DNA of 43,821 nt from Candidatus Bathyarchaeota archaeon (GTDB lineage Archaea; Thermoproteota; Bathyarchaeia; TCS64): the NCBI GenBank assembly GCA_030739585.1, contig JASLYX010000003.1, positions 103,812 through 147,632 on the forward strand, given 5' to 3'. The position numbers were made by a program, and so were the translations under genes. Of the stretch, positions 1 to 43,821 are shown in pieces. The notes under the pieces were generated by a model, which searched no databases, was not told the origin of the DNA, and worked only from the letters and a program-made list of their open reading frames with translations. Numbering within the stretch: the first letter of the stretch is position 1; the number at the start of each line of letters is the position of its first letter.

Positions 1-253
1 TTATCCCTCCCCCTACCTGAATGGGGATCGAGAGGTCGTTGACGATCTCTTGAACCAAACCGCTGTTATCGCCTCGACCTAGAGTCGCGTCAAGATCTAT
101 TACGTGGAGATATTCGGCTCCCTCTTCCACCCAGTGCCGAGCCACGTCCAGAGGGGATCTCGAGTTTCCATAGTTGATCCTGGATTCCTCATCTCCTTGA
201 GTAAGGCGTACGACCTGGCCGTCCATGATGTCGATAGCAGGTATCACCATCAT
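1..253 (-). CDS. hisA: HisA, ProFAR isomerase (partial, N-terminal 84 residues)
   Basis: This is phosphoribosylformimino-5-aminoimidazole carboxamide ribotide isomerase, the fourth enzyme of histidine synthesis, an Amadori isomerase with a beta/alpha barrel fold. The visible N-terminus reads MMVIPAIDIMDGQVVRLTQG, the classic first barrel strand with the catalytic Asp (PAIDI) of HisA, and later a QVGGGI strand. The reading frame is open to base 1, so the C-terminal two thirds lies outside the window. The start ATG at 253 overlaps the hisH stop codon (ATGA); a second ATG follows directly at 250. It is the last visible gene of the his operon; hisF and hisI may follow outside. HisF shares the fold, but the PAIDIMDGQVVRL signature favours HisA. 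Confidence 0.93.
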   Translation of the reverse strand, partial: MMVIPAIDIMDGQVVRLTQGDEESRINYGNSRSPLDVARHWVEEGAEYLHVIDLDATLGRGDNSGLVQEIVNDLSIPIQVGGGI

Positions 254-864
254 CGCCTTCGCCTCTTGACTATATCTGCAAAGTTGCTGAGAAGCACGGC
301 CCCCGCTTTCCCAGATTTCTCGGGGTGAAATTGGCAACCGTAGAGGGGGCCGCACTCCACCATAGAGGTAAAGTTCCCATTATATTCCGTGACAGCCAGA
401 GTAACGTCACCCTCCGCGGGCTCCGGATAGTAGCTGTGCACGAAGTAAAAATATTGACCATCGGGTATCCCCTCGAGAAGGGGGCTCTTTTTTGCGGCCT
501 TGATGGTGTTCCATCCCATGTGGGGAACCTTAAGTGCCCCCTGGAACCGCCTAACCCATCCCTTCAGGAGGCCGAGGCCCTTCTTAGGGCTCTCTTCGCT
601 CCCCTCGAACAGGAGTTGCATTCCTAAACAGCTCCCCAGTATTGGTATATTTTCCTCCAGGGCCCTCTGGAGGGCCCCCGCGAAGAACTTAAGCTTAATT
701 GATGCTGGTCCGAAATTCCCCACCCCAGGGAGAACGATTGCATTTGCAGAGGCTATTTCTTCAGGTTCCCTAGTGACTTTGACCTTAAGACCTGCCCTTT
801 CAAGGGCGTTAGACATGCTGAAAAGGTTCCCTACGCCGTAATCCAAGACCGCCACCTTGGCCAT
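250..864 (-). CDS. hisH: HisH, glutamine amidotransferase subunit of imidazole glycerol phosphate synthase
   Basis: The protein is 204 aa, the usual HisH length. It hydrolyses glutamine and channels ammonia to HisF for ring closure to imidazole glycerol phosphate. The class I amidotransferase triad is visible: Cys79 in the nucleophile elbow GSCLGMQLLFEGSEE, and His180 with Glu182 in GCQFHPEKS. The N-terminal VAVLDYGVGNLFS is typical. The first base of its start codon is also the last base of hisB's reading frame (they share base 864), and its stop overlaps hisA, so the genes are probably translationally coupled. HisF is not in the window and is expected beyond hisA. Confidence 0.97.
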   Translation of the reverse strand: MAKVAVLDYGVGNLFSMSNALERAGLKVKVTREPEEIASANAIVLPGVGNFGPASIKLKFFAGALQRALEENIPILGSCLGMQLLFEGSEESPKKGLGLLKGWVRRFQGALKVPHMGWNTIKAAKKSPLLEGIPDGQYFYFVHSYYPEPAEGDVTLAVTEYNGNFTSMVECGPLYGCQFHPEKSGKAGAVLLSNFADIVKRRRR

Positions 865-1439
865 TATATGACTCCTTTGCTGCTGGGGACGCCTTTCCTT
901 CGGAGGTCAACTGAGACGGCCTGCCGGAGGCTCAGAGCAAAGGCCTTGAATGCTGCCTCAGCCTTGTGGTGGTCATTCCGACCGTAGTCCACCTTTAAAT
1001 GAATGTTGGCACACATGCTGGTCGCCAAGGTCTCAAAGAAGTGGGTAAGGTCCTCTGATGCAGTGTCCTCCACCTTGGCTCCTTTGAAGCATAGATCTAC
1101 CACGGCGTAAGGGCGGCCACCAATATCTAAGGCACAGGATCCAATAGAGCAGTCCATAGGAACAAGAGCGTAGCCAAAACGGGCTATTCCCTTCCCGTCT
1201 CCCAGGGCTTCCTTGATCGCGGACCCGATGCCTATCCCGACGTCCTCGACGATATGATGATAAAGGTCTCCATGGGCCTCCACCCTCAAGTCAATTAAAC
1301 TGTGGGTCGCTAGGCTCCCTAGCATATGATTGAAAAAGGCGAGGGGGGTCTCTATCTTCCCCTCCCCAATGCCATCCAGATTGAGCCCGACTGATACAAT
1401 CGTCTCGCTGGTCTCTCGCCTAAACTCTTGTCTCCTCAT
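864..1439 (-). CDS. hisB: HisB, imidazoleglycerol-phosphate dehydratase
   Basis: The protein is 191 aa, matching the monofunctional archaeal/bacterial dehydratase without a phosphatase domain. It dehydrates imidazole glycerol phosphate to imidazole acetol phosphate using Mn. The two duplicated metal-binding motifs are present: HHIVEDVGI near residue 62 and NDHHKAEAAFKA near residue 156. The C-terminus VPSSKGVI matches the family ending. Because this HisB lacks a fused histidinol-phosphatase domain, that activity must come from another protein, and the HAD gene just upstream is the natural candidate. It begins 2 bases after the HAD gene ends and shares one base with hisH. Confidence 0.97.
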   Translation of the reverse strand: MRRQEFRRETSETIVSVGLNLDGIGEGKIETPLAFFNHMLGSLATHSLIDLRVEAHGDLYHHIVEDVGIGIGSAIKEALGDGKGIARFGYALVPMDCSIGSCALDIGGRPYAVVDLCFKGAKVEDTASEDLTHFFETLATSMCANIHLKVDYGRNDHHKAEAAFKAFALSLRQAVSVDLRRKGVPSSKGVI

Positions 1440-1441
1440 TT

Positions 1442-2581
1442 TCAGTTATCTCTCACATTTTCTAATATCTCAGGCAGATCGTTCACCGACAGGGCAACGA
1501 TGTCAGAACCGCATGACATGAAGTCGTCTCTTGCCTCCTCAGAACCGTGCACGTTCCCGTGAACCCCAGCGAATAGGAAAGGGGGTTCCCCCGCATTCCT
1601 AACCATAAGCCTATCGGCCATGGTGTCCCCCACATATAAGACCCGATCGTAGGGTTTGAAGGGCTTTGAGGCTTTAAGCAGTGAAAAGGGATGAGGCTTG
1701 TGGAGGCCCACCATGCCCTTTATCGCCTGGGCCTCGTCGACGGCCTCATACCAGATCCGGGCATCCTCTTTGATCTCATTGATGGATTCCCCGAGGACGT
1801 GCATTGCAGTCGCGGCAAGGCTGCCGGATGAGATGCCCATCCTCGCCCCACCCAGAATCTCCGTGAGCCTCCTAAGGGTTTCATCATTGATTATCACACC
1901 TTCATTCTCGATAAAGCCGGAACCTTCAGCCCCATATATCCCCTCTATCCCAAAGCTCCGCTCAAATAGCTCTGCCCCAGAGAATATCTCCTCAAAGACT
2001 GTGGCTACGAGTCCCTCACCCACGCCACCCGGATATCCGAGGGTATCCCTGATCTCAGGGTAAACTTGGTTACAAAGCAACCTGTCGACAGCCTCCCAGC
2101 CCGTGGAGTCCAGCTCCTCGGCAAAGATGGTAAGACCCCTGTACAACGTCTTCACCGGAATTTCGGATGCTATTGGGTTTTCCCTAAGATGTTTGAACAT
2201 CCCAAAAAGGGTCCCAGATTTTAGTGCCTCTACAGCGACCCTCCTTAGCCTCTTCAGAGAACCCTCCGGGAGCTCAGCCAAGGTCCTTATTATGAATGCA
2301 TAGGTAAGAGCCCAATCGTTGTTGAATCCCCCTGTGCGCTTGTAGACACGGTTGAGCCGTGAATCGTAAAGTTCCTCGGGAACAGCGTAACCAGTCATAG
2401 TCTCAACTAGGGCACTCGTGGTCCTGGCGACGGCCCTGCTGTAGGACTCCCTGACATCAAGGAGGACGCCATCACAGTCGAATACCACCACATCAACCTT
2501 TGTCAAGTCCCTCAGACGATCCTGCCTGATGTAATAGGTCTCCCCTGTGGTGGTTTGAGATTCTACGTATCTAGGTTTCAC
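1442..2581 (-). CDS. HAD-superfamily phosphatase in the his operon, probable histidinol-phosphate phosphatase
   Basis: This 379-aa protein belongs to the HAD superfamily, resembling the subfamily IA group (TIGR01548-like) often found near histidine genes in archaea. Motif I with the nucleophile Asp is FDCDGVLLDV near residue 35, and motif IV is YVGDTMADRLM near residue 318. The long helical cap between them makes it larger than ordinary IA phosphatases. It overlaps hisC by 4 bases and ends 2 bases before hisB. Catalysis of L-histidinol phosphate to L-histidinol is inferred only from this context: the operon otherwise has all surrounding steps and hisB is monofunctional. Another phosphosubstrate cannot be excluded from sequence. 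Confidence 0.8.
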   Translation of the reverse strand: MKPRYVESQTTTGETYYIRQDRLRDLTKVDVVVFDCDGVLLDVRESYSRAVARTTSALVETMTGYAVPEELYDSRLNRVYKRTGGFNNDWALTYAFIIRTLAELPEGSLKRLRRVAVEALKSGTLFGMFKHLRENPIASEIPVKTLYRGLTIFAEELDSTGWEAVDRLLCNQVYPEIRDTLGYPGGVGEGLVATVFEEIFSGAELFERSFGIEGIYGAEGSGFIENEGVIINDETLRRLTEILGGARMGISSGSLAATAMHVLGESINEIKEDARIWYEAVDEAQAIKGMVGLHKPHPFSLLKASKPFKPYDRVLYVGDTMADRLMVRNAGEPPFLFAGVHGNVHGSEEARDDFMSCGSDIVALSVNDLPEILENVRDN

Positions 2582-3672
2582 GCTAATACCTCCCTCAGGG
2601 CTTCCAAGAACATTGAAGTGATTTCCCGAGGTGCGACGCTAACCCTGAGGCAGTCAGAATAGCCGGAAACATCTCCAATCCTCCTGATGATAACCCCTTT
2701 CTCGAGAAGCCTGTTGTAGACCTCCTCGTAGGGCTTGTTAGTAGTGAAAAGGACGAAGTTAGAGTCAGATGGAAAAGCCTCTACCCCCTCTATCTTTCCA
2801 AGGGAGTCCACGAGGGCCTCCCGTTCCCGCTTTACCTCCTCGATGGCCTCCAGTACCGCGGCCCTCTCGTCAAGAAGCTTCGCCCCAACCCGTAGCACAA
2901 AACTGGGAACGGAGAATGGCATCAAATACCTCTCAGTCAGAGTGCATGCGAGAACTTTGTTCGTAACCCCATATCCCAACCTCAGGCCGGCGAGGCCGTA
3001 GGCCTTCGAAAAGGTCCTGAGGATAATAAGATTATCTCTTTTGAGGGCCTCCCCGACCAGGGAGTAATTTCCGAACTCAGCATAAGCCTCATCTATGAGG
3101 ACGAATCCCTCAAAGCCATTTACGATCTTCATTACCTCCCCCCGATTAAACTGGTTCGAAGTAGGATTGTTTGGGTTACAGAGAACGATGAGGCCTACCC
3201 CCTCTGCCTCCTCTAGCACCATCTCCCCGTCTAACATGAATCTGTTGTCCAAGGAGACAGCCCTAAAGGTCAGACCTTTGATCTTCGCCGTCCGGGGGTA
3301 CATAGAGAAGGTTGGGGTGACTGCGAGCACCGTGTCCCCCTGCTTCACGAGACTGGACATTATCAGGTCTATGATCATATCTCCCCCAGATGCCAGAATG
3401 ATATGGGCAGGGGAGGCACCGTGGAGGCTCGCGAGTTTCTCGGCGAGTACTGCTTCCTCTCCCCCGGGGTACAACCTAGGGTCTATCTCGGCGGCGGCCT
3501 CGGTCAGAACTCTCTGGAGAGTAGATCGTGGCAGGAAGAGGTTCTCGTTTGCGTTGAGCTTAAGGACCCTGCTGACAGGCAAATTTAGGCGTGCAGCAAG
3601 TTCCTCCACGGGTTCACCTGGTTTATAAATCCCTAGGCGTCTGGATGAGGAAACGAATTCATCCAGGGTCAT
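2578..3672 (-). CDS. hisC: HisC, histidinol-phosphate aminotransferase
   Basis: A 364-aa fold-type I PLP aminotransferase that converts imidazole acetol phosphate and glutamate to histidinol phosphate. Family marks include the N-terminal LNANENLFLP (HisC-type substrate contact), LCNPNNPTSNQF, LIDEAYAEFG, and the PLP lysine in RTFSKAYGLAGLRLGYG near residue 223. The C-terminal LRVSVAPREI holds the Arg that anchors the substrate carboxylate or phosphate. The start ATG overlaps the hisD stop by 4 bases, and its own stop overlaps the HAD gene. The LNANEN motif separates it from generic aspartate aminotransferases, and the operon position supports HisC. Confidence 0.96.
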   Translation of the reverse strand: MTLDEFVSSSRRLGIYKPGEPVEELAARLNLPVSRVLKLNANENLFLPRSTLQRVLTEAAAEIDPRLYPGGEEAVLAEKLASLHGASPAHIILASGGDMIIDLIMSSLVKQGDTVLAVTPTFSMYPRTAKIKGLTFRAVSLDNRFMLDGEMVLEEAEGVGLIVLCNPNNPTSNQFNRGEVMKIVNGFEGFVLIDEAYAEFGNYSLVGEALKRDNLIILRTFSKAYGLAGLRLGYGVTNKVLACTLTERYLMPFSVPSFVLRVGAKLLDERAAVLEAIEEVKREREALVDSLGKIEGVEAFPSDSNFVLFTTNKPYEEVYNRLLEKGVIIRRIGDVSGYSDCLRVSVAPREITSMFLEALREVLA

Positions 3673-4949
3673 TCCTTAAACCTCCCCTCGACAGCAAGGT
3701 AGTGATTAGGGAGTCCCTCCGCAATGGCGAGGGCCTCAACGTTCCCCCTGACTCCGGCGAGCCCTTCCTCCGAGGATTCTACCACAGAGAGGGTTCTTAG
3801 GTAGTCTAGCACAGTGATTCCAGAGGCAACCTTTCCGTATCCCCCTGTGGGGAGAACGTGGTTGACGCCCATACTGTAATCGGTAGCGGAGACCGGGGAG
3901 TATGGCCCCAACAGAACGAGCCCAGCACCTGTTACTTTTTCGGCAGCACCTCGGGGGTCATCGGTAAGGATCTCCAGATGTTCTGGGGCGTATCGGTTAG
4001 CGAAATTGACGGCATCATCGATACTCCCTACGATATAGATGAACCCTCTTCGGGATAGGAGCTTTCCAACTTCTTCCCCATCGGGGAGTCTTTCTAGGAT
4101 CTCAACTAGAGCCCTTTCAACCTCATCAGCCAAAGCCGTTGAAGTGGTCACAAGGCCGTAGGATCCTCCATTCCCGTGCTCAGCTTGGCTGATGAGATCC
4201 AGGGCGATGAGCCTTGGATCCGCAGTCCCGTCTGCCAAAACAAGGATCTCACTGGGCCCCGCGGGCTTGTCAGTTGCCACAACGCTTGAGACGACCTGCT
4301 TGGCAGAGGTCACGTATCGATTTCCAGGTCCCACGATCTTGTTAACCTGAGGGATCGTTTCAGTGCCGTACGCCATAGCGGAAATGGCTTGGGCTCCTCC
4401 CGCCTTGTAGACGGCGTCCACACCGCATATATCAGCGGCCACGAGAGTGAGAGGTGAAGGGTGTCCATCTCGGCGAGGAGGGGTGCATATGATTATCTGA
4501 TCTACCCCCGCCACCTTTGCAGGGACCACATTCATCACAAGGGAGCTCGGGTACTCCGCTTTCCCCCCAGGGACGTAGCAGCCCACGCTGTGGAGGGGGC
4601 GGACGGTGCACTGGATGCTGACGCCCTCTAGTTGTAGCTTAAAGGAGAGTAAGCTTAAGCGTTTAGTCTCCACGGTCTCGAGCCTCCGCTTCAACTCCTT
4701 CAGAGCAGCGATCTGCTCTGTTGTTACAGACTCATATGCGTCAAGGATCTCCTCATGCTTCACCCTTAGCTCGTCAATCGCTACGTTGTCAAATTTTCGT
4801 GTATACTCCTTGATGGCCTTATCGCCCCTAATCCGCACGTCCTCCACGATGGATTCTACATAGAGTTGGAGCTGACGGTCTGTGGCCTCGATATTTGGCC
4901 ATCGCTTCACAAGAAGCTCTTGGGGGATATTGAAATATCTCCCCATCAT
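3669..4949 (-). CDS. hisD: HisD, histidinol dehydrogenase
   Basis: With the ATG at 4949 the protein is 426 aa, the normal HisD size. It performs the last two steps, oxidising L-histidinol to L-histidine with NAD and Zn. Conserved blocks are YVPGGKAEYPSS, VAGVDQIIICTPP, the metal and base residues in ISQAEHGNG, NRYAPEHLEI, and the C-terminal GVNHVLPTGGYGKVASG. The frame stays open upstream to 5093, but that segment runs inside hisG and has low-complexity, non-family sequence, so I reject it. The ATG at 4949 overlaps the hisG stop as ATGA; a second ATG lies at 4946. Confidence 0.96.
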   Translation of the reverse strand: MMGRYFNIPQELLVKRWPNIEATDRQLQLYVESIVEDVRIRGDKAIKEYTRKFDNVAIDELRVKHEEILDAYESVTTEQIAALKELKRRLETVETKRLSLLSFKLQLEGVSIQCTVRPLHSVGCYVPGGKAEYPSSLVMNVVPAKVAGVDQIIICTPPRRDGHPSPLTLVAADICGVDAVYKAGGAQAISAMAYGTETIPQVNKIVGPGNRYVTSAKQVVSSVVATDKPAGPSEILVLADGTADPRLIALDLISQAEHGNGGSYGLVTTSTALADEVERALVEILERLPDGEEVGKLLSRRGFIYIVGSIDDAVNFANRYAPEHLEILTDDPRGAAEKVTGAGLVLLGPYSPVSATDYSMGVNHVLPTGGYGKVASGITVLDYLRTLSVVESSEEGLAGVRGNVEALAIAEGLPNHYLAVEGRFKE

Positions 4950-5929
4950 TTTTGGCTGTTCTCCAACATTATCTCTTCGAGAGGGAGCACTTGTCGGGGT
5001 TCGTGGACCACGATGCCCTGGGAAAGAACCCGGAGAATTGGAAGGATCTCTAGGAATTTCTTTTTGTCGATGATTGTGTTGATAGCGCACCATTCTGGAT
5101 CGGAGAGATCACTGATAGTGGGGCGCTTCAGGGCGGGCAACTTCTCTAGAAGCTCTTCCAAGTTGGTCTTCTTCACGTTGGCGAATACGTGGAGCTTCTT
5201 GGATCCGTCCACAGCCCCCTTTATGAGGGTGAGGATGTCCATGATCTTCTCCCTCTTGGAGGGGTCCTTCAGGGCCCGTTTATTGGCAATTAGGAGGGCA
5301 CTTGTGTCCATGACTTTCTCAATGATCTTAAGACTATTCTGCTCTAGGCTTGTCCCAGTGTCTACCACCTCTATGATAGCGTCGGCGTCCTCAGGGGGCT
5401 TCGCCTCTGTGGCCCCGAAGCTAAGATAGATGGCGACTGCCTCGTTTTCCCCGACCCTCCACCAAGGACTCACCACCAAGGGATCGGCGTTGCCATAGGC
5501 CTCCCTGTAGACAGGGTTTGCCTTGATGTAGTCCTTCGCGGCATTGAGGTACTCCGATGATATCCGGAGGGTCTCTCCGCGCTCCATTTTCTTCCGTAGG
5601 AGGTCCGAGAGGCTGTTAACATCGGTCCAAGATTTTGGCACGGCTACAACGAGACGCACCCTGCTATACTCCAAATCCAGGAGGATCTCAACGTCGGCCC
5701 TGTTCTCGGCGATCCAGTCCTTCCCGCTGATGCCGATATCCTGGACTCCCTCATTGACGAATGTGGGGATCTCCTGAGGCCTCAGGACCTTGAGCTCTAT
5801 GCCGAGGTCGTTGATGCTGGGTCTATAGGTCCGCTTGAGGTCGCTAATCTGATAGCCTGCCCTCTCAAGCATCTTCAGAGTGTCACCCTCAAGGTGCCCC
5901 TTAGGAATTGCAAACTTCACTTTTGTCAT
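4946..5929 (-). CDS. hisG: HisG, ATP phosphoribosyltransferase (long form)
   Basis: This is the first and committed enzyme, which joins PRPP and ATP. From the ATG at 5929 it has 327 aa, so it is the long form (HisG-L) with a C-terminal PII-like regulatory domain that normally gives feedback inhibition by histidine and needs no HisZ. Visible blocks are FAIPKGHLEG, GISGKDWIAE and EVVDTGTSLEQN (PRPP loop region). The regulatory domain starts around residue 230. A TATA-like CTATATGC centred near 5947 would, at the spacing seen elsewhere in this window, place transcription start near 5920, exactly at an in-frame GTG (fourth codon). A leaderless GTG start giving 324 aa is therefore a real alternative. 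It is the promoter-proximal gene of the operon. Confidence 0.95.
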   Translation of the reverse strand: MTKVKFAIPKGHLEGDTLKMLERAGYQISDLKRTYRPSINDLGIELKVLRPQEIPTFVNEGVQDIGISGKDWIAENRADVEILLDLEYSRVRLVVAVPKSWTDVNSLSDLLRKKMERGETLRISSEYLNAAKDYIKANPVYREAYGNADPLVVSPWWRVGENEAVAIYLSFGATEAKPPEDADAIIEVVDTGTSLEQNSLKIIEKVMDTSALLIANKRALKDPSKREKIMDILTLIKGAVDGSKKLHVFANVKKTNLEELLEKLPALKRPTISDLSDPEWCAINTIIDKKKFLEILPILRVLSQGIVVHEPRQVLPLEEIMLENSQK

Positions 5930-6553
5930 TGTTATTTCACCGCATATAGAAGTGGGAGAACCAAAAGGCACAGAATCCGCTGGATTACTAAGTTGCTTAG
6001 AATCGTCAAGGCGGATTCGAGGGTCAAAAGGAGATTGCTACCATCACTGATGAATGCAAGCGCCCCTAGTGAACGTACTCCCTCATTTTCTCCACTTCCT
6101 AATCTTCGAGGCATTCAAATAAAAATCTTTCTTTTCCCTAGTAAAGAGGTATATGACACTCAAAGGAGCTTGGTTGGAAATAGAGCGAATACATACTTGG
6201 GCTCCGTTTGAGTCCGCGTTGGAATAATAGGGTATAGGACCCCAACTACTTGATGCCCTTCTCTAGGATGCTGGGCTTTTCCTGGATATATGAAGTACAT
6301 TAAGGTGCGCGCGGTGAAACTTGCAGTAAGACCGACTGCAATGTGTACTAATAGCGTGGTGAGTTAATGGGCTTTGTGTAGAACGTAAGCTAGATGCATA
6401 AGGGTTTGAGGAAGGAGAATGTCTCTTTGTAGGGGGCATCCGCGCTGAACTTTGTTTGAACTCGAGAAAGTCGGTTTAATAAGGTATACGACGCCAAATA
6501 GAAGAAAAGGAAGAATATGTAGAATTCGGAAAAGGAAACAGATACTGTGTAAA
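5930..6553. other. Intergenic region between the his operon and the methyltransferase
   Basis: About 620 bases separate divergent hisG and the methyltransferase gene. The TATA-like element for hisG lies at about 5943-5950. The stretch at 6115-6450 shows no ORF with family features and no structured RNA that I can recognise; one GCGCGC run lies at 6307-6312. A TATA-like TTTAATAAGG near 6474-6483 and GAATATGTAG near 6512 are candidates for the methyltransferase promoter. Base composition changes from balanced to strongly AT-rich near 6470, marking the left edge of the AT-rich block. Confidence 0.5.
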
Positions 6554-7459
6554 ATGGAAAAATGTAAAATGGAAAAAAACAATAAAGGGACTAAAACAAG
6601 TGCGTTTGGGATTGGAAAAAGAGAACAACATGATTCATCGAAATTTTATAGTAGTAAATTATATAGGAATGTTAATATAAATGAAGATTTAGAGGAAATT
6701 AAAAATATTATAGATAGAAAATATTTGGACAGGGTAATATGGGCAGATAGTAGAGATATGAGTTTTTTACCGGATTCTTCTGTTCATTTAATGGTTACTT
6801 CTCCACCATATAATGTTTCCAAGGAATATGATGATGACCTAAGTCTAGAAGAGTACAAACATTTTTTAAAAGAAGTTTTTTCAGAAACGTTTAGAGTGTT
6901 AGTAAATGGAGGAAGAGCATGTATAAATATTGCAAATGTTGGAAGGAAGCCATACATTCCACTTCATAAATATATAATTGAAATTATGGATGACATAGGA
7001 TTTATAATGAGAGGAGAAGTGATATGGAATAAAAGTGCTAGTGCTGGAGTTTCTACAGCATGGGGAAGTTGGAAATCTGCATCAAATCCAGTCCTTCGAG
7101 ATGTGCATGAATATATTTTAATTTATTCTAAAGGAAAGTTAGGTAGAAAAAAGAAAGATAGAAACAATACAATAACTAAAGAACAATTTTTGGACTTTAC
7201 TAAAAGCATATGGTCCTTCCCTGCAACATCAGCAAAAAAACTTGGACATCCTGCACCATTTCCAATTGAATTACCATACAGATGCATCCAACTTTACTCC
7301 TTTGAAAACGATGTTGTTCTAGACCCTTTTTGTGGAGTAGGTACAACAAATATTGCTGCAATAGTTTCTAACAGACGTCATATCGGCATGGATGTTGATC
7401 CAAACTATATTGACAAAGCCAAAAAACGAATTGAAGAGTTTATTCTTGAACAAAGTTAA
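6554..7459 (+). CDS. DNA methyltransferase, beta-class N4-cytosine/N6-adenine type
   Basis: This enzyme transfers a methyl group from S-adenosylmethionine to an exocyclic amino group in DNA. Catalytic motif IV, TSPPYN, comes first (about residues 85-90) and the AdoMet motif I, LDPFCGVGTTNIAA, comes near the C-terminus, which is the beta-class order. The TSPPY form is more common in N4-cytosine enzymes, but adenine specificity cannot be excluded. The frame is open from a TTG at 6452; I prefer the ATG at 6554 (301 aa) because the upstream 34 residues are basic low-complexity sequence. There is no restriction endonuclease beside it, so it looks orphan. It is much more AT-rich than the his operon (for example AAA/ATA/TTA codons dominate), suggesting transfer. 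Confidence 0.9.
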   Translation: MEKCKMEKNNKGTKTSAFGIGKREQHDSSKFYSSKLYRNVNINEDLEEIKNIIDRKYLDRVIWADSRDMSFLPDSSVHLMVTSPPYNVSKEYDDDLSLEEYKHFLKEVFSETFRVLVNGGRACINIANVGRKPYIPLHKYIIEIMDDIGFIMRGEVIWNKSASAGVSTAWGSWKSASNPVLRDVHEYILIYSKGKLGRKKKDRNNTITKEQFLDFTKSIWSFPATSAKKLGHPAPFPIELPYRCIQLYSFENDVVLDPFCGVGTTNIAAIVSNRRHIGMDVDPNYIDKAKKRIEEFILEQS

Positions 7460-7746
7460 CAAGGATATAATATTCATTGAAAATACAAGATTAGATTTCG
7501 ATAAATTAATTGCGCATGGGACATGCATGCAGCTCCGGTTGGTTTGACGTTTTCACATCACCGAAGGTCTAGGGGTGGATATTGAAGGGTTCAAGTTCTC
7601 TGCACTTTTAAGGACTTTTTAAGGCATTGATGAGTGGTCGTAAGATTTCAGGTCCAAAAATTAAGGATTAGATTGTACCAAGGGTCTTTTACGCGAGTGC
7701 GCAAGTAAATTTAAATTGAAAAAACCCATCTAACCGCATACGTGAG

Positions 7747-7983
7747 TTATTTTTTTTTCTTTACTAGGAATCGGTATTCGTTTAGACCCCGTTCTTCATA
7801 GGAGATGAGTTCTTGACCCGTAGCAATAGCCCATGTTGGAATGTCGGTTATACTACCGGGATCAGTGGTAAGAATTTCAAGCACACGATTAATAGCCATG
7901 TTTTTTATTGCCTGCATAGATTTTAAAATAGGCATGGGACAGGCGAGGCCCCGTGCATCAACTCTCTTATGAACGTTTATCAT
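7747..7983 (-). CDS. TusA/SirA-family sulfur carrier protein
   Basis: A 78-aa protein with the TusA fold signature: VDARGLACPMPILKSMQAI near residues 8-26, where the Cys of the CPxP motif carries the persulfide, then a single beta-alpha-beta domain ending in a lysine-rich tail. TusA proteins pass sulfane sulfur between sulfurtransferases, for example toward tRNA thiolation or molybdenum cofactor enzymes. The rhodanese gene lies 75 bases upstream on the same strand, a frequent pairing, so the two may form a sulfur relay. The actual acceptor cannot be told from the sequence. YedF/SirA-like annotation would be equivalent. Confidence 0.9.
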   Translation of the reverse strand: MINVHKRVDARGLACPMPILKSMQAIKNMAINRVLEILTTDPGSITDIPTWAIATGQELISYEERGLNEYRFLVKKKK

Positions 7984-8058
7984 TAAGATTGCACTTTATT
8001 ATTTACTCACGTGTGTAAAAGTTGTCATAGTTAATCATACTAACCTATTGAAAAAGTT

Positions 8059-8493
8059 CTATTCATCAGCGTTGGACCTAGTAGTGGGATACCCGCATTG
8101 ATGCCATAAATCCGTGCCCCCTTTCAGACTCTTAACATCCGTAAAACCTGCCTCGGTCAATATTTCTACAGCGATCAAAGACATTCCACCTCCAGGGCAC
8201 ATAGTTACAATTGTCTTTTCTTTGAAGGATTGAAGATTTTCGAGATATGATGCTAATTCCAACAAAGGGATTGACCTGGCTTGGGGAATATGTCCATAAC
8301 CCCCACTAAATTCCGTAGGAGATCGAATATCGATTAATAGTGGAAGGTAATTAGAATTTAAGAGATTAAATAAATCATAAACACTAATTTCAGACCATTC
8401 GGATCTGATCAATCCCGAGAAGTGTAAAATTAATTTGAGTATTTTTTTCCAATATATGACTATAGGTTTGAGATGATATTTTGCTACTGACAT
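8059..8493 (-). CDS. Rhodanese-domain sulfurtransferase
   Basis: This 144-aa protein carries one rhodanese domain, roughly residues 38-138: the DIRSPTEFSGGYGHIPQARSI segment (CDC25-like entry block) starts near residue 55 and the active-site loop MCPGGGMS has the persulfide Cys near residue 100. A final LKGGTDLWHQCGYP is the usual rhodanese ending. The first 35 residues form a basic and hydrophobic extension that could be a membrane-associating helix. A TATA element (plus-strand ATTATAAATG at about 8515-8525) sits about 26 bases before the ATG, consistent with a leaderless transcript. It probably loads sulfur on the downstream TusA-like protein; that is inference from adjacency. Confidence 0.88.
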   Translation of the reverse strand: MSVAKYHLKPIVIYWKKILKLILHFSGLIRSEWSEISVYDLFNLLNSNYLPLLIDIRSPTEFSGGYGHIPQARSIPLLELASYLENLQSFKEKTIVTMCPGGGMSLIAVEILTEAGFTDVKSLKGGTDLWHQCGYPTTRSNADE

Positions 8494-8561
8494 AATCTGA
8501 CAACCTAAATAGTGATTATAAATGTTCAGTTTTGGATAATGGCAAAGCGCGTGAGGGGAAT

Positions 8562-9623
8562 TCAGGTAAATTGGAGCATGCGCCCGGGATTTTTCTCAAG
8601 TATGGTGTGGATTTGCTCATCAGTAATGCATTGCATGCGCATAAGGAGAATAACTGTTGTCAAGATATGGTCATAACCAAATCCGCCGTATTGACGGAGG
8701 TCGGTTTTATTAAATACATCATGAGAGATCAGGATTTGATCAAGAAATCCACGATCAATGAGATGCTTGATACATCCGATTCGCTCCCAGTCAGAGAGCC
8801 CATACATGAGTTTATTGGGAAGCTTAATCGGGTTCTGTGATTGACCGAATCTATCGTACTCAATATAACACCCATTCTCAGCCAACTCTAAGGTCAGATC
8901 TATGTCATTTCCGTGTCTATTACCTACATGACTCATTACAGTCCGGTTAATATCCCCTCCATTATCACTAAGAAATTCTATGATCTCAATAGGAGAAGTC
9001 TGGCTTTGCCCTGGATGGATATTCACCGATATTCCTGTTATTTTCTGGGCTCGTGCAACAGCACCCAGCACCTTTACTTCAGTGTCTTTTAAAGGATATG
9101 AGCAGCCAATCTCTCCAAGTATCCCTGCTTTTATCCCGGTATCTCCTACCCCAATGGTTATATCACGCACAATTTCATCTGTTATCTGGTCTTCAGTTTT
9201 ACTCGCCAGTTCCGGTGGATGACTTGTCCCCACGTAATATCCTGCTCCCATTATGATGTTAATGCCGGTTGCTCGAGATATGCGTGCCAGTCCCTCTGGA
9301 TTACGACTGAGACCGATGTTCCCTACATCTACAACCGTTCCTCCGCCCTTTTTTTTATAATGATGCAGCTCAGAGATGGCGGACTCTTCGTTCAACAGAC
9401 TCAAGTTATCAAGGCAGCTATTTTGATTTCTTTTAATCCAATCGAGATTCTCAATTTTGATTCGGGCATTAGCGAGTTCTTTCTGACTATCTATCTTAGG
9501 TTCAACAAACCTGTAGCTCGTGTCACATAGTAAATGCTCATGGGTCAGAGTAATGCCCATATCCCCTGCGTCAATCGTACCCAGCACAGTCTGGACTTTC
9601 CTCGATAGTTTATGCCTTGACAT
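8562..9623 (-). CDS. Phosphotriesterase-family metal-dependent hydrolase
   Basis: A 353-aa amidohydrolase-superfamily enzyme of the phosphotriesterase group, close in pattern to E. coli PHP and to archaeal lactonases. The binuclear metal ligands are visible: His28 and His30 in LTHEHLLCD, Glu171 in LGEIGCS (a Glu in place of the carbamylated Lys of true phosphotriesterase, as in PHP), His203 in NIHPGQ, His232 in SHVGNRHGN, and Asp302 in ISHDVF. Length fits the family. Natural substrates of this subgroup are often lactones or esters, so organophosphate hydrolysis should not be assumed. A TATA-like TTTTTATC at about 9645-9654 lies 27 bases before the ATG. The sequence is AT-rich like its neighbours. 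Confidence 0.9.
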   Translation of the reverse strand: MSRHKLSRKVQTVLGTIDAGDMGITLTHEHLLCDTSYRFVEPKIDSQKELANARIKIENLDWIKRNQNSCLDNLSLLNEESAISELHHYKKKGGGTVVDVGNIGLSRNPEGLARISRATGINIIMGAGYYVGTSHPPELASKTEDQITDEIVRDITIGVGDTGIKAGILGEIGCSYPLKDTEVKVLGAVARAQKITGISVNIHPGQSQTSPIEIIEFLSDNGGDINRTVMSHVGNRHGNDIDLTLELAENGCYIEYDRFGQSQNPIKLPNKLMYGLSDWERIGCIKHLIDRGFLDQILISHDVFNKTDLRQYGGFGYDHILTTVILLMRMQCITDEQIHTILEKNPGRMLQFT

Positions 9624-10131
9624 AATTAAACGTAGAAAGTGTTTAGATAAAAACTATATGAGAAAACATCCAACGGGTAATAAATCTCCCGTCCATTTCC
9701 CTTTTCCCGACGTTTGTGTCTTTAAGAATTTTGAGAAAGGGGATTCAACAGAAAAAATGAGAAAAAAAGGTTATTTCTTTTAGATTATATCTGTGACAAG
9801 GTTATGCCTGTTGGGGCAAGCTTAGATCCACTCGTTGGGGTCATGCCACGGGAACATTCCGTCCAGTGCAACTGTTGTGAGGATGGGGAAAAGGTTGTGA
9901 TAGCACTAACCGCATATTCCGCCAGTCTCATGGATATTGACCTTAAAAGACCTCCCACCTCGTAGATGGCATCACAGCTCTCTATATTGGCTAAACATTA
10001 GATATGAACGCCGGTTCATTCCATCCAAGGGATAATACCTGATTGAAACCAGATGGCTGGTGATAAAAGCCTCAGCCGGGAAAGCAGCGAAATCGTTTAA
10101 GTGGTGAGGATATAAGTTTCTGTGATGCTTA
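9624..10131. other. Intergenic region upstream of phosphotriesterase and beta-lactamase-like genes
   Basis: The region separates two divergent genes. Next to the phosphotriesterase gene is its TATA element (9645-9654). Next to the beta-lactamase-like gene are TATA-like CGTTTAAGTGG at about 10092-10102 (35 bases ahead of its ATG) and GGATATAAG at 10107-10115 (about 20 ahead). Its middle contains a short possible coding ORF listed separately (9804-9965). No RNA or repeat is recognised. Confidence 0.5.
9804..9965 (+). CDS. Possible small protein, 53 aa
   Basis: This ORF starts MPVGASLDPLVGVMPREH and continues with a CNCC cluster, then a hydrophobic-alternating VVIALTAYSASLMDI stretch. The Cys pattern and the mixed composition look protein-like, but there is no family I recognise, no clear promoter at the proper distance, and the opposite strand is also open over much of the same interval. 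It may be a real small gene, a remnant, or chance. Confidence 0.28.
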   Translation: MPVGASLDPLVGVMPREHSVQCNCCEDGEKVVIALTAYSASLMDIDLKRPPTS

Positions 10132-11016
10132 ATGGCTCTTATCGACGTTCTCAATGACGCTGTATCAGGTCTGAAGGGGACTTTAGGTGTATCAGTCAAG
10201 CACCTTGAGACAGGGGAGACTGCCTCCATCAATGGAGGGGATCTGTTTCCCACGGCAAGTGTATTCAAGGTCCCCGTCATCATCGAGTTCTTTAGACAGT
10301 TAGAATCGAAAACGGTATCCCTCGATGAGAAGAAAATGTTAGCGGAAGCGGACAAGGTCCCTGGGTCGGGGATCCTCAAGGAACTCTCCAATGGGTTGGA
10401 ACTTACCTACGGAGATCTTCTGAGACTCATGATGATCCTAAGTGATAATACTGCCACAGACCTCGTCATCAAGAGAGTCGGAAAAGACAGGGTTAACGCG
10501 ACCATCCGCTCACTCGGACTTGAGGAGACGAAGGTAGTTGCGGACTGCCGAGACATCCTTTTCGACCTCATAGGGCTGGGAGACCTCCCCGACGAAGAAA
10601 AGACCCTCGCCCTCTTCACAGAGAAGGCCCAGGGAACCACTCTAGTTGGCACTTGGTCCCTTGGGGTTGATGAAAATGATGTCACCACCCCTAGCGAGAT
10701 GCTCCGGCTTCTGGAGATGATCGTCGAAGGGAAGGCGGCCAGCCGAGAAAGTTGCAACGAGATCATGGAGATCATGTCTAAGTGTCAAACTGGGGGAAAT
10801 CGGATTCCCAAGTACCTCCCAAGGGCAGAGATGGAACTCACCCATAAGACAGGGAGCCTTCCGGGAATAAGGAACGACGCAGGTCTCGTTACAATCCAAG
10901 CCACTGGAGAGAGATATATCCTTAGCTGCTTCATAAAAGGGGCAGCGGACGTTTACGCCGCAGAGGAGACTATCGCAATGGTCTCAAAGAGTGTGTACAA
11001 ATACTTTACAAAATAA
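10132..11016 (+). CDS. Class A beta-lactamase-like serine hydrolase, cytoplasmic
   Basis: The 294-aa protein has all three penicillin-recognising motifs in the proper order: SxxK at Ser43-Val-Phe-Lys46 (TASVFKVP), SDN at 104-106 (ILSDNTATDL) and KTG at 239-241 (THKTGSL), plus the class A NDVTTPSEMLRLL block near 182. So it is a beta-lactamase/transpeptidase-fold serine enzyme. There is no signal peptide or membrane segment, so it should act in the cytoplasm, where no peptidoglycan precursor crosslinking occurs in an archaeon. The omega-loop ExxLN that carries the deacylating Glu166 is not apparent, so efficient lactam hydrolysis is doubtful. A role as peptidase, amidase or esterase is as likely. 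TATA-like elements precede it at 10092-10115. Confidence 0.85.
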   Translation: MALIDVLNDAVSGLKGTLGVSVKHLETGETASINGGDLFPTASVFKVPVIIEFFRQLESKTVSLDEKKMLAEADKVPGSGILKELSNGLELTYGDLLRLMMILSDNTATDLVIKRVGKDRVNATIRSLGLEETKVVADCRDILFDLIGLGDLPDEEKTLALFTEKAQGTTLVGTWSLGVDENDVTTPSEMLRLLEMIVEGKAASRESCNEIMEIMSKCQTGGNRIPKYLPRAEMELTHKTGSLPGIRNDAGLVTIQATGERYILSCFIKGAADVYAAEETIAMVSKSVYKYFTK

Positions 11017-11172
11017 AAATGGGAAAAAGAAGCTATTAGGTTTAATCCAGCAGACTGTTGAAGAGGCTCTTGTAGGAGCGGTGAGTCTACTAGATGCTGG
11101 GGACTAAAACTGATGAGAAAGCTACTACTCTCGCTACCATCATCCATGCTTTCCTCCGGTGCTTCCGCTCTC

Positions 11173-11307
11173 CTAGACGTCACACTTAAGGCAGCTCACA
11201 ACAACCTTGTATATGTTTTTGCCCTCCGACAGAAGAAGGTCACGGGCCTTGCCGTCCAAATAAAGACTAAGGTGTGCCGGGGCATATAATATACGGTGAG
11301 GTGGCAC
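11173..11307 (-). CDS. Possible small protein, 44 aa
   Basis: A GTG-initiated ORF, preceded by an in-frame TGA. Its residues include HLSLYLDGKARDLLLSEG, and it ends in KVVVSCLKCDV with a CxxC pair. Codon choice and the alternation of charged and hydrophobic residues look coding. No family is recognised. The TATA-like tract at 11313-11325 is only about 12 bases from the GTG, too close for a promoter of this start, so it may instead be a remnant of a longer gene whose beginning is lost. Confidence 0.3.
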   Translation of the reverse strand: MPPHRILYAPAHLSLYLDGKARDLLLSEGKNIYKVVVSCLKCDV

Positions 11308-11341
11308 AGGTCAATGTATATATTTAGAGTGGAGCGGAGCA

Positions 11342-11473
11342 ATGGAACGCCCAGAAGTTCAGGCTCTTTACAACGTCTCTCATCTTGAACCTGAATCTGT
11401 TGAATGCGAACTCGCTGACGCCCCCGGACTAGAAGAGAGCGCCTCCATTCCGGGCGCGAGAAAGAGTTACTGA
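11342..11473 (+). CDS. Possible small acidic protein, 43 aa
   Basis: The ORF begins MERPEVQALYNVSHLEPESV and is acidic in its middle. A strong TATA-like sequence (about 11315-11325) is centred about 22 bases upstream of the ATG, close to the spacing of leaderless genes elsewhere in the window. I recognise no family. It may be a genuine small gene or the 5' part of a decayed one. Confidence 0.32.
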   Translation: MERPEVQALYNVSHLEPESVECELADAPGLEESASIPGARKSY

Positions 11474-11498
11474 GTCGACCCCAGGGAAGCTCCCAAGC

Positions 11499-12329
11499 CT
11501 AAGGTCTCTTAAAGTCTCTCTTCACAGCCTCAATCCCGTCCCCCAAGATCTCGACGTTATCGATCTCCCCTAGACCCCTCTCGTGGGCCATCATAATGTG
11601 GTCGATTTCATGGGGGTTGATTCCCATCAACCTAGACGTTGTGGCGTCTACCGCAACGACGTCACTCCCAGCAACGATCGTCTCCATCTGGACGGGTGTT
11701 CCTCTTACAGGTCCCCGGCCCTCCATCGCCACGAACCCGTCGACCACAGTCAGATGAGGTTTGATAACGGTGTTAATGTCGGCCACGACTTTATGCATGT
11801 CCTTTATATGGTATTTTCCTTTGAACTTGTCGGGAAGAAGGCCAAAGAGATTCTTCATCCCTAAGGTTACCCCCGTATCGATATGGGTCTTCATCTTGGC
11901 GGCGCTCACGATCCCTGACTCAGCAACAATCCGTGGAACGACGATCTTCTTCAACGCCGCCCCATTCGGGATGGGGAGCGCCACCCGATCCTTTTCATGC
12001 CTTAAATTGATCCATTTGATCCCGTTCCTCTCGCACATCTTAGCCATTCCGGTGGCGTGGAAGGCCTTGGTGGCGTTGGTGGTCGTCGCGTCGGACTCAA
12101 CAACAATGACTTCCAGGGGGAGGTCCTGGAGCCTCTGGAAGATTGCCTCGACTACCAGAGGGTCAGTAGTGGCACCGGTATCCCAAGTCTTCGTTGTGAT
12201 AAAATTAACCTTTATGAGCACTCTGTCCCAGCCCTTCAGGGCGTCCTTATAGTCAATCAAATTCAGAGCCTTGTGGACGGGCGCGCGCGCTCTAGAGCCC
12301 TTTACGACCGAAACCCGTGAAAAGGTCAT
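11499..12329 (-). CDS. DUF362-domain protein
   Basis: A 276-aa protein of the DUF362 family. Recognisable parts are VLIKVNFITTK near residue 37, SDATTTNATKAF near residue 80, SAAKMKTHIDTGVTLGMKNLFG near 140-162 and VVDGFVAMEGRGPVRG near 195. No ferredoxin-like Cys clusters are attached, unlike many DUF362 proteins. The biochemical role of the family is not settled; several members sit with iron-sulfur or redox enzymes. A TATA-like CTTATAGG centred at about 12360 lies 31 bases before the ATG. It is divergent from the aminotransferase gene, with the two promoters sharing about 100 bases. Confidence 0.88.
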   Translation of the reverse strand: MTFSRVSVVKGSRARAPVHKALNLIDYKDALKGWDRVLIKVNFITTKTWDTGATTDPLVVEAIFQRLQDLPLEVIVVESDATTTNATKAFHATGMAKMCERNGIKWINLRHEKDRVALPIPNGAALKKIVVPRIVAESGIVSAAKMKTHIDTGVTLGMKNLFGLLPDKFKGKYHIKDMHKVVADINTVIKPHLTVVDGFVAMEGRGPVRGTPVQMETIVAGSDVVAVDATTSRLMGINPHEIDHIMMAHERGLGEIDNVEILGDGIEAVKRDFKRP

Positions 12330-12434
12330 CCCAATCTCAGCATGAAAGATCTATCCTATAAGTTATTCCTGAAACGCTCTGACACGAGGACAATTTTTAA
12401 GTGAATATTCGAAACAATTTGTCTGAGAACTTCA

Positions 12435-13832
12435 TTGAGTCCCATAAATTTTTCAGAGGACGAAGTCACTCGGATGCACGATGAGGCGGATAAGTACCTC
12501 GTCCAGAGATGGGAGCGCCGCCCTGGATATAAGCCCTTGATACTAACTCATGGAGATGGAGGGCACTTCTGGGACGCTAAAGGGAAGAAATATCTTGATT
12601 TTATGTCCCAGCTCTACAATGCCCACATCGGGCTCAACAACCGAGAGGTTATAGAGGCCGCTAAGAAGCAGCTCGATGAGATGGCCTACGCCTCCCCGAG
12701 CTATTCTAACGTCCCCCAGATCCAACTCGCCAAGAAGCTCGCTCAAATCACCCCCGGTGATCTCTGCAAAACATTCTTTGGAAACAGTGGCACCGAAGCC
12801 AACGAGGTAGCCATTAAGATTGCCCAACTCTATAGGGGTGCCTCGAAGGTAATCAGCTACTGGGACGCCTACCATGGCTCCACATACGCGATGGTGAGCG
12901 TCGGTGGCAGCAGCAGGAACCGCCAGTTCCCCGGCCTCAGCATCTTCGAGGAGTTCAAGCATGTCCCGTCGCCCTATTGTTACAGGTGCTTCTTCAAGAA
13001 GGAGTATCCTGAGTGCGACCTCCTCTGTGCCGAGTTCGTTAGGTACACCATCGAGAAAGAGGGGGAGAAATCTGTGGCCGCTTTTATGGCAGAGCCCATC
13101 TGCAGCTGGGCAGGCCAGGTGGTCCCCCCGGACGGCTACTGGAAGAAGATCCGCGAGATCTGCAACGAGACCGGAGTTCTCATGATCTTCGACGAGGTAA
13201 TGACCGGCTTTGCCCGTACCGGCAAGATGTTCGCATGTGAGCACTGGAACATTGTTCCAGATATTGAAACCTACGCCAAGGGGATAACATCCGGCTACGT
13301 CCCCCTCGGGGCCACTATAGTGAATAAGAAGATCGGAGACCACTTTGATGAGAAGGGCTTCCCCCACGGCTACACCTACAGCGGCCACGCCCTTGCATGC
13401 GCCACCAGTCTTGCCGTCATCAATATCTACTATAAGGAGGACCTCACAAACCGGGCGGCAAAGATGGGAGAATATATGATGAACGAGCTCAGGGGGATGA
13501 TGGACCGCCAACCTGTCATTGGGGACATAAGGGGTCTCGGCCTCTTCATGGGGGTCGAGCTGGTAGCGAACAGGGAGACCAAGGAAGAGTTCCAACCAAA
13601 GAACCTCACCCCTGAGCAGAAAAAAGACCCAGCCCACAATCCTATGGTCTACCTTAGCGACAGAGCAAAGGAAAAGGGCCTTATTATTGGCTCTGCCCCA
13701 GGCACTGGGATCATACGATTGATGCCCTACCTCCTCATCACCCAGGAGCAGGTGGACAAAGGGCTTAAGCTATTGGAGGAGACCATTGCGGAGACGACAA
13801 ACAAGTTCGGCTACCCCAAAGCGCGCAAATAG
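12435..13832 (+). CDS. Class III aminotransferase (PLP-dependent)
   Basis: A 465-aa omega-type aminotransferase. PLP-binding marks: [13 protein letters not shown] near 116, [10 protein letters not shown] near 147, Asp253 in [15 protein letters not shown] and the Schiff-base Lys282 in [15 protein letters not shown]. It also has a four-Cys segment, YCYRCFF...ECDLLC (Cys182, 185, 194, 198), which occurs in one subgroup of these aminotransferases and could bind a metal. The donor and acceptor cannot be read from the sequence; members use beta-alanine, 4-aminobutyrate, taurine or similar omega-amines. The start is a TTG at 12435; an in-frame ATG at 12474 is an alternative that would remove 13 residues. 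Confidence 0.92.
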
Positions 13833-13909
13833 AACTACTAACCTATGTAATTAGATGCTATGAAAAAAAATAACCTCATACTTCACGCGTGTGCACACTG
13901 ATCAGGATA

Positions 13910-13923
13910 GTTTTTATTTTTTC
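13910..13923 (+). terminator. T-rich transcription terminator candidate
   Basis: A run of T with one interruption occurs about 80 bases after the aminotransferase stop codon. Archaeal RNA polymerase terminates at such oligo-T tracts without needing a stem-loop. Confidence 0.4.
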
Positions 13924-13963
13924 GGAGTTAATCTCTGACTATATCGTCGCGCGCGATATTTTT

Positions 13964-14032
13964 GAGTGGCACAAGAGGTTATCTTATAGATTCTCTTCTC
14001 TGGGCGTATCACGCGCGCGTCTCATGCCACTC
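13964..14032. repeat. Inverted repeat GAGTGGCA / TGCCACTC
   Basis: Two 8-base arms at 13964-13971 and 14025-14032 are exact reverse complements with a 53-base spacer that carries the palindrome ACGCGCGCGT just inside the right arm. Transcribed, it could fold as a long hairpin. There is no ORF in it. It may be a structured RNA end or a protein-binding site; nothing proves either. Confidence 0.4.
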
Positions 14033-14201
14033 AGAGTTCTTTGATGGGAGTGAAGTGAAAAAAAAGATTAGAGCAAAGTTATTTTACAAGAACTAGTCGA
14101 AGGGGCATAGGCGTACGTGTTGCTAGAGGGTTATAGCCTAACCCATAAAGCTAATCATAATCTCTAGAAGATTGTTATTAGGTGTATTGTACTTGACGGT
14201 A

Positions 14202-14675
14202 TTATGATTGAGTCCAGTACCACTCATCGGTCCAGGACTTTGACAGTGTGAAAAACAAATATTTCCCACTTCCTTTCATTTGACCATAATAGTGGTAGGT
14301 TGGAGTGATAAATTGCTGTACAAGCTCCATATCTCCAGCTCCAGTTGTATAGAAAGAACGAATTGTCACAAACTCGTTCGCAGGAACAGAAACGTCAAAT
14401 TCTAAAGTTGAAATGTATTCATCTTCGATAAAGATATCTGCGTAATAGGATAATTCTACATCTATATTTGTAGGATTTCTCAGTCCAACAATATACGTGA
14501 ACTTTCCGGATAGGGGATGAAGGGAGGTTATTTCTACAGAATAATCTAAATATTCTACAGAGTGGTAAACGTGATTTATTGCATCTGTGACTTGACCGTC
14601 CGCATAGAAATACAAAGCACCAATTCCAATAACTATGGAAATTAAAACAAGACTGATTTTTACGCTTTTATTCAT
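14202..14675 (-). CDS. Single-pass membrane-anchored protein, LEA14/WHy-like domain
   Basis: A 157-aa protein with an N-terminal membrane helix (ISLVLISIVIGIGALYFYA, residues 8-26) after a short basic MNKSVK, so the rest is probably outside the cell. The outer part has YIVGLRNPTNIDVELSYYAD followed by a strand-rich segment, the pattern of LEA14/WHy immunoglobulin-like domains seen in many archaeal surface proteins. The function is unknown. It is AT-rich and lies head-to-tail with another single-pass protein, separated by about 155 bases. The assignment to the LEA14 group is by pattern only. Confidence 0.72.
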   Translation of the reverse strand: MNKSVKISLVLISIVIGIGALYFYADGQVTDAINHVYHSVEYLDYSVEITSLHPLSGKFTYIVGLRNPTNIDVELSYYADIFIEDEYISTLEFDVSVPANEFVTIRSFYTTGAGDMELVQQFITPTYHYYGQMKGSGKYLFFTLSKSWTDEWYWTQS

Positions 14676-14831
14676 ATTAATACAAGATATAGATATTATT
14701 TTAGATTGCTTATGACTTTTTACGGTAAATAAGAGGTATGCAAACGAACCCTGCGTGCAGTTAAAATCAGGTGATTGTATCAGTATTTTACCAATATAAC
14801 TGCTTCAATGCCCTCTTGTTACGCGCCCGCG

Positions 14832-15578
14832 TTACTTTTTTAAAGATTCAATAATGGTTATCCGATGCTTCGCGAAAACCCCTTTTTTGTACGTTATAGA
14901 AAAGGAATTGATCCAAACATCATCGCCTTCTACTAATCCACCTAATCCAGAGTGTGGATTACTTAATACGAAGAAAAAAGTGTCATCCTTTTTTACTTCA
15001 TATTCAAAGATACCAGAATGAACGTCTTCCATCTTTCTATTAGGTGTAACTCCATGGAGCGAGAGTTGCGCGCGTTCAAAAACGAAATACTCGTTTGGAG
15101 TCATGATGTAAAGGTTAACAGTATTACTAGCTGATACTGACAACGTGACTTTCGTATCAACCTCAAAAGTGAAATTAAAAAAAGTATAGTTGTTTACCTC
15201 AAGGAGAAAACCTACGTCCAGTCCTATTTCCCTCTGCTCAATATCTGGGTAATACTCAGTGATAATAGGGACCGTGTAAACGAAAGCCAAGACACCACCT
15301 ATAATTATTACAACTAACAAAATCACAAAAGTTCGATTTGAAATGCTCATTGGTTTCAATAGGAATTCAACTAAAAAACTATAAGTTTTATGCGCGCGCT
15401 TAGGATTGATCAGATCAATAGGGATATGAAGAAGCTGGCTCGCGCGCGCATCCATCTCTGCTATGAGACCATTAAAACGTTCAGGGTCATCTAACCTGCA
15501 TCCGACTTCCAATATCTTTAGGGCTTTCCTCAAAAAGCTATCGTGTATTCTGAGTAGCCCTGCTTCTTCAGGTGCCAT
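14832..15578 (-). CDS. Single-pass membrane protein with N-terminal helical region and outer beta domain
   Basis: With the ATG at 15578 the protein has 248 aa. The first 76 residues are a soluble, helical, charged region (FLRKALKILEVGCRLDD); then comes a membrane helix, VILLVVIIIGGVLAFVYTV, and an outer strand-rich domain ending in a basic ESLKK. A shorter start at 15350 would begin right at the membrane segment (172 aa). The frame remains open further to 15665, but that extension lies in the RNase P RNA gene and is rejected. I favour 15578 because the helical part looks coding and begins 42 bases after the RNA. The outer domain resembles emp24/GOLD-like or jelly-roll folds only vaguely; no family is claimed. 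Confidence 0.65.
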   Translation of the reverse strand: MAPEEAGLLRIHDSFLRKALKILEVGCRLDDPERFNGLIAEMDARASQLLHIPIDLINPKRAHKTYSFLVEFLLKPMSISNRTFVILLVVIIIGGVLAFVYTVPIITEYYPDIEQREIGLDVGFLLEVNNYTFFNFTFEVDTKVTLSVSASNTVNLYIMTPNEYFVFERAQLSLHGVTPNRKMEDVHSGIFEYEVKKDDTFFFVLSNPHSGLGGLVEGDDVWINSFSITYKKGVFAKHRITIIESLKK

Positions 15579-15619
15579 AAGACACCGAATACCCAGTTTT
15601 GGGGGATATCCGGTATAGG

Positions 15620-15923
15620 TTGGTCGGTGTGCCGGCCGTAACCCACCTTCTGTTCTAAGCGGCATTCAGCTATACGGGCTACCCGGGTCCTACCGCAGGA
15701 GGTCGTCGGACCCCTATTCGCCCTTTCACCCCGCTGGGTCAGCCGTCTCACCCAAACCCGTAGCGTCCTCGGCCTCCAAGGCGTCAAAGCATGCCACGGG
15801 AGGTATCGTTTCTGTCCGTTGCCAGGGGTCTCCCCCTACGCCTCACAGCGTCGCGGTCCTGCACGGTGGATGGAGTTTCCTCAGGCCATTGGCCCGGCAG
15901 CCGCTCACCGGCTCACCGACCAA
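15620..15923 (-). ncRNA. rnpB: RNase P RNA, archaeal type A-like
   Basis: This is the catalytic RNA of the tRNA 5'-processing enzyme. The ends form a perfect 10-bp P1 helix: TTGGTCGGTG at the 5' end pairs with CACCGACCAA at the 3' end. Read 5' to 3' on the minus strand, it contains the universally conserved blocks in order: GAGGAAACTCC (CR-I), ACAGAAAC, GATACCTCCCG, and near the 3' end GAATGCCGC followed by AGAACAGAAGGTGGGTTAC (CR-V). About 304 nt is the normal archaeal length. A TATA box lies 26 bases upstream. ORFs running through it on both strands are spurious. Exact ends are set by P1 and may differ by a few bases. Confidence 0.95.
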
Positions 15924-15944
15924 GAAGGAAAAACCTGGACCCAT

Positions 15945-15953
15945 CTAAATATG
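15945..15953 (-). promoter_or_regulatory. TATA box of the RNase P RNA gene
   Basis: Minus-strand CATATTTAG is centred about 26 bases upstream of the first base of P1 at 15923, the exact spacing of an archaeal box A. It lies in the 80-base interval shared with the divergent dehydrogenase gene. Confidence 0.75.
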
Positions 15954-16003
15954 TTGCGCGACCCTGCAAAACCCCTAATAGCATCCTGAATAAGAATAAC
16001 CCC

Positions 16004-17044
16004 ATGAAAGAGCCCATAAAGATCTTCATCACATTTCGTCTCGCCCCTGAGCTCATCAAAAAAGTAAAGACGGCAGACCCTCGGGTGGAGATCATCTACG
16101 AGCCCGAGATCCTGGGCAAGCTCCGATATCCCAACGACCAGCACGGTGCTCACATAGAACGCACCCCCAAGCAGGAGCTGCGATGGTTGGAAAACCTATC
16201 CAACGCTGAGATTATATTTGGATATCTCAATCGCCAGTACGCTAGCATTATAAAGGAACTCGCCCCTAAGCTCAGATGGATCCAGTCCCCTAGCGCCGGG
16301 ATTGGTCAATCAGCAAAGCGCACTGGGCTCACGGGGACAGACATCATCCTCACCACATCAAGTGGGATGCACGCAACCCCCCTTGCCGAGTTTTGCCTTA
16401 TGGCAATGCTGATGCATATCAAGGACTATGCCTATATGGCCCGAGAAAAGGCGGCCCATCACTGGGCGCGCACTAGCACCACTGAGCTCCGCACCAAGAC
16501 GCTAGCCGTGGTTGGACTGGGCAGGGTCGGGAGGGAAGTAGCCCGTCTAGGGCAGTGCTTAGGGATGAGAGTCATAGGGACTAAACGCCATATAGAAGGA
16601 GTCGCCCCTGCCTCCGTCAATGTTGAGAAGCTCCATCCCTGGACAAACCTCCACCCTATGTTAGGTGAGGCTGATTACGTAGTCCTTATCTGCCCTCACA
16701 CAGAGGAGACACAGGGGCTCATCGGAGAAGCTGAGCTCATTGCAATGAAGGAGGGCTCCATGCTCATCAATATTGCTCGGGGCTCCGTCGTAGACGAGCC
16801 TGCCCTCATTCGAGCCCTCCAATCGGGCCACCTTGGGGGCCTCGCATCCGACGTCTTCTGGAAAGAGCCCCTTCCCCCCGAGAGTCCCTTCTGGGACATG
16901 CCCAACGTCATAATCAGCCCCCACTCCGCTAGCACCGCGGACACTGAGAACTCGAAGCTCACCGAGATCTTTGTGGATAATATCCACCGCTACATCGATG
17001 GAAAACCTATGCAAAACCTCCTTGACAAAGATGCCCTCTACTAA
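16004..17044 (+). CDS. D-2-hydroxyacid dehydrogenase, NAD(P)-dependent
   Basis: A 346-aa member of the D-isomer specific 2-hydroxyacid dehydrogenase family. It has the inserted Rossmann domain with VVGLGRVGREVARLG, the substrate and catalytic Arg in NIARGSVVDEPAL, HTEETQGL and the terminal catalytic His in SPHSAS. An interdomain helix, TPLAEFCLMAMLMH, matches the family. The substrate (glyoxylate, hydroxypyruvate, phosphoglycerate or a bulkier 2-ketoacid) cannot be told; there is no ACT domain, so SerA is unlikely. The frame is open from 15791, but the first 71 codons lie across the RNase P RNA gene and the family begins at the ATG at 16004. Confidence 0.92.
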   Translation: MKEPIKIFITFRLAPELIKKVKTADPRVEIIYEPEILGKLRYPNDQHGAHIERTPKQELRWLENLSNAEIIFGYLNRQYASIIKELAPKLRWIQSPSAGIGQSAKRTGLTGTDIILTTSSGMHATPLAEFCLMAMLMHIKDYAYMAREKAAHHWARTSTTELRTKTLAVVGLGRVGREVARLGQCLGMRVIGTKRHIEGVAPASVNVEKLHPWTNLHPMLGEADYVVLICPHTEETQGLIGEAELIAMKEGSMLINIARGSVVDEPALIRALQSGHLGGLASDVFWKEPLPPESPFWDMPNVIISPHSASTADTENSKLTEIFVDNIHRYIDGKPMQNLLDKDALY

Positions 17045-17372
17045 TCGGGGGCAAAACTAATCCCATATACCTCCAACATATCGAAAACTCGCGAAGGCAT
17101 TCCAAAATCGGCTTCATAAAAGAGCTGAGAATGAAGAACTGGTGCGACGTATGGCCTGCAAAGACCAGGTGAAAAGGCTTCGGGGAGCCTGTATTGGCCC
17201 CTAAGGCATATTTCCCATAGATTGCCTCGTCCTACTAAAAACTACAGAGACGCAAATCCCAAGGGGTTACAAGGAGGCGAGATGCTATTCCATCTTCCTC
17301 TGCATAAAGGCGTTGCCCTGATGACTCCACATCTGCCATATATTTAAGTCCCTTAAAGCCGAAATCAACCGG
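17045..17372. other. Intergenic region upstream of the TsaC/Sua5 gene
   Basis: Apart from the promoter near the right end I see no gene or RNA. A short frame starting MKNWCDVWPAKTR at about 17131 ends after 13 codons, so it is not counted. Confidence 0.5.
17338..17348 (+). promoter_or_regulatory. TATA box of the TsaC/Sua5 gene
   Basis: ATATATTTAAG lies about 30 bases ahead of the ATG at 17373, implying a leaderless or near-leaderless transcript. Confidence 0.65.
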
Positions 17373-17984
17373 ATGAAAGTCCTCCCCGCCACTGAAGAGC
17401 ATATTAAGATAGCAACTGCTCTCGTCCGCACAGGGGGCATTGTCGTCTACCCCACTGAGACAGTTTACGGCCTAGGATGCGCCCCTCAGATCAATGACGC
17501 CGCAAGGCGGATCTGCGAGATCAAGGGGAGGGGAAAAAAGCCCCTCCCCCTCGCCTGCAGCAGCGTCACGGTGGCTAGAAAAGTAGTGGAGTTTAACCCC
17601 ATAGCAGAGCGCCTCGCTGAGAGATTCTGGCCGGGGCCCCTTATGCTAGTCCTCCCTGCGGTCATGGAGTATGGCATGTACGTCACCCATGGGGCCAAGA
17701 CCCTGGGAGTCAGGGTCCCCGATCACGAGGTCTCCAGGAGCCTCGCGAGGCAAAGCGGGGGGGTCATCGTGAGCACCAGCGCCAACAAGACCGGTATTGC
17801 TCCGCCTACCACCGTAGAGGGGGCTATCCAGCAGATAGGAGAGGAGGTTGATCTCGTCCTCGACGCAGGTCCCACCCCAGGAGCGATCCCCTCCACTGTC
17901 CTCAATTTAAGCGGGGAGCAAATCTGGGTGATCAGAAGAGGGCCCATTACGCAGTCCCAAATAAATACAGCACTTGACGCCTAG
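17373..17984 (+). CDS. L-threonylcarbamoyladenylate synthase (TsaC/Sua5 family, short form)
   Basis: A 203-aa YrdC-fold protein that makes threonylcarbamoyl-AMP from threonine, bicarbonate and ATP, the first step of the universal t6A37 modification of ANN-decoding tRNAs. Visible marks are GGIVVYPTETVYGLGC near 21, the KGRGKKPLPL nucleotide-binding block near 51, RFWPGPLMLVLP near 84, LGVRVPDH near 112 and STSANKTG near 134. It lacks the C-terminal Sua5 domain, so it is the short TsaC-like type. The KEOPS subunit gene cgi121 is 1.5 kb downstream, in keeping with a shared pathway. It converges on the DUF89 gene with a 4-base overlap. Confidence 0.94.
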   Translation: MKVLPATEEHIKIATALVRTGGIVVYPTETVYGLGCAPQINDAARRICEIKGRGKKPLPLACSSVTVARKVVEFNPIAERLAERFWPGPLMLVLPAVMEYGMYVTHGAKTLGVRVPDHEVSRSLARQSGGVIVSTSANKTGIAPPTTVEGAIQQIGEEVDLVLDAGPTPGAIPSTVLNLSGEQIWVIRRGPITQSQINTALDA

Positions 17985-18868
17985 AGACTCCAACCCTGGG
18001 ACACGAGCTTTGCGACATTCTCCCTGAGAGGGACCCCAACTGAGGTTGCCACAGGATCACATTTAGCCCTGAAAATGAATAGCGTTGGGCAGGGGGCCCT
18101 ATACTCGGTTAAAGTCTCCCAGTTGGCCATTCCTTTGGCAAGGATCACGTCCGTTGAACCATAGACATCCAAGAACTCAGGAGAGACCTCAGAGAGATTG
18201 ATCCCCACCGCATCGGTGCCTGTTGAGATAACTAGGTCTGCCTCGCCCACCATTCCCACAGCCTCGGCATCCTCCATCAGAGCATCATTGAGGCTGGGCC
18301 CCCCCTTTACAGCCACGGCTACCCAGCACCCCAGACGCCTAAGCTCCCGGACCACTAGTTTGTCGAAGACGATCTCACCTGCGTTGTCAGTGAGATAAAG
18401 CAAGTTGGTGCGGGGCCCCAAGAGCTCTCTGAATTGATCCAGATTGTCTATGGTGAAAGCCTCGTTGCAAATGTTCTTAAAGGCGGCGTTGACGTCAGAG
18501 CTGTGCCCCGGGACGTCGTACTCAATGATGTTTCCAAGGCAGGAGATGAGAGCAGCCTTCCTTAGTCTTTCCTCTTGTGGCTGGCTAGCCACGAGGGCCT
18601 CGAAGGAGGGGAGGGTCTCAAGAGCCGACTGGTTAGCCTGCCTCTTGAGCTCTGCGTAGGAATCGAGGCACCCGGTGACTTCGTGGACGCGCCTGTCTCT
18701 CGAGGCTCCAATAAGGGCGGGAACCGCATCGGATCCATACATGTCGGCTATGAGATGGAGGATGACCTCCATGGTCTTCCTGCGTACCTTTTCGTCGTCG
18801 GTGGATCTAAGTATCTGCTGGTATCCTCTGTGGAGGAGACAGTAGCCGCAACGCGCACCCACCTTCAT
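17981..18868 (-). CDS. DUF89 / ARMT1-like damage-control phosphatase
   Basis: This 295-aa protein belongs to the DUF89 family (subfamily I, archaeal type). The N-terminal GARCGYCLLHRGY has a CxxC pair and the core motif YLTDNAGEIVFDKL near residue 160 carries the metal-binding Asp and Asn. Further blocks are VAVKGGPSLNDALMEDA and DLVISTGTDAVGIN near residue 210, and DVILAKGMANWETL. Family members are metal-dependent phosphatases that act on damaged or unwanted phosphometabolites such as sugar phosphates or phosphopantetheine. The specific substrate is not predictable here. It is divergent from the THUMP gene, with a 65-base shared promoter region. Confidence 0.9.
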   Translation of the reverse strand: MKVGARCGYCLLHRGYQQILRSTDDEKVRRKTMEVILHLIADMYGSDAVPALIGASRDRRVHEVTGCLDSYAELKRQANQSALETLPSFEALVASQPQEERLRKAALISCLGNIIEYDVPGHSSDVNAAFKNICNEAFTIDNLDQFRELLGPRTNLLYLTDNAGEIVFDKLVVRELRRLGCWVAVAVKGGPSLNDALMEDAEAVGMVGEADLVISTGTDAVGINLSEVSPEFLDVYGSTDVILAKGMANWETLTEYRAPCPTLFIFRAKCDPVATSVGVPLRENVAKLVSQGWSL

Positions 18869-18900
18869 CTTGAAACCTCAGACGCATGGAGGGGCATTGA

Positions 18901-18909
18901 TATAAAAAA
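18901..18909 (+). promoter_or_regulatory. TATA box of the THUMP protein gene
   Basis: TATAAAAAA sits 29 bases (centre) ahead of the TTG at 18934. The in-frame stop at 18898 excludes an upstream start, so the promoter fixes TTG as the likely leaderless start. Confidence 0.65.
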
Positions 18910-18933
18910 GGTAGGGTCATCTGTATAACCGCC

Positions 18934-19476
18934 TTGATCAATGACCCCGATCTCCTCGCCACATCAGATATATGGAGCATGAGCGCCGCGTGTAGCGAGC
19001 TCTGGATGCTCCTCAGGGCGGTGGGAGACAAGACCCCCAGGGTTTACAAGACCAGGGTGAAGGGGCTCATCGCTGCGGAGACCATCATCGGTCCCCTAGA
19101 CGCCATCCGAGGGATAAGGGGGGAGATCCGAGAGAGACCTGAGAGTTTCAAAAACCTCCTCAGGGTCATCCCAGTTGAGGCCACGGTTCCCACGGAGATA
19201 GGTGAGATCGTGGAGAAGGCTCGGGGGCTCGCGGAGAAAATCCCCAGGGACGAGTCCTTCAGGGTGACCTTGGAGAAGAGGAGAACGAAACTGCGGAGCA
19301 GGGAGGTCATTGACACCGTCGCTGAAAGGATCGACCGAAGAGTGGACCTAGGTGAGCCCGACTGGGTGGTTTTGGTGGAGATCGTGGGGAAGAGGACTGG
19401 TGTAGCGGTGATCCCCAGGGACGGGATACTCAGCGTTCAGAAAGAGCGGGCGGAACTAGCGTCTCAGGGGAAGTAG
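18934..19476 (+). CDS. THUMP-domain RNA-binding protein, Tan1-like
   Basis: A 180-aa archaeal THUMP protein: a N-terminal ferredoxin-like part followed by the THUMP core (PVEATVPTEIGEIVEKARGL, FRVTLEKRRTKLRSREVID, VDLGEPDWVVLVEIVGKRTGVAVIPR). The THUMP fold binds the acceptor end of tRNA. Without an attached catalytic domain it resembles Tan1, the tRNA-binding partner needed for N4-acetylcytidine formation. The start is a TTG, set by an in-frame stop at 18898 and a TATA box at 18901. Its 3' end overlaps the convergent cgi121 gene by 21 bases. It fits the surrounding tRNA-modification genes. Confidence 0.88.
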   Translation: MINDPDLLATSDIWSMSAACSELWMLLRAVGDKTPRVYKTRVKGLIAAETIIGPLDAIRGIRGEIRERPESFKNLLRVIPVEATVPTEIGEIVEKARGLAEKIPRDESFRVTLEKRRTKLRSREVIDTVAERIDRRVDLGEPDWVVLVEIVGKRTGVAVIPRDGILSVQKERAELASQGK

Positions 19477-20010
19477 CGCACCTTTCTCGACCAGGAGGCT
19501 CGTGAGAGCACTATAGCGTTCACCGCCCACTGCCTTGAGCTCATTTTCTAAGACCCCAAAAACTTGGGTAATTTCACGGAACTTTTTTTCATCCAGAGCA
19601 AGGACGGAATCGTCGGCTTTTCCCAGGATATCAAATGCTTTCCTGAAAGCCGCTTCGCTGAGACTGTCTCCCACCACGATCAGGGCTAATTGCTTAGTAT
19701 CCGGGCCTATCCCAACCAAGTCCAAGGCCTTAGAGATTTGGTCTTGGCATGACACATAGAGCAGTACCTCGATACTAAGCCCCCGGGAAATTGCCGATCC
19801 CGCCTCAATGGCGCCTACCGCGTTCACTGCAGCCATGTAAAGGTGCCTCCACCCTGCGATCCTAGCGGCATTGAATACCTGGAAGCCGGCCGGGCCGATG
19901 GCATCTTTGAGGTTTCTCAGAAGCTCGTCTACATCATTCACGGTAACACCATTGAATCCACCGATGGAAACTGCCTTAGTAGAACCCTTTATGGTGGCTA
20001 TTTTGACCAT
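19456..20010 (-). CDS. cgi121: KEOPS complex subunit Cgi121
   Basis: The 184-aa protein matches Cgi121, the KEOPS subunit that captures the tRNA 3' CCA end and activates Bud32 during t6A formation. Family marks include FNAARIAGWRHLYMAAVNAV (residues 45-64), the block SRGLSIEVLLYVSCQDQISKAL, and LALIVVGDSLSEAAFRKAF with the conserved GD. Length is normal for an archaeal homologue. No TATA box is at the proper distance from its ATG, so it is probably transcribed together with the small upstream ORF from a TATA-like TTTTATCC near 20210-20217. The TsaC/Sua5 gene nearby supplies the substrate of the same pathway. Confidence 0.88.
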   Translation of the reverse strand: MVKIATIKGSTKAVSIGGFNGVTVNDVDELLRNLKDAIGPAGFQVFNAARIAGWRHLYMAAVNAVGAIEAGSAISRGLSIEVLLYVSCQDQISKALDLVGIGPDTKQLALIVVGDSLSEAAFRKAFDILGKADDSVLALDEKKFREITQVFGVLENELKAVGGERYSALTSLLVEKGALLPLRR

Positions 20011-20431
20011 CTCACTCTACTCTTAAAGTTTAGCTCAGTGCGCGGGTAACCTCTGCTTTGGTTTCCCGGTGAGCGTTGAAGGCGACTTGGAGGAGGCTCA
20101 GAGTGTTCCTTCCCTTCCAAGGGAAGGCATAGACTCCCAAGACTTTGGGTAACATCCCGATCAGATGAGAGGAACGATTGATGATAAAGGTCTTCCCAGT
20201 TAGGATATGGAGGATAAAACAGTCTCCTTAAAAAAAACCTAAAAAAAGGGGGTTTAGATGGGTCTGGCTAGTTCATGTTTTTCTTTAGCCTTTGGCTGAC
20301 AACCCTTGCGAGTGATAATTTAAGTCATGGACTTTTTCTTTGGATAAAATTAGTGCGCGAATTGAAGGCACTGGAAATAAATTTCTTCTATTGAAAAAGT
20401 TAAAAGGGTTTGGATTACAATTCTCCTAGTA
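20011..20431. other. Region upstream of cgi121 with a small ORF
   Basis: A small minus-strand ORF (listed separately) occupies 20030-20155, and a TATA-like element lies near 20210. The rest, 20220-20431, holds A/T-rich tracts (minus-strand T runs at 20228-20249) and the promoter zone of the plus-strand secreted protein. No RNA gene is recognised. Confidence 0.45.
20030..20155 (-). CDS. Possible small protein upstream of cgi121, 41 aa
   Basis: The ORF starts MLPKVLGVYAFPWKGRN and ends in KAEVTRALS, with good coding character; in-frame sequence without stop continues upstream to about 20225 but lacks a usual start codon. A TATA-like TTTTATCC at about 20210-20217 would start transcription near 20186, 31 bases before this ATG. 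It ends 20 bases before cgi121, so it would be cotranscribed. No family is recognised; it might be the C-terminal remnant of a longer gene. Confidence 0.4.
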   Translation of the reverse strand: MLPKVLGVYAFPWKGRNTLSLLQVAFNAHRETKAEVTRALS

Positions 20432-21025
20432 ATGATGAAAGCTACTAAAACAATACTAGCGTTGGTAATTATCGTGTTTTCAGTGACATCAGGTTTTACA
20501 ATTGTTTGGATCGCTAATGCTCAGCCTGCAGATGAGTCGAAGGAGGAAAGTTTTGAGGGTGAATCCCCATATACTTTCCGACTTGAGGGTTTAATAAGTG
20601 AAAGTGGAGAGGAGATATCCAACTGGGATGTAACAGTAGTTGCTCAAATTCAGTCAATTGGATCATTCGATCCCTTACTTCCTGGTGGTGTCGGGAAGAA
20701 TGTTGCCGGAAAAAATGTTAGCATGCCGGGAGATATCATTGAAATCGTCTTGTATGATTTAACCGACGATAAAAAAGTAGAGTATATCATTGGACAAGGC
20801 GCAAAGGCAGTAGCCACTCTTGTAGAACTAGATTTAGAACTGGATCATGAATATGAGGTTCGAATAACTACAATTCCGGAAGGAAGACTCTTAGCGGGAA
20901 CAATAAAAAATGAGTGGATTGAAACGAAAAAAAGTTCCGGTATTCCGGGATTTGGTACAGAGTCGATTATCCTTGGCTTACTTTCGGGTACAATAACGCT
21001 TTGGGTATTGAAGAAGAATCAATAG
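20432..21025 (+). CDS. Secreted protein with signal peptide and PGF-CTERM-like C-terminal anchor
   Basis: A 197-aa protein with a signal sequence (ILALVIIVFSVTSGFTIVWI, then a likely cleavage after NAQ), an acidic strand-rich outer domain that may be immunoglobulin-like, and a C-terminal tripartite tail: the motif IPGFGTES, a hydrophobic helix (IILGLLSGTITLWVL) and basic KKNQ. That tail has the layout of PGF-CTERM or related archaeosortase sorting signals, which lead to lipid anchoring at the cell surface. No archaeosortase gene lies in this window. The outer domain's function is unknown. It is AT-rich like other surface-protein genes here. Confidence 0.78.
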   Translation: MMKATKTILALVIIVFSVTSGFTIVWIANAQPADESKEESFEGESPYTFRLEGLISESGEEISNWDVTVVAQIQSIGSFDPLLPGGVGKNVAGKNVSMPGDIIEIVLYDLTDDKKVEYIIGQGAKAVATLVELDLELDHEYEVRITTIPEGRLLAGTIKNEWIETKKSSGIPGFGTESIILGLLSGTITLWVLKKNQ

Positions 21026-21129
21026 ATGCTTGAAAAACTAAGAATAAATTTTATCCAGTAGTAAACTGAGAGCTTAGATTTTTGCATTAATGACTTTACC
21101 GGTTATTAAGAAAAAATAATTAATGAGCA

Positions 21130-21156
21130 CGCAAAAAAAATATAATATAAAAAGAG
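21130..21156 (-). terminator. T-rich terminator candidate after the SDR gene
   Basis: Read on the minus strand just beyond the SDR stop codon, there are a T5 tract and an ATATTTTTTTTGCG tract, which match archaeal oligo-T terminators. Confidence 0.4.
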
Positions 21157-21162
21157 GGGTAA

Positions 21163-22071
21163 TTAGTAAAACTCTAATTCTTTAATTCCACCTTCCGGAG
21201 TTTGGTAACGTACGCTTTTCGGAAGGTCGTAAGTTACATAGACAGCTTGTGTTAATTTCTTGGTCCAGTTTGCTAGAGCAGCCTCTCTTCCATTTCGACT
21301 TAGATAGTCCGCGACTTCTCTTGTACCTAATCTCTGCCCGGTAATACCAGAACCATCTTGAAGAGCCAAGAAAACCCAAGCTTCCTGGAAAGCTTCAACC
21401 AAAGATTCATCGTCGGCGTATCTTTCTTGCATCTCATCGGGCATCGCTGAGGCTTCTGCGAGCGTCAGTTCAGTGGGTTTCAATCGTTTTCCGGGGGGAG
21501 AAGCCACGTTTAGAGAATTCACCGCAATGTTGTATTGCTTTAACTCCATTGCTAAACATTGAGTTAATCCTTCGATAGCATACTTAGTTGGGCAATAGCC
21601 TATTTCAGCAACAAATCCTACTTCGGCTGATCGTGACGTGATGTTTAAAATGCTGCCACCGCCTTGGTTCTTCATGGTTTCAAAAAATGCTTTTGATAAA
21701 ATGAATTGCGATCTGATATTAACGTTGAAAGTGAGGTCCCAGTCTTTTACGGTCATCTGATCAAATGTTTTCCATAGGCTGGTTGCGGCATTGTTAACAA
21801 GGCAATCGAGTCTTCCATACTTATCTAGAATATCATCTCTCATTTCATAAATTTCTTTCTCGTTAGAGAGATCCATGGGATAAATTGTTACCTCGCCTCC
21901 ATGAGAGCGGATGGTCTGCGCCATACTTTCCAACTCGGAACTTGTACGGGAGCAGCCTGCGACCTTAGCCCCAGCACGAGCATAAGCGACCGCCATTCCC
22001 CGACCAAACCCCCTTCCAGAGCCCGTGACTAAAACTACTTTATCTTTCATTTCATTCAATCTGAAACCCAT
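21163..22071 (-). CDS. Short-chain dehydrogenase/reductase
   Basis: A 302-aa classical SDR, NAD(P)-dependent. It shows TGSGRGFGRGMA (TGxxxGxG dinucleotide loop), VNNAATSLWK, the catalytic Ser in NITSRSAEVG and the YxxxK pair in YCPTKYAIEG. Length exceeds the usual 250 because of a C-terminal extension that resembles no domain I know. The substrate is unknown. The frame begins at a TTG at 22080, but a TATA element (minus ATTTATAT, about 22091-22098) centred 24 bases before the ATG at 22071 favours the ATG. It lies downstream of the amidohydrolase in the same direction, with a gap of about 157 bases, so they may be functionally linked. Confidence 0.9.
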   Translation of the reverse strand: MGFRLNEMKDKVVLVTGSGRGFGRGMAVAYARAGAKVAGCSRTSSELESMAQTIRSHGGEVTIYPMDLSNEKEIYEMRDDILDKYGRLDCLVNNAATSLWKTFDQMTVKDWDLTFNVNIRSQFILSKAFFETMKNQGGGSILNITSRSAEVGFVAEIGYCPTKYAIEGLTQCLAMELKQYNIAVNSLNVASPPGKRLKPTELTLAEASAMPDEMQERYADDESLVEAFQEAWVFLALQDGSGITGQRLGTREVADYLSRNGREAALANWTKKLTQAVYVTYDLPKSVRYQTPEGGIKELEFY

Positions 22072-22090
22072 TGCTATCAACAGTTAACTA

Positions 22091-22098
22091 ATATAAAT
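22091..22098 (-). promoter_or_regulatory. TATA box of the SDR gene
   Basis: Minus-strand ATTTATAT is centred 24 bases before the ATG at 22071, so the SDR gene has its own promoter and is not only read through from the amidohydrolase gene. Confidence 0.55.
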
Positions 22099-22227
22099 AA
22101 TCTTTTTGTATATCAGAAAAGCTCTAACTTAGAATCAATTTAATCATTAGAAACAATATTTTAATTTTTTTATATTATTATTAATACATCTTGGTCATTA
22201 TTTGCAGGAAAAAGGGAAAAGTTGATG

Positions 22228-24018
22228 TTAATTGCTTCTTCTCAGGATCTTTCCAGGCCTCTCTCCGGTTAGTTTTCCACCTTTTACTGCCGGAATGCCA
22301 TTGGTGAAAACATATTCTATTCCTTGCGCATATGTTCTGGGCTCTAACTCCGTTCCGGTTATTCTGAGATTCTTCAAGTCCAATAGTACAATGTCGGCGT
22401 ATGCACCCTCCCTAAGGATACCACGACCTTGAAGGTTGTGTACTCGGGCTGCGGTCCTAGAGATTCTCTGGACGGCTTCATCAAGTGTGAAAAGATTACC
22501 ATCTCTAACGTATTTGATGAGGAATAAAGGAAATGCACTGTAGGAATTGATTCCTCGTCGTGTATACGGTGGATTCGGGGAGGAGTATTTACTATCTATT
22601 GCCCATGTGTCGAGTCCAACGCTTCCTAAGGGATGGATATAGAATAGGTTATGACTTTCTCGTTCCCAAGCCTTTCTTCCAGATGTATCGGGATACATCA
22701 AAGTCTCGTGATCCTCAGTGATTATATCGAAAAAGGTCTCAAGTTGATCGGCTTCTCTATCGGCGGCTATTTCAGCAATGGTCTTTCCATCTATTCCGGG
22801 GCTCCTACTTTTTATGATGTAAATGGTCTCTGCCCATTTAGGATTGAAATTTGGGCTACAGTATATCACCCAGCTCCAGGAGCCACTCATGATGACATCT
22901 TTAATCTCTGCCCTGAAATCCTTGGACTTTAGCCATTTGCTAAGGTTCTCTCTGCTCCCTAGAGTCCGGAGCCAAGGCTCGAGGAGGGAGGCAAGATAGG
23001 GGCCGATCCATGTAAAGCCTCCCCGTATCATAGTGGGTATTGTATCCCAAGTTATATCAAGCTCGTTCTCGGATTCTCGGGCAATTGTATCGAGGGTAAC
23101 CTTAATGTTCGCTCTTTCTAATTCTTCTGGTGGCGTTGGAATAATGGTCCAACCTGATCTGAGATGAGCTAGATGGAGTCTAACCCCCGTTTCTTTATGA
23201 ATTTCGATGCTTTCAAGTATCCCTCTAATAGGCTCTGAGGGTTTTCGTCCACTAGTAACGCCGGTCCTGAGACCTGTTTTCCTCCAGTGGGGGCAATAAA
23301 TCCCATTATATGGTTTTAATGCAGAAACCCCATCAACCAGTTCCTCGGTTGTTGCATAGACATCTGGATCGTAATCTAAGCCTGCACTCATCCCGATGCA
23401 TCCGTCCTCCATAGCACCCACAATAAGGTCTTTCATTTCCCCCATCTCCTTCTTTGTGGAGGCGCGCTTCGAGTCAAGTCCCATAACGTGTCGGCGTATT
23501 GTGGCGTGCCCGACGAGAGGTGCATAATTCATTGATATTCCGATCTCCTCTACTTTATTGAGAAAGCCTTTCATGGTACTCCAGGTTATTTTCCATCCAA
23601 AGACCTTGTCCATCCATTCATTCACTTGATCAATTGAATAGAAACGCTTGTTTGGATGGTATTTGTAGGGGTCAAGTTCGGAGAGATAGTCGCTGAGCAT
23701 CACGGGCATCATTCCTTGGTCACTAACAGGGGCCATGGATTGCCCACATTGACCACCAATGAAGGTCGTAATTCCCTGCATAATGCCATTCTCACAATCA
23801 GGATACCATAGAACCGTTTGGTCAAAATGGCTGTGAGCGTCTATAAATCCGGGGAGTGCTGTCAATCCCCTGGCATCCACCACCGTTTTAGCGTCCCCAG
23901 TTACATCGCCTAGGGCAACCACTTTATCCCCATTTACGCCGATAGACCCCTTATAGGGGTCTTTCCCCATTCCCTCTACAATTAAGGCGTTATTGATGAG
24001 AAAATCAAATTCATCCAA
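22228..24018 (-). CDS. N-acyl-D-amino-acid deacylase-like amidohydrolase
   Basis: A 596-aa amidohydrolase-superfamily enzyme of the D-aminoacylase/dihydroorotase-like group. Metal-binding marks: DAHSHFDQ near residue 60, the D-aminoacylase-type Cys in FIGGQCGQS near 92, LVGHATIRRHVMG near 165, LHLAHLRSGW near 283, and a late Asp in WAIDSKYSS near 475. The C-terminal composite domain has GILREGAYADIVLLD. Known relatives remove the acyl group from N-acyl-D-amino acids or act on N-acyl-D-glutamate. It is near a peptide-type ABC importer, suggesting the imported compound is its substrate. The start is TTG at 24018 (no in-frame ATG). Upstream is a TATA box with an adjacent palindrome. Confidence 0.85.
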   Translation of the reverse strand: MDEFDFLINNALIVEGMGKDPYKGSIGVNGDKVVALGDVTGDAKTVVDARGLTALPGFIDAHSHFDQTVLWYPDCENGIMQGITTFIGGQCGQSMAPVSDQGMMPVMLSDYLSELDPYKYHPNKRFYSIDQVNEWMDKVFGWKITWSTMKGFLNKVEEIGISMNYAPLVGHATIRRHVMGLDSKRASTKKEMGEMKDLIVGAMEDGCIGMSAGLDYDPDVYATTEELVDGVSALKPYNGIYCPHWRKTGLRTGVTSGRKPSEPIRGILESIEIHKETGVRLHLAHLRSGWTIIPTPPEELERANIKVTLDTIARESENELDITWDTIPTMIRGGFTWIGPYLASLLEPWLRTLGSRENLSKWLKSKDFRAEIKDVIMSGSWSWVIYCSPNFNPKWAETIYIIKSRSPGIDGKTIAEIAADREADQLETFFDIITEDHETLMYPDTSGRKAWERESHNLFYIHPLGSVGLDTWAIDSKYSSPNPPYTRRGINSYSAFPLFLIKYVRDGNLFTLDEAVQRISRTAARVHNLQGRGILREGAYADIVLLDLKNLRITGTELEPRTYAQGIEYVFTNGIPAVKGGKLTGERPGKILRRSN

Positions 24019-24257
24019 AAAAATTCACTGACAGAAATATAGGTCAAACCTATAAAAAATATTTTAAGTTTTTTGTTGTGGAAATCAAAATCCGATTCAT
24101 ATTATCCAATAAAATGAGTGAAATGAACTATTGGGTAAGATACGGTTATTTAAGATGATTTTTTTTCACTTATTATGATTTCTACCACCCTAATGCAAAG
24201 AAACAATATTCGCGCGCATAAATAAGGATAAACGTAATAAGAGACAATTGGGGAGTT
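24019..24257. promoter_or_regulatory. Divergent promoter region, amidohydrolase and membrane protein
   Basis: The region contains the palindrome and TATA box of the amidohydrolase at one end, and a TATA-like ATAAATAAG (about 24219-24227) 36 bases ahead of the GTG of the membrane protein gene at the other. A CGCGCGC run lies at 24211-24217, next to the latter TATA. Confidence 0.5.
24038..24054. promoter_or_regulatory. Palindromic operator candidate TATAGGT-CAA-ACCTATA
   Basis: A perfect 7-base inverted repeat with a 3-base spacer, 20 bases ahead of the amidohydrolase start codon. Its right arm overlaps the TATA box (minus ATTTTTTATAGG, 24050-24061). A dimeric regulator bound here would directly block TBP/TFB. 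No regulator gene is adjacent. Confidence 0.5.
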
Positions 24258-24830
24258 GTGGGAGTAATGATGAACCCAAGATCTTTATTTTTCGGTACAG
24301 CTCTTGGTATCATATTAATATTTATTGGGTTATCTGGTCCCTGGTTATCATATTCGGCTAAGTGGAGTTATTATGCAAATGAAACAGATAGATATCACGG
24401 CGAGACCTTAGCTGAAGCTTCACCATTTTTAATTAAATACACATTGAATGTAACTTCGAGCACTTCACGTCCTGGGCTCATCCGAGAAATAGTCCCACTT
24501 AAAATATATTTAGGCGCGAATAACAAATTTTTCTATGATCCCATGGCATCACTATTAGGGTTATTCTGTACAGTTGGTGCAGTCATAAGTTTATCTAGTC
24601 AATTTTGGAAAAAACAGGATATTTCGTTCTTCGGAGGGCTTTTAAGTCTCTTAGCTACTATCTCCTTTTTCATTACACTCCCTAGAAATATCAACGTTAT
24701 TTATTTAACCACGATGCCTCATTGGGTCTACACTTCAATAGGAGCAATTGTCGTAATGGTGTCCGCGATATCTGATTCAATAGAATCCTTTATCCGGGCT
24801 ATTTTGAACACGACTCTACTTGTTACATAA
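24258..24830 (+). CDS. Small membrane protein with four predicted helices
   Basis: A 190-aa protein with hydrophobic segments at about 11-31, 95-115, 124-142 and 155-175, separated after the first by a roughly 60-residue hydrophilic loop with possible N-glycosylation sites (NETD, NVTSS), likely outside. I recognise no family. Starts are GTG at 24258, or ATG at 24267 or 24270; the TATA spacing favours the first. It is divergent from the amidohydrolase and converges on the permease operon end, so it may not belong to the transporter. AT-rich. Confidence 0.75.
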   Translation: MGVMMNPRSLFFGTALGIILIFIGLSGPWLSYSAKWSYYANETDRYHGETLAEASPFLIKYTLNVTSSTSRPGLIREIVPLKIYLGANNKFFYDPMASLLGLFCTVGAVISLSSQFWKKQDISFFGGLLSLLATISFFITLPRNINVIYLTTMPHWVYTSIGAIVVMVSAISDSIESFIRAILNTTLLVT

Positions 24831-24968
24831 AACGTATTGAATTAAAGTTGTAGACATGATTAAAGCTTACCATTTGAGTAAAAACGAATATTTGTACATA
24901 CCGCGTCAGGAGCTTTGTAGTTAATAGGTATACATTGACTTTGCGTATAATAGATAATCCAGAAAGAA

Positions 24969-25826
24969 CTATAGTTTCAAGTACTTTCTTCTTGGATCTA
25001 TTATATCCCTTAATGTCTCTCCTATTGTATTGAACGAGAAAGCCACCAGAAAAATAGCTAAGCCCGGGACTACGGCGGCCCATGGTGCGTAGACCAAATA
25101 TGCTCTTGATTGTTGCATGAGGACTCCCCAGTCAGGAGTTGGAGGACTTGGACCAAGTCCCAGAAAGCTGAGACCGGCTACGCTCAAAAGAGTTCCAGGC
25201 ATACTAAAGGTCATTTGTACAATGATTGGCGTTAGAATATTTGGGAAGATATGACGGACCATAATGCGGTTCCTACTTGAGCCTAAAGCCCTGGCGTATT
25301 CTATATATCCGGTCTCTTTAACCGAGAAGGTTAGACTTCTCGATAATCGCGTGTAACCGCTGATTCTCCCTATCGTCACTGACCACATAGCGTTCCAGAG
25401 TCCAGGACCTAATACATTGATAATAGCTAATGCAAGAAGCAACCCTGGAAAGCTCATTAGAATGTCTACTCCTCTCATAACTGCATCATCAACATAGCCC
25501 CCAACATATCCAGATATTATTCCAAGTGCTATGCCGATCGTTGCGGAAATGAGGGTTGGGATAACAGTCACCATTAAGGCAACTCTGCTCCCCCAGATGA
25601 TTAGAGATAAAATATCTCGCCCAACAAAATCTGATCCAAGAAAATATTTCGGACCTGGGGGTACAAGTCTATTTGCTAGATCTACCCGCTCGTACCCTGT
25701 GGGAGCAAGAAATTGAGGAAATGCAGCAAAAAGGATTAACGTGAAAACGATACTTAACGCGAAAATGATAGTGGGTTCTCCTTTTGCAGCTTTGAATAGT
25801 TCACCTATAATGTTCCGCCTTTCCAT
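24969..25826 (-). CDS. ABC transporter permease, DppC/OppC family
   Basis: A 285-aa inner-membrane permease of the peptide/nickel type. It has an N-terminal helix (IFALSIVFTLILFAAFP), the family segment YFLGSDFVGRDILS near 58, and the coupling EAA loop EYARALGSSRNRIMVRHIFPN near 175, followed by LSFLGLGPSPPTPDWGVL near 228, which is diagnostic for DppC-type subunits. It pairs with the DppB-type permease whose stop is immediately adjacent (one base before this start). Substrate cannot be told from permeases; peptides, opines and N-acyl amino acids are possible. Last gene of the importer operon. Confidence 0.93.
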   Translation of the reverse strand: MERRNIIGELFKAAKGEPTIIFALSIVFTLILFAAFPQFLAPTGYERVDLANRLVPPGPKYFLGSDFVGRDILSLIIWGSRVALMVTVIPTLISATIGIALGIISGYVGGYVDDAVMRGVDILMSFPGLLLALAIINVLGPGLWNAMWSVTIGRISGYTRLSRSLTFSVKETGYIEYARALGSSRNRIMVRHIFPNILTPIIVQMTFSMPGTLLSVAGLSFLGLGPSPPTPDWGVLMQQSRAYLVYAPWAAVVPGLAIFLVAFSFNTIGETLRDIIDPRRKYLKL

Positions 25827-26756
25827 TTATATTCCCCTCTCATAACGGATCCTAGGGTCTAAATATACATATAACACATCTACAACTAGGTTTGTTAAAC
25901 TGTAAATAATGGCGATAAACAGGATACATCCCTGAACAACAGGGTAATCTCTCATTGATACGCTTTGGGTTGTTAGAAACCCAAGGCCAGGATAGGAAAA
26001 GATTGTTTCGACAATGAATGACCCGCTTAGGGCCCATCCAAAGGACATACCCAGGACGGTAACTATAGGTAATAGAGCATTTCGGAGAATATGTGAAATT
26101 AAAATTCTTCTGTTTTTTAGACCTTTTGCTCTTGCAGTTTTTACAAAGTCCTGACCTGCAACTTCCAGTAAACTACCTCGGGTAATTCGGCTGATATAAC
26201 TTATACCACCTACTGAGGTAGCTAAAGCCGGTAAAACAAGGTGCCTTAATTCCCCCGCGCCAAATGCGGGAAACAATTTAATCTTCAATGCAAAAAGATA
26301 AATTAGAACTATTCCAACGAGGAAAGACGGAAGGGACCAACCGAAAATTACCATGAATCTTATGAATTTATCAATCCGTGAACCAGCTTTATAGGCTGAG
26401 ATGACTCCGAGAAATAATCCACCTGCAGTTACCAAAGACATGGAAAAAATAGCTAGGTTTATCGTGTAGCGAAATCTATTGCGTAATAAATACGTTGTAG
26501 AAACGTTTGATATTAATGATTTGCCCCAATTCCCTGTTAGTAAATTTTTTAGCCATATAATATATTGAACGTAGATAGGCCGGTCTAAGCCCATTTGACG
26601 TCGTATAATAACGATAACATCTTCAGTAGCCCGTTGCCCAAGAATTATTTCTGCCGGGTCACCGGGGATTAATCTGACGAGGGTAAAAACGATTAGGCTA
26701 ATTCCAAGAAGTGTCGGGATTAGGTATAGACCACGTTTTAGAATATATTTCCACAT
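25827..26756 (-). CDS. ABC transporter permease, DppB/OppB family
   Basis: A permease of 309 aa. Diagnostic marks: LIPGDPAEIILGQRA near 31, MGLDRPIYVQY near 50, and the EAA loop GQDFVKTARAKGLKNRRILISH near 197, with the typical ALLPIVTVLG and SGSFIVETIFSYPGLG after it. I prefer the ATG at 26756 over a TTG at 26768 because a TATA-like CTTATAAG (26784-26791) sits about 31 bases before it. It therefore seems to have its own promoter, separated by 253 bases from the ATPase genes, and shares one transcript with the DppC-type gene. Confidence 0.93.
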   Translation of the reverse strand: MWKYILKRGLYLIPTLLGISLIVFTLVRLIPGDPAEIILGQRATEDVIVIIRRQMGLDRPIYVQYIIWLKNLLTGNWGKSLISNVSTTYLLRNRFRYTINLAIFSMSLVTAGGLFLGVISAYKAGSRIDKFIRFMVIFGWSLPSFLVGIVLIYLFALKIKLFPAFGAGELRHLVLPALATSVGGISYISRITRGSLLEVAGQDFVKTARAKGLKNRRILISHILRNALLPIVTVLGMSFGWALSGSFIVETIFSYPGLGFLTTQSVSMRDYPVVQGCILFIAIIYSLTNLVVDVLYVYLDPRIRYERGI

Positions 26757-26783
26757 ATAACCATTCAATAACGGTTTGTGATT

Positions 26784-26791
26784 CTTATAAG
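26784..26791 (-). promoter_or_regulatory. TATA box of the permease pair
   Basis: CTTATAAG on the minus strand, about 31 bases ahead of the ATG at 26756. The gap of 265 bases after the OppF-type gene makes an internal promoter reasonable. Confidence 0.5.
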
Positions 26792-27021
26792 ATTTTTGTC
26801 AGTTTAAATATAAAGTTTTTATCATAATTTCTATATTATGTAGGTTCTAAATTGTTCATCAAAATTCAAAATGTTAGTCAAATAGAGTATGATTATATTA
26901 CTATCTAGAGAGTGAAAAGGAGTAAAAATACTTTAAAAATATTCATTTCTAATAGTATATAATTAATAACTTATAGAGGTCATAGGAGAGGTGTTTATTT
27001 AATGTCCCTACTTTCTCAATA

Positions 27022-28023
27022 TTACTGCACTAGGTGGCATGCTGCAAGGTGTCCCTGTTTCTCTACTAATTCAGGTTCAACGGTTCTACAGATTTCAGGA
27101 TTGCCTTGATCCTCTGTTAATACACATCTCGGATGGAATCTACATCCTGAAGGAGTGTCGATTTGATCAGATATTTCGCCTTTAATTTTGATTTCCTGAA
27201 CTTTTATTTTTGGATTTGGCGAGCGCACAGCTGAAAATAATGCTTGAGCGTACGGATGCAACGGGGTATTAATTATTTCATCGGTTAATCCGGTTTCAAC
27301 TATTTTTCCAAGATACATAACCGCTATGCGATCTGAAACATATCTTGCAACGGCCAAGTCGTGTGTGATAAAAAGCATAGAAAGATTGAGTTTATCACGA
27401 ACTGAGAGTAGAAAATTTAGAATATTAGCTTGAATCGAAGCATCCAGCATTGATACAGGTTCATCGCAAATTAGGAGTTTTGGATTTAGAACCAAAGCTC
27501 TTGCAATTGAAACACGTTGCATTTGGCCCCCGCTCAGCTCGTTTGGATATTTAGTAATTATATCATCAACAGGAACCAAATTTACAGTTTCCATACTTTT
27601 GATGATGAGATTATTTTTTTCCTCTTTAGTTTTTGCGAGTTTGTGAACATGTATGGATTCACCAATAATATCATAGACTCGCATTCGAGGATCCAAGGAT
27701 CCAAAAGGATCCTGTAAGATTATTTGAATCTCGCGTCTAAACTTTAGTTCATCCCGCTGGGAAGAGTCAAGATCAATGCCATTAACGAAAACCTTACCGC
27801 CGGTCTTGGGGGTCAAATTTAGGATTACTCGTCCTATCGTGGTCTTGCCGCATCCACTTTCGCCTACCAGGGCTAAAACTTCTCCTTCTTTAATAGTAAA
27901 ATCTACGCCATCAACGGCTTTAACGTAAGTTTTTTTTCCTCTCAAAATGTCTAGGAATCCGCCTCTTAGAACGAACCATTTTTCAAGGTCTTTGACTTCC
28001 ACAATATTTTTTGCCATAGGCAT
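27022..28023 (-). CDS. ABC transporter ATP-binding protein, OppF/DppF family
   Basis: The 333-aa ATPase has Walker A GESGCGKTT, Q-loop and VYDIIGE segment, signature LSGGQMQRVSIARAL, Walker B LLICDEPVSMLD and H-loop ITHD. The C-terminal peptide-transporter extension (oligo_HPY type) carries CRFHPRCVLTEDQGNPEIC; in some family members such cysteines bind an iron-sulfur cluster. It starts 1 base after the OppD-type stop; ATG at 28023 chosen (another at 28017). Powers the two permeases downstream. Confidence 0.94.
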   Translation of the reverse strand: MPMAKNIVEVKDLEKWFVLRGGFLDILRGKKTYVKAVDGVDFTIKEGEVLALVGESGCGKTTIGRVILNLTPKTGGKVFVNGIDLDSSQRDELKFRREIQIILQDPFGSLDPRMRVYDIIGESIHVHKLAKTKEEKNNLIIKSMETVNLVPVDDIITKYPNELSGGQMQRVSIARALVLNPKLLICDEPVSMLDASIQANILNFLLSVRDKLNLSMLFITHDLAVARYVSDRIAVMYLGKIVETGLTDEIINTPLHPYAQALFSAVRSPNPKIKVQEIKIKGEISDQIDTPSGCRFHPRCVLTEDQGNPEICRTVEPELVEKQGHLAACHLVQ

Positions 28024-28024
28024 A

Positions 28025-28999
28025 TCATTCCGCCAGGTGACAAGCAACTGGATGTTTTTGTTTCTCAGTCAAAACCGGGTCAATGGTCCTGCAGATTTCT
28101 GGGGTTCCTTTTGAGTTATACAATGAACATCTTGGGTGGAATCTACAGCCATTTGGAGGGTTCATCATATCGGGAGGATCCCCTGAAATACCATCTATTT
28201 TTTTTGTAGACCGGATGTCTGGAAAAGCATTGACCAACGCTTGAGTGTAAGGATGAATTGCGTCATTAAAAATTGTATTCACTTGACCCGTTTCAACTAC
28301 TTTACCAGCATACATTATGGTACATCTATCTGCCATCTGAGCAATCACAGAGAGGTCATGACTAATCAATAAAACTGAAAGACTCATACGTTCTTGGATA
28401 TTACGCATAACTTGTAACACATTTCTCTGGGCGATTAGGTCGAGTGCAGTTGTGGGCTCGTCAGCGATTAAAAATGAAGGGTCACAACCAAGTGCCATAG
28501 CTATCATGACTCTTTGCTTCATCCCTCCGCTTAATTCATGTGGAAAACTTTGGGAAAATCTCTCTGAAATTCCAACTTCTGAAAGTAAGTTAATAGATCT
28601 TCCGTTAGCTTCTTCTTTTCCAATTTCTTCATGTGCCCTAATAGCTTCTGATATTTGATCGGTTATAGTCATACAAGGATTGAGTGCGTTCATTGCCCCC
28701 TGGAAGATGATGGAGAGCTCTGTCCATCTAACTCTTCTAAATTCTTCGTCTGTTAAGTTAATGAGATTTTTTCCATTTAGCTGAATTTCCCCTTGTGTAA
28801 CATGACCATTCGCAGGTAATAGTCGAAGTATAGAATATGCAAGCGTTGATTTACCGCAAGCTGATTCACCTGCTAGTCCCATGACCTCCCCTTCCTTAAT
28901 TTGGAGGTCCACACCTTCAACTGCTTTTAATGATCTTTTCTCAACAGTATATTCTGTAACTAGGTCTTTAATAAAAATAGAAAAAGGAGAGGTGGCCAT
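28025..28999 (-). CDS. ABC transporter ATP-binding protein, OppD/DppD family
   Basis: A 324-aa ATPase with Walker A GESACGKSTLAYSILRLL near 43, MNALNPCMTITDQISEA (Q-loop area), signature LSGGMKQRVMIAMAL near 160, Walker B FLIADEPTTALD near 180 and the H-loop ISHDLS. The C-terminal extension holds GCRFHPRCSLYNSKGTPEIC, the four-Cys-like pattern of peptide-transporter ATPases. It lies 15 bases downstream of the binding-protein gene and immediately before the OppF-type gene, so it is the same transcript. The two different ATPases form a heterodimer in this family. Confidence 0.94.
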   Translation of the reverse strand: MATSPFSIFIKDLVTEYTVEKRSLKAVEGVDLQIKEGEVMGLAGESACGKSTLAYSILRLLPANGHVTQGEIQLNGKNLINLTDEEFRRVRWTELSIIFQGAMNALNPCMTITDQISEAIRAHEEIGKEEANGRSINLLSEVGISERFSQSFPHELSGGMKQRVMIAMALGCDPSFLIADEPTTALDLIAQRNVLQVMRNIQERMSLSVLLISHDLSVIAQMADRCTIMYAGKVVETGQVNTIFNDAIHPYTQALVNAFPDIRSTKKIDGISGDPPDMMNPPNGCRFHPRCSLYNSKGTPEICRTIDPVLTEKQKHPVACHLAE

Positions 29000-29014
29000 T
29001 TGCTTTCAGCCGAG

Positions 29015-30781
29015 CTAGTCTTCGAAGTAAGAATCGGCGAACCACACGTAAACGTTTGGTTCAGTATAGATGTTCTCAAGCTCTGGAACAGTTGTATAGA
29101 TATAAGGTGCAGCATACAACATGACTCCGTAAGCATTTTCCATCCATATTACCTGTGCTTCTTCACTAGCCGTGACTCTTTCTGCGTATGGTGCTGTGGA
29201 AATGGCTAAGTCCAGTAGAGCATCAAGCTCTGGATTTTCGTTATACCATCGGTTATTGCTTTGTTCACTGTAGTACAGTGAGAACAGATCGTCTCCTGCC
29301 CAAAGCGTGTCAGCATGCCAACCTCTGAAGTTTAGATGGAACTGGAACTCTGGAGTCTTTCCTTCTAAGTAGTCGGCACGTGCTCCTCTAGTAAGGGCGT
29401 TCATGGCCGCTCTTTCCGCCAGTATAAGGTTTGCAGTGATTCCAACATCCGCTAGATAAGTTTTTATTGCGGTTGCAGCCTCAAGGTGCTTTTCTCTTCC
29501 TGATGTAACATAGAAGTCAACCTCTAACCCATCAGCATAGCCGGCATCTGCAAGCAGCGCCTTTGCTTTCGCAGGATCGTAGTCATACACCTTATGACTC
29601 TTGTATCCAGACGTACCCACAGGTGCAGGAGAGTCAATAACTGAAGCGTATTTACCCCAGATAACAGGCACCAGTTCCTCACGATTTATGGCGTGGGTAA
29701 TGGCCTTCCTTACTCGGATATCATCAGTAGGAGGATAAGCACTGTTCATTTGTATTTGCTGCATGATTGGAGTCGGCTTTATCCATAGCTTGTAACCAGC
29801 ATCCTCAAGTGATTCAACTGCCTCGATTGGTGTTGGGAAGATGAAGTCGAATGAACCGGCTTCGAAAGCCATCACACGGGCAGTATCATCTACGGCCGCG
29901 TAAATTTCGATCTCATCAATTCGGGGTTTGTTTCCTCTCCAGTGCGGGTTGAGATCCATTTTTGCATAAACCATTGGCTCTATATCATACCATTTCCAAG
30001 GACCGGTTCCAGGGGGAATTCCAACCATTGGATAATTGTTTATGTTATCGGTCTCAACAACCCAGTCATAGGAGACGATATTTGTCCACCCTTGACAAAG
30101 CCACGCAAAGAGGTTGTTCATGGGGACTTTAGTCACCATGCGTATTGTCCAGTCATCGATGATCTCGTAGGACTCAATTCTTGCGTCTAATGACCAGATC
30201 ATGTTGCCTGGTCTTGGGTCGTCCCTTGAAAGGCTCCAGTAGACGTCCTGGATGTCTAGTTCCGTTCCGTCACTGAACTTGAGTCCTTCCCGGATTTTAA
30301 AGTCCCAGGTCAATTCATCTACCTGTTCATATGATTCAGCTATAATAGGCTTGAAGATAATCTCTCCACTAGGTCCCCACCACATCCTGAATAGAGGTTC
30401 ATGGACCAACTGGTCTATACCATTCAGGAAGTCATTTCCATAGTGAGGGGGGTCAAAGTCTCGAGGAGCGGAATTGTACCCGATTCTCAATACCACTTTG
30501 TCCTCATCTGCGGTAGCAGGGCTAGGTGCAGGAGCTGGCGCAGGAGTTATGGAAGGTGTGGGAACTGGACGGTCACTGAGCTCTTCTATAGCAGCGCTTA
30601 AAGCGTCAATAGAGGAGGCTAAGGTTCCTACATCGCCACTTATTGAAGTACTCAGCGTCTCCAAGTCAGCGACTTGTTGCTTTATGCCTCCAATGGCATT
30701 ATAGGAAACTAGAGATAGAAGTACGGCGACAACGATCAATGCAATTGATACTGTTTGAAGTGTTTTATCTTGATTCGACAT
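29015..30781 (-). CDS. Peptide-type extracellular solute-binding protein (SBP family 5), membrane-anchored
   Basis: A 588-aa family 5 binding protein that presents the substrate to the importer. It has an N-terminal membrane anchor (VSIALIVVAVLLSLVSYNA), a helical stalk (about 30-70), a Pro/Ala linker (PTPSITPAPAPAPSP) and then the lobe-fold domain with LTWDFKIREGLKFSDGTELD, WSLDARIESY, VRKAITHAINREEL near 365 and YDPAKAKALLADAGY near 404. The uncleaved anchor and stalk are typical of archaeal binding proteins. I chose the ATG at 30781 over the TTG at 30790 because a TATA-like TTAAATAA (30809-30816) is centred 31 bases ahead. First gene of the operon. The substrate is unknown. Confidence 0.93.
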   Translation of the reverse strand: MSNQDKTLQTVSIALIVVAVLLSLVSYNAIGGIKQQVADLETLSTSISGDVGTLASSIDALSAAIEELSDRPVPTPSITPAPAPAPSPATADEDKVVLRIGYNSAPRDFDPPHYGNDFLNGIDQLVHEPLFRMWWGPSGEIIFKPIIAESYEQVDELTWDFKIREGLKFSDGTELDIQDVYWSLSRDDPRPGNMIWSLDARIESYEIIDDWTIRMVTKVPMNNLFAWLCQGWTNIVSYDWVVETDNINNYPMVGIPPGTGPWKWYDIEPMVYAKMDLNPHWRGNKPRIDEIEIYAAVDDTARVMAFEAGSFDFIFPTPIEAVESLEDAGYKLWIKPTPIMQQIQMNSAYPPTDDIRVRKAITHAINREELVPVIWGKYASVIDSPAPVGTSGYKSHKVYDYDPAKAKALLADAGYADGLEVDFYVTSGREKHLEAATAIKTYLADVGITANLILAERAAMNALTRGARADYLEGKTPEFQFHLNFRGWHADTLWAGDDLFSLYYSEQSNNRWYNENPELDALLDLAISTAPYAERVTASEEAQVIWMENAYGVMLYAAPYIYTTVPELENIYTEPNVYVWFADSYFED

Positions 30782-30808
30782 TTTGATCAAGGTTGAGTAC
30801 CTGCTTTC

Positions 30809-30816
30809 TTATTTAA
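30809..30816 (-). promoter_or_regulatory. TATA box of the peptide importer operon
   Basis: Minus TTAAATAA, centred about 31 bases ahead of the ATG of the binding-protein gene, giving a leaderless start. Confidence 0.55.
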
Positions 30817-30963
30817 TACTTTCGAGAAATGGAAAAATTGAGTGATTTAATTAAATAAGGAGTTATTGTATGATATTTAAGGAAATATTTGTTAAAATTA
30901 TTCAAAGGAAAAATAGTTGTAGATGTTTAAAGATAATTTATGTGAGATGGATAGTATAAATGT

Positions 30964-31623
30964 TTATTTTGAGAGTTTAAAATAATTATTAAATGCTAGT
31001 TTGAAATTAACTGGGTTATGAGAGATTTTTTTTATCAAAGAGTAAATAACTATACCTGAAGCAGGAATAAGTATGGGATAAATGAAGAATATATTATGAT
31101 TTAAGTTCCAGAGAGAATGTGAGATAATTGTAGGTCCAATACCTACACTTAGATAAATTAGCCCATAAATAATACCTAGTTGTATAAGAGTTAATGTTTG
31201 TACTGGATTATAAACAGTATGAGAAAATGCAAATAAAATACTATTAATTAGTAATACTATCCAAAGAGATATGGGGGAATTAAAAGATAGGTATTTTTTA
31301 CATATTCCCAACATACATAAACGAAAAAATCCTTCTTCTAATGTCGCTTGATAAATTATAGGAGATATGTTTCCACCAATAATTTTAGGAATAAAAAAAA
31401 CTATAATAATTATAAAATATAAAGCACTAAACATACAAAAAATTATATTATCTATATTTACTATAGGTAAGTCATCAACATACAATATATAATAAATAAG
31501 TGGGATAATATAAATCACCAATAGGGGAAAGTGTATATTAAAATCAACGTTAAATCTCATTACCCAGAAAATCAAGTAAAAAACTAATGAAAGAATTTGT
31601 CTAAAATAAAGATTATCTTTCAT
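30964..31623 (-). CDS. CPBP-family intramembrane metalloprotease (CAAX protease-like)
   Basis: A 219-aa, very hydrophobic protein with about seven helices. The four catalytic/metal motifs of the CPBP family are visible: EEGFFR (EExxxR) near 95, FAFSH (FxxxH) near 133, and HSLWNLNHN (HxxxN/B) near 168. Members cleave prenylated proteins, process peptides or give immunity to bacteriocins; which of these applies cannot be told. A TATA-like TTTAAAGG lies 28 bases ahead of the ATG. Extremely AT-rich (poly-I/F, ATA/AAT codons), unlike its neighbours, so transfer is likely. Confidence 0.85.
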   Translation of the reverse strand: MKDNLYFRQILSLVFYLIFWVMRFNVDFNIHFPLLVIYIIPLIYYILYVDDLPIVNIDNIIFCMFSALYFIIIIVFFIPKIIGGNISPIIYQATLEEGFFRLCMLGICKKYLSFNSPISLWIVLLINSILFAFSHTVYNPVQTLTLIQLGIIYGLIYLSVGIGPTIISHSLWNLNHNIFFIYPILIPASGIVIYSLIKKISHNPVNFKLAFNNYFKLSK

Positions 31624-32022
31624 GGTTTTACATAAAATCGATGACCTTTAAACCTTCTTACTTGCATTAGTCAATATAATTTGATCAAGTTTTTTTGGTG
31701 AAAAATTAACCTTACAAAAAAAAGATGAAATGAAACGACCAGAACAAATATGGGGATATCTCAAAAAGGACTTAATTAAATCTTAAAAATGAGGTCATGT
31801 ACCATCATGGGAGCAAAAACAAAATCTCGATTTATTTTACTCACAAAAGAACCCATTAACCACATAAGATAAATAGTGAGAAATGCCTCACGCGTATCGA
31901 TCCCCGGATCATCCCCTAGGAGTTAGAACGGAACAATGTACTTCTATGGTGAAGATTGCATATACAATTATAATCGCTAATTCTTCCGGTTTTTATCGCA
32001 CGGTTTAATTAAGCTAAATGAA
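31624..32022. other. Intergenic region between CPBP protease and citrate synthase
   Basis: About 400 bases between divergent genes. The TATA box of the protease gene lies near 31648-31655. TTTTTAT at 31990-31996, about 30 bases ahead of the ATG, is a candidate promoter for citrate synthase, with TTTAATTA at 32004-32011 a less well spaced alternative. No gene or RNA seen in between; an 18-codon frame at about 31730 is too short to count. Confidence 0.45.
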
Positions 32023-33252
32023 ATGGAGTCTCAGTTCGAAACTAAGGATCGAGGGCTACGAGGGGTTCCAGTGGCGAATACCAGCATCTGTCTCATCAAA
32101 GGGGAACTGGGAAAACTTTTCTATAGGGGCTACGACATCCAAGACCTCGCCACAAGGTCAACCTTCGAAGAGGTCTCCTACCTTCTCTTGTTTGATAAGA
32201 TGCCTTCTAACAAAGAGCTCGAGGAGTTCACTGCGATCCTTGCTAGTAAAAGGAAGCTCCCCAATACTGTCCTAGACCATATGAAGCGCTTACCTCAGCA
32301 GACATCATCCATGGATGTCTTAATATGTATAATAGCAATGCTCGCAGGTTATGACCCCGGACTTAGGGACGATTCAAAGGAGATAAACTCCCAAAGGGCA
32401 GCAGGTCTCGTCGCTAAAACAGCCACTATTGTTGCCACATGGGGAAGGATAAGGGAGGGCCTACCCATAATCGAGCCCAGAGTGGACCTTTCTCACGCAG
32501 CCAATTTCCTTTACATGTTAAGCGGGGAGGAGCCCGACCCAGCGACAGCAAGGGATTTTGATATTTGCCTCATACTCCACGCAGAACACAGCTTCAATGC
32601 CTCCACCTTCGCAGCAAGGGTTGTAGCCTCTTCTAGGGCTCACATCTATGCTGCAGTATCAGCCGCCCTTGGCTCACTTTCAGGAGAGCTCCACGGGGGC
32701 GCGAACACCAGAGTCATGGAGTCTTTACTTGAGATCATGGAGCCAAAGGAGGCTGAATCGTGGGTAAAGAAAAAGCTTGACCGTGGGGAACGAATTATGG
32801 GGATGGGGCATGCGGTTTATACGACCATGGATCCACGGGCAGAGATCCTGCGCCTAATGTCTGAGAGACTAGCCCAAAGAACCGAGGAGTCAAGGTGGTT
32901 CACGCTTACACAGGGGATCGAGAAGGCCTCAAGGAGAGAGTTCATTCAGAGAAAGGGCCGAGATCTAATCCCCAATGTTGATCTTTATAGCGCCTCTATT
33001 TACTACGTAATGGGGATCCCCCCCGATCTTTACACCTCGATCTTCGCGGTCTCGAGGATAATGGGGTGGTGTGCCCACGTCCTTGAGGAAAAGTTCCCCA
33101 ATCCCCCGGTGAAGCCCATGCTCTACCGGCCCTCCTCGGATTATACCGGGAAGTTTTGTGGCCTCGTCGGGTGCAAGTACGTTCCTTTAGAGGAACGCCA
33201 AGAAGGCCTCAATGTGTATAGTTCGATTTTAAATGATGGAGCAAGAAGTTAG
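32023..33252 (+). CDS. gltA: Citrate synthase
   Basis: A 409-aa enzyme that condenses oxaloacetate and acetyl-CoA at the entry of the citric acid cycle. Catalytic residues are seen: the His in GELHGGAN (near 228), the His in GMGHAVYTTMDPRAEIL (near 266) and the Asp in NVDLYSASIYY (near 326). The substrate-binding LHAEHSFNAST (near 185) and the N-terminal LFYRGYDIQDLA motif are classic. Length and motifs suit the archaeal/Gram-positive dimeric type. 2-Methylcitrate synthase is a close relative and cannot be strictly excluded. Start ATG at 32023; no neighbours of the same pathway are in the window. Confidence 0.95.
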   Translation: MESQFETKDRGLRGVPVANTSICLIKGELGKLFYRGYDIQDLATRSTFEEVSYLLLFDKMPSNKELEEFTAILASKRKLPNTVLDHMKRLPQQTSSMDVLICIIAMLAGYDPGLRDDSKEINSQRAAGLVAKTATIVATWGRIREGLPIIEPRVDLSHAANFLYMLSGEEPDPATARDFDICLILHAEHSFNASTFAARVVASSRAHIYAAVSAALGSLSGELHGGANTRVMESLLEIMEPKEAESWVKKKLDRGERIMGMGHAVYTTMDPRAEILRLMSERLAQRTEESRWFTLTQGIEKASRREFIQRKGRDLIPNVDLYSASIYYVMGIPPDLYTSIFAVSRIMGWCAHVLEEKFPNPPVKPMLYRPSSDYTGKFCGLVGCKYVPLEERQEGLNVYSSILNDGARS

Positions 33253-33498
33253 CACCGAGAGATAAACGGGGCATATCCCAAAGGCTGGTTGTATTTGATC
33301 AGAGTCTAAAGCTCCAAGTTTCTCTCTCACGTTCCGCACTTGATGAAGTAACTTTTTCGATCCACGTTAAAAATATCATTTGGTTTTATCTTCTGCGAAA
33401 ATTAATGGCACTAGGGCTCCAAGTCTGGCAGGAGAATAGGATCAGAATGAGCACACACGTGACTCAGGCATCTTTAACAAAGAAGCTAGCATCATGGC

Positions 33499-33927
33499 TC
33501 ATAACGGTAACTCAGATGAACCGTATCCGCTGGCTCTAGTGTTCATCAGAAAAGATGAGCGAAGCTGAACGCCCCAGCAGCCGTTCAGTTTGGTAAAGAC
33601 CCAGAGGGTGTCAAACGCATTATATTCTGTATCATCCACGTGCCGCCTAGATTGACGTATTGCTAGATGGACCTTGTCATCCCCTTTTTGTACCGGATCG
33701 ATCGAAATGGTGGCCGTGCGATACCATCCCTCCTCTTCAAGTCGCCGGGTGACCTCCTCCTGGGCCGCAGTGAAGTCATCAGAGGTATTCCACCATTGAA
33801 ACCTGTTTCCCGCCAGTCGGAGATGTGGAAAATGCATCTCAGCCAGTTGGGCATCGGTGTCACGGGCGTTGAAGGCTGCGCTCCAACGGCGAAATGAGGC
33901 AACCGCTTCCTTGATTGAATCCGCCAT
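33499..33927 (-). CDS. NTF2-like (SnoaL/DUF4440-type) protein
   Basis: A protein of 142 aa beginning MADSIKEAVASFRRWSAAFN, with the cone-fold pattern of NTF2-like proteins: helix, a WSAAFNARDTDAQLAEMHFPH segment where the Asp and His line the pocket, and later strands (VHLAIRQSRRHVDDTEYNAF, TLWVFTKLNGCWGVQLRSS). Some members are enzymes, others bind ligands; function unknown. The frame starts at a TTG at 33942; the ATG at 33927 fits the TATA-like A/T tract near 33956-33968 better. It directly adjoins the decayed mannonate-dehydratase-like gene on the same strand and may once have been its partner. Confidence 0.75.
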   Translation of the reverse strand: MADSIKEAVASFRRWSAAFNARDTDAQLAEMHFPHLRLAGNRFQWWNTSDDFTAAQEEVTRRLEEEGWYRTATISIDPVQKGDDKVHLAIRQSRRHVDDTEYNAFDTLWVFTKLNGCWGVQLRSSFLMNTRASGYGSSELPL

Positions 33928-33985
33928 GGGTGGATCCCTCAATAATGGGGCACCTCTTTTTTAATTATGACGGGTGCAACTATCA

Positions 33986-34776
33986 CTACAGAGAGATTGA
34001 CTGGAGGGTCGAAAGCAGAGCTCTGAGGTAGCCAAAAGAGAAGGCCCAGGCGACGGTTCTATGATGGGTTTTCCCATCGAGAACTGCATCGTGATCGGTG
34101 TTCGGGAAGCCGTTTTAGCCCAGGCGATCCCAAGCCTTCACGACAGCCTGCATGTCCGTGTCACCTTCTTCCAGTATCACCTAGTCGTAACCTCTGTCCC
34201 TTGGGCAGACCCCCGCAGGTTTCTGAAGTAGCGTGGAAGATCCAAGAATCAAACATCTCGATCTGTTTGAAGATTTCCACTCCTGACTCTCATACCTAAT
34301 CCAAATGCAAAAGGGGATCATTAAATAGGCACTTGGACGACCTCAGGGAGTTCCATGATCTGCCCGGGGGTAATGAATGCTGGGAAGAGACCCTCGGAGT
34401 CGGGAACTAGCGGATCGTCGGTGTGGGTCTTAAGGCGAACCCAAGAGTCTTCGAGGATGGGAACTAACTTCTCGTAGATGTAGACTAGACGCTCTGGATA
34501 GACCTTGGGTGTAAGACTGGTTGAAGTGGTGGGTATATCTAGATTTCAGGTCCCTCTTTGCGAGCACCTCTCGCATTCGGCTGAGCCGGAAGGCATCCAT
34601 CTTGTAGTCCCCAGAGCTGCGTTTTCTCGATCCGCCCGAGGGAGAGCCTTAAGATATTTTTAATCGAAGTTCTGGTAGCTGGGAACAAGGTTGGGATTGT
34701 GGACATCGACGCACTTGACGCTAATTTGCCTTGTGGATTTCAGCTCCTCATTGAAAAGGCGTACTGAGATTTTCAT
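33986..34776 (-). pseudogene. Mannonate dehydratase-like (UxuA family) pseudogene
   Basis: Piecing together minus-strand frames gives a recognisable xylose-isomerase-like TIM barrel of the mannonate dehydratase type. The N-terminal part MKISVRLFNEELKSTRQIS starts at 34776 and soon meets a TAA. The middle has YPERLVYIYEKLVPILED and a KTHTDDPLVPDSEG segment (compare HPDDPP of UxuA). Then comes GVEIFKQIEMFDSWIFHAT. Last is GFPNTDHDAVLDGK followed by WAFSFGYLRALL (compare the DH...GYLKALL end of UxuA), stopping at 33986. At least two internal stops and two or more frameshifts separate these pieces, and the total is somewhat short. So it is a decayed gene; the ancestor would have dehydrated D-mannonate or a similar sugar acid. 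Confidence 0.7.
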
Positions 34777-34930
34777 AGAGGATAGCTCCGCAACCTGAGT
34801 CTATGAGTCAATCCTCGACTGATCTCCTTTTTTCTTGGGAGAAGATGATAATTTTTTTGATTTAGGGTTCTGTAAGAAGGACGGAGCGGGGATTACGGAT
34901 AATAATATTTTCTGCTAAAGGTGAAGTTCG
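34777..34930. other. Non-coding stretch between two decayed genes
   Basis: No ORF of note. A run of seven T (about 34852-34858) and a purine-rich block are present. Nothing functional is recognised. Confidence 0.35.
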
Positions 34931-35152
34931 ATGACCGCCCAGAGGAAGAACGAAGGCGTGGATCTCTCTAGGAGAAGACGCAGGATCAGGCAATCCAATC
35001 AGCCTCTAAAATCTTCGCAGTGATGAGGAATGCGAGGAGGACACTCGAGGTGGTGACCCAGGACTGAGCAAGAGAGAGGGTCAAAAGTAGTCGCCAAGGA
35101 CATAGGGAATGAGCTGCAGGATGTAGCGAATAGGATAAAGGGTCAAGGTAAG
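34931..35152 (+). pseudogene. Possible frame-broken small helical-protein gene
   Basis: An ATG-started frame (MTAQRKNEGVDLS) passes, after frame shifts, into a coherent helical sequence EKTQDQAIQSASKIFAVM, then RTLEVVTQD with a stop, and later VAKDIGNELQDVANRIKGQ. Each piece looks coding, but in different frames. It may be a decayed gene for a short coiled-coil or ferritin-like protein; no family is claimed. Confidence 0.3.
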
Positions 35153-35253
35153 AAAGAGGGTTTCCAATGCCTCTCTAATAGCCCGAAAAAGGCCTAAAAG
35201 CAAAGTTCTGCTTTGAGTACGGAAAAGCGCCAGAATAAAGAAGACTCACCGAC

Positions 35254-35332
35254 TGGTGGGGACGCCCGGATTTGAACCGGGGACCTCGCGGACCCGAGCC
35301 GCGAATCTTAGACCAAGCTAGACCACGACCCC
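35254..35332 (-). tRNA. tRNA-Pro (anticodon CGG), CCA encoded
   Basis: The minus strand folds as a cloverleaf: acceptor 5' GGGGTCG with 3' CGTCCCC, a D-arm with GTCT/AGAT stem, an anticodon stem CGCGG/CCGCG around loop CTCGGGT (anticodon CGG, decoding CCG), and a T-arm CCCGG-TTCAAAT-CCGGG. Discriminator A and an encoded CCA follow. The acceptor has a T-T mismatch at positions 5-68. There is no intron at position 37/38. G37 fits a proline tRNA. A weak TATA-like CTTTTTTAGG is near 35365-35374. Confidence 0.94.
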
Positions 35333-35383
35333 ATGGACAGATCGATCTCGACTATCGCTACCCTAAAAAAGATTCCCACTAGC

Positions 35384-36430
35384 TCACCAGATCACATCAC
35401 GGATGGTCAGGTTCAGCACCACCTCAGCAATGTCAGCCCCGTACTCGGCGGTCCTCATCACGCTCTCTACAATCAATCTTAACGAAGGTACATCACCCGG
35501 TGATGCATTCTTGATGATCTTTTGAACCACCGCCGCCTCCTCTCCCCGGATCCTCTCCGCTCTCCCAATGACCGCCTCCGCAGAGGCGTAGCTCCAGTCG
35601 AAGAGTGATTCTATGGAGCCCTCAAAAACCCTCACAGCCTCATCACTTAGAGGCCCAAGACCCCCTATAAGATCGTCTTCCAACCCAGATAATTTCAGAG
35701 TCAGGCTGTTCTGGGCTATATTCACTGCATGATCCGCCATCCTCTCTACCGACTTGGTGATCAATCTGTACCCAAGCCCCTCTCGGGCCGACTTAAGCCC
35801 GATTTCCTGGATCGAGTAAGGATCCACTGCTGTCTCCTTCAGGAGCCTGATGATATATAGTCCAAACCTGTCCACCTCGTCGTCCATACCCATGATCTCC
35901 CTCGCAAGGCGGGTATCATCGGCCCCTAAGGCGCTCACCGCCTCCCGGTGCATAGACGCCGCTATGACACTCATTCTCCTCAGGGCATCAGTCACTGAAA
36001 GCTCAGACCGGCCCAGCAGCACTTGCAACGTCAACTCCCTGGGGAGATCTGAGACGATCTCTGTTCCGATGAGCTTTTTCCTCGTAAAATCCTTGACAGC
36101 TAGCTTATGGGCCAGATCGATCCGCTTAAGGGGGTTCCTAATATGGATAAAGTTGTATCCAATGAGATACGCTGAGACCACTCGCCTCACCACGTTCTCT
36201 GGAGTGATCTCATCGGAGACTACGATTACCGCCTTCCGGAGCTCCTCCTCAATCCCCGCCCCCTTGGGCATTAGGTTCAGGGTCATATCTTCCATCTGAG
36301 TAATACTCAAGTTGCTCCCCTTCCCCAGCCCCATCATCTTTACCCATCCCTTCGGCAGGGAAACAATATAGGTAGAACCCCCGGTAAGCTGCAGCTTACG
36401 GACCCACTCCTGTGCGCCCCTCCTGCTCAT
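35384..36430 (-). CDS. PhoU-family regulator with N-terminal AbrB/SpoVT DNA-binding domain
   Basis: The 348-aa protein has an AbrB/SpoVT swapped-hairpin domain in the first 50 residues (VRKLQLTGGSTYIVSLPKGW) and two PhoU three-helix repeats after it, with metal-binding type motifs MGMDDEVDRFGLYIIRLL near 175 and TKSVERMADHAVNIAQNSL near 224, and again VMRTAEYGADIAEVVLN at the end. This architecture is a common archaeal form that is believed to regulate phosphate transport. No phosphate transporter genes are adjacent. TATA-like CCTATATT near 36452-36458 lies about 25 bases before the ATG. Confidence 0.9.
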   Translation of the reverse strand: MSRRGAQEWVRKLQLTGGSTYIVSLPKGWVKMMGLGKGSNLSITQMEDMTLNLMPKGAGIEEELRKAVIVVSDEITPENVVRRVVSAYLIGYNFIHIRNPLKRIDLAHKLAVKDFTRKKLIGTEIVSDLPRELTLQVLLGRSELSVTDALRRMSVIAASMHREAVSALGADDTRLAREIMGMDDEVDRFGLYIIRLLKETAVDPYSIQEIGLKSAREGLGYRLITKSVERMADHAVNIAQNSLTLKLSGLEDDLIGGLGPLSDEAVRVFEGSIESLFDWSYASAEAVIGRAERIRGEEAAVVQKIIKNASPGDVPSLRLIVESVMRTAEYGADIAEVVLNLTIRDVIW

Positions 36431-36545
36431 GATACAATCAACCCCGAGATGAATATAGGTCTAAATAAAAAAAGACAGCGCCTATATAGATGCCCTACAC
36501 CAAGGAAGGAATTTAAGCACCAGGAAAACAGTTAATTCTCATAAG

Positions 36546-37049
36546 GTGAAGATCATGCACGACCTCGATAAATTGAGAGCCCACTCGAAACCAGTGGAAG
36601 AGTATCTAGAGGCCCCCAGCAACGCCACTGAGGCCTTCACCCAGCGCCTTCAAAAATACAAGCTGAACCCTCTGGTCACGGAGAAGCTTAAGACCTACGC
36701 AAAGATGGCTCATATATTTGTCTTCTCGGCGGAATGGTGTATTGACTGCAGAAGGAACGTTCCTGTCCTCAAGCTTATCCAGGACGCCACAGGAATCCCG
36801 GTCAGGGTCTTGGGACATATTATGAGAGATGCCAAGAACCCCCGCCCGAGCACGGCTGACGAGAAATGGAAGTTCCCCCCATCACCCCCCGAACTCAAGG
36901 AGTTTAACGTGTTTAACATCCCATACATCGCCGTCCTCAACTCCCGCGGAGACGAGGTGGGGGCAGTCATCGAAAACCCACCCAAAGGCAAGACACTTGA
37001 GGAGACTCTCCTGGATATTCTTGAGATCTTACACGCGAATGCCTACTGA
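36546..37049 (+). CDS. Thioredoxin-fold protein, WCxxC
   Basis: A 167-aa protein with the thioredoxin active site FSAEWCIDCRRNVPVLK near residues 60-76 and a cis-proline-like NIPYIAVLNSRGDEVG near 124. A helical N-terminal extension of about 50 residues precedes the fold. It is probably a thiol-disulfide oxidoreductase in the cytoplasm (no signal peptide). Start: GTG at 36546, as AATTTAAG (36511-36518) is about 33 bases ahead; an ATG at 36555 is possible. A small helical ORF follows 36 bases after it. Confidence 0.87.
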   Translation: MKIMHDLDKLRAHSKPVEEYLEAPSNATEAFTQRLQKYKLNPLVTEKLKTYAKMAHIFVFSAEWCIDCRRNVPVLKLIQDATGIPVRVLGHIMRDAKNPRPSTADEKWKFPPSPPELKEFNVFNIPYIAVLNSRGDEVGAVIENPPKGKTLEETLLDILEILHANAY

Positions 37050-37085
37050 ACATATATTGAATTATACTCTTACTTGATTAGATTT

Positions 37086-37232
37086 ATGCGTGGAAACAGA
37101 AAATTAGATGAAGTAATTCAGGAAATCAGTAACAAACAGGAAAAAATGTTAAACATTTTCTCAATCTTGGAAAAAATAGATAGTTCGCGCGTGGATAGGG
37201 TGACTCTTAAAAGGCATATCAAGAAGGCATGA
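37086..37232 (+). CDS. Small helical protein, 48 aa
   Basis: The ORF starts MRGNRKLDEVIQEISNKQ and ends in KRHIKKA. It is rich in Lys, Glu and Ile with heptad-like spacing, so likely a short amphipathic or coiled-coil peptide with a basic end. It follows the thioredoxin-like gene in the same direction. An A/T-rich stretch with ATTATACTC (about 37062-37070) may be its promoter. No family recognised. Confidence 0.45.
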   Translation: MRGNRKLDEVIQEISNKQEKMLNIFSILEKIDSSRVDRVTLKRHIKKA

Positions 37233-37325
37233 GAGGGTATAATTTAGACTAGGTGAAGACCCTCCTTTGAAGGGGAACGAGAGGGAAAGCATTTAAAACC
37301 AGAAATACGGGCCTTTAGTAACTTT

Positions 37326-37496
37326 ATGGCAAGAATTCTATACCTCTTCACCCATCAGACTAGCAGTTGGGACGCACTGGAAAAGGGTGAGAGTGAATGT
37401 CTGATAAAGAAGAGGAGATGGTGGTTACCCCCTGGAAAGTCGAGGGACGGGTCGACTATGAAAGGCTCATTGAGAAGTTCGGGACGAAACACGTGA
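37326..37496 (+). CDS. Possible upstream ORF overlapping trpS, 56 codons with three Trp
   Basis: Beginning MARILYLFTHQTSSWDALEK, this frame overlaps the first 100 bases of trpS in another frame. Trp codons fall at 37368 and, side by side, at 37419 and 37422. ATTTAAAAC at 37289-37298 is 30-odd bases ahead of its ATG, so this ATG would be the first one in the mRNA. It may be chance, or may couple tryptophan supply to trpS translation. Confidence 0.25.
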   Translation: MARILYLFTHQTSSWDALEKGESECLIKKRRWWLPPGKSRDGSTMKGSLRSSGRNT

Positions 37497-38521
37497 CCCA
37501 AAGGCTCCGGGCACGATTCAAGGAACATGCAGGTTATCTGCACACCCAGCTGAGACGGGAAATCTTCTTCTCCCATAGAGACCTAGACTGGTGGCTCGAC
37601 GTCTACCAGCGGGGGGACCCAGTGGGGCTCTACACGGGTAGGGGACCCTCGGGACCCGTCCACTTAGGGCACCTGCTCCCTTGGTTCTTCACTCAGCATA
37701 TGCAAGAGGTCTTCGGCGCCCATCTCTATTTCCAGATGACTGACGACGAAAAGTTCCTTCTCAACGACAACCTTGAGCTAGACACCACCATCGGATATAC
37801 CTACAGCAACGCTCTGGACTTAATTGCGACAGGCCTAGATCCGAAGAAGACCCATATTTTTTCCGACACAAATGACATTAGCCATATCTATAGGCTCAGT
37901 CTCGAGGTAGCGAAGAGGATTACCTTCAGCACTATCCGGGGGCTATTCGGTCTCCAGGACAGCGACAACATCGGCATGATCTTCTTCCCCGCGATACAGG
38001 CGGTTCCATGCTTCATGCAGTCAGCCCGGGAGGATCGGAAGGTAGCGGTGATCATCCCCGCCGCGATAGACCAGGATCCCTACTGGAGAATGACAAGAGA
38101 CATCGCCGAGAAAATAGGATACTACAAGCCGGCACAGATACACTCTAAGTTCCTACCAGGACTCGGGCCTGGGGGTAAAATGTCTGCCTCAATGCCAGAA
38201 ACCGCTATTTTTACCATCGACCCTCCAGAGATCGCCACGAAAAAAATTATGGGGGCCTTTACGGGAGGGCAGCCCACGGTTAGGGAGCAGAAGGAGAAGG
38301 GGGGCAATCCCGGGATCTGTAGCATCTACTCCTACTATTTCCATCTCTTCGAAGAGGACGACTCCAAACTTATCACCCTAGAGAATAAATGTCGGTCTGG
38401 AGCTTTGACCTGTGGAGACTGCAAGGCGAGACTCGCCGAGGTAATCGGGCGCTTCCTCTTGGACTTCCAAGCGAAGCGAGAGAAAGCGAAGGACAACCTC
38501 CAGGACTTTTTCATTAAATAA
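37397..38521 (+). CDS. trpS: Tryptophanyl-tRNA synthetase
   Basis: A 374-aa class I synthetase that charges tRNA-Trp; the archaeal/eukaryotic type. Class signatures: GRGPSGPVHLGHLLPWFFTQ (HIGH equivalent) near 82, FQMTDDEKFLL near 112, and GGKMSASMPE (KMSKS equivalent) near 256. The TrpRS-type AIDQDPYWRMTRDIAEK near 221 distinguishes it from TyrRS. Start: ATG at 37397 with GGTGA (37386-37390) as ribosome-binding site 6 bases before it. The TATA box at 37289-37298 gives an mRNA leader of about 75 bases, unlike most genes here, which appear leaderless. Confidence 0.95.
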   Translation: MSDKEEEMVVTPWKVEGRVDYERLIEKFGTKHVTQRLRARFKEHAGYLHTQLRREIFFSHRDLDWWLDVYQRGDPVGLYTGRGPSGPVHLGHLLPWFFTQHMQEVFGAHLYFQMTDDEKFLLNDNLELDTTIGYTYSNALDLIATGLDPKKTHIFSDTNDISHIYRLSLEVAKRITFSTIRGLFGLQDSDNIGMIFFPAIQAVPCFMQSAREDRKVAVIIPAAIDQDPYWRMTRDIAEKIGYYKPAQIHSKFLPGLGPGGKMSASMPETAIFTIDPPEIATKKIMGAFTGGQPTVREQKEKGGNPGICSIYSYYFHLFEEDDSKLITLENKCRSGALTCGDCKARLAEVIGRFLLDFQAKREKAKDNLQDFFIK

Positions 38522-38694
38522 TCGGAATACAATCCACTCTATCGCGCGCAAATCATCTCCACGGTTAGTCGTTGAAATATAATGGAGCGAGAGCTGTGCT
38601 CCTCGCAAGGTCATTGATGAGGTTCTCGGCTACAGCCATAAGGTTCAGGGACCTGTAAGCTTCCGGGCTTCAATAGAATCCATGGCCACTAAAG

Positions 38695-39171
38695 TTATAC
38701 CCCCTGCTGCTCCAAGAGCTTCTTGATGACCACCTCTACATGGTCGATCACCCTCACCCTCTTCCAGACGTGGGCGATACGCCCTTCGGGATCGATGATA
38801 AATGTGCTCCTGACAACGCCGTAGTATTCCCGGCCGTAACTTTTCTTGAGCTGCCAAACCCCATAAGCCTCTAGGACCCCATGCCCAGGATCGCTGAGCA
38901 GGGTAAGGGTAAGACCTTGCTTATTGCGAAATCCCTGGTGGCTCTTCACTGAGTCGGGGCTCACCCCGAGCACAGTGGTCCCCATTTCCTCTATCCGATC
39001 TTTGTTCAGGGTAAAGTCGAGGGCCTCGCGGGTGCAGCCCTTGGTGTTGTCCTTGGGATAAAAGTAGAGGATGATCCATCTCCCTCTGAGGCTCTTGAGG
39101 CAGACTTCCTCCCCGTCCTGGTTAGGGAGGCAGAACCCCGGAGCCGCGGTGCCGATCTCAATGATCTTCAA
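38695..39171 (-). CDS. bcp: Thioredoxin-dependent peroxiredoxin, Bcp/PrxQ family
   Basis: A 158-aa peroxiredoxin that reduces peroxides. Marks: GTAAPGFCLPNQDG, LYFYPKDNTKGCTREALDF with the peroxidatic Cys, GVSPDSVKSHQGF and STFIIDPEGRIAHVWKRV. The resolving Cys that PrxQ/Bcp has five residues after the peroxidatic one is Leu here, so it is a 1-Cys type or uses another Cys (e.g. those near residues 13 and 23). The frame starts at TTG 39207, but a TATA box (minus TTTATATTTT, about 39208-39217) lies right there, so the TTG at 39171 giving MKIIEIGTAAPGF is preferred. Confidence 0.9.
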   Translation of the reverse strand: MKIIEIGTAAPGFCLPNQDGEEVCLKSLRGRWIILYFYPKDNTKGCTREALDFTLNKDRIEEMGTTVLGVSPDSVKSHQGFRNKQGLTLTLLSDPGHGVLEAYGVWQLKKSYGREYYGVVRSTFIIDPEGRIAHVWKRVRVIDHVEVVIKKLLEQQGV

Positions 39172-39207
39172 TGGAAAATCAATCCAAGAGGGAAGAGGTA
39201 AGGACAA

Positions 39208-39217
39208 AATATAAACA
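39208..39217 (-). promoter_or_regulatory. TATA box of the bcp gene
   Basis: Minus-strand TTTATATTTT; transcription would begin near 39185, between two possible TTG codons, which decides for the one at 39171. Confidence 0.55.
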
Positions 39218-39474
39218 GGAATAAACCTGGAGGCTCAGTGGTCATCTTAGGCCTCCACGTTACTCTCCCTCAGGGGGATATAGGAAGCCCTCTTGGCCTA
39301 TAGCGGTAGATATCGTTTGTAGGGCCTTTTATTACCCTTGGATCTTGGAATAAGGCTAATAAGATACAATTAGAAGAGCCCGAGGTATTCACGCAATCTC
39401 TCCGGAATAGTGGTGGTCCAGAAATCCTCAACTGCTGCTCTGTAAAGCTAATACTAATTTTAGGATACAAAAGC

Positions 39475-40701
39475 CTATTCCAGCTTCTCTACGCCGTACT
39501 TGTCGTAGTAGTCCAGCCATAGCTCCCTTATGTCCTTGTCTAGACTGTCCTTGATGAGAGAGTAAATGGTCTTAATGTTCTGGATCGAGAACACATTGAG
39601 GCCCAGCACGTCCTCCAGGTACTGGACTGCACTCAACTCTTCAACGTTCTCGGTGTCCCCCATTCTCTCATGCCGGTCTACCGCGAGGATGATCCCTGCT
39701 ACCTCATGGTCCCCTAGGAGCTTCAGTTTCTCGATACTCTCCACCTTTGTGGTCCCTGTGGTCATAGTGTCGTCCACCACTAGAATGCGTTGCCCCTGTT
39801 GGAAGTAGCTGGCGCCCACAATGACCTTGTCGGCGGAAATGTCCCCGTAGTCCTTCGCCTCTTTCCTGTCGTACATATACCTCTTGTCCATACCATAGAG
39901 CTCGTTCAGTCCCTCGCAGGTAAGGGCGGCAAGGCCGATGCCCTTGTAGCTGGGCCCGAAGACATAGTCGAAGTCTCCGAGTGACCCCTGCTCCATGAGG
40001 AGGACGATGTAGCTTGCGAAGGCCCACTTCACGGCTGCGAGACTCTCGCCGTCTGTGAGGGCCCCCAGGTTCACGAAATAGGGGGAGGGTCGCCCGCTCT
40101 TGAGGATAAAGGGCTCGTCGGGGCTTGGGAGGAGCCTCAAGGCTCCTTTTCTCACAAGGATATCAAGGAAAACCTGCTCAATCCTCTCTTTGGAGACAAG
40201 CCCCCCGCCCTCAAGGATAAAGTCTTGACCCTTGAGGTCCTCGAGGATGGAGCCGTAGTAGAGGATGGATCCACAATAGGAACAGTACAGCTTTATGGAT
40301 TCCACATCACCGTTCCCCTCTACCTTGAACCTGGTGCGGGGTGGGGTGTACTGAGCATTGGTAAGGCATAACGGATTGGGGCACTTGAATATTCCCTCGA
40401 TATGCTCTGGCCGATGGACTCGCCTCTTTTCCTTGACTGTCCAGTCCTCGATGATGTTTATCGACGCTTTGGGAGCAACGAACGCGATGAGATCCACCTC
40501 TCTGGAGGTTAGGTAGGATCCCTCGATCTTGATGAAATCCTTGGTCCCTTGGCTCCGGCTCTCCACGTTTTGTGCGATGAGGGCGCGAACACTCGGATCC
40601 ACCTTGAGCAACTTTAAAACCAGAAAAGCTTTACCAGCTGGAATGTGGTCGATAACGATCCCATTCTCGATCTTGCTTACCAGGAGCTGTCTATCTGACA
40701 C
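39475..40701 (-). CDS. Fusion of aspartate carbamoyltransferase regulatory chain (PyrI) and orotate phosphoribosyltransferase (PyrE)
   Basis: A 408-aa two-domain protein. Residues 1-150 are PyrI: LLVSKIENGIVIDHIPAGKA, GSYLTSREVDLIAFVAP and the structural zinc site Cys107, 112, 140, 143 (FKCPNPLC and YCSYCG). Residues 170-408 are PyrE: FILKSGRPSPYFVNLG, FGPSYKGIGLAA, YDRKEAKDYGD and the PRPP loop VVDDTMTTGTT (308-318). So one chain would regulate ATCase (step 2 of pyrimidine synthesis) and make OMP (step 5). Each domain looks intact. No pyrB is in the window. Start is GTG at 40701. Confidence 0.94.
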   Translation of the reverse strand: MSDRQLLVSKIENGIVIDHIPAGKAFLVLKLLKVDPSVRALIAQNVESRSQGTKDFIKIEGSYLTSREVDLIAFVAPKASINIIEDWTVKEKRRVHRPEHIEGIFKCPNPLCLTNAQYTPPRTRFKVEGNGDVESIKLYCSYCGSILYYGSILEDLKGQDFILEGGGLVSKERIEQVFLDILVRKGALRLLPSPDEPFILKSGRPSPYFVNLGALTDGESLAAVKWAFASYIVLLMEQGSLGDFDYVFGPSYKGIGLAALTCEGLNELYGMDKRYMYDRKEAKDYGDISADKVIVGASYFQQGQRILVVDDTMTTGTTKVESIEKLKLLGDHEVAGIILAVDRHERMGDTENVEELSAVQYLEDVLGLNVFSIQNIKTIYSLIKDSLDKDIRELWLDYYDKYGVEKLE

Positions 40702-40850
40702 TCTCCAATCTCCCCATGACCTCTACTTTGGTTCTTGAAAAGGATTGTCACGATCAAAATGCTTAGGCGCTTGGATTTGCGAGGAACAGGCTATTTAGGG
40801 ATTGAAGCATCATATAACCTGGACCGATTAAGATCCTTAGAGGAATCAAA

Positions 40851-41060
40851 GTGACAGGAAAGGACGTGCCCCCGGATCCCGAGGAAAAAGGGAGCATTGT
40901 AAAGAGCCTATTCGATATGGAGCAGGGGATCAAGAGGGCCTCCCCTAAGTTTAAGATTATACTTCGGGAGCTCTTGGATCAGATAATCGAAAAGAGACTA
41001 GAGTATTACATTCCCCTTGAGGATGAGGACATCGAAGACACTTTAAGGGAGGTCTCCTGA
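40851..41060 (+). CDS. Small conserved-looking protein, 69 aa
   Basis: A GTG-started ORF, acidic at both ends (DVPPDPEEKGS; PLEDEDIEDTLREVS) with a helical amphipathic centre KIILRELLDQIIEKRLEYYI. There is no recognised domain. It is divergent from pyrI-pyrE, and a TATA-like CATATAACC at about 40812-40820 lies ahead. Strong coding character; function unknown. Confidence 0.6.
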   Translation: MTGKDVPPDPEEKGSIVKSLFDMEQGIKRASPKFKIILRELLDQIIEKRLEYYIPLEDEDIEDTLREVS

Positions 41061-41166
41061 AGCGCAAATGGAAGATCTACTCTATTTTCATATTCGATCG
41101 ATAAAGAAGGCATTCATTCTGGGAACTGTTTAAGTCCCGGCGATACTTAGGAACTGCAGAATCCAG

Positions 41167-42108
41167 ATGAAAAGAATAGGCAACTCATATAACAGTCATA
41201 GGAGCTTCGGAGACTCTTCCGAGATCTCGGGTATCCTCGTGCGCAGATCCGGCTTAATCGCTACAATAGTTATCATTATCATCGCCGCAGGGGCGATCTA
41301 CACACAAAGCTTTGTGAGGGTCCCAGCAGGTTATCGAGGGGTCCTGTTAACCTGGGGTAAACCGGAGGAAAAGATTCTGGGAGAAGGTCTCAACTACGTG
41401 CTCCCTTTCGTCCAGAATGTCGAGCTGATGAATGTCCAGGTCCAAAAGGCCGAGTCCACCGAGTCGGCTGCTACCAATGACCTCCAGCAAGTCACCACTA
41501 CAGTCGCAGTCAACTTTAGGCTCAATCCGAAAGCGGTCAACCAGATCTACCGTGAGCTGAGACAGGACTACGTCTCTAGGGTGATCAAGCCTAACATTGA
41601 GGAGTCCATCAAGGCGGCTACGTCTCAGTTCAAGGCTGAGGAACTCATTACCAACAGGGCCACCGTAAAGTCGGCCTTCGACGACATCCTCGAGGCTCGT
41701 CTAAGGGTTTTCGATATAGAGGTCATCGCTGTATCTCTAACAGACTTTCAGTTTAGCCCTGCCTTTGCCGCGGCCATAGAGGCTAAGGTAACCGCAGAGC
41801 AGTCCGCTTTGGAGGCTAAGAACAAGCTAGAGCAAATCCGTCATGAGGCTCAACAGCAGGTCATCCAAGCAGAGGCTGAGAAGAACGCAACTGTCGCTCT
41901 GGCGCTGGGTAAGGCTGATGCGGTTGTCATTGACTCAGAGGCTACAACAAAAGCCATAGAGATGATCACCGGTCAGATGACTGCCGAATACGCTCAGTAC
42001 CTCTGGCTCTCAAAATGGGACGGCAAGCTTCCCCTTTTTGTGGGGGAGGGGACAGGATTTATCATCGACGTAAACTCCCTCCTCAACAAGACGACCCCCG
42101 GCGGCTGA
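41167..42108 (+). CDS. Prohibitin/SPFH (band 7) family membrane protein
   Basis: A 313-aa protein with one N-terminal membrane helix (LIATIVIIIIAAGAIYT, residues 30-46), an SPFH domain starting VRVPAGYRGVLLTWGKPEEKILG (51-73) and continuing to about 230 with the VEESIKAATSQF-like region, then a long coiled coil (AEQSALEAKNKLEQIRHEA, QQVIQAEAEKNATVAL). Such proteins form large ring scaffolds in membrane microdomains and may chaperone membrane proteases. No NfeD-like partner is adjacent. TATA-like TGTTTAAGTC (41127-41136) is 35 bases ahead of the ATG. Confidence 0.93.
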   Translation: MKRIGNSYNSHRSFGDSSEISGILVRRSGLIATIVIIIIAAGAIYTQSFVRVPAGYRGVLLTWGKPEEKILGEGLNYVLPFVQNVELMNVQVQKAESTESAATNDLQQVTTTVAVNFRLNPKAVNQIYRELRQDYVSRVIKPNIEESIKAATSQFKAEELITNRATVKSAFDDILEARLRVFDIEVIAVSLTDFQFSPAFAAAIEAKVTAEQSALEAKNKLEQIRHEAQQQVIQAEAEKNATVALALGKADAVVIDSEATTKAIEMITGQMTAEYAQYLWLSKWDGKLPLFVGEGTGFIIDVNSLLNKTTPGG

Positions 42109-42120
42109 GAACCCCCCTAG

Positions 42121-42145
42121 TCCTTTATTTTTTAATTTTTCTCTT
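42121..42145 (+). terminator. T-rich terminator after the prohibitin-family gene
   Basis: Consecutive T tracts (TTTATTTTTTAATTTTTCTC) begin 13 bases after the stop codon, typical of archaeal termination. Confidence 0.5.
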
Positions 42146-42201
42146 GCCTCAGCTCTCACCCAAATGAAGATTGAAATACCATTTCGGTGTAGTTTACTTC
42201 T

Positions 42202-42528
42202 ATGTCTAAAGAAAGACTGGAAGAATTCCTCAAGGTTGGGAACGACTGGGAAAAGCTTAAGACCTCGATACCAGGGGTCTCCGTCCAAAAACTGCCTCCA
42301 TATCGATCATCCCCAAGCCGATTGGCCATCGAGGTGAACCCTGTAGACGCATCGGGAAACCCTACCAAAAGGCGGGGGCTTTTGATCCGATTTCCAGATG
42401 AGTTTGACACATTTAAGATGATATTGAACGACGAAAAATTTCCCAAGCTTCTAAAAATGCTGGAAAGGGTCAATCCAGGATCCGGGAGAAGAACTACAAC
42501 ACTTGACGGTGACATTTTAGAGCTCTAA
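42202..42528 (+). CDS. Hypothetical protein, 108 aa
   Basis: The sequence starts MSKERLEEFLKVGNDWEKLK and includes RLAIEVNPVDASGNPTKRRG and a LLIRFPDEFDTFKMILNDEKF segment, giving an alpha/beta pattern with strong coding character. There is no membrane helix. I do not recognise the family. It is in the same orientation as the prohibitin gene but after a terminator-like tract. Confidence 0.65.
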   Translation: MSKERLEEFLKVGNDWEKLKTSIPGVSVQKLPPYRSSPSRLAIEVNPVDASGNPTKRRGLLIRFPDEFDTFKMILNDEKFPKLLKMLERVNPGSGRRTTTLDGDILEL

Positions 42529-43073
42529 GCCCATGAACAGTTACACTCATTAACGGTTCAAGGATGATCCATAAGTTGGAACAGGCTTTACACACGAGAT
42601 CTTGGGAAAAATGAGACTAAGCCCTCTGGATCCTCAACTCGCTCAAATTCCCAGCCCCTCCAACTTTTCGGAGATAGGGAATCTTTTAGATTCACGGTCG
42701 TCGCCCTCCTACGATGTGGTCTCAGGGTGCAATGAATGACTCAGATCCGGGCGGGGTATTGGATCCCGAGGCACATCACTTCGATATATAACATCACTGT
42801 GCCCAAAGTTCTATTTCGATGAGACCCATAGGGCTTAGCCTTTTATCCCAGGCCTGTTGAGGAACCTTCTGGGAAGATCTGAACTGTGACTACTTCATTA
42901 ACGACCAAAAGAATGGAGATGGTTGGACCATCGCAGACGAAGGTTCCAGGTATTTCTCTGTAAACGGGATAATCTCGGCGTATATGATTGATAATAGCCC
43001 CCATCTCCTCTAAGAAGGCCAGTAAAGAAGTAATGGTTTACAAGTGATAACTAAGGGAGAAAGAAAATTTCGG
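42529..43073. other. Intergenic region after the 108-aa protein gene, containing a small ORF
   Basis: Apart from the small minus-strand ORF at 42843-43004, I see no convincing gene. A minus-strand frame at about 42588-42695 (beginning GTG AAT CTA AAA) is open for 35 codons and may be chance. Confidence 0.4.
42843..43004 (-). CDS. Small protein, 53 aa, downstream of the MFS gene
   Basis: The ORF starts MGAIINHIRRDYPVYREIPG and ends with TVQIFPEGSSTGLG; a TISILLVVNEVVTVQIF strand-like stretch lies in the middle. In-frame coding sequence also extends upstream (SLLAFLEE) toward a stop at about 43038, without a standard start. It follows the MFS gene by 70 bases on the same strand, so likely cotranscribed. 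No family recognised; could also be a remnant. Confidence 0.45.
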   Translation of the reverse strand: MGAIINHIRRDYPVYREIPGTFVCDGPTISILLVVNEVVTVQIFPEGSSTGLG

Positions 43074-43821
43074 TTATCCTGCAGATTCACAATATTCTTG
43101 TTTAAACTTCGCTTTCGCGTGGGGCTGGAAAGTCTCATGGATGAAAAAGAATAGCAGCCCCGTGGTGAATCTGAGGATAGCCGAGATCATGAGGCCAGAG
43201 TTTATGCCCTGTAATATTCCCCCGGTGATGAGAAAGTTGTATGTGATATAACCCCCCAAGAGATTTCCGATGAAAGAAGAGAGGCCGAATGCAGCTGTGT
43301 TGACAGCTAGATATGTAGCTCTCATTTCCACAGGGGCTAGGTCGATAATATATGTAGGGCCTGAACTCATCCAAGCTCCCATCCCGAGACCCAGCAGAAT
43401 CTCCGCAGCAGCAATGTGGGTCCAATTCGTAGCAACGATATAGATAATTGGCCCTAAGGTCAGGATCATCCTGCTAAAGACCACGATGGGGCGACGTCCA
43501 ATTTTATCCATTAGACTCCCGACATATCGTTGGGTGAACATCGAAGTAGCCGCGGAGAAGAACGAGTATGCGGCAATATGCCAGATCTTGAGGCTGAGCC
43601 TATCAACGATCACGAAGGGAAACAAGGGCCATGCAAACGCCAACCCTGTGCCATAAAGGAGGTTTGTCAGAAGATATCTCCTGAACCTTGTATCTCGGAG
43701 GACGGTCCAGAGGTCTAGGTCCATATTGTCTCGGTTCGATGGTTTCTCTCGGATGAACAGACTCATTAAGCCTGATGCTATGCTCATCCCGGATGATAAA
43801 GCCAATATCAACTTGAACGAC
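43074..43821 (-). CDS. Major facilitator superfamily transporter (C-terminal part)
   Basis: The frame is open to the window edge, so the N-terminal half is missing; 248 codons are visible. About six helices of the C-terminal bundle can be followed, with the MFS loop motif GSLMDKIGRRPIVVFSRM (the GxLaDrxGRrp signature) in the middle, and GPTYIIDLAPVEMRATYLAV and GLSSFIGNLLGGYIT later. The substrate is unknown. Members of this group export drugs or metabolites. The C-terminus FQPHAKAKFKQEY is cytoplasmic. Confidence 0.9.
   Translation of the reverse strand, partial: SFKLILALSSGMSIASGLMSLFIREKPSNRDNMDLDLWTVLRDTRFRRYLLTNLLYGTGLAFAWPLFPFVIVDRLSLKIWHIAAYSFFSAATSMFTQRYVGSLMDKIGRRPIVVFSRMILTLGPIIYIVATNWTHIAAAEILLGLGMGAWMSSGPTYIIDLAPVEMRATYLAVNTAAFGLSSFIGNLLGGYITYNFLITGGILQGINSGLMISAILRFTTGLLFFFIHETFQPHAKAKFKQEYCESAG

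Follow-up and report, generated by a model that had tools for sequence, protein, structure and literature searches.

Introduction

Does a protein exist that joins the regulatory chain of ATCase (PyrI) to orotate phosphoribosyltransferase (OPRT, PyrE) in one polypeptide, and what would such a protein do? The question is raised by a gene in a stretch of 43,821 nucleotides from a Candidatus Bathyarchaeota archaeon (GenBank assembly GCA_030739585.1, contig JASLYX010000003.1, positions 103,812 to 147,632), hereafter called the window. An earlier note on this DNA had claimed a PyrI-PyrE fusion. To our knowledge PyrI has so far been seen to serve only ATCase, which catalyzes step 2 of UMP synthesis. 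That two archaeal classes keep a PyrI with an intact effector site in one frame with the step 5 enzyme points to feedback control, or to assembly, across non-adjacent steps of the pathway.

Results and Discussion

The gene forms a single open frame without internal stop, and its parts are compiled in Table 1.

Table 1. Features of the fusion gene in the window (aa, residue of the encoded protein).
Feature	Position	Strand	Basis
pyrI-pyrE fusion gene, 408 aa, GTG start	39475..40701	-	open frame, domains, one-frame orthologs
PyrI allosteric (nucleotide-binding) domain, aa 7-96	40414..40683	-	PF01948, E 7e-29; residues
PyrI zinc domain, aa 100-148	40258..40404	-	PF02748, E 7e-10
Zinc-ligand Cys C107, C112, C140, C143 (E. 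coli C109, C114, C138, C141)	40273..40383	-	invariant, 28/28 fusions
Linker, aa 149-168, containing the PyrI C-terminal tail and an EGGGLVS stretch	40198..40257	-	alignment to E. coli PyrI/PyrE ends
PyrE (orotate phosphoribosyltransferase) domain with N-terminal helix, aa 169-408	39478..40197	-	TIGR00336; 3mjd, URA5, Salmonella OPRT
OPRT mobile catalytic loop RKEAKDYG, aa 279-286 (E. coli His105 to Tyr)	39844..39867	-	residue comparison
PRPP-binding motif VVDDTMTTGTT, aa 308-318	39748..39780	-	sequence; D124/D125 equivalents invariant

Both Pfam domains of PyrI scored above cut-off and lie in the expected order. The NCBIfam model TIGR00336 (pyrE) matched aa 196-378 with 110.8 bits against a cut-off of 106.8, while PF00156 (20.7 vs 26.3) and, slightly, TIGR00240 (140.4 vs 148.55) stayed under their curated cut-offs. 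Residues 4-158 align with the PyrI of Sulfolobus and Methanocaldococcus and residues 176-403 with the OPRT of Francisella, yeast and Salmonella, all of solved structure. Since both halves retain their natural ends, they are connected by some 20 residues of linker. The fusion is thus confirmed as a complete PyrI, a linker and a complete PyrE; with one frame, the domain matches and same-frame orthologs the fusion noticed in the earlier note stands, and the four-Cys zinc site and PRPP loop that it had named were both located. An AlphaFold model of the fusion from eight orthologs was unusable (pLDDT 47.8), probably owing to the shallow alignment.

The sampled genomes all belong to the window's phylum, and G000 denotes the genome of the window. 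Of 32 genomes in the window's order (Bathyarchaeia), 22 carry the fusion uninterrupted and in one frame, with orthologs 64-89% identical to the window fusion. Five further genomes carry a cut copy, interrupted by an N gap (G003), by contig ends (G008, G022, G024) or divided between two contigs (G030), and no match was found in four order genomes of 64-85% completeness (G005, G011, G015, G020). Beyond the order, the fusion is found in one frame in G049 of family f10, also Bathyarchaeia, and in a second class, where five genomes have it, four of genus g123 and one of g176.

According to the earlier note, a frameshift or an assembly join at about codons 155-170 would have spoken against the fusion. 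Such a frameshift does occur in one order genome, G010, in which the two halves lie in different frames with the junction at the linker; all other complete copies of the order are single frames. The break in G010 (contig C66, L098) falls within ten consecutive G and is probably a sequencing error, with the slippery run placed exactly at the join. The intact frame, by contrast, is carried by independent genomes that stem from different studies (the named records are all Candidatus Bathyarchaeota), among them the single-contig genomes G006 and G271 (1.7 Mb). Comparison of G000 with two species of the same genus gave a dN/dS of about 0.06 for each half, and judged by these ratios both the PyrI and the PyrE half are under purifying selection. 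The one-frame orthologs rule out an assembly artefact, and the broader notion that the fusion is an assembly join, a frameshift artefact or a pseudogene is hardly credible. As a separate observation, G014 carries, in addition to the full fusion, a second PyrE of the fusion type (G014:C34:2804-3181, L101), which is 5'-truncated, 60% identical to that of the window and remnant-like.

Residues of 28 fusions were compared with PyrI and PyrE of E. coli, the numbering of which is used in the following. Together with the zinc ligands, N111 is invariant in all of them. The residues D19, H20, K56, K60, N84 and K94, which we take to form the nucleotide site of PyrI, correspond to D18, H19, K54, K58, N82 and K92 of the window protein and are intact in 27 of the 28 fusions, G049 being the exception. 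On the PyrE side K26, K73, R99, K100, K103, D124, D125 and R156 are intact throughout, and the exchange of the loop His105 is the sole change among the checked catalytic residues. In most pairs the linker is the part of the fusion with the highest dN. The zinc loop around N111 reaches a conservation of 0.87 in fused PyrIs compared to 0.64 in separate ones.

In G000 one PyrI match and one PyrE match were obtained, and both are the fusion gene. A search for pyrB in the same genome, which the earlier note had proposed as a check, revealed the gene on another contig, distant from the fusion (G000:C6:22624-23514; TIGR00670, 364.8 bits). The encoded PyrB agrees with that of E. coli at 13 of 14 checked catalytic positions, with Y165 replaced by F. 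The genome also encodes PyrD and OMP decarboxylase-family proteins. None of the neighbours of the fusion in the window (a peroxiredoxin, a class I tRNA synthetase and an SPFH protein) is pyrimidine-related. Within the second class, pyrF of G271 overlaps with the fusion. In G406 the fusion is flanked by pyrD on one side and on the other by a pyrF-like gene, which is convergent and overlapping and matched OMP decarboxylase models with scores under the curated cut-offs. This pyrD/pyrF context lends independent support to a role in UMP synthesis. From its residues, purifying selection, its occurrence as sole copy and the gene context in G271 and G406, we infer that the PyrE half would act as an OPRT enzyme.

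Two further arrangements of pyrimidine genes were observed. An arcC-type carbamate kinase gene (TIGR00746 above cut-off) is located about 60 bases upstream of pyrB on the same strand of G000:C6 (L084:5613-7641), which hints at this kinase as a possible source or consumer of the carbamoyl phosphate of ATCase. In family f35 (L176, L177), of the same class as G271, a compact run pyrE-pyrB-pyrI-pyrK-pyrC consists of separate genes with an archaeal-type PyrE; pyrK and pyrC were named by eye from the translations.

Origin and Fate of the Fusion

In the PyrI tree the fused PyrIs form one clade with moderate support (SH-aLRT 91-93), apart from the native PyrIs of Bathyarchaeia. An independent fusion of native Bathyarchaeia PyrI was rejected, as the AU test excludes a clade of fused and native sequences (p 0.0013). 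The fused PyrEs likewise form one clade (99), to which the standalone PyrE of G083 and the stripped gene of G252 also belong. The PyrB of the order falls inside native Bathyarchaeia PyrB; this placement does not support a joint transfer of PyrB with the fusion, while the AU test is compatible with a joint clade (p 0.26). The simplest reading of these trees would be a single fusion event followed by lateral movement between archaeal lineages. In the window's order the fusion most likely replaced the native PyrI and mostly also the native PyrE. The standalone PyrE of G083 (G083:C10, L100 / L081) is of the fusion type, 58% identical and without attached PyrI, and lies in two frames in the assembly; a separate PyrI adjoins pyrB on another contig of this genome.

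The recipient genomes differ in what became of the native genes. A native PyrI was not found in families f1 and f3, among which G029 alone keeps a separate native-type PyrE beside the fusion. G027, which the PyrB tree places as sister to the remaining order genomes sampled, possesses an intact fusion, a separate native-type PyrI and a native-type PyrE, and its PyrB surface is unaltered. Contamination as the source of the separate genes in G027 is unsupported: in GC content (0.586-0.589) and tetranucleotide composition they agree with the contig of the fusion. Because of the separate genes in G027 and G029, replacement is not universal and the pattern of decay has one exception. In family f10 (G049, G252) a native PyrI is retained next to pyrB. 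Of the fused copies in this family, that of G049 no longer has K60, N84, Y89 and K94; that of its congener G252 lacks the PyrI interior and shows a CTAGCTAG-like junction, which itself could be an assembly feature. Where a second PyrI is present in the genome, the fused PyrI has therefore decayed in two of three cases (G049 and G252, not G027); where the fusion is the sole PyrI, nucleotide and zinc sites are intact. The pattern points to retention of the PyrI half for the job of a PyrI. Nature provides its own experiment: native-type PyrI, native-type PyrE and fusion coexist in G027, families f1 and f3 seem to have lost the native PyrI and altered the PyrB face, and in f10 the native PyrI is kept and the fused one decayed.

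The PyrB Face and the Role of the Fusion

Conservation along PyrB was compared between ten sequences from families f1 and f3 of the order (among them G005, which yielded no fusion) and thirteen from Bathyarchaeia that have a separate PyrI. Out of 299 windows along the protein, loss of conservation was greatest in those starting at E. coli residues 100-110, and further losing windows start at residues 222-232. Both stretches presumably include the faces by which E. coli ATCase contacts the regulatory chain, where we assume E109 of PyrB to pair with N111 of PyrI and D236 with K143. Within the fusion-carrying order the changed surface is conserved to 0.54, compared to 0.70 for the remaining protein. 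Position 109 is E or D throughout the order and Val in g123/g176.

We regard it as reasonably probable that the protein is a bifunctional ATCase regulatory chain and OPRT, which probably places OPRT on the ATCase holoenzyme. The PyrI half would serve as the ATCase regulatory chain of the cell, dimerizing and binding effectors of the CTP/ATP type in its allosteric domain, and its zinc domain would dock on the PyrB encoded elsewhere in the genome. The PyrE half would be the only orotate phosphoribosyltransferase of the cell, responsible for step 5. E. coli-type ATCase consists of two PyrB trimers and three PyrI dimers; with one OPRT on each regulatory chain, such an enzyme would carry up to six OPRT domains. 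Steps 2 and 5 would thereby be held in a single particle at a fixed ratio and under one nucleotide sensor. The sequences directly demonstrate the single-frame fusion with two complete halves, conserved sites and purifying selection, as well as the lone PyrI and PyrE matches and the PyrB of G000; docking on PyrB, the stoichiometry of the holoenzyme, nucleotide binding and any coupling of OPRT to ATCase are what we infer from them. The full picture, an ATCase-OPRT particle of PyrB trimers and PyrI-PyrE dimers, encoded by a laterally spread gene and with the face of the native PyrB refitted to the foreign chain, is offered tentatively and may well prove wrong in part. If true, the first committed step of UMP synthesis and the one that consumes PRPP would share one nucleotide-sensing complex.

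The low conservation of the changed PyrB face within the order is also expected from relaxed or lost docking, and together with Val at position 109 in g123/g176 it counts against a regulatory chain bound to PyrB, as do the incomplete replacement in G027 and G029 and the exception to the decay pattern. The PyrI half might no longer bind PyrB, but form a nucleotide-sensing dimer that controls OPRT, so that feedback has moved to step 5 and PyrB remains as a lone trimer. We hold this to be unlikely, even though PyrB of the carriers diverges most in the presumed contact stretches and is less conserved there than in its other parts, the nucleotide site is retained in the fusions and pyrB lies apart from the fusion in G000. 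The known job of the PyrI zinc domain is the contact with PyrB, and in the fusions this domain retains all four Cys and an unusually conserved loop; residue 109 of PyrB stays acidic throughout the order. Moreover, the decay of the fused PyrI in two of the three genomes with a second PyrI is expected if its job is to serve PyrB. A PyrB refitted to a foreign regulatory chain accounts for the altered face as well as for the conserved zinc loop, lost docking only for the former. As possible roles of the fusion the earlier note had put forward a scaffold or nucleotide control of OPRT. With intact sites as sole PyrI, decay beside a second PyrI and an altered PyrB face, the indirect evidence fits an ATCase regulatory chain better than a sensor for OPRT only.

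The two halves could also be independent of each other, the fusion fixing co-expression or stoichiometry or being neutral, and having spread as two pathway genes in one piece. Native-like ends and a short, variable linker agree with this, and pyrI is found near pyrE in related archaeal pyr operons such as the run of family f35, which would make a fusion within an operon easy. On the other hand, the one-frame architecture persists across two classes, and apart from the homopolymer case of G010 no re-split is seen in the order. The standalone copy in G083 and the stripped one in G252 demonstrate that separation is possible, yet it was not fixed where PyrI is needed. Independent halves are accordingly rather improbable in our view, and we prefer a regulatory chain that carries OPRT.

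Relation to Known Proteins

In comparison to standard PyrI (PF01948 and PF02748; Sulfolobus 1pg5, Methanocaldococcus 2yww), the fusion has the same two domains, the four-Cys zinc site, the nucleotide residues and a PyrB in the genome, but differs by a C-terminal OPRT and by a gene located apart from pyrB. Its PyrI is of different descent from the PyrI native to Bathyarchaeia. The PyrE half shares catalytic and PRPP residues, the N-terminal helix and length with gamma-proteobacterial and fungal OPRT (E. coli PyrE, yeast URA5, TIGR00336), from which it is distinguished by the N-terminal PyrI and by Tyr in place of the loop His105; it also differs from the archaeal-type PyrE native to other Bathyarchaeia.

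Two kinds of related fusions are known. In the PyrB-PyrI fusion (NF009916/PRK13376) PyrI is likewise joined to a pyrimidine enzyme, but the partner is ATCase of step 2 and not the enzyme of step 5; the match of PRK13376 to the window protein is limited to the PyrI part, and an ATCase catalytic domain is absent. UMP synthase and PyrF-PyrE (NF004034/PRK05500; eukaryotic UMPS) also contain a PyrE fused within the pathway, with PyrF, the enzyme that follows, as partner instead of the regulatory chain of step 2 found here, and no match to PF00215 for an OMP decarboxylase domain was obtained in the window protein. The earlier note had doubted that PyrI-PyrE is a common fusion, and rightly so: no description was found in the open-access literature searched, though an earlier listing elsewhere is possible, and in the NCBIfam search of the window protein, where models for PyrB-PyrI and PyrF-PyrE exist, none appeared for PyrI-PyrE.

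At the other end of the window, a HAD-family hydrolase gene (1442-2581, minus strand) was found within a histidine run of hisH, hisB, the hydrolase gene, hisC, hisD and hisG, names that were assigned by eye. The hydrolase is a candidate histidinol-phosphatase.
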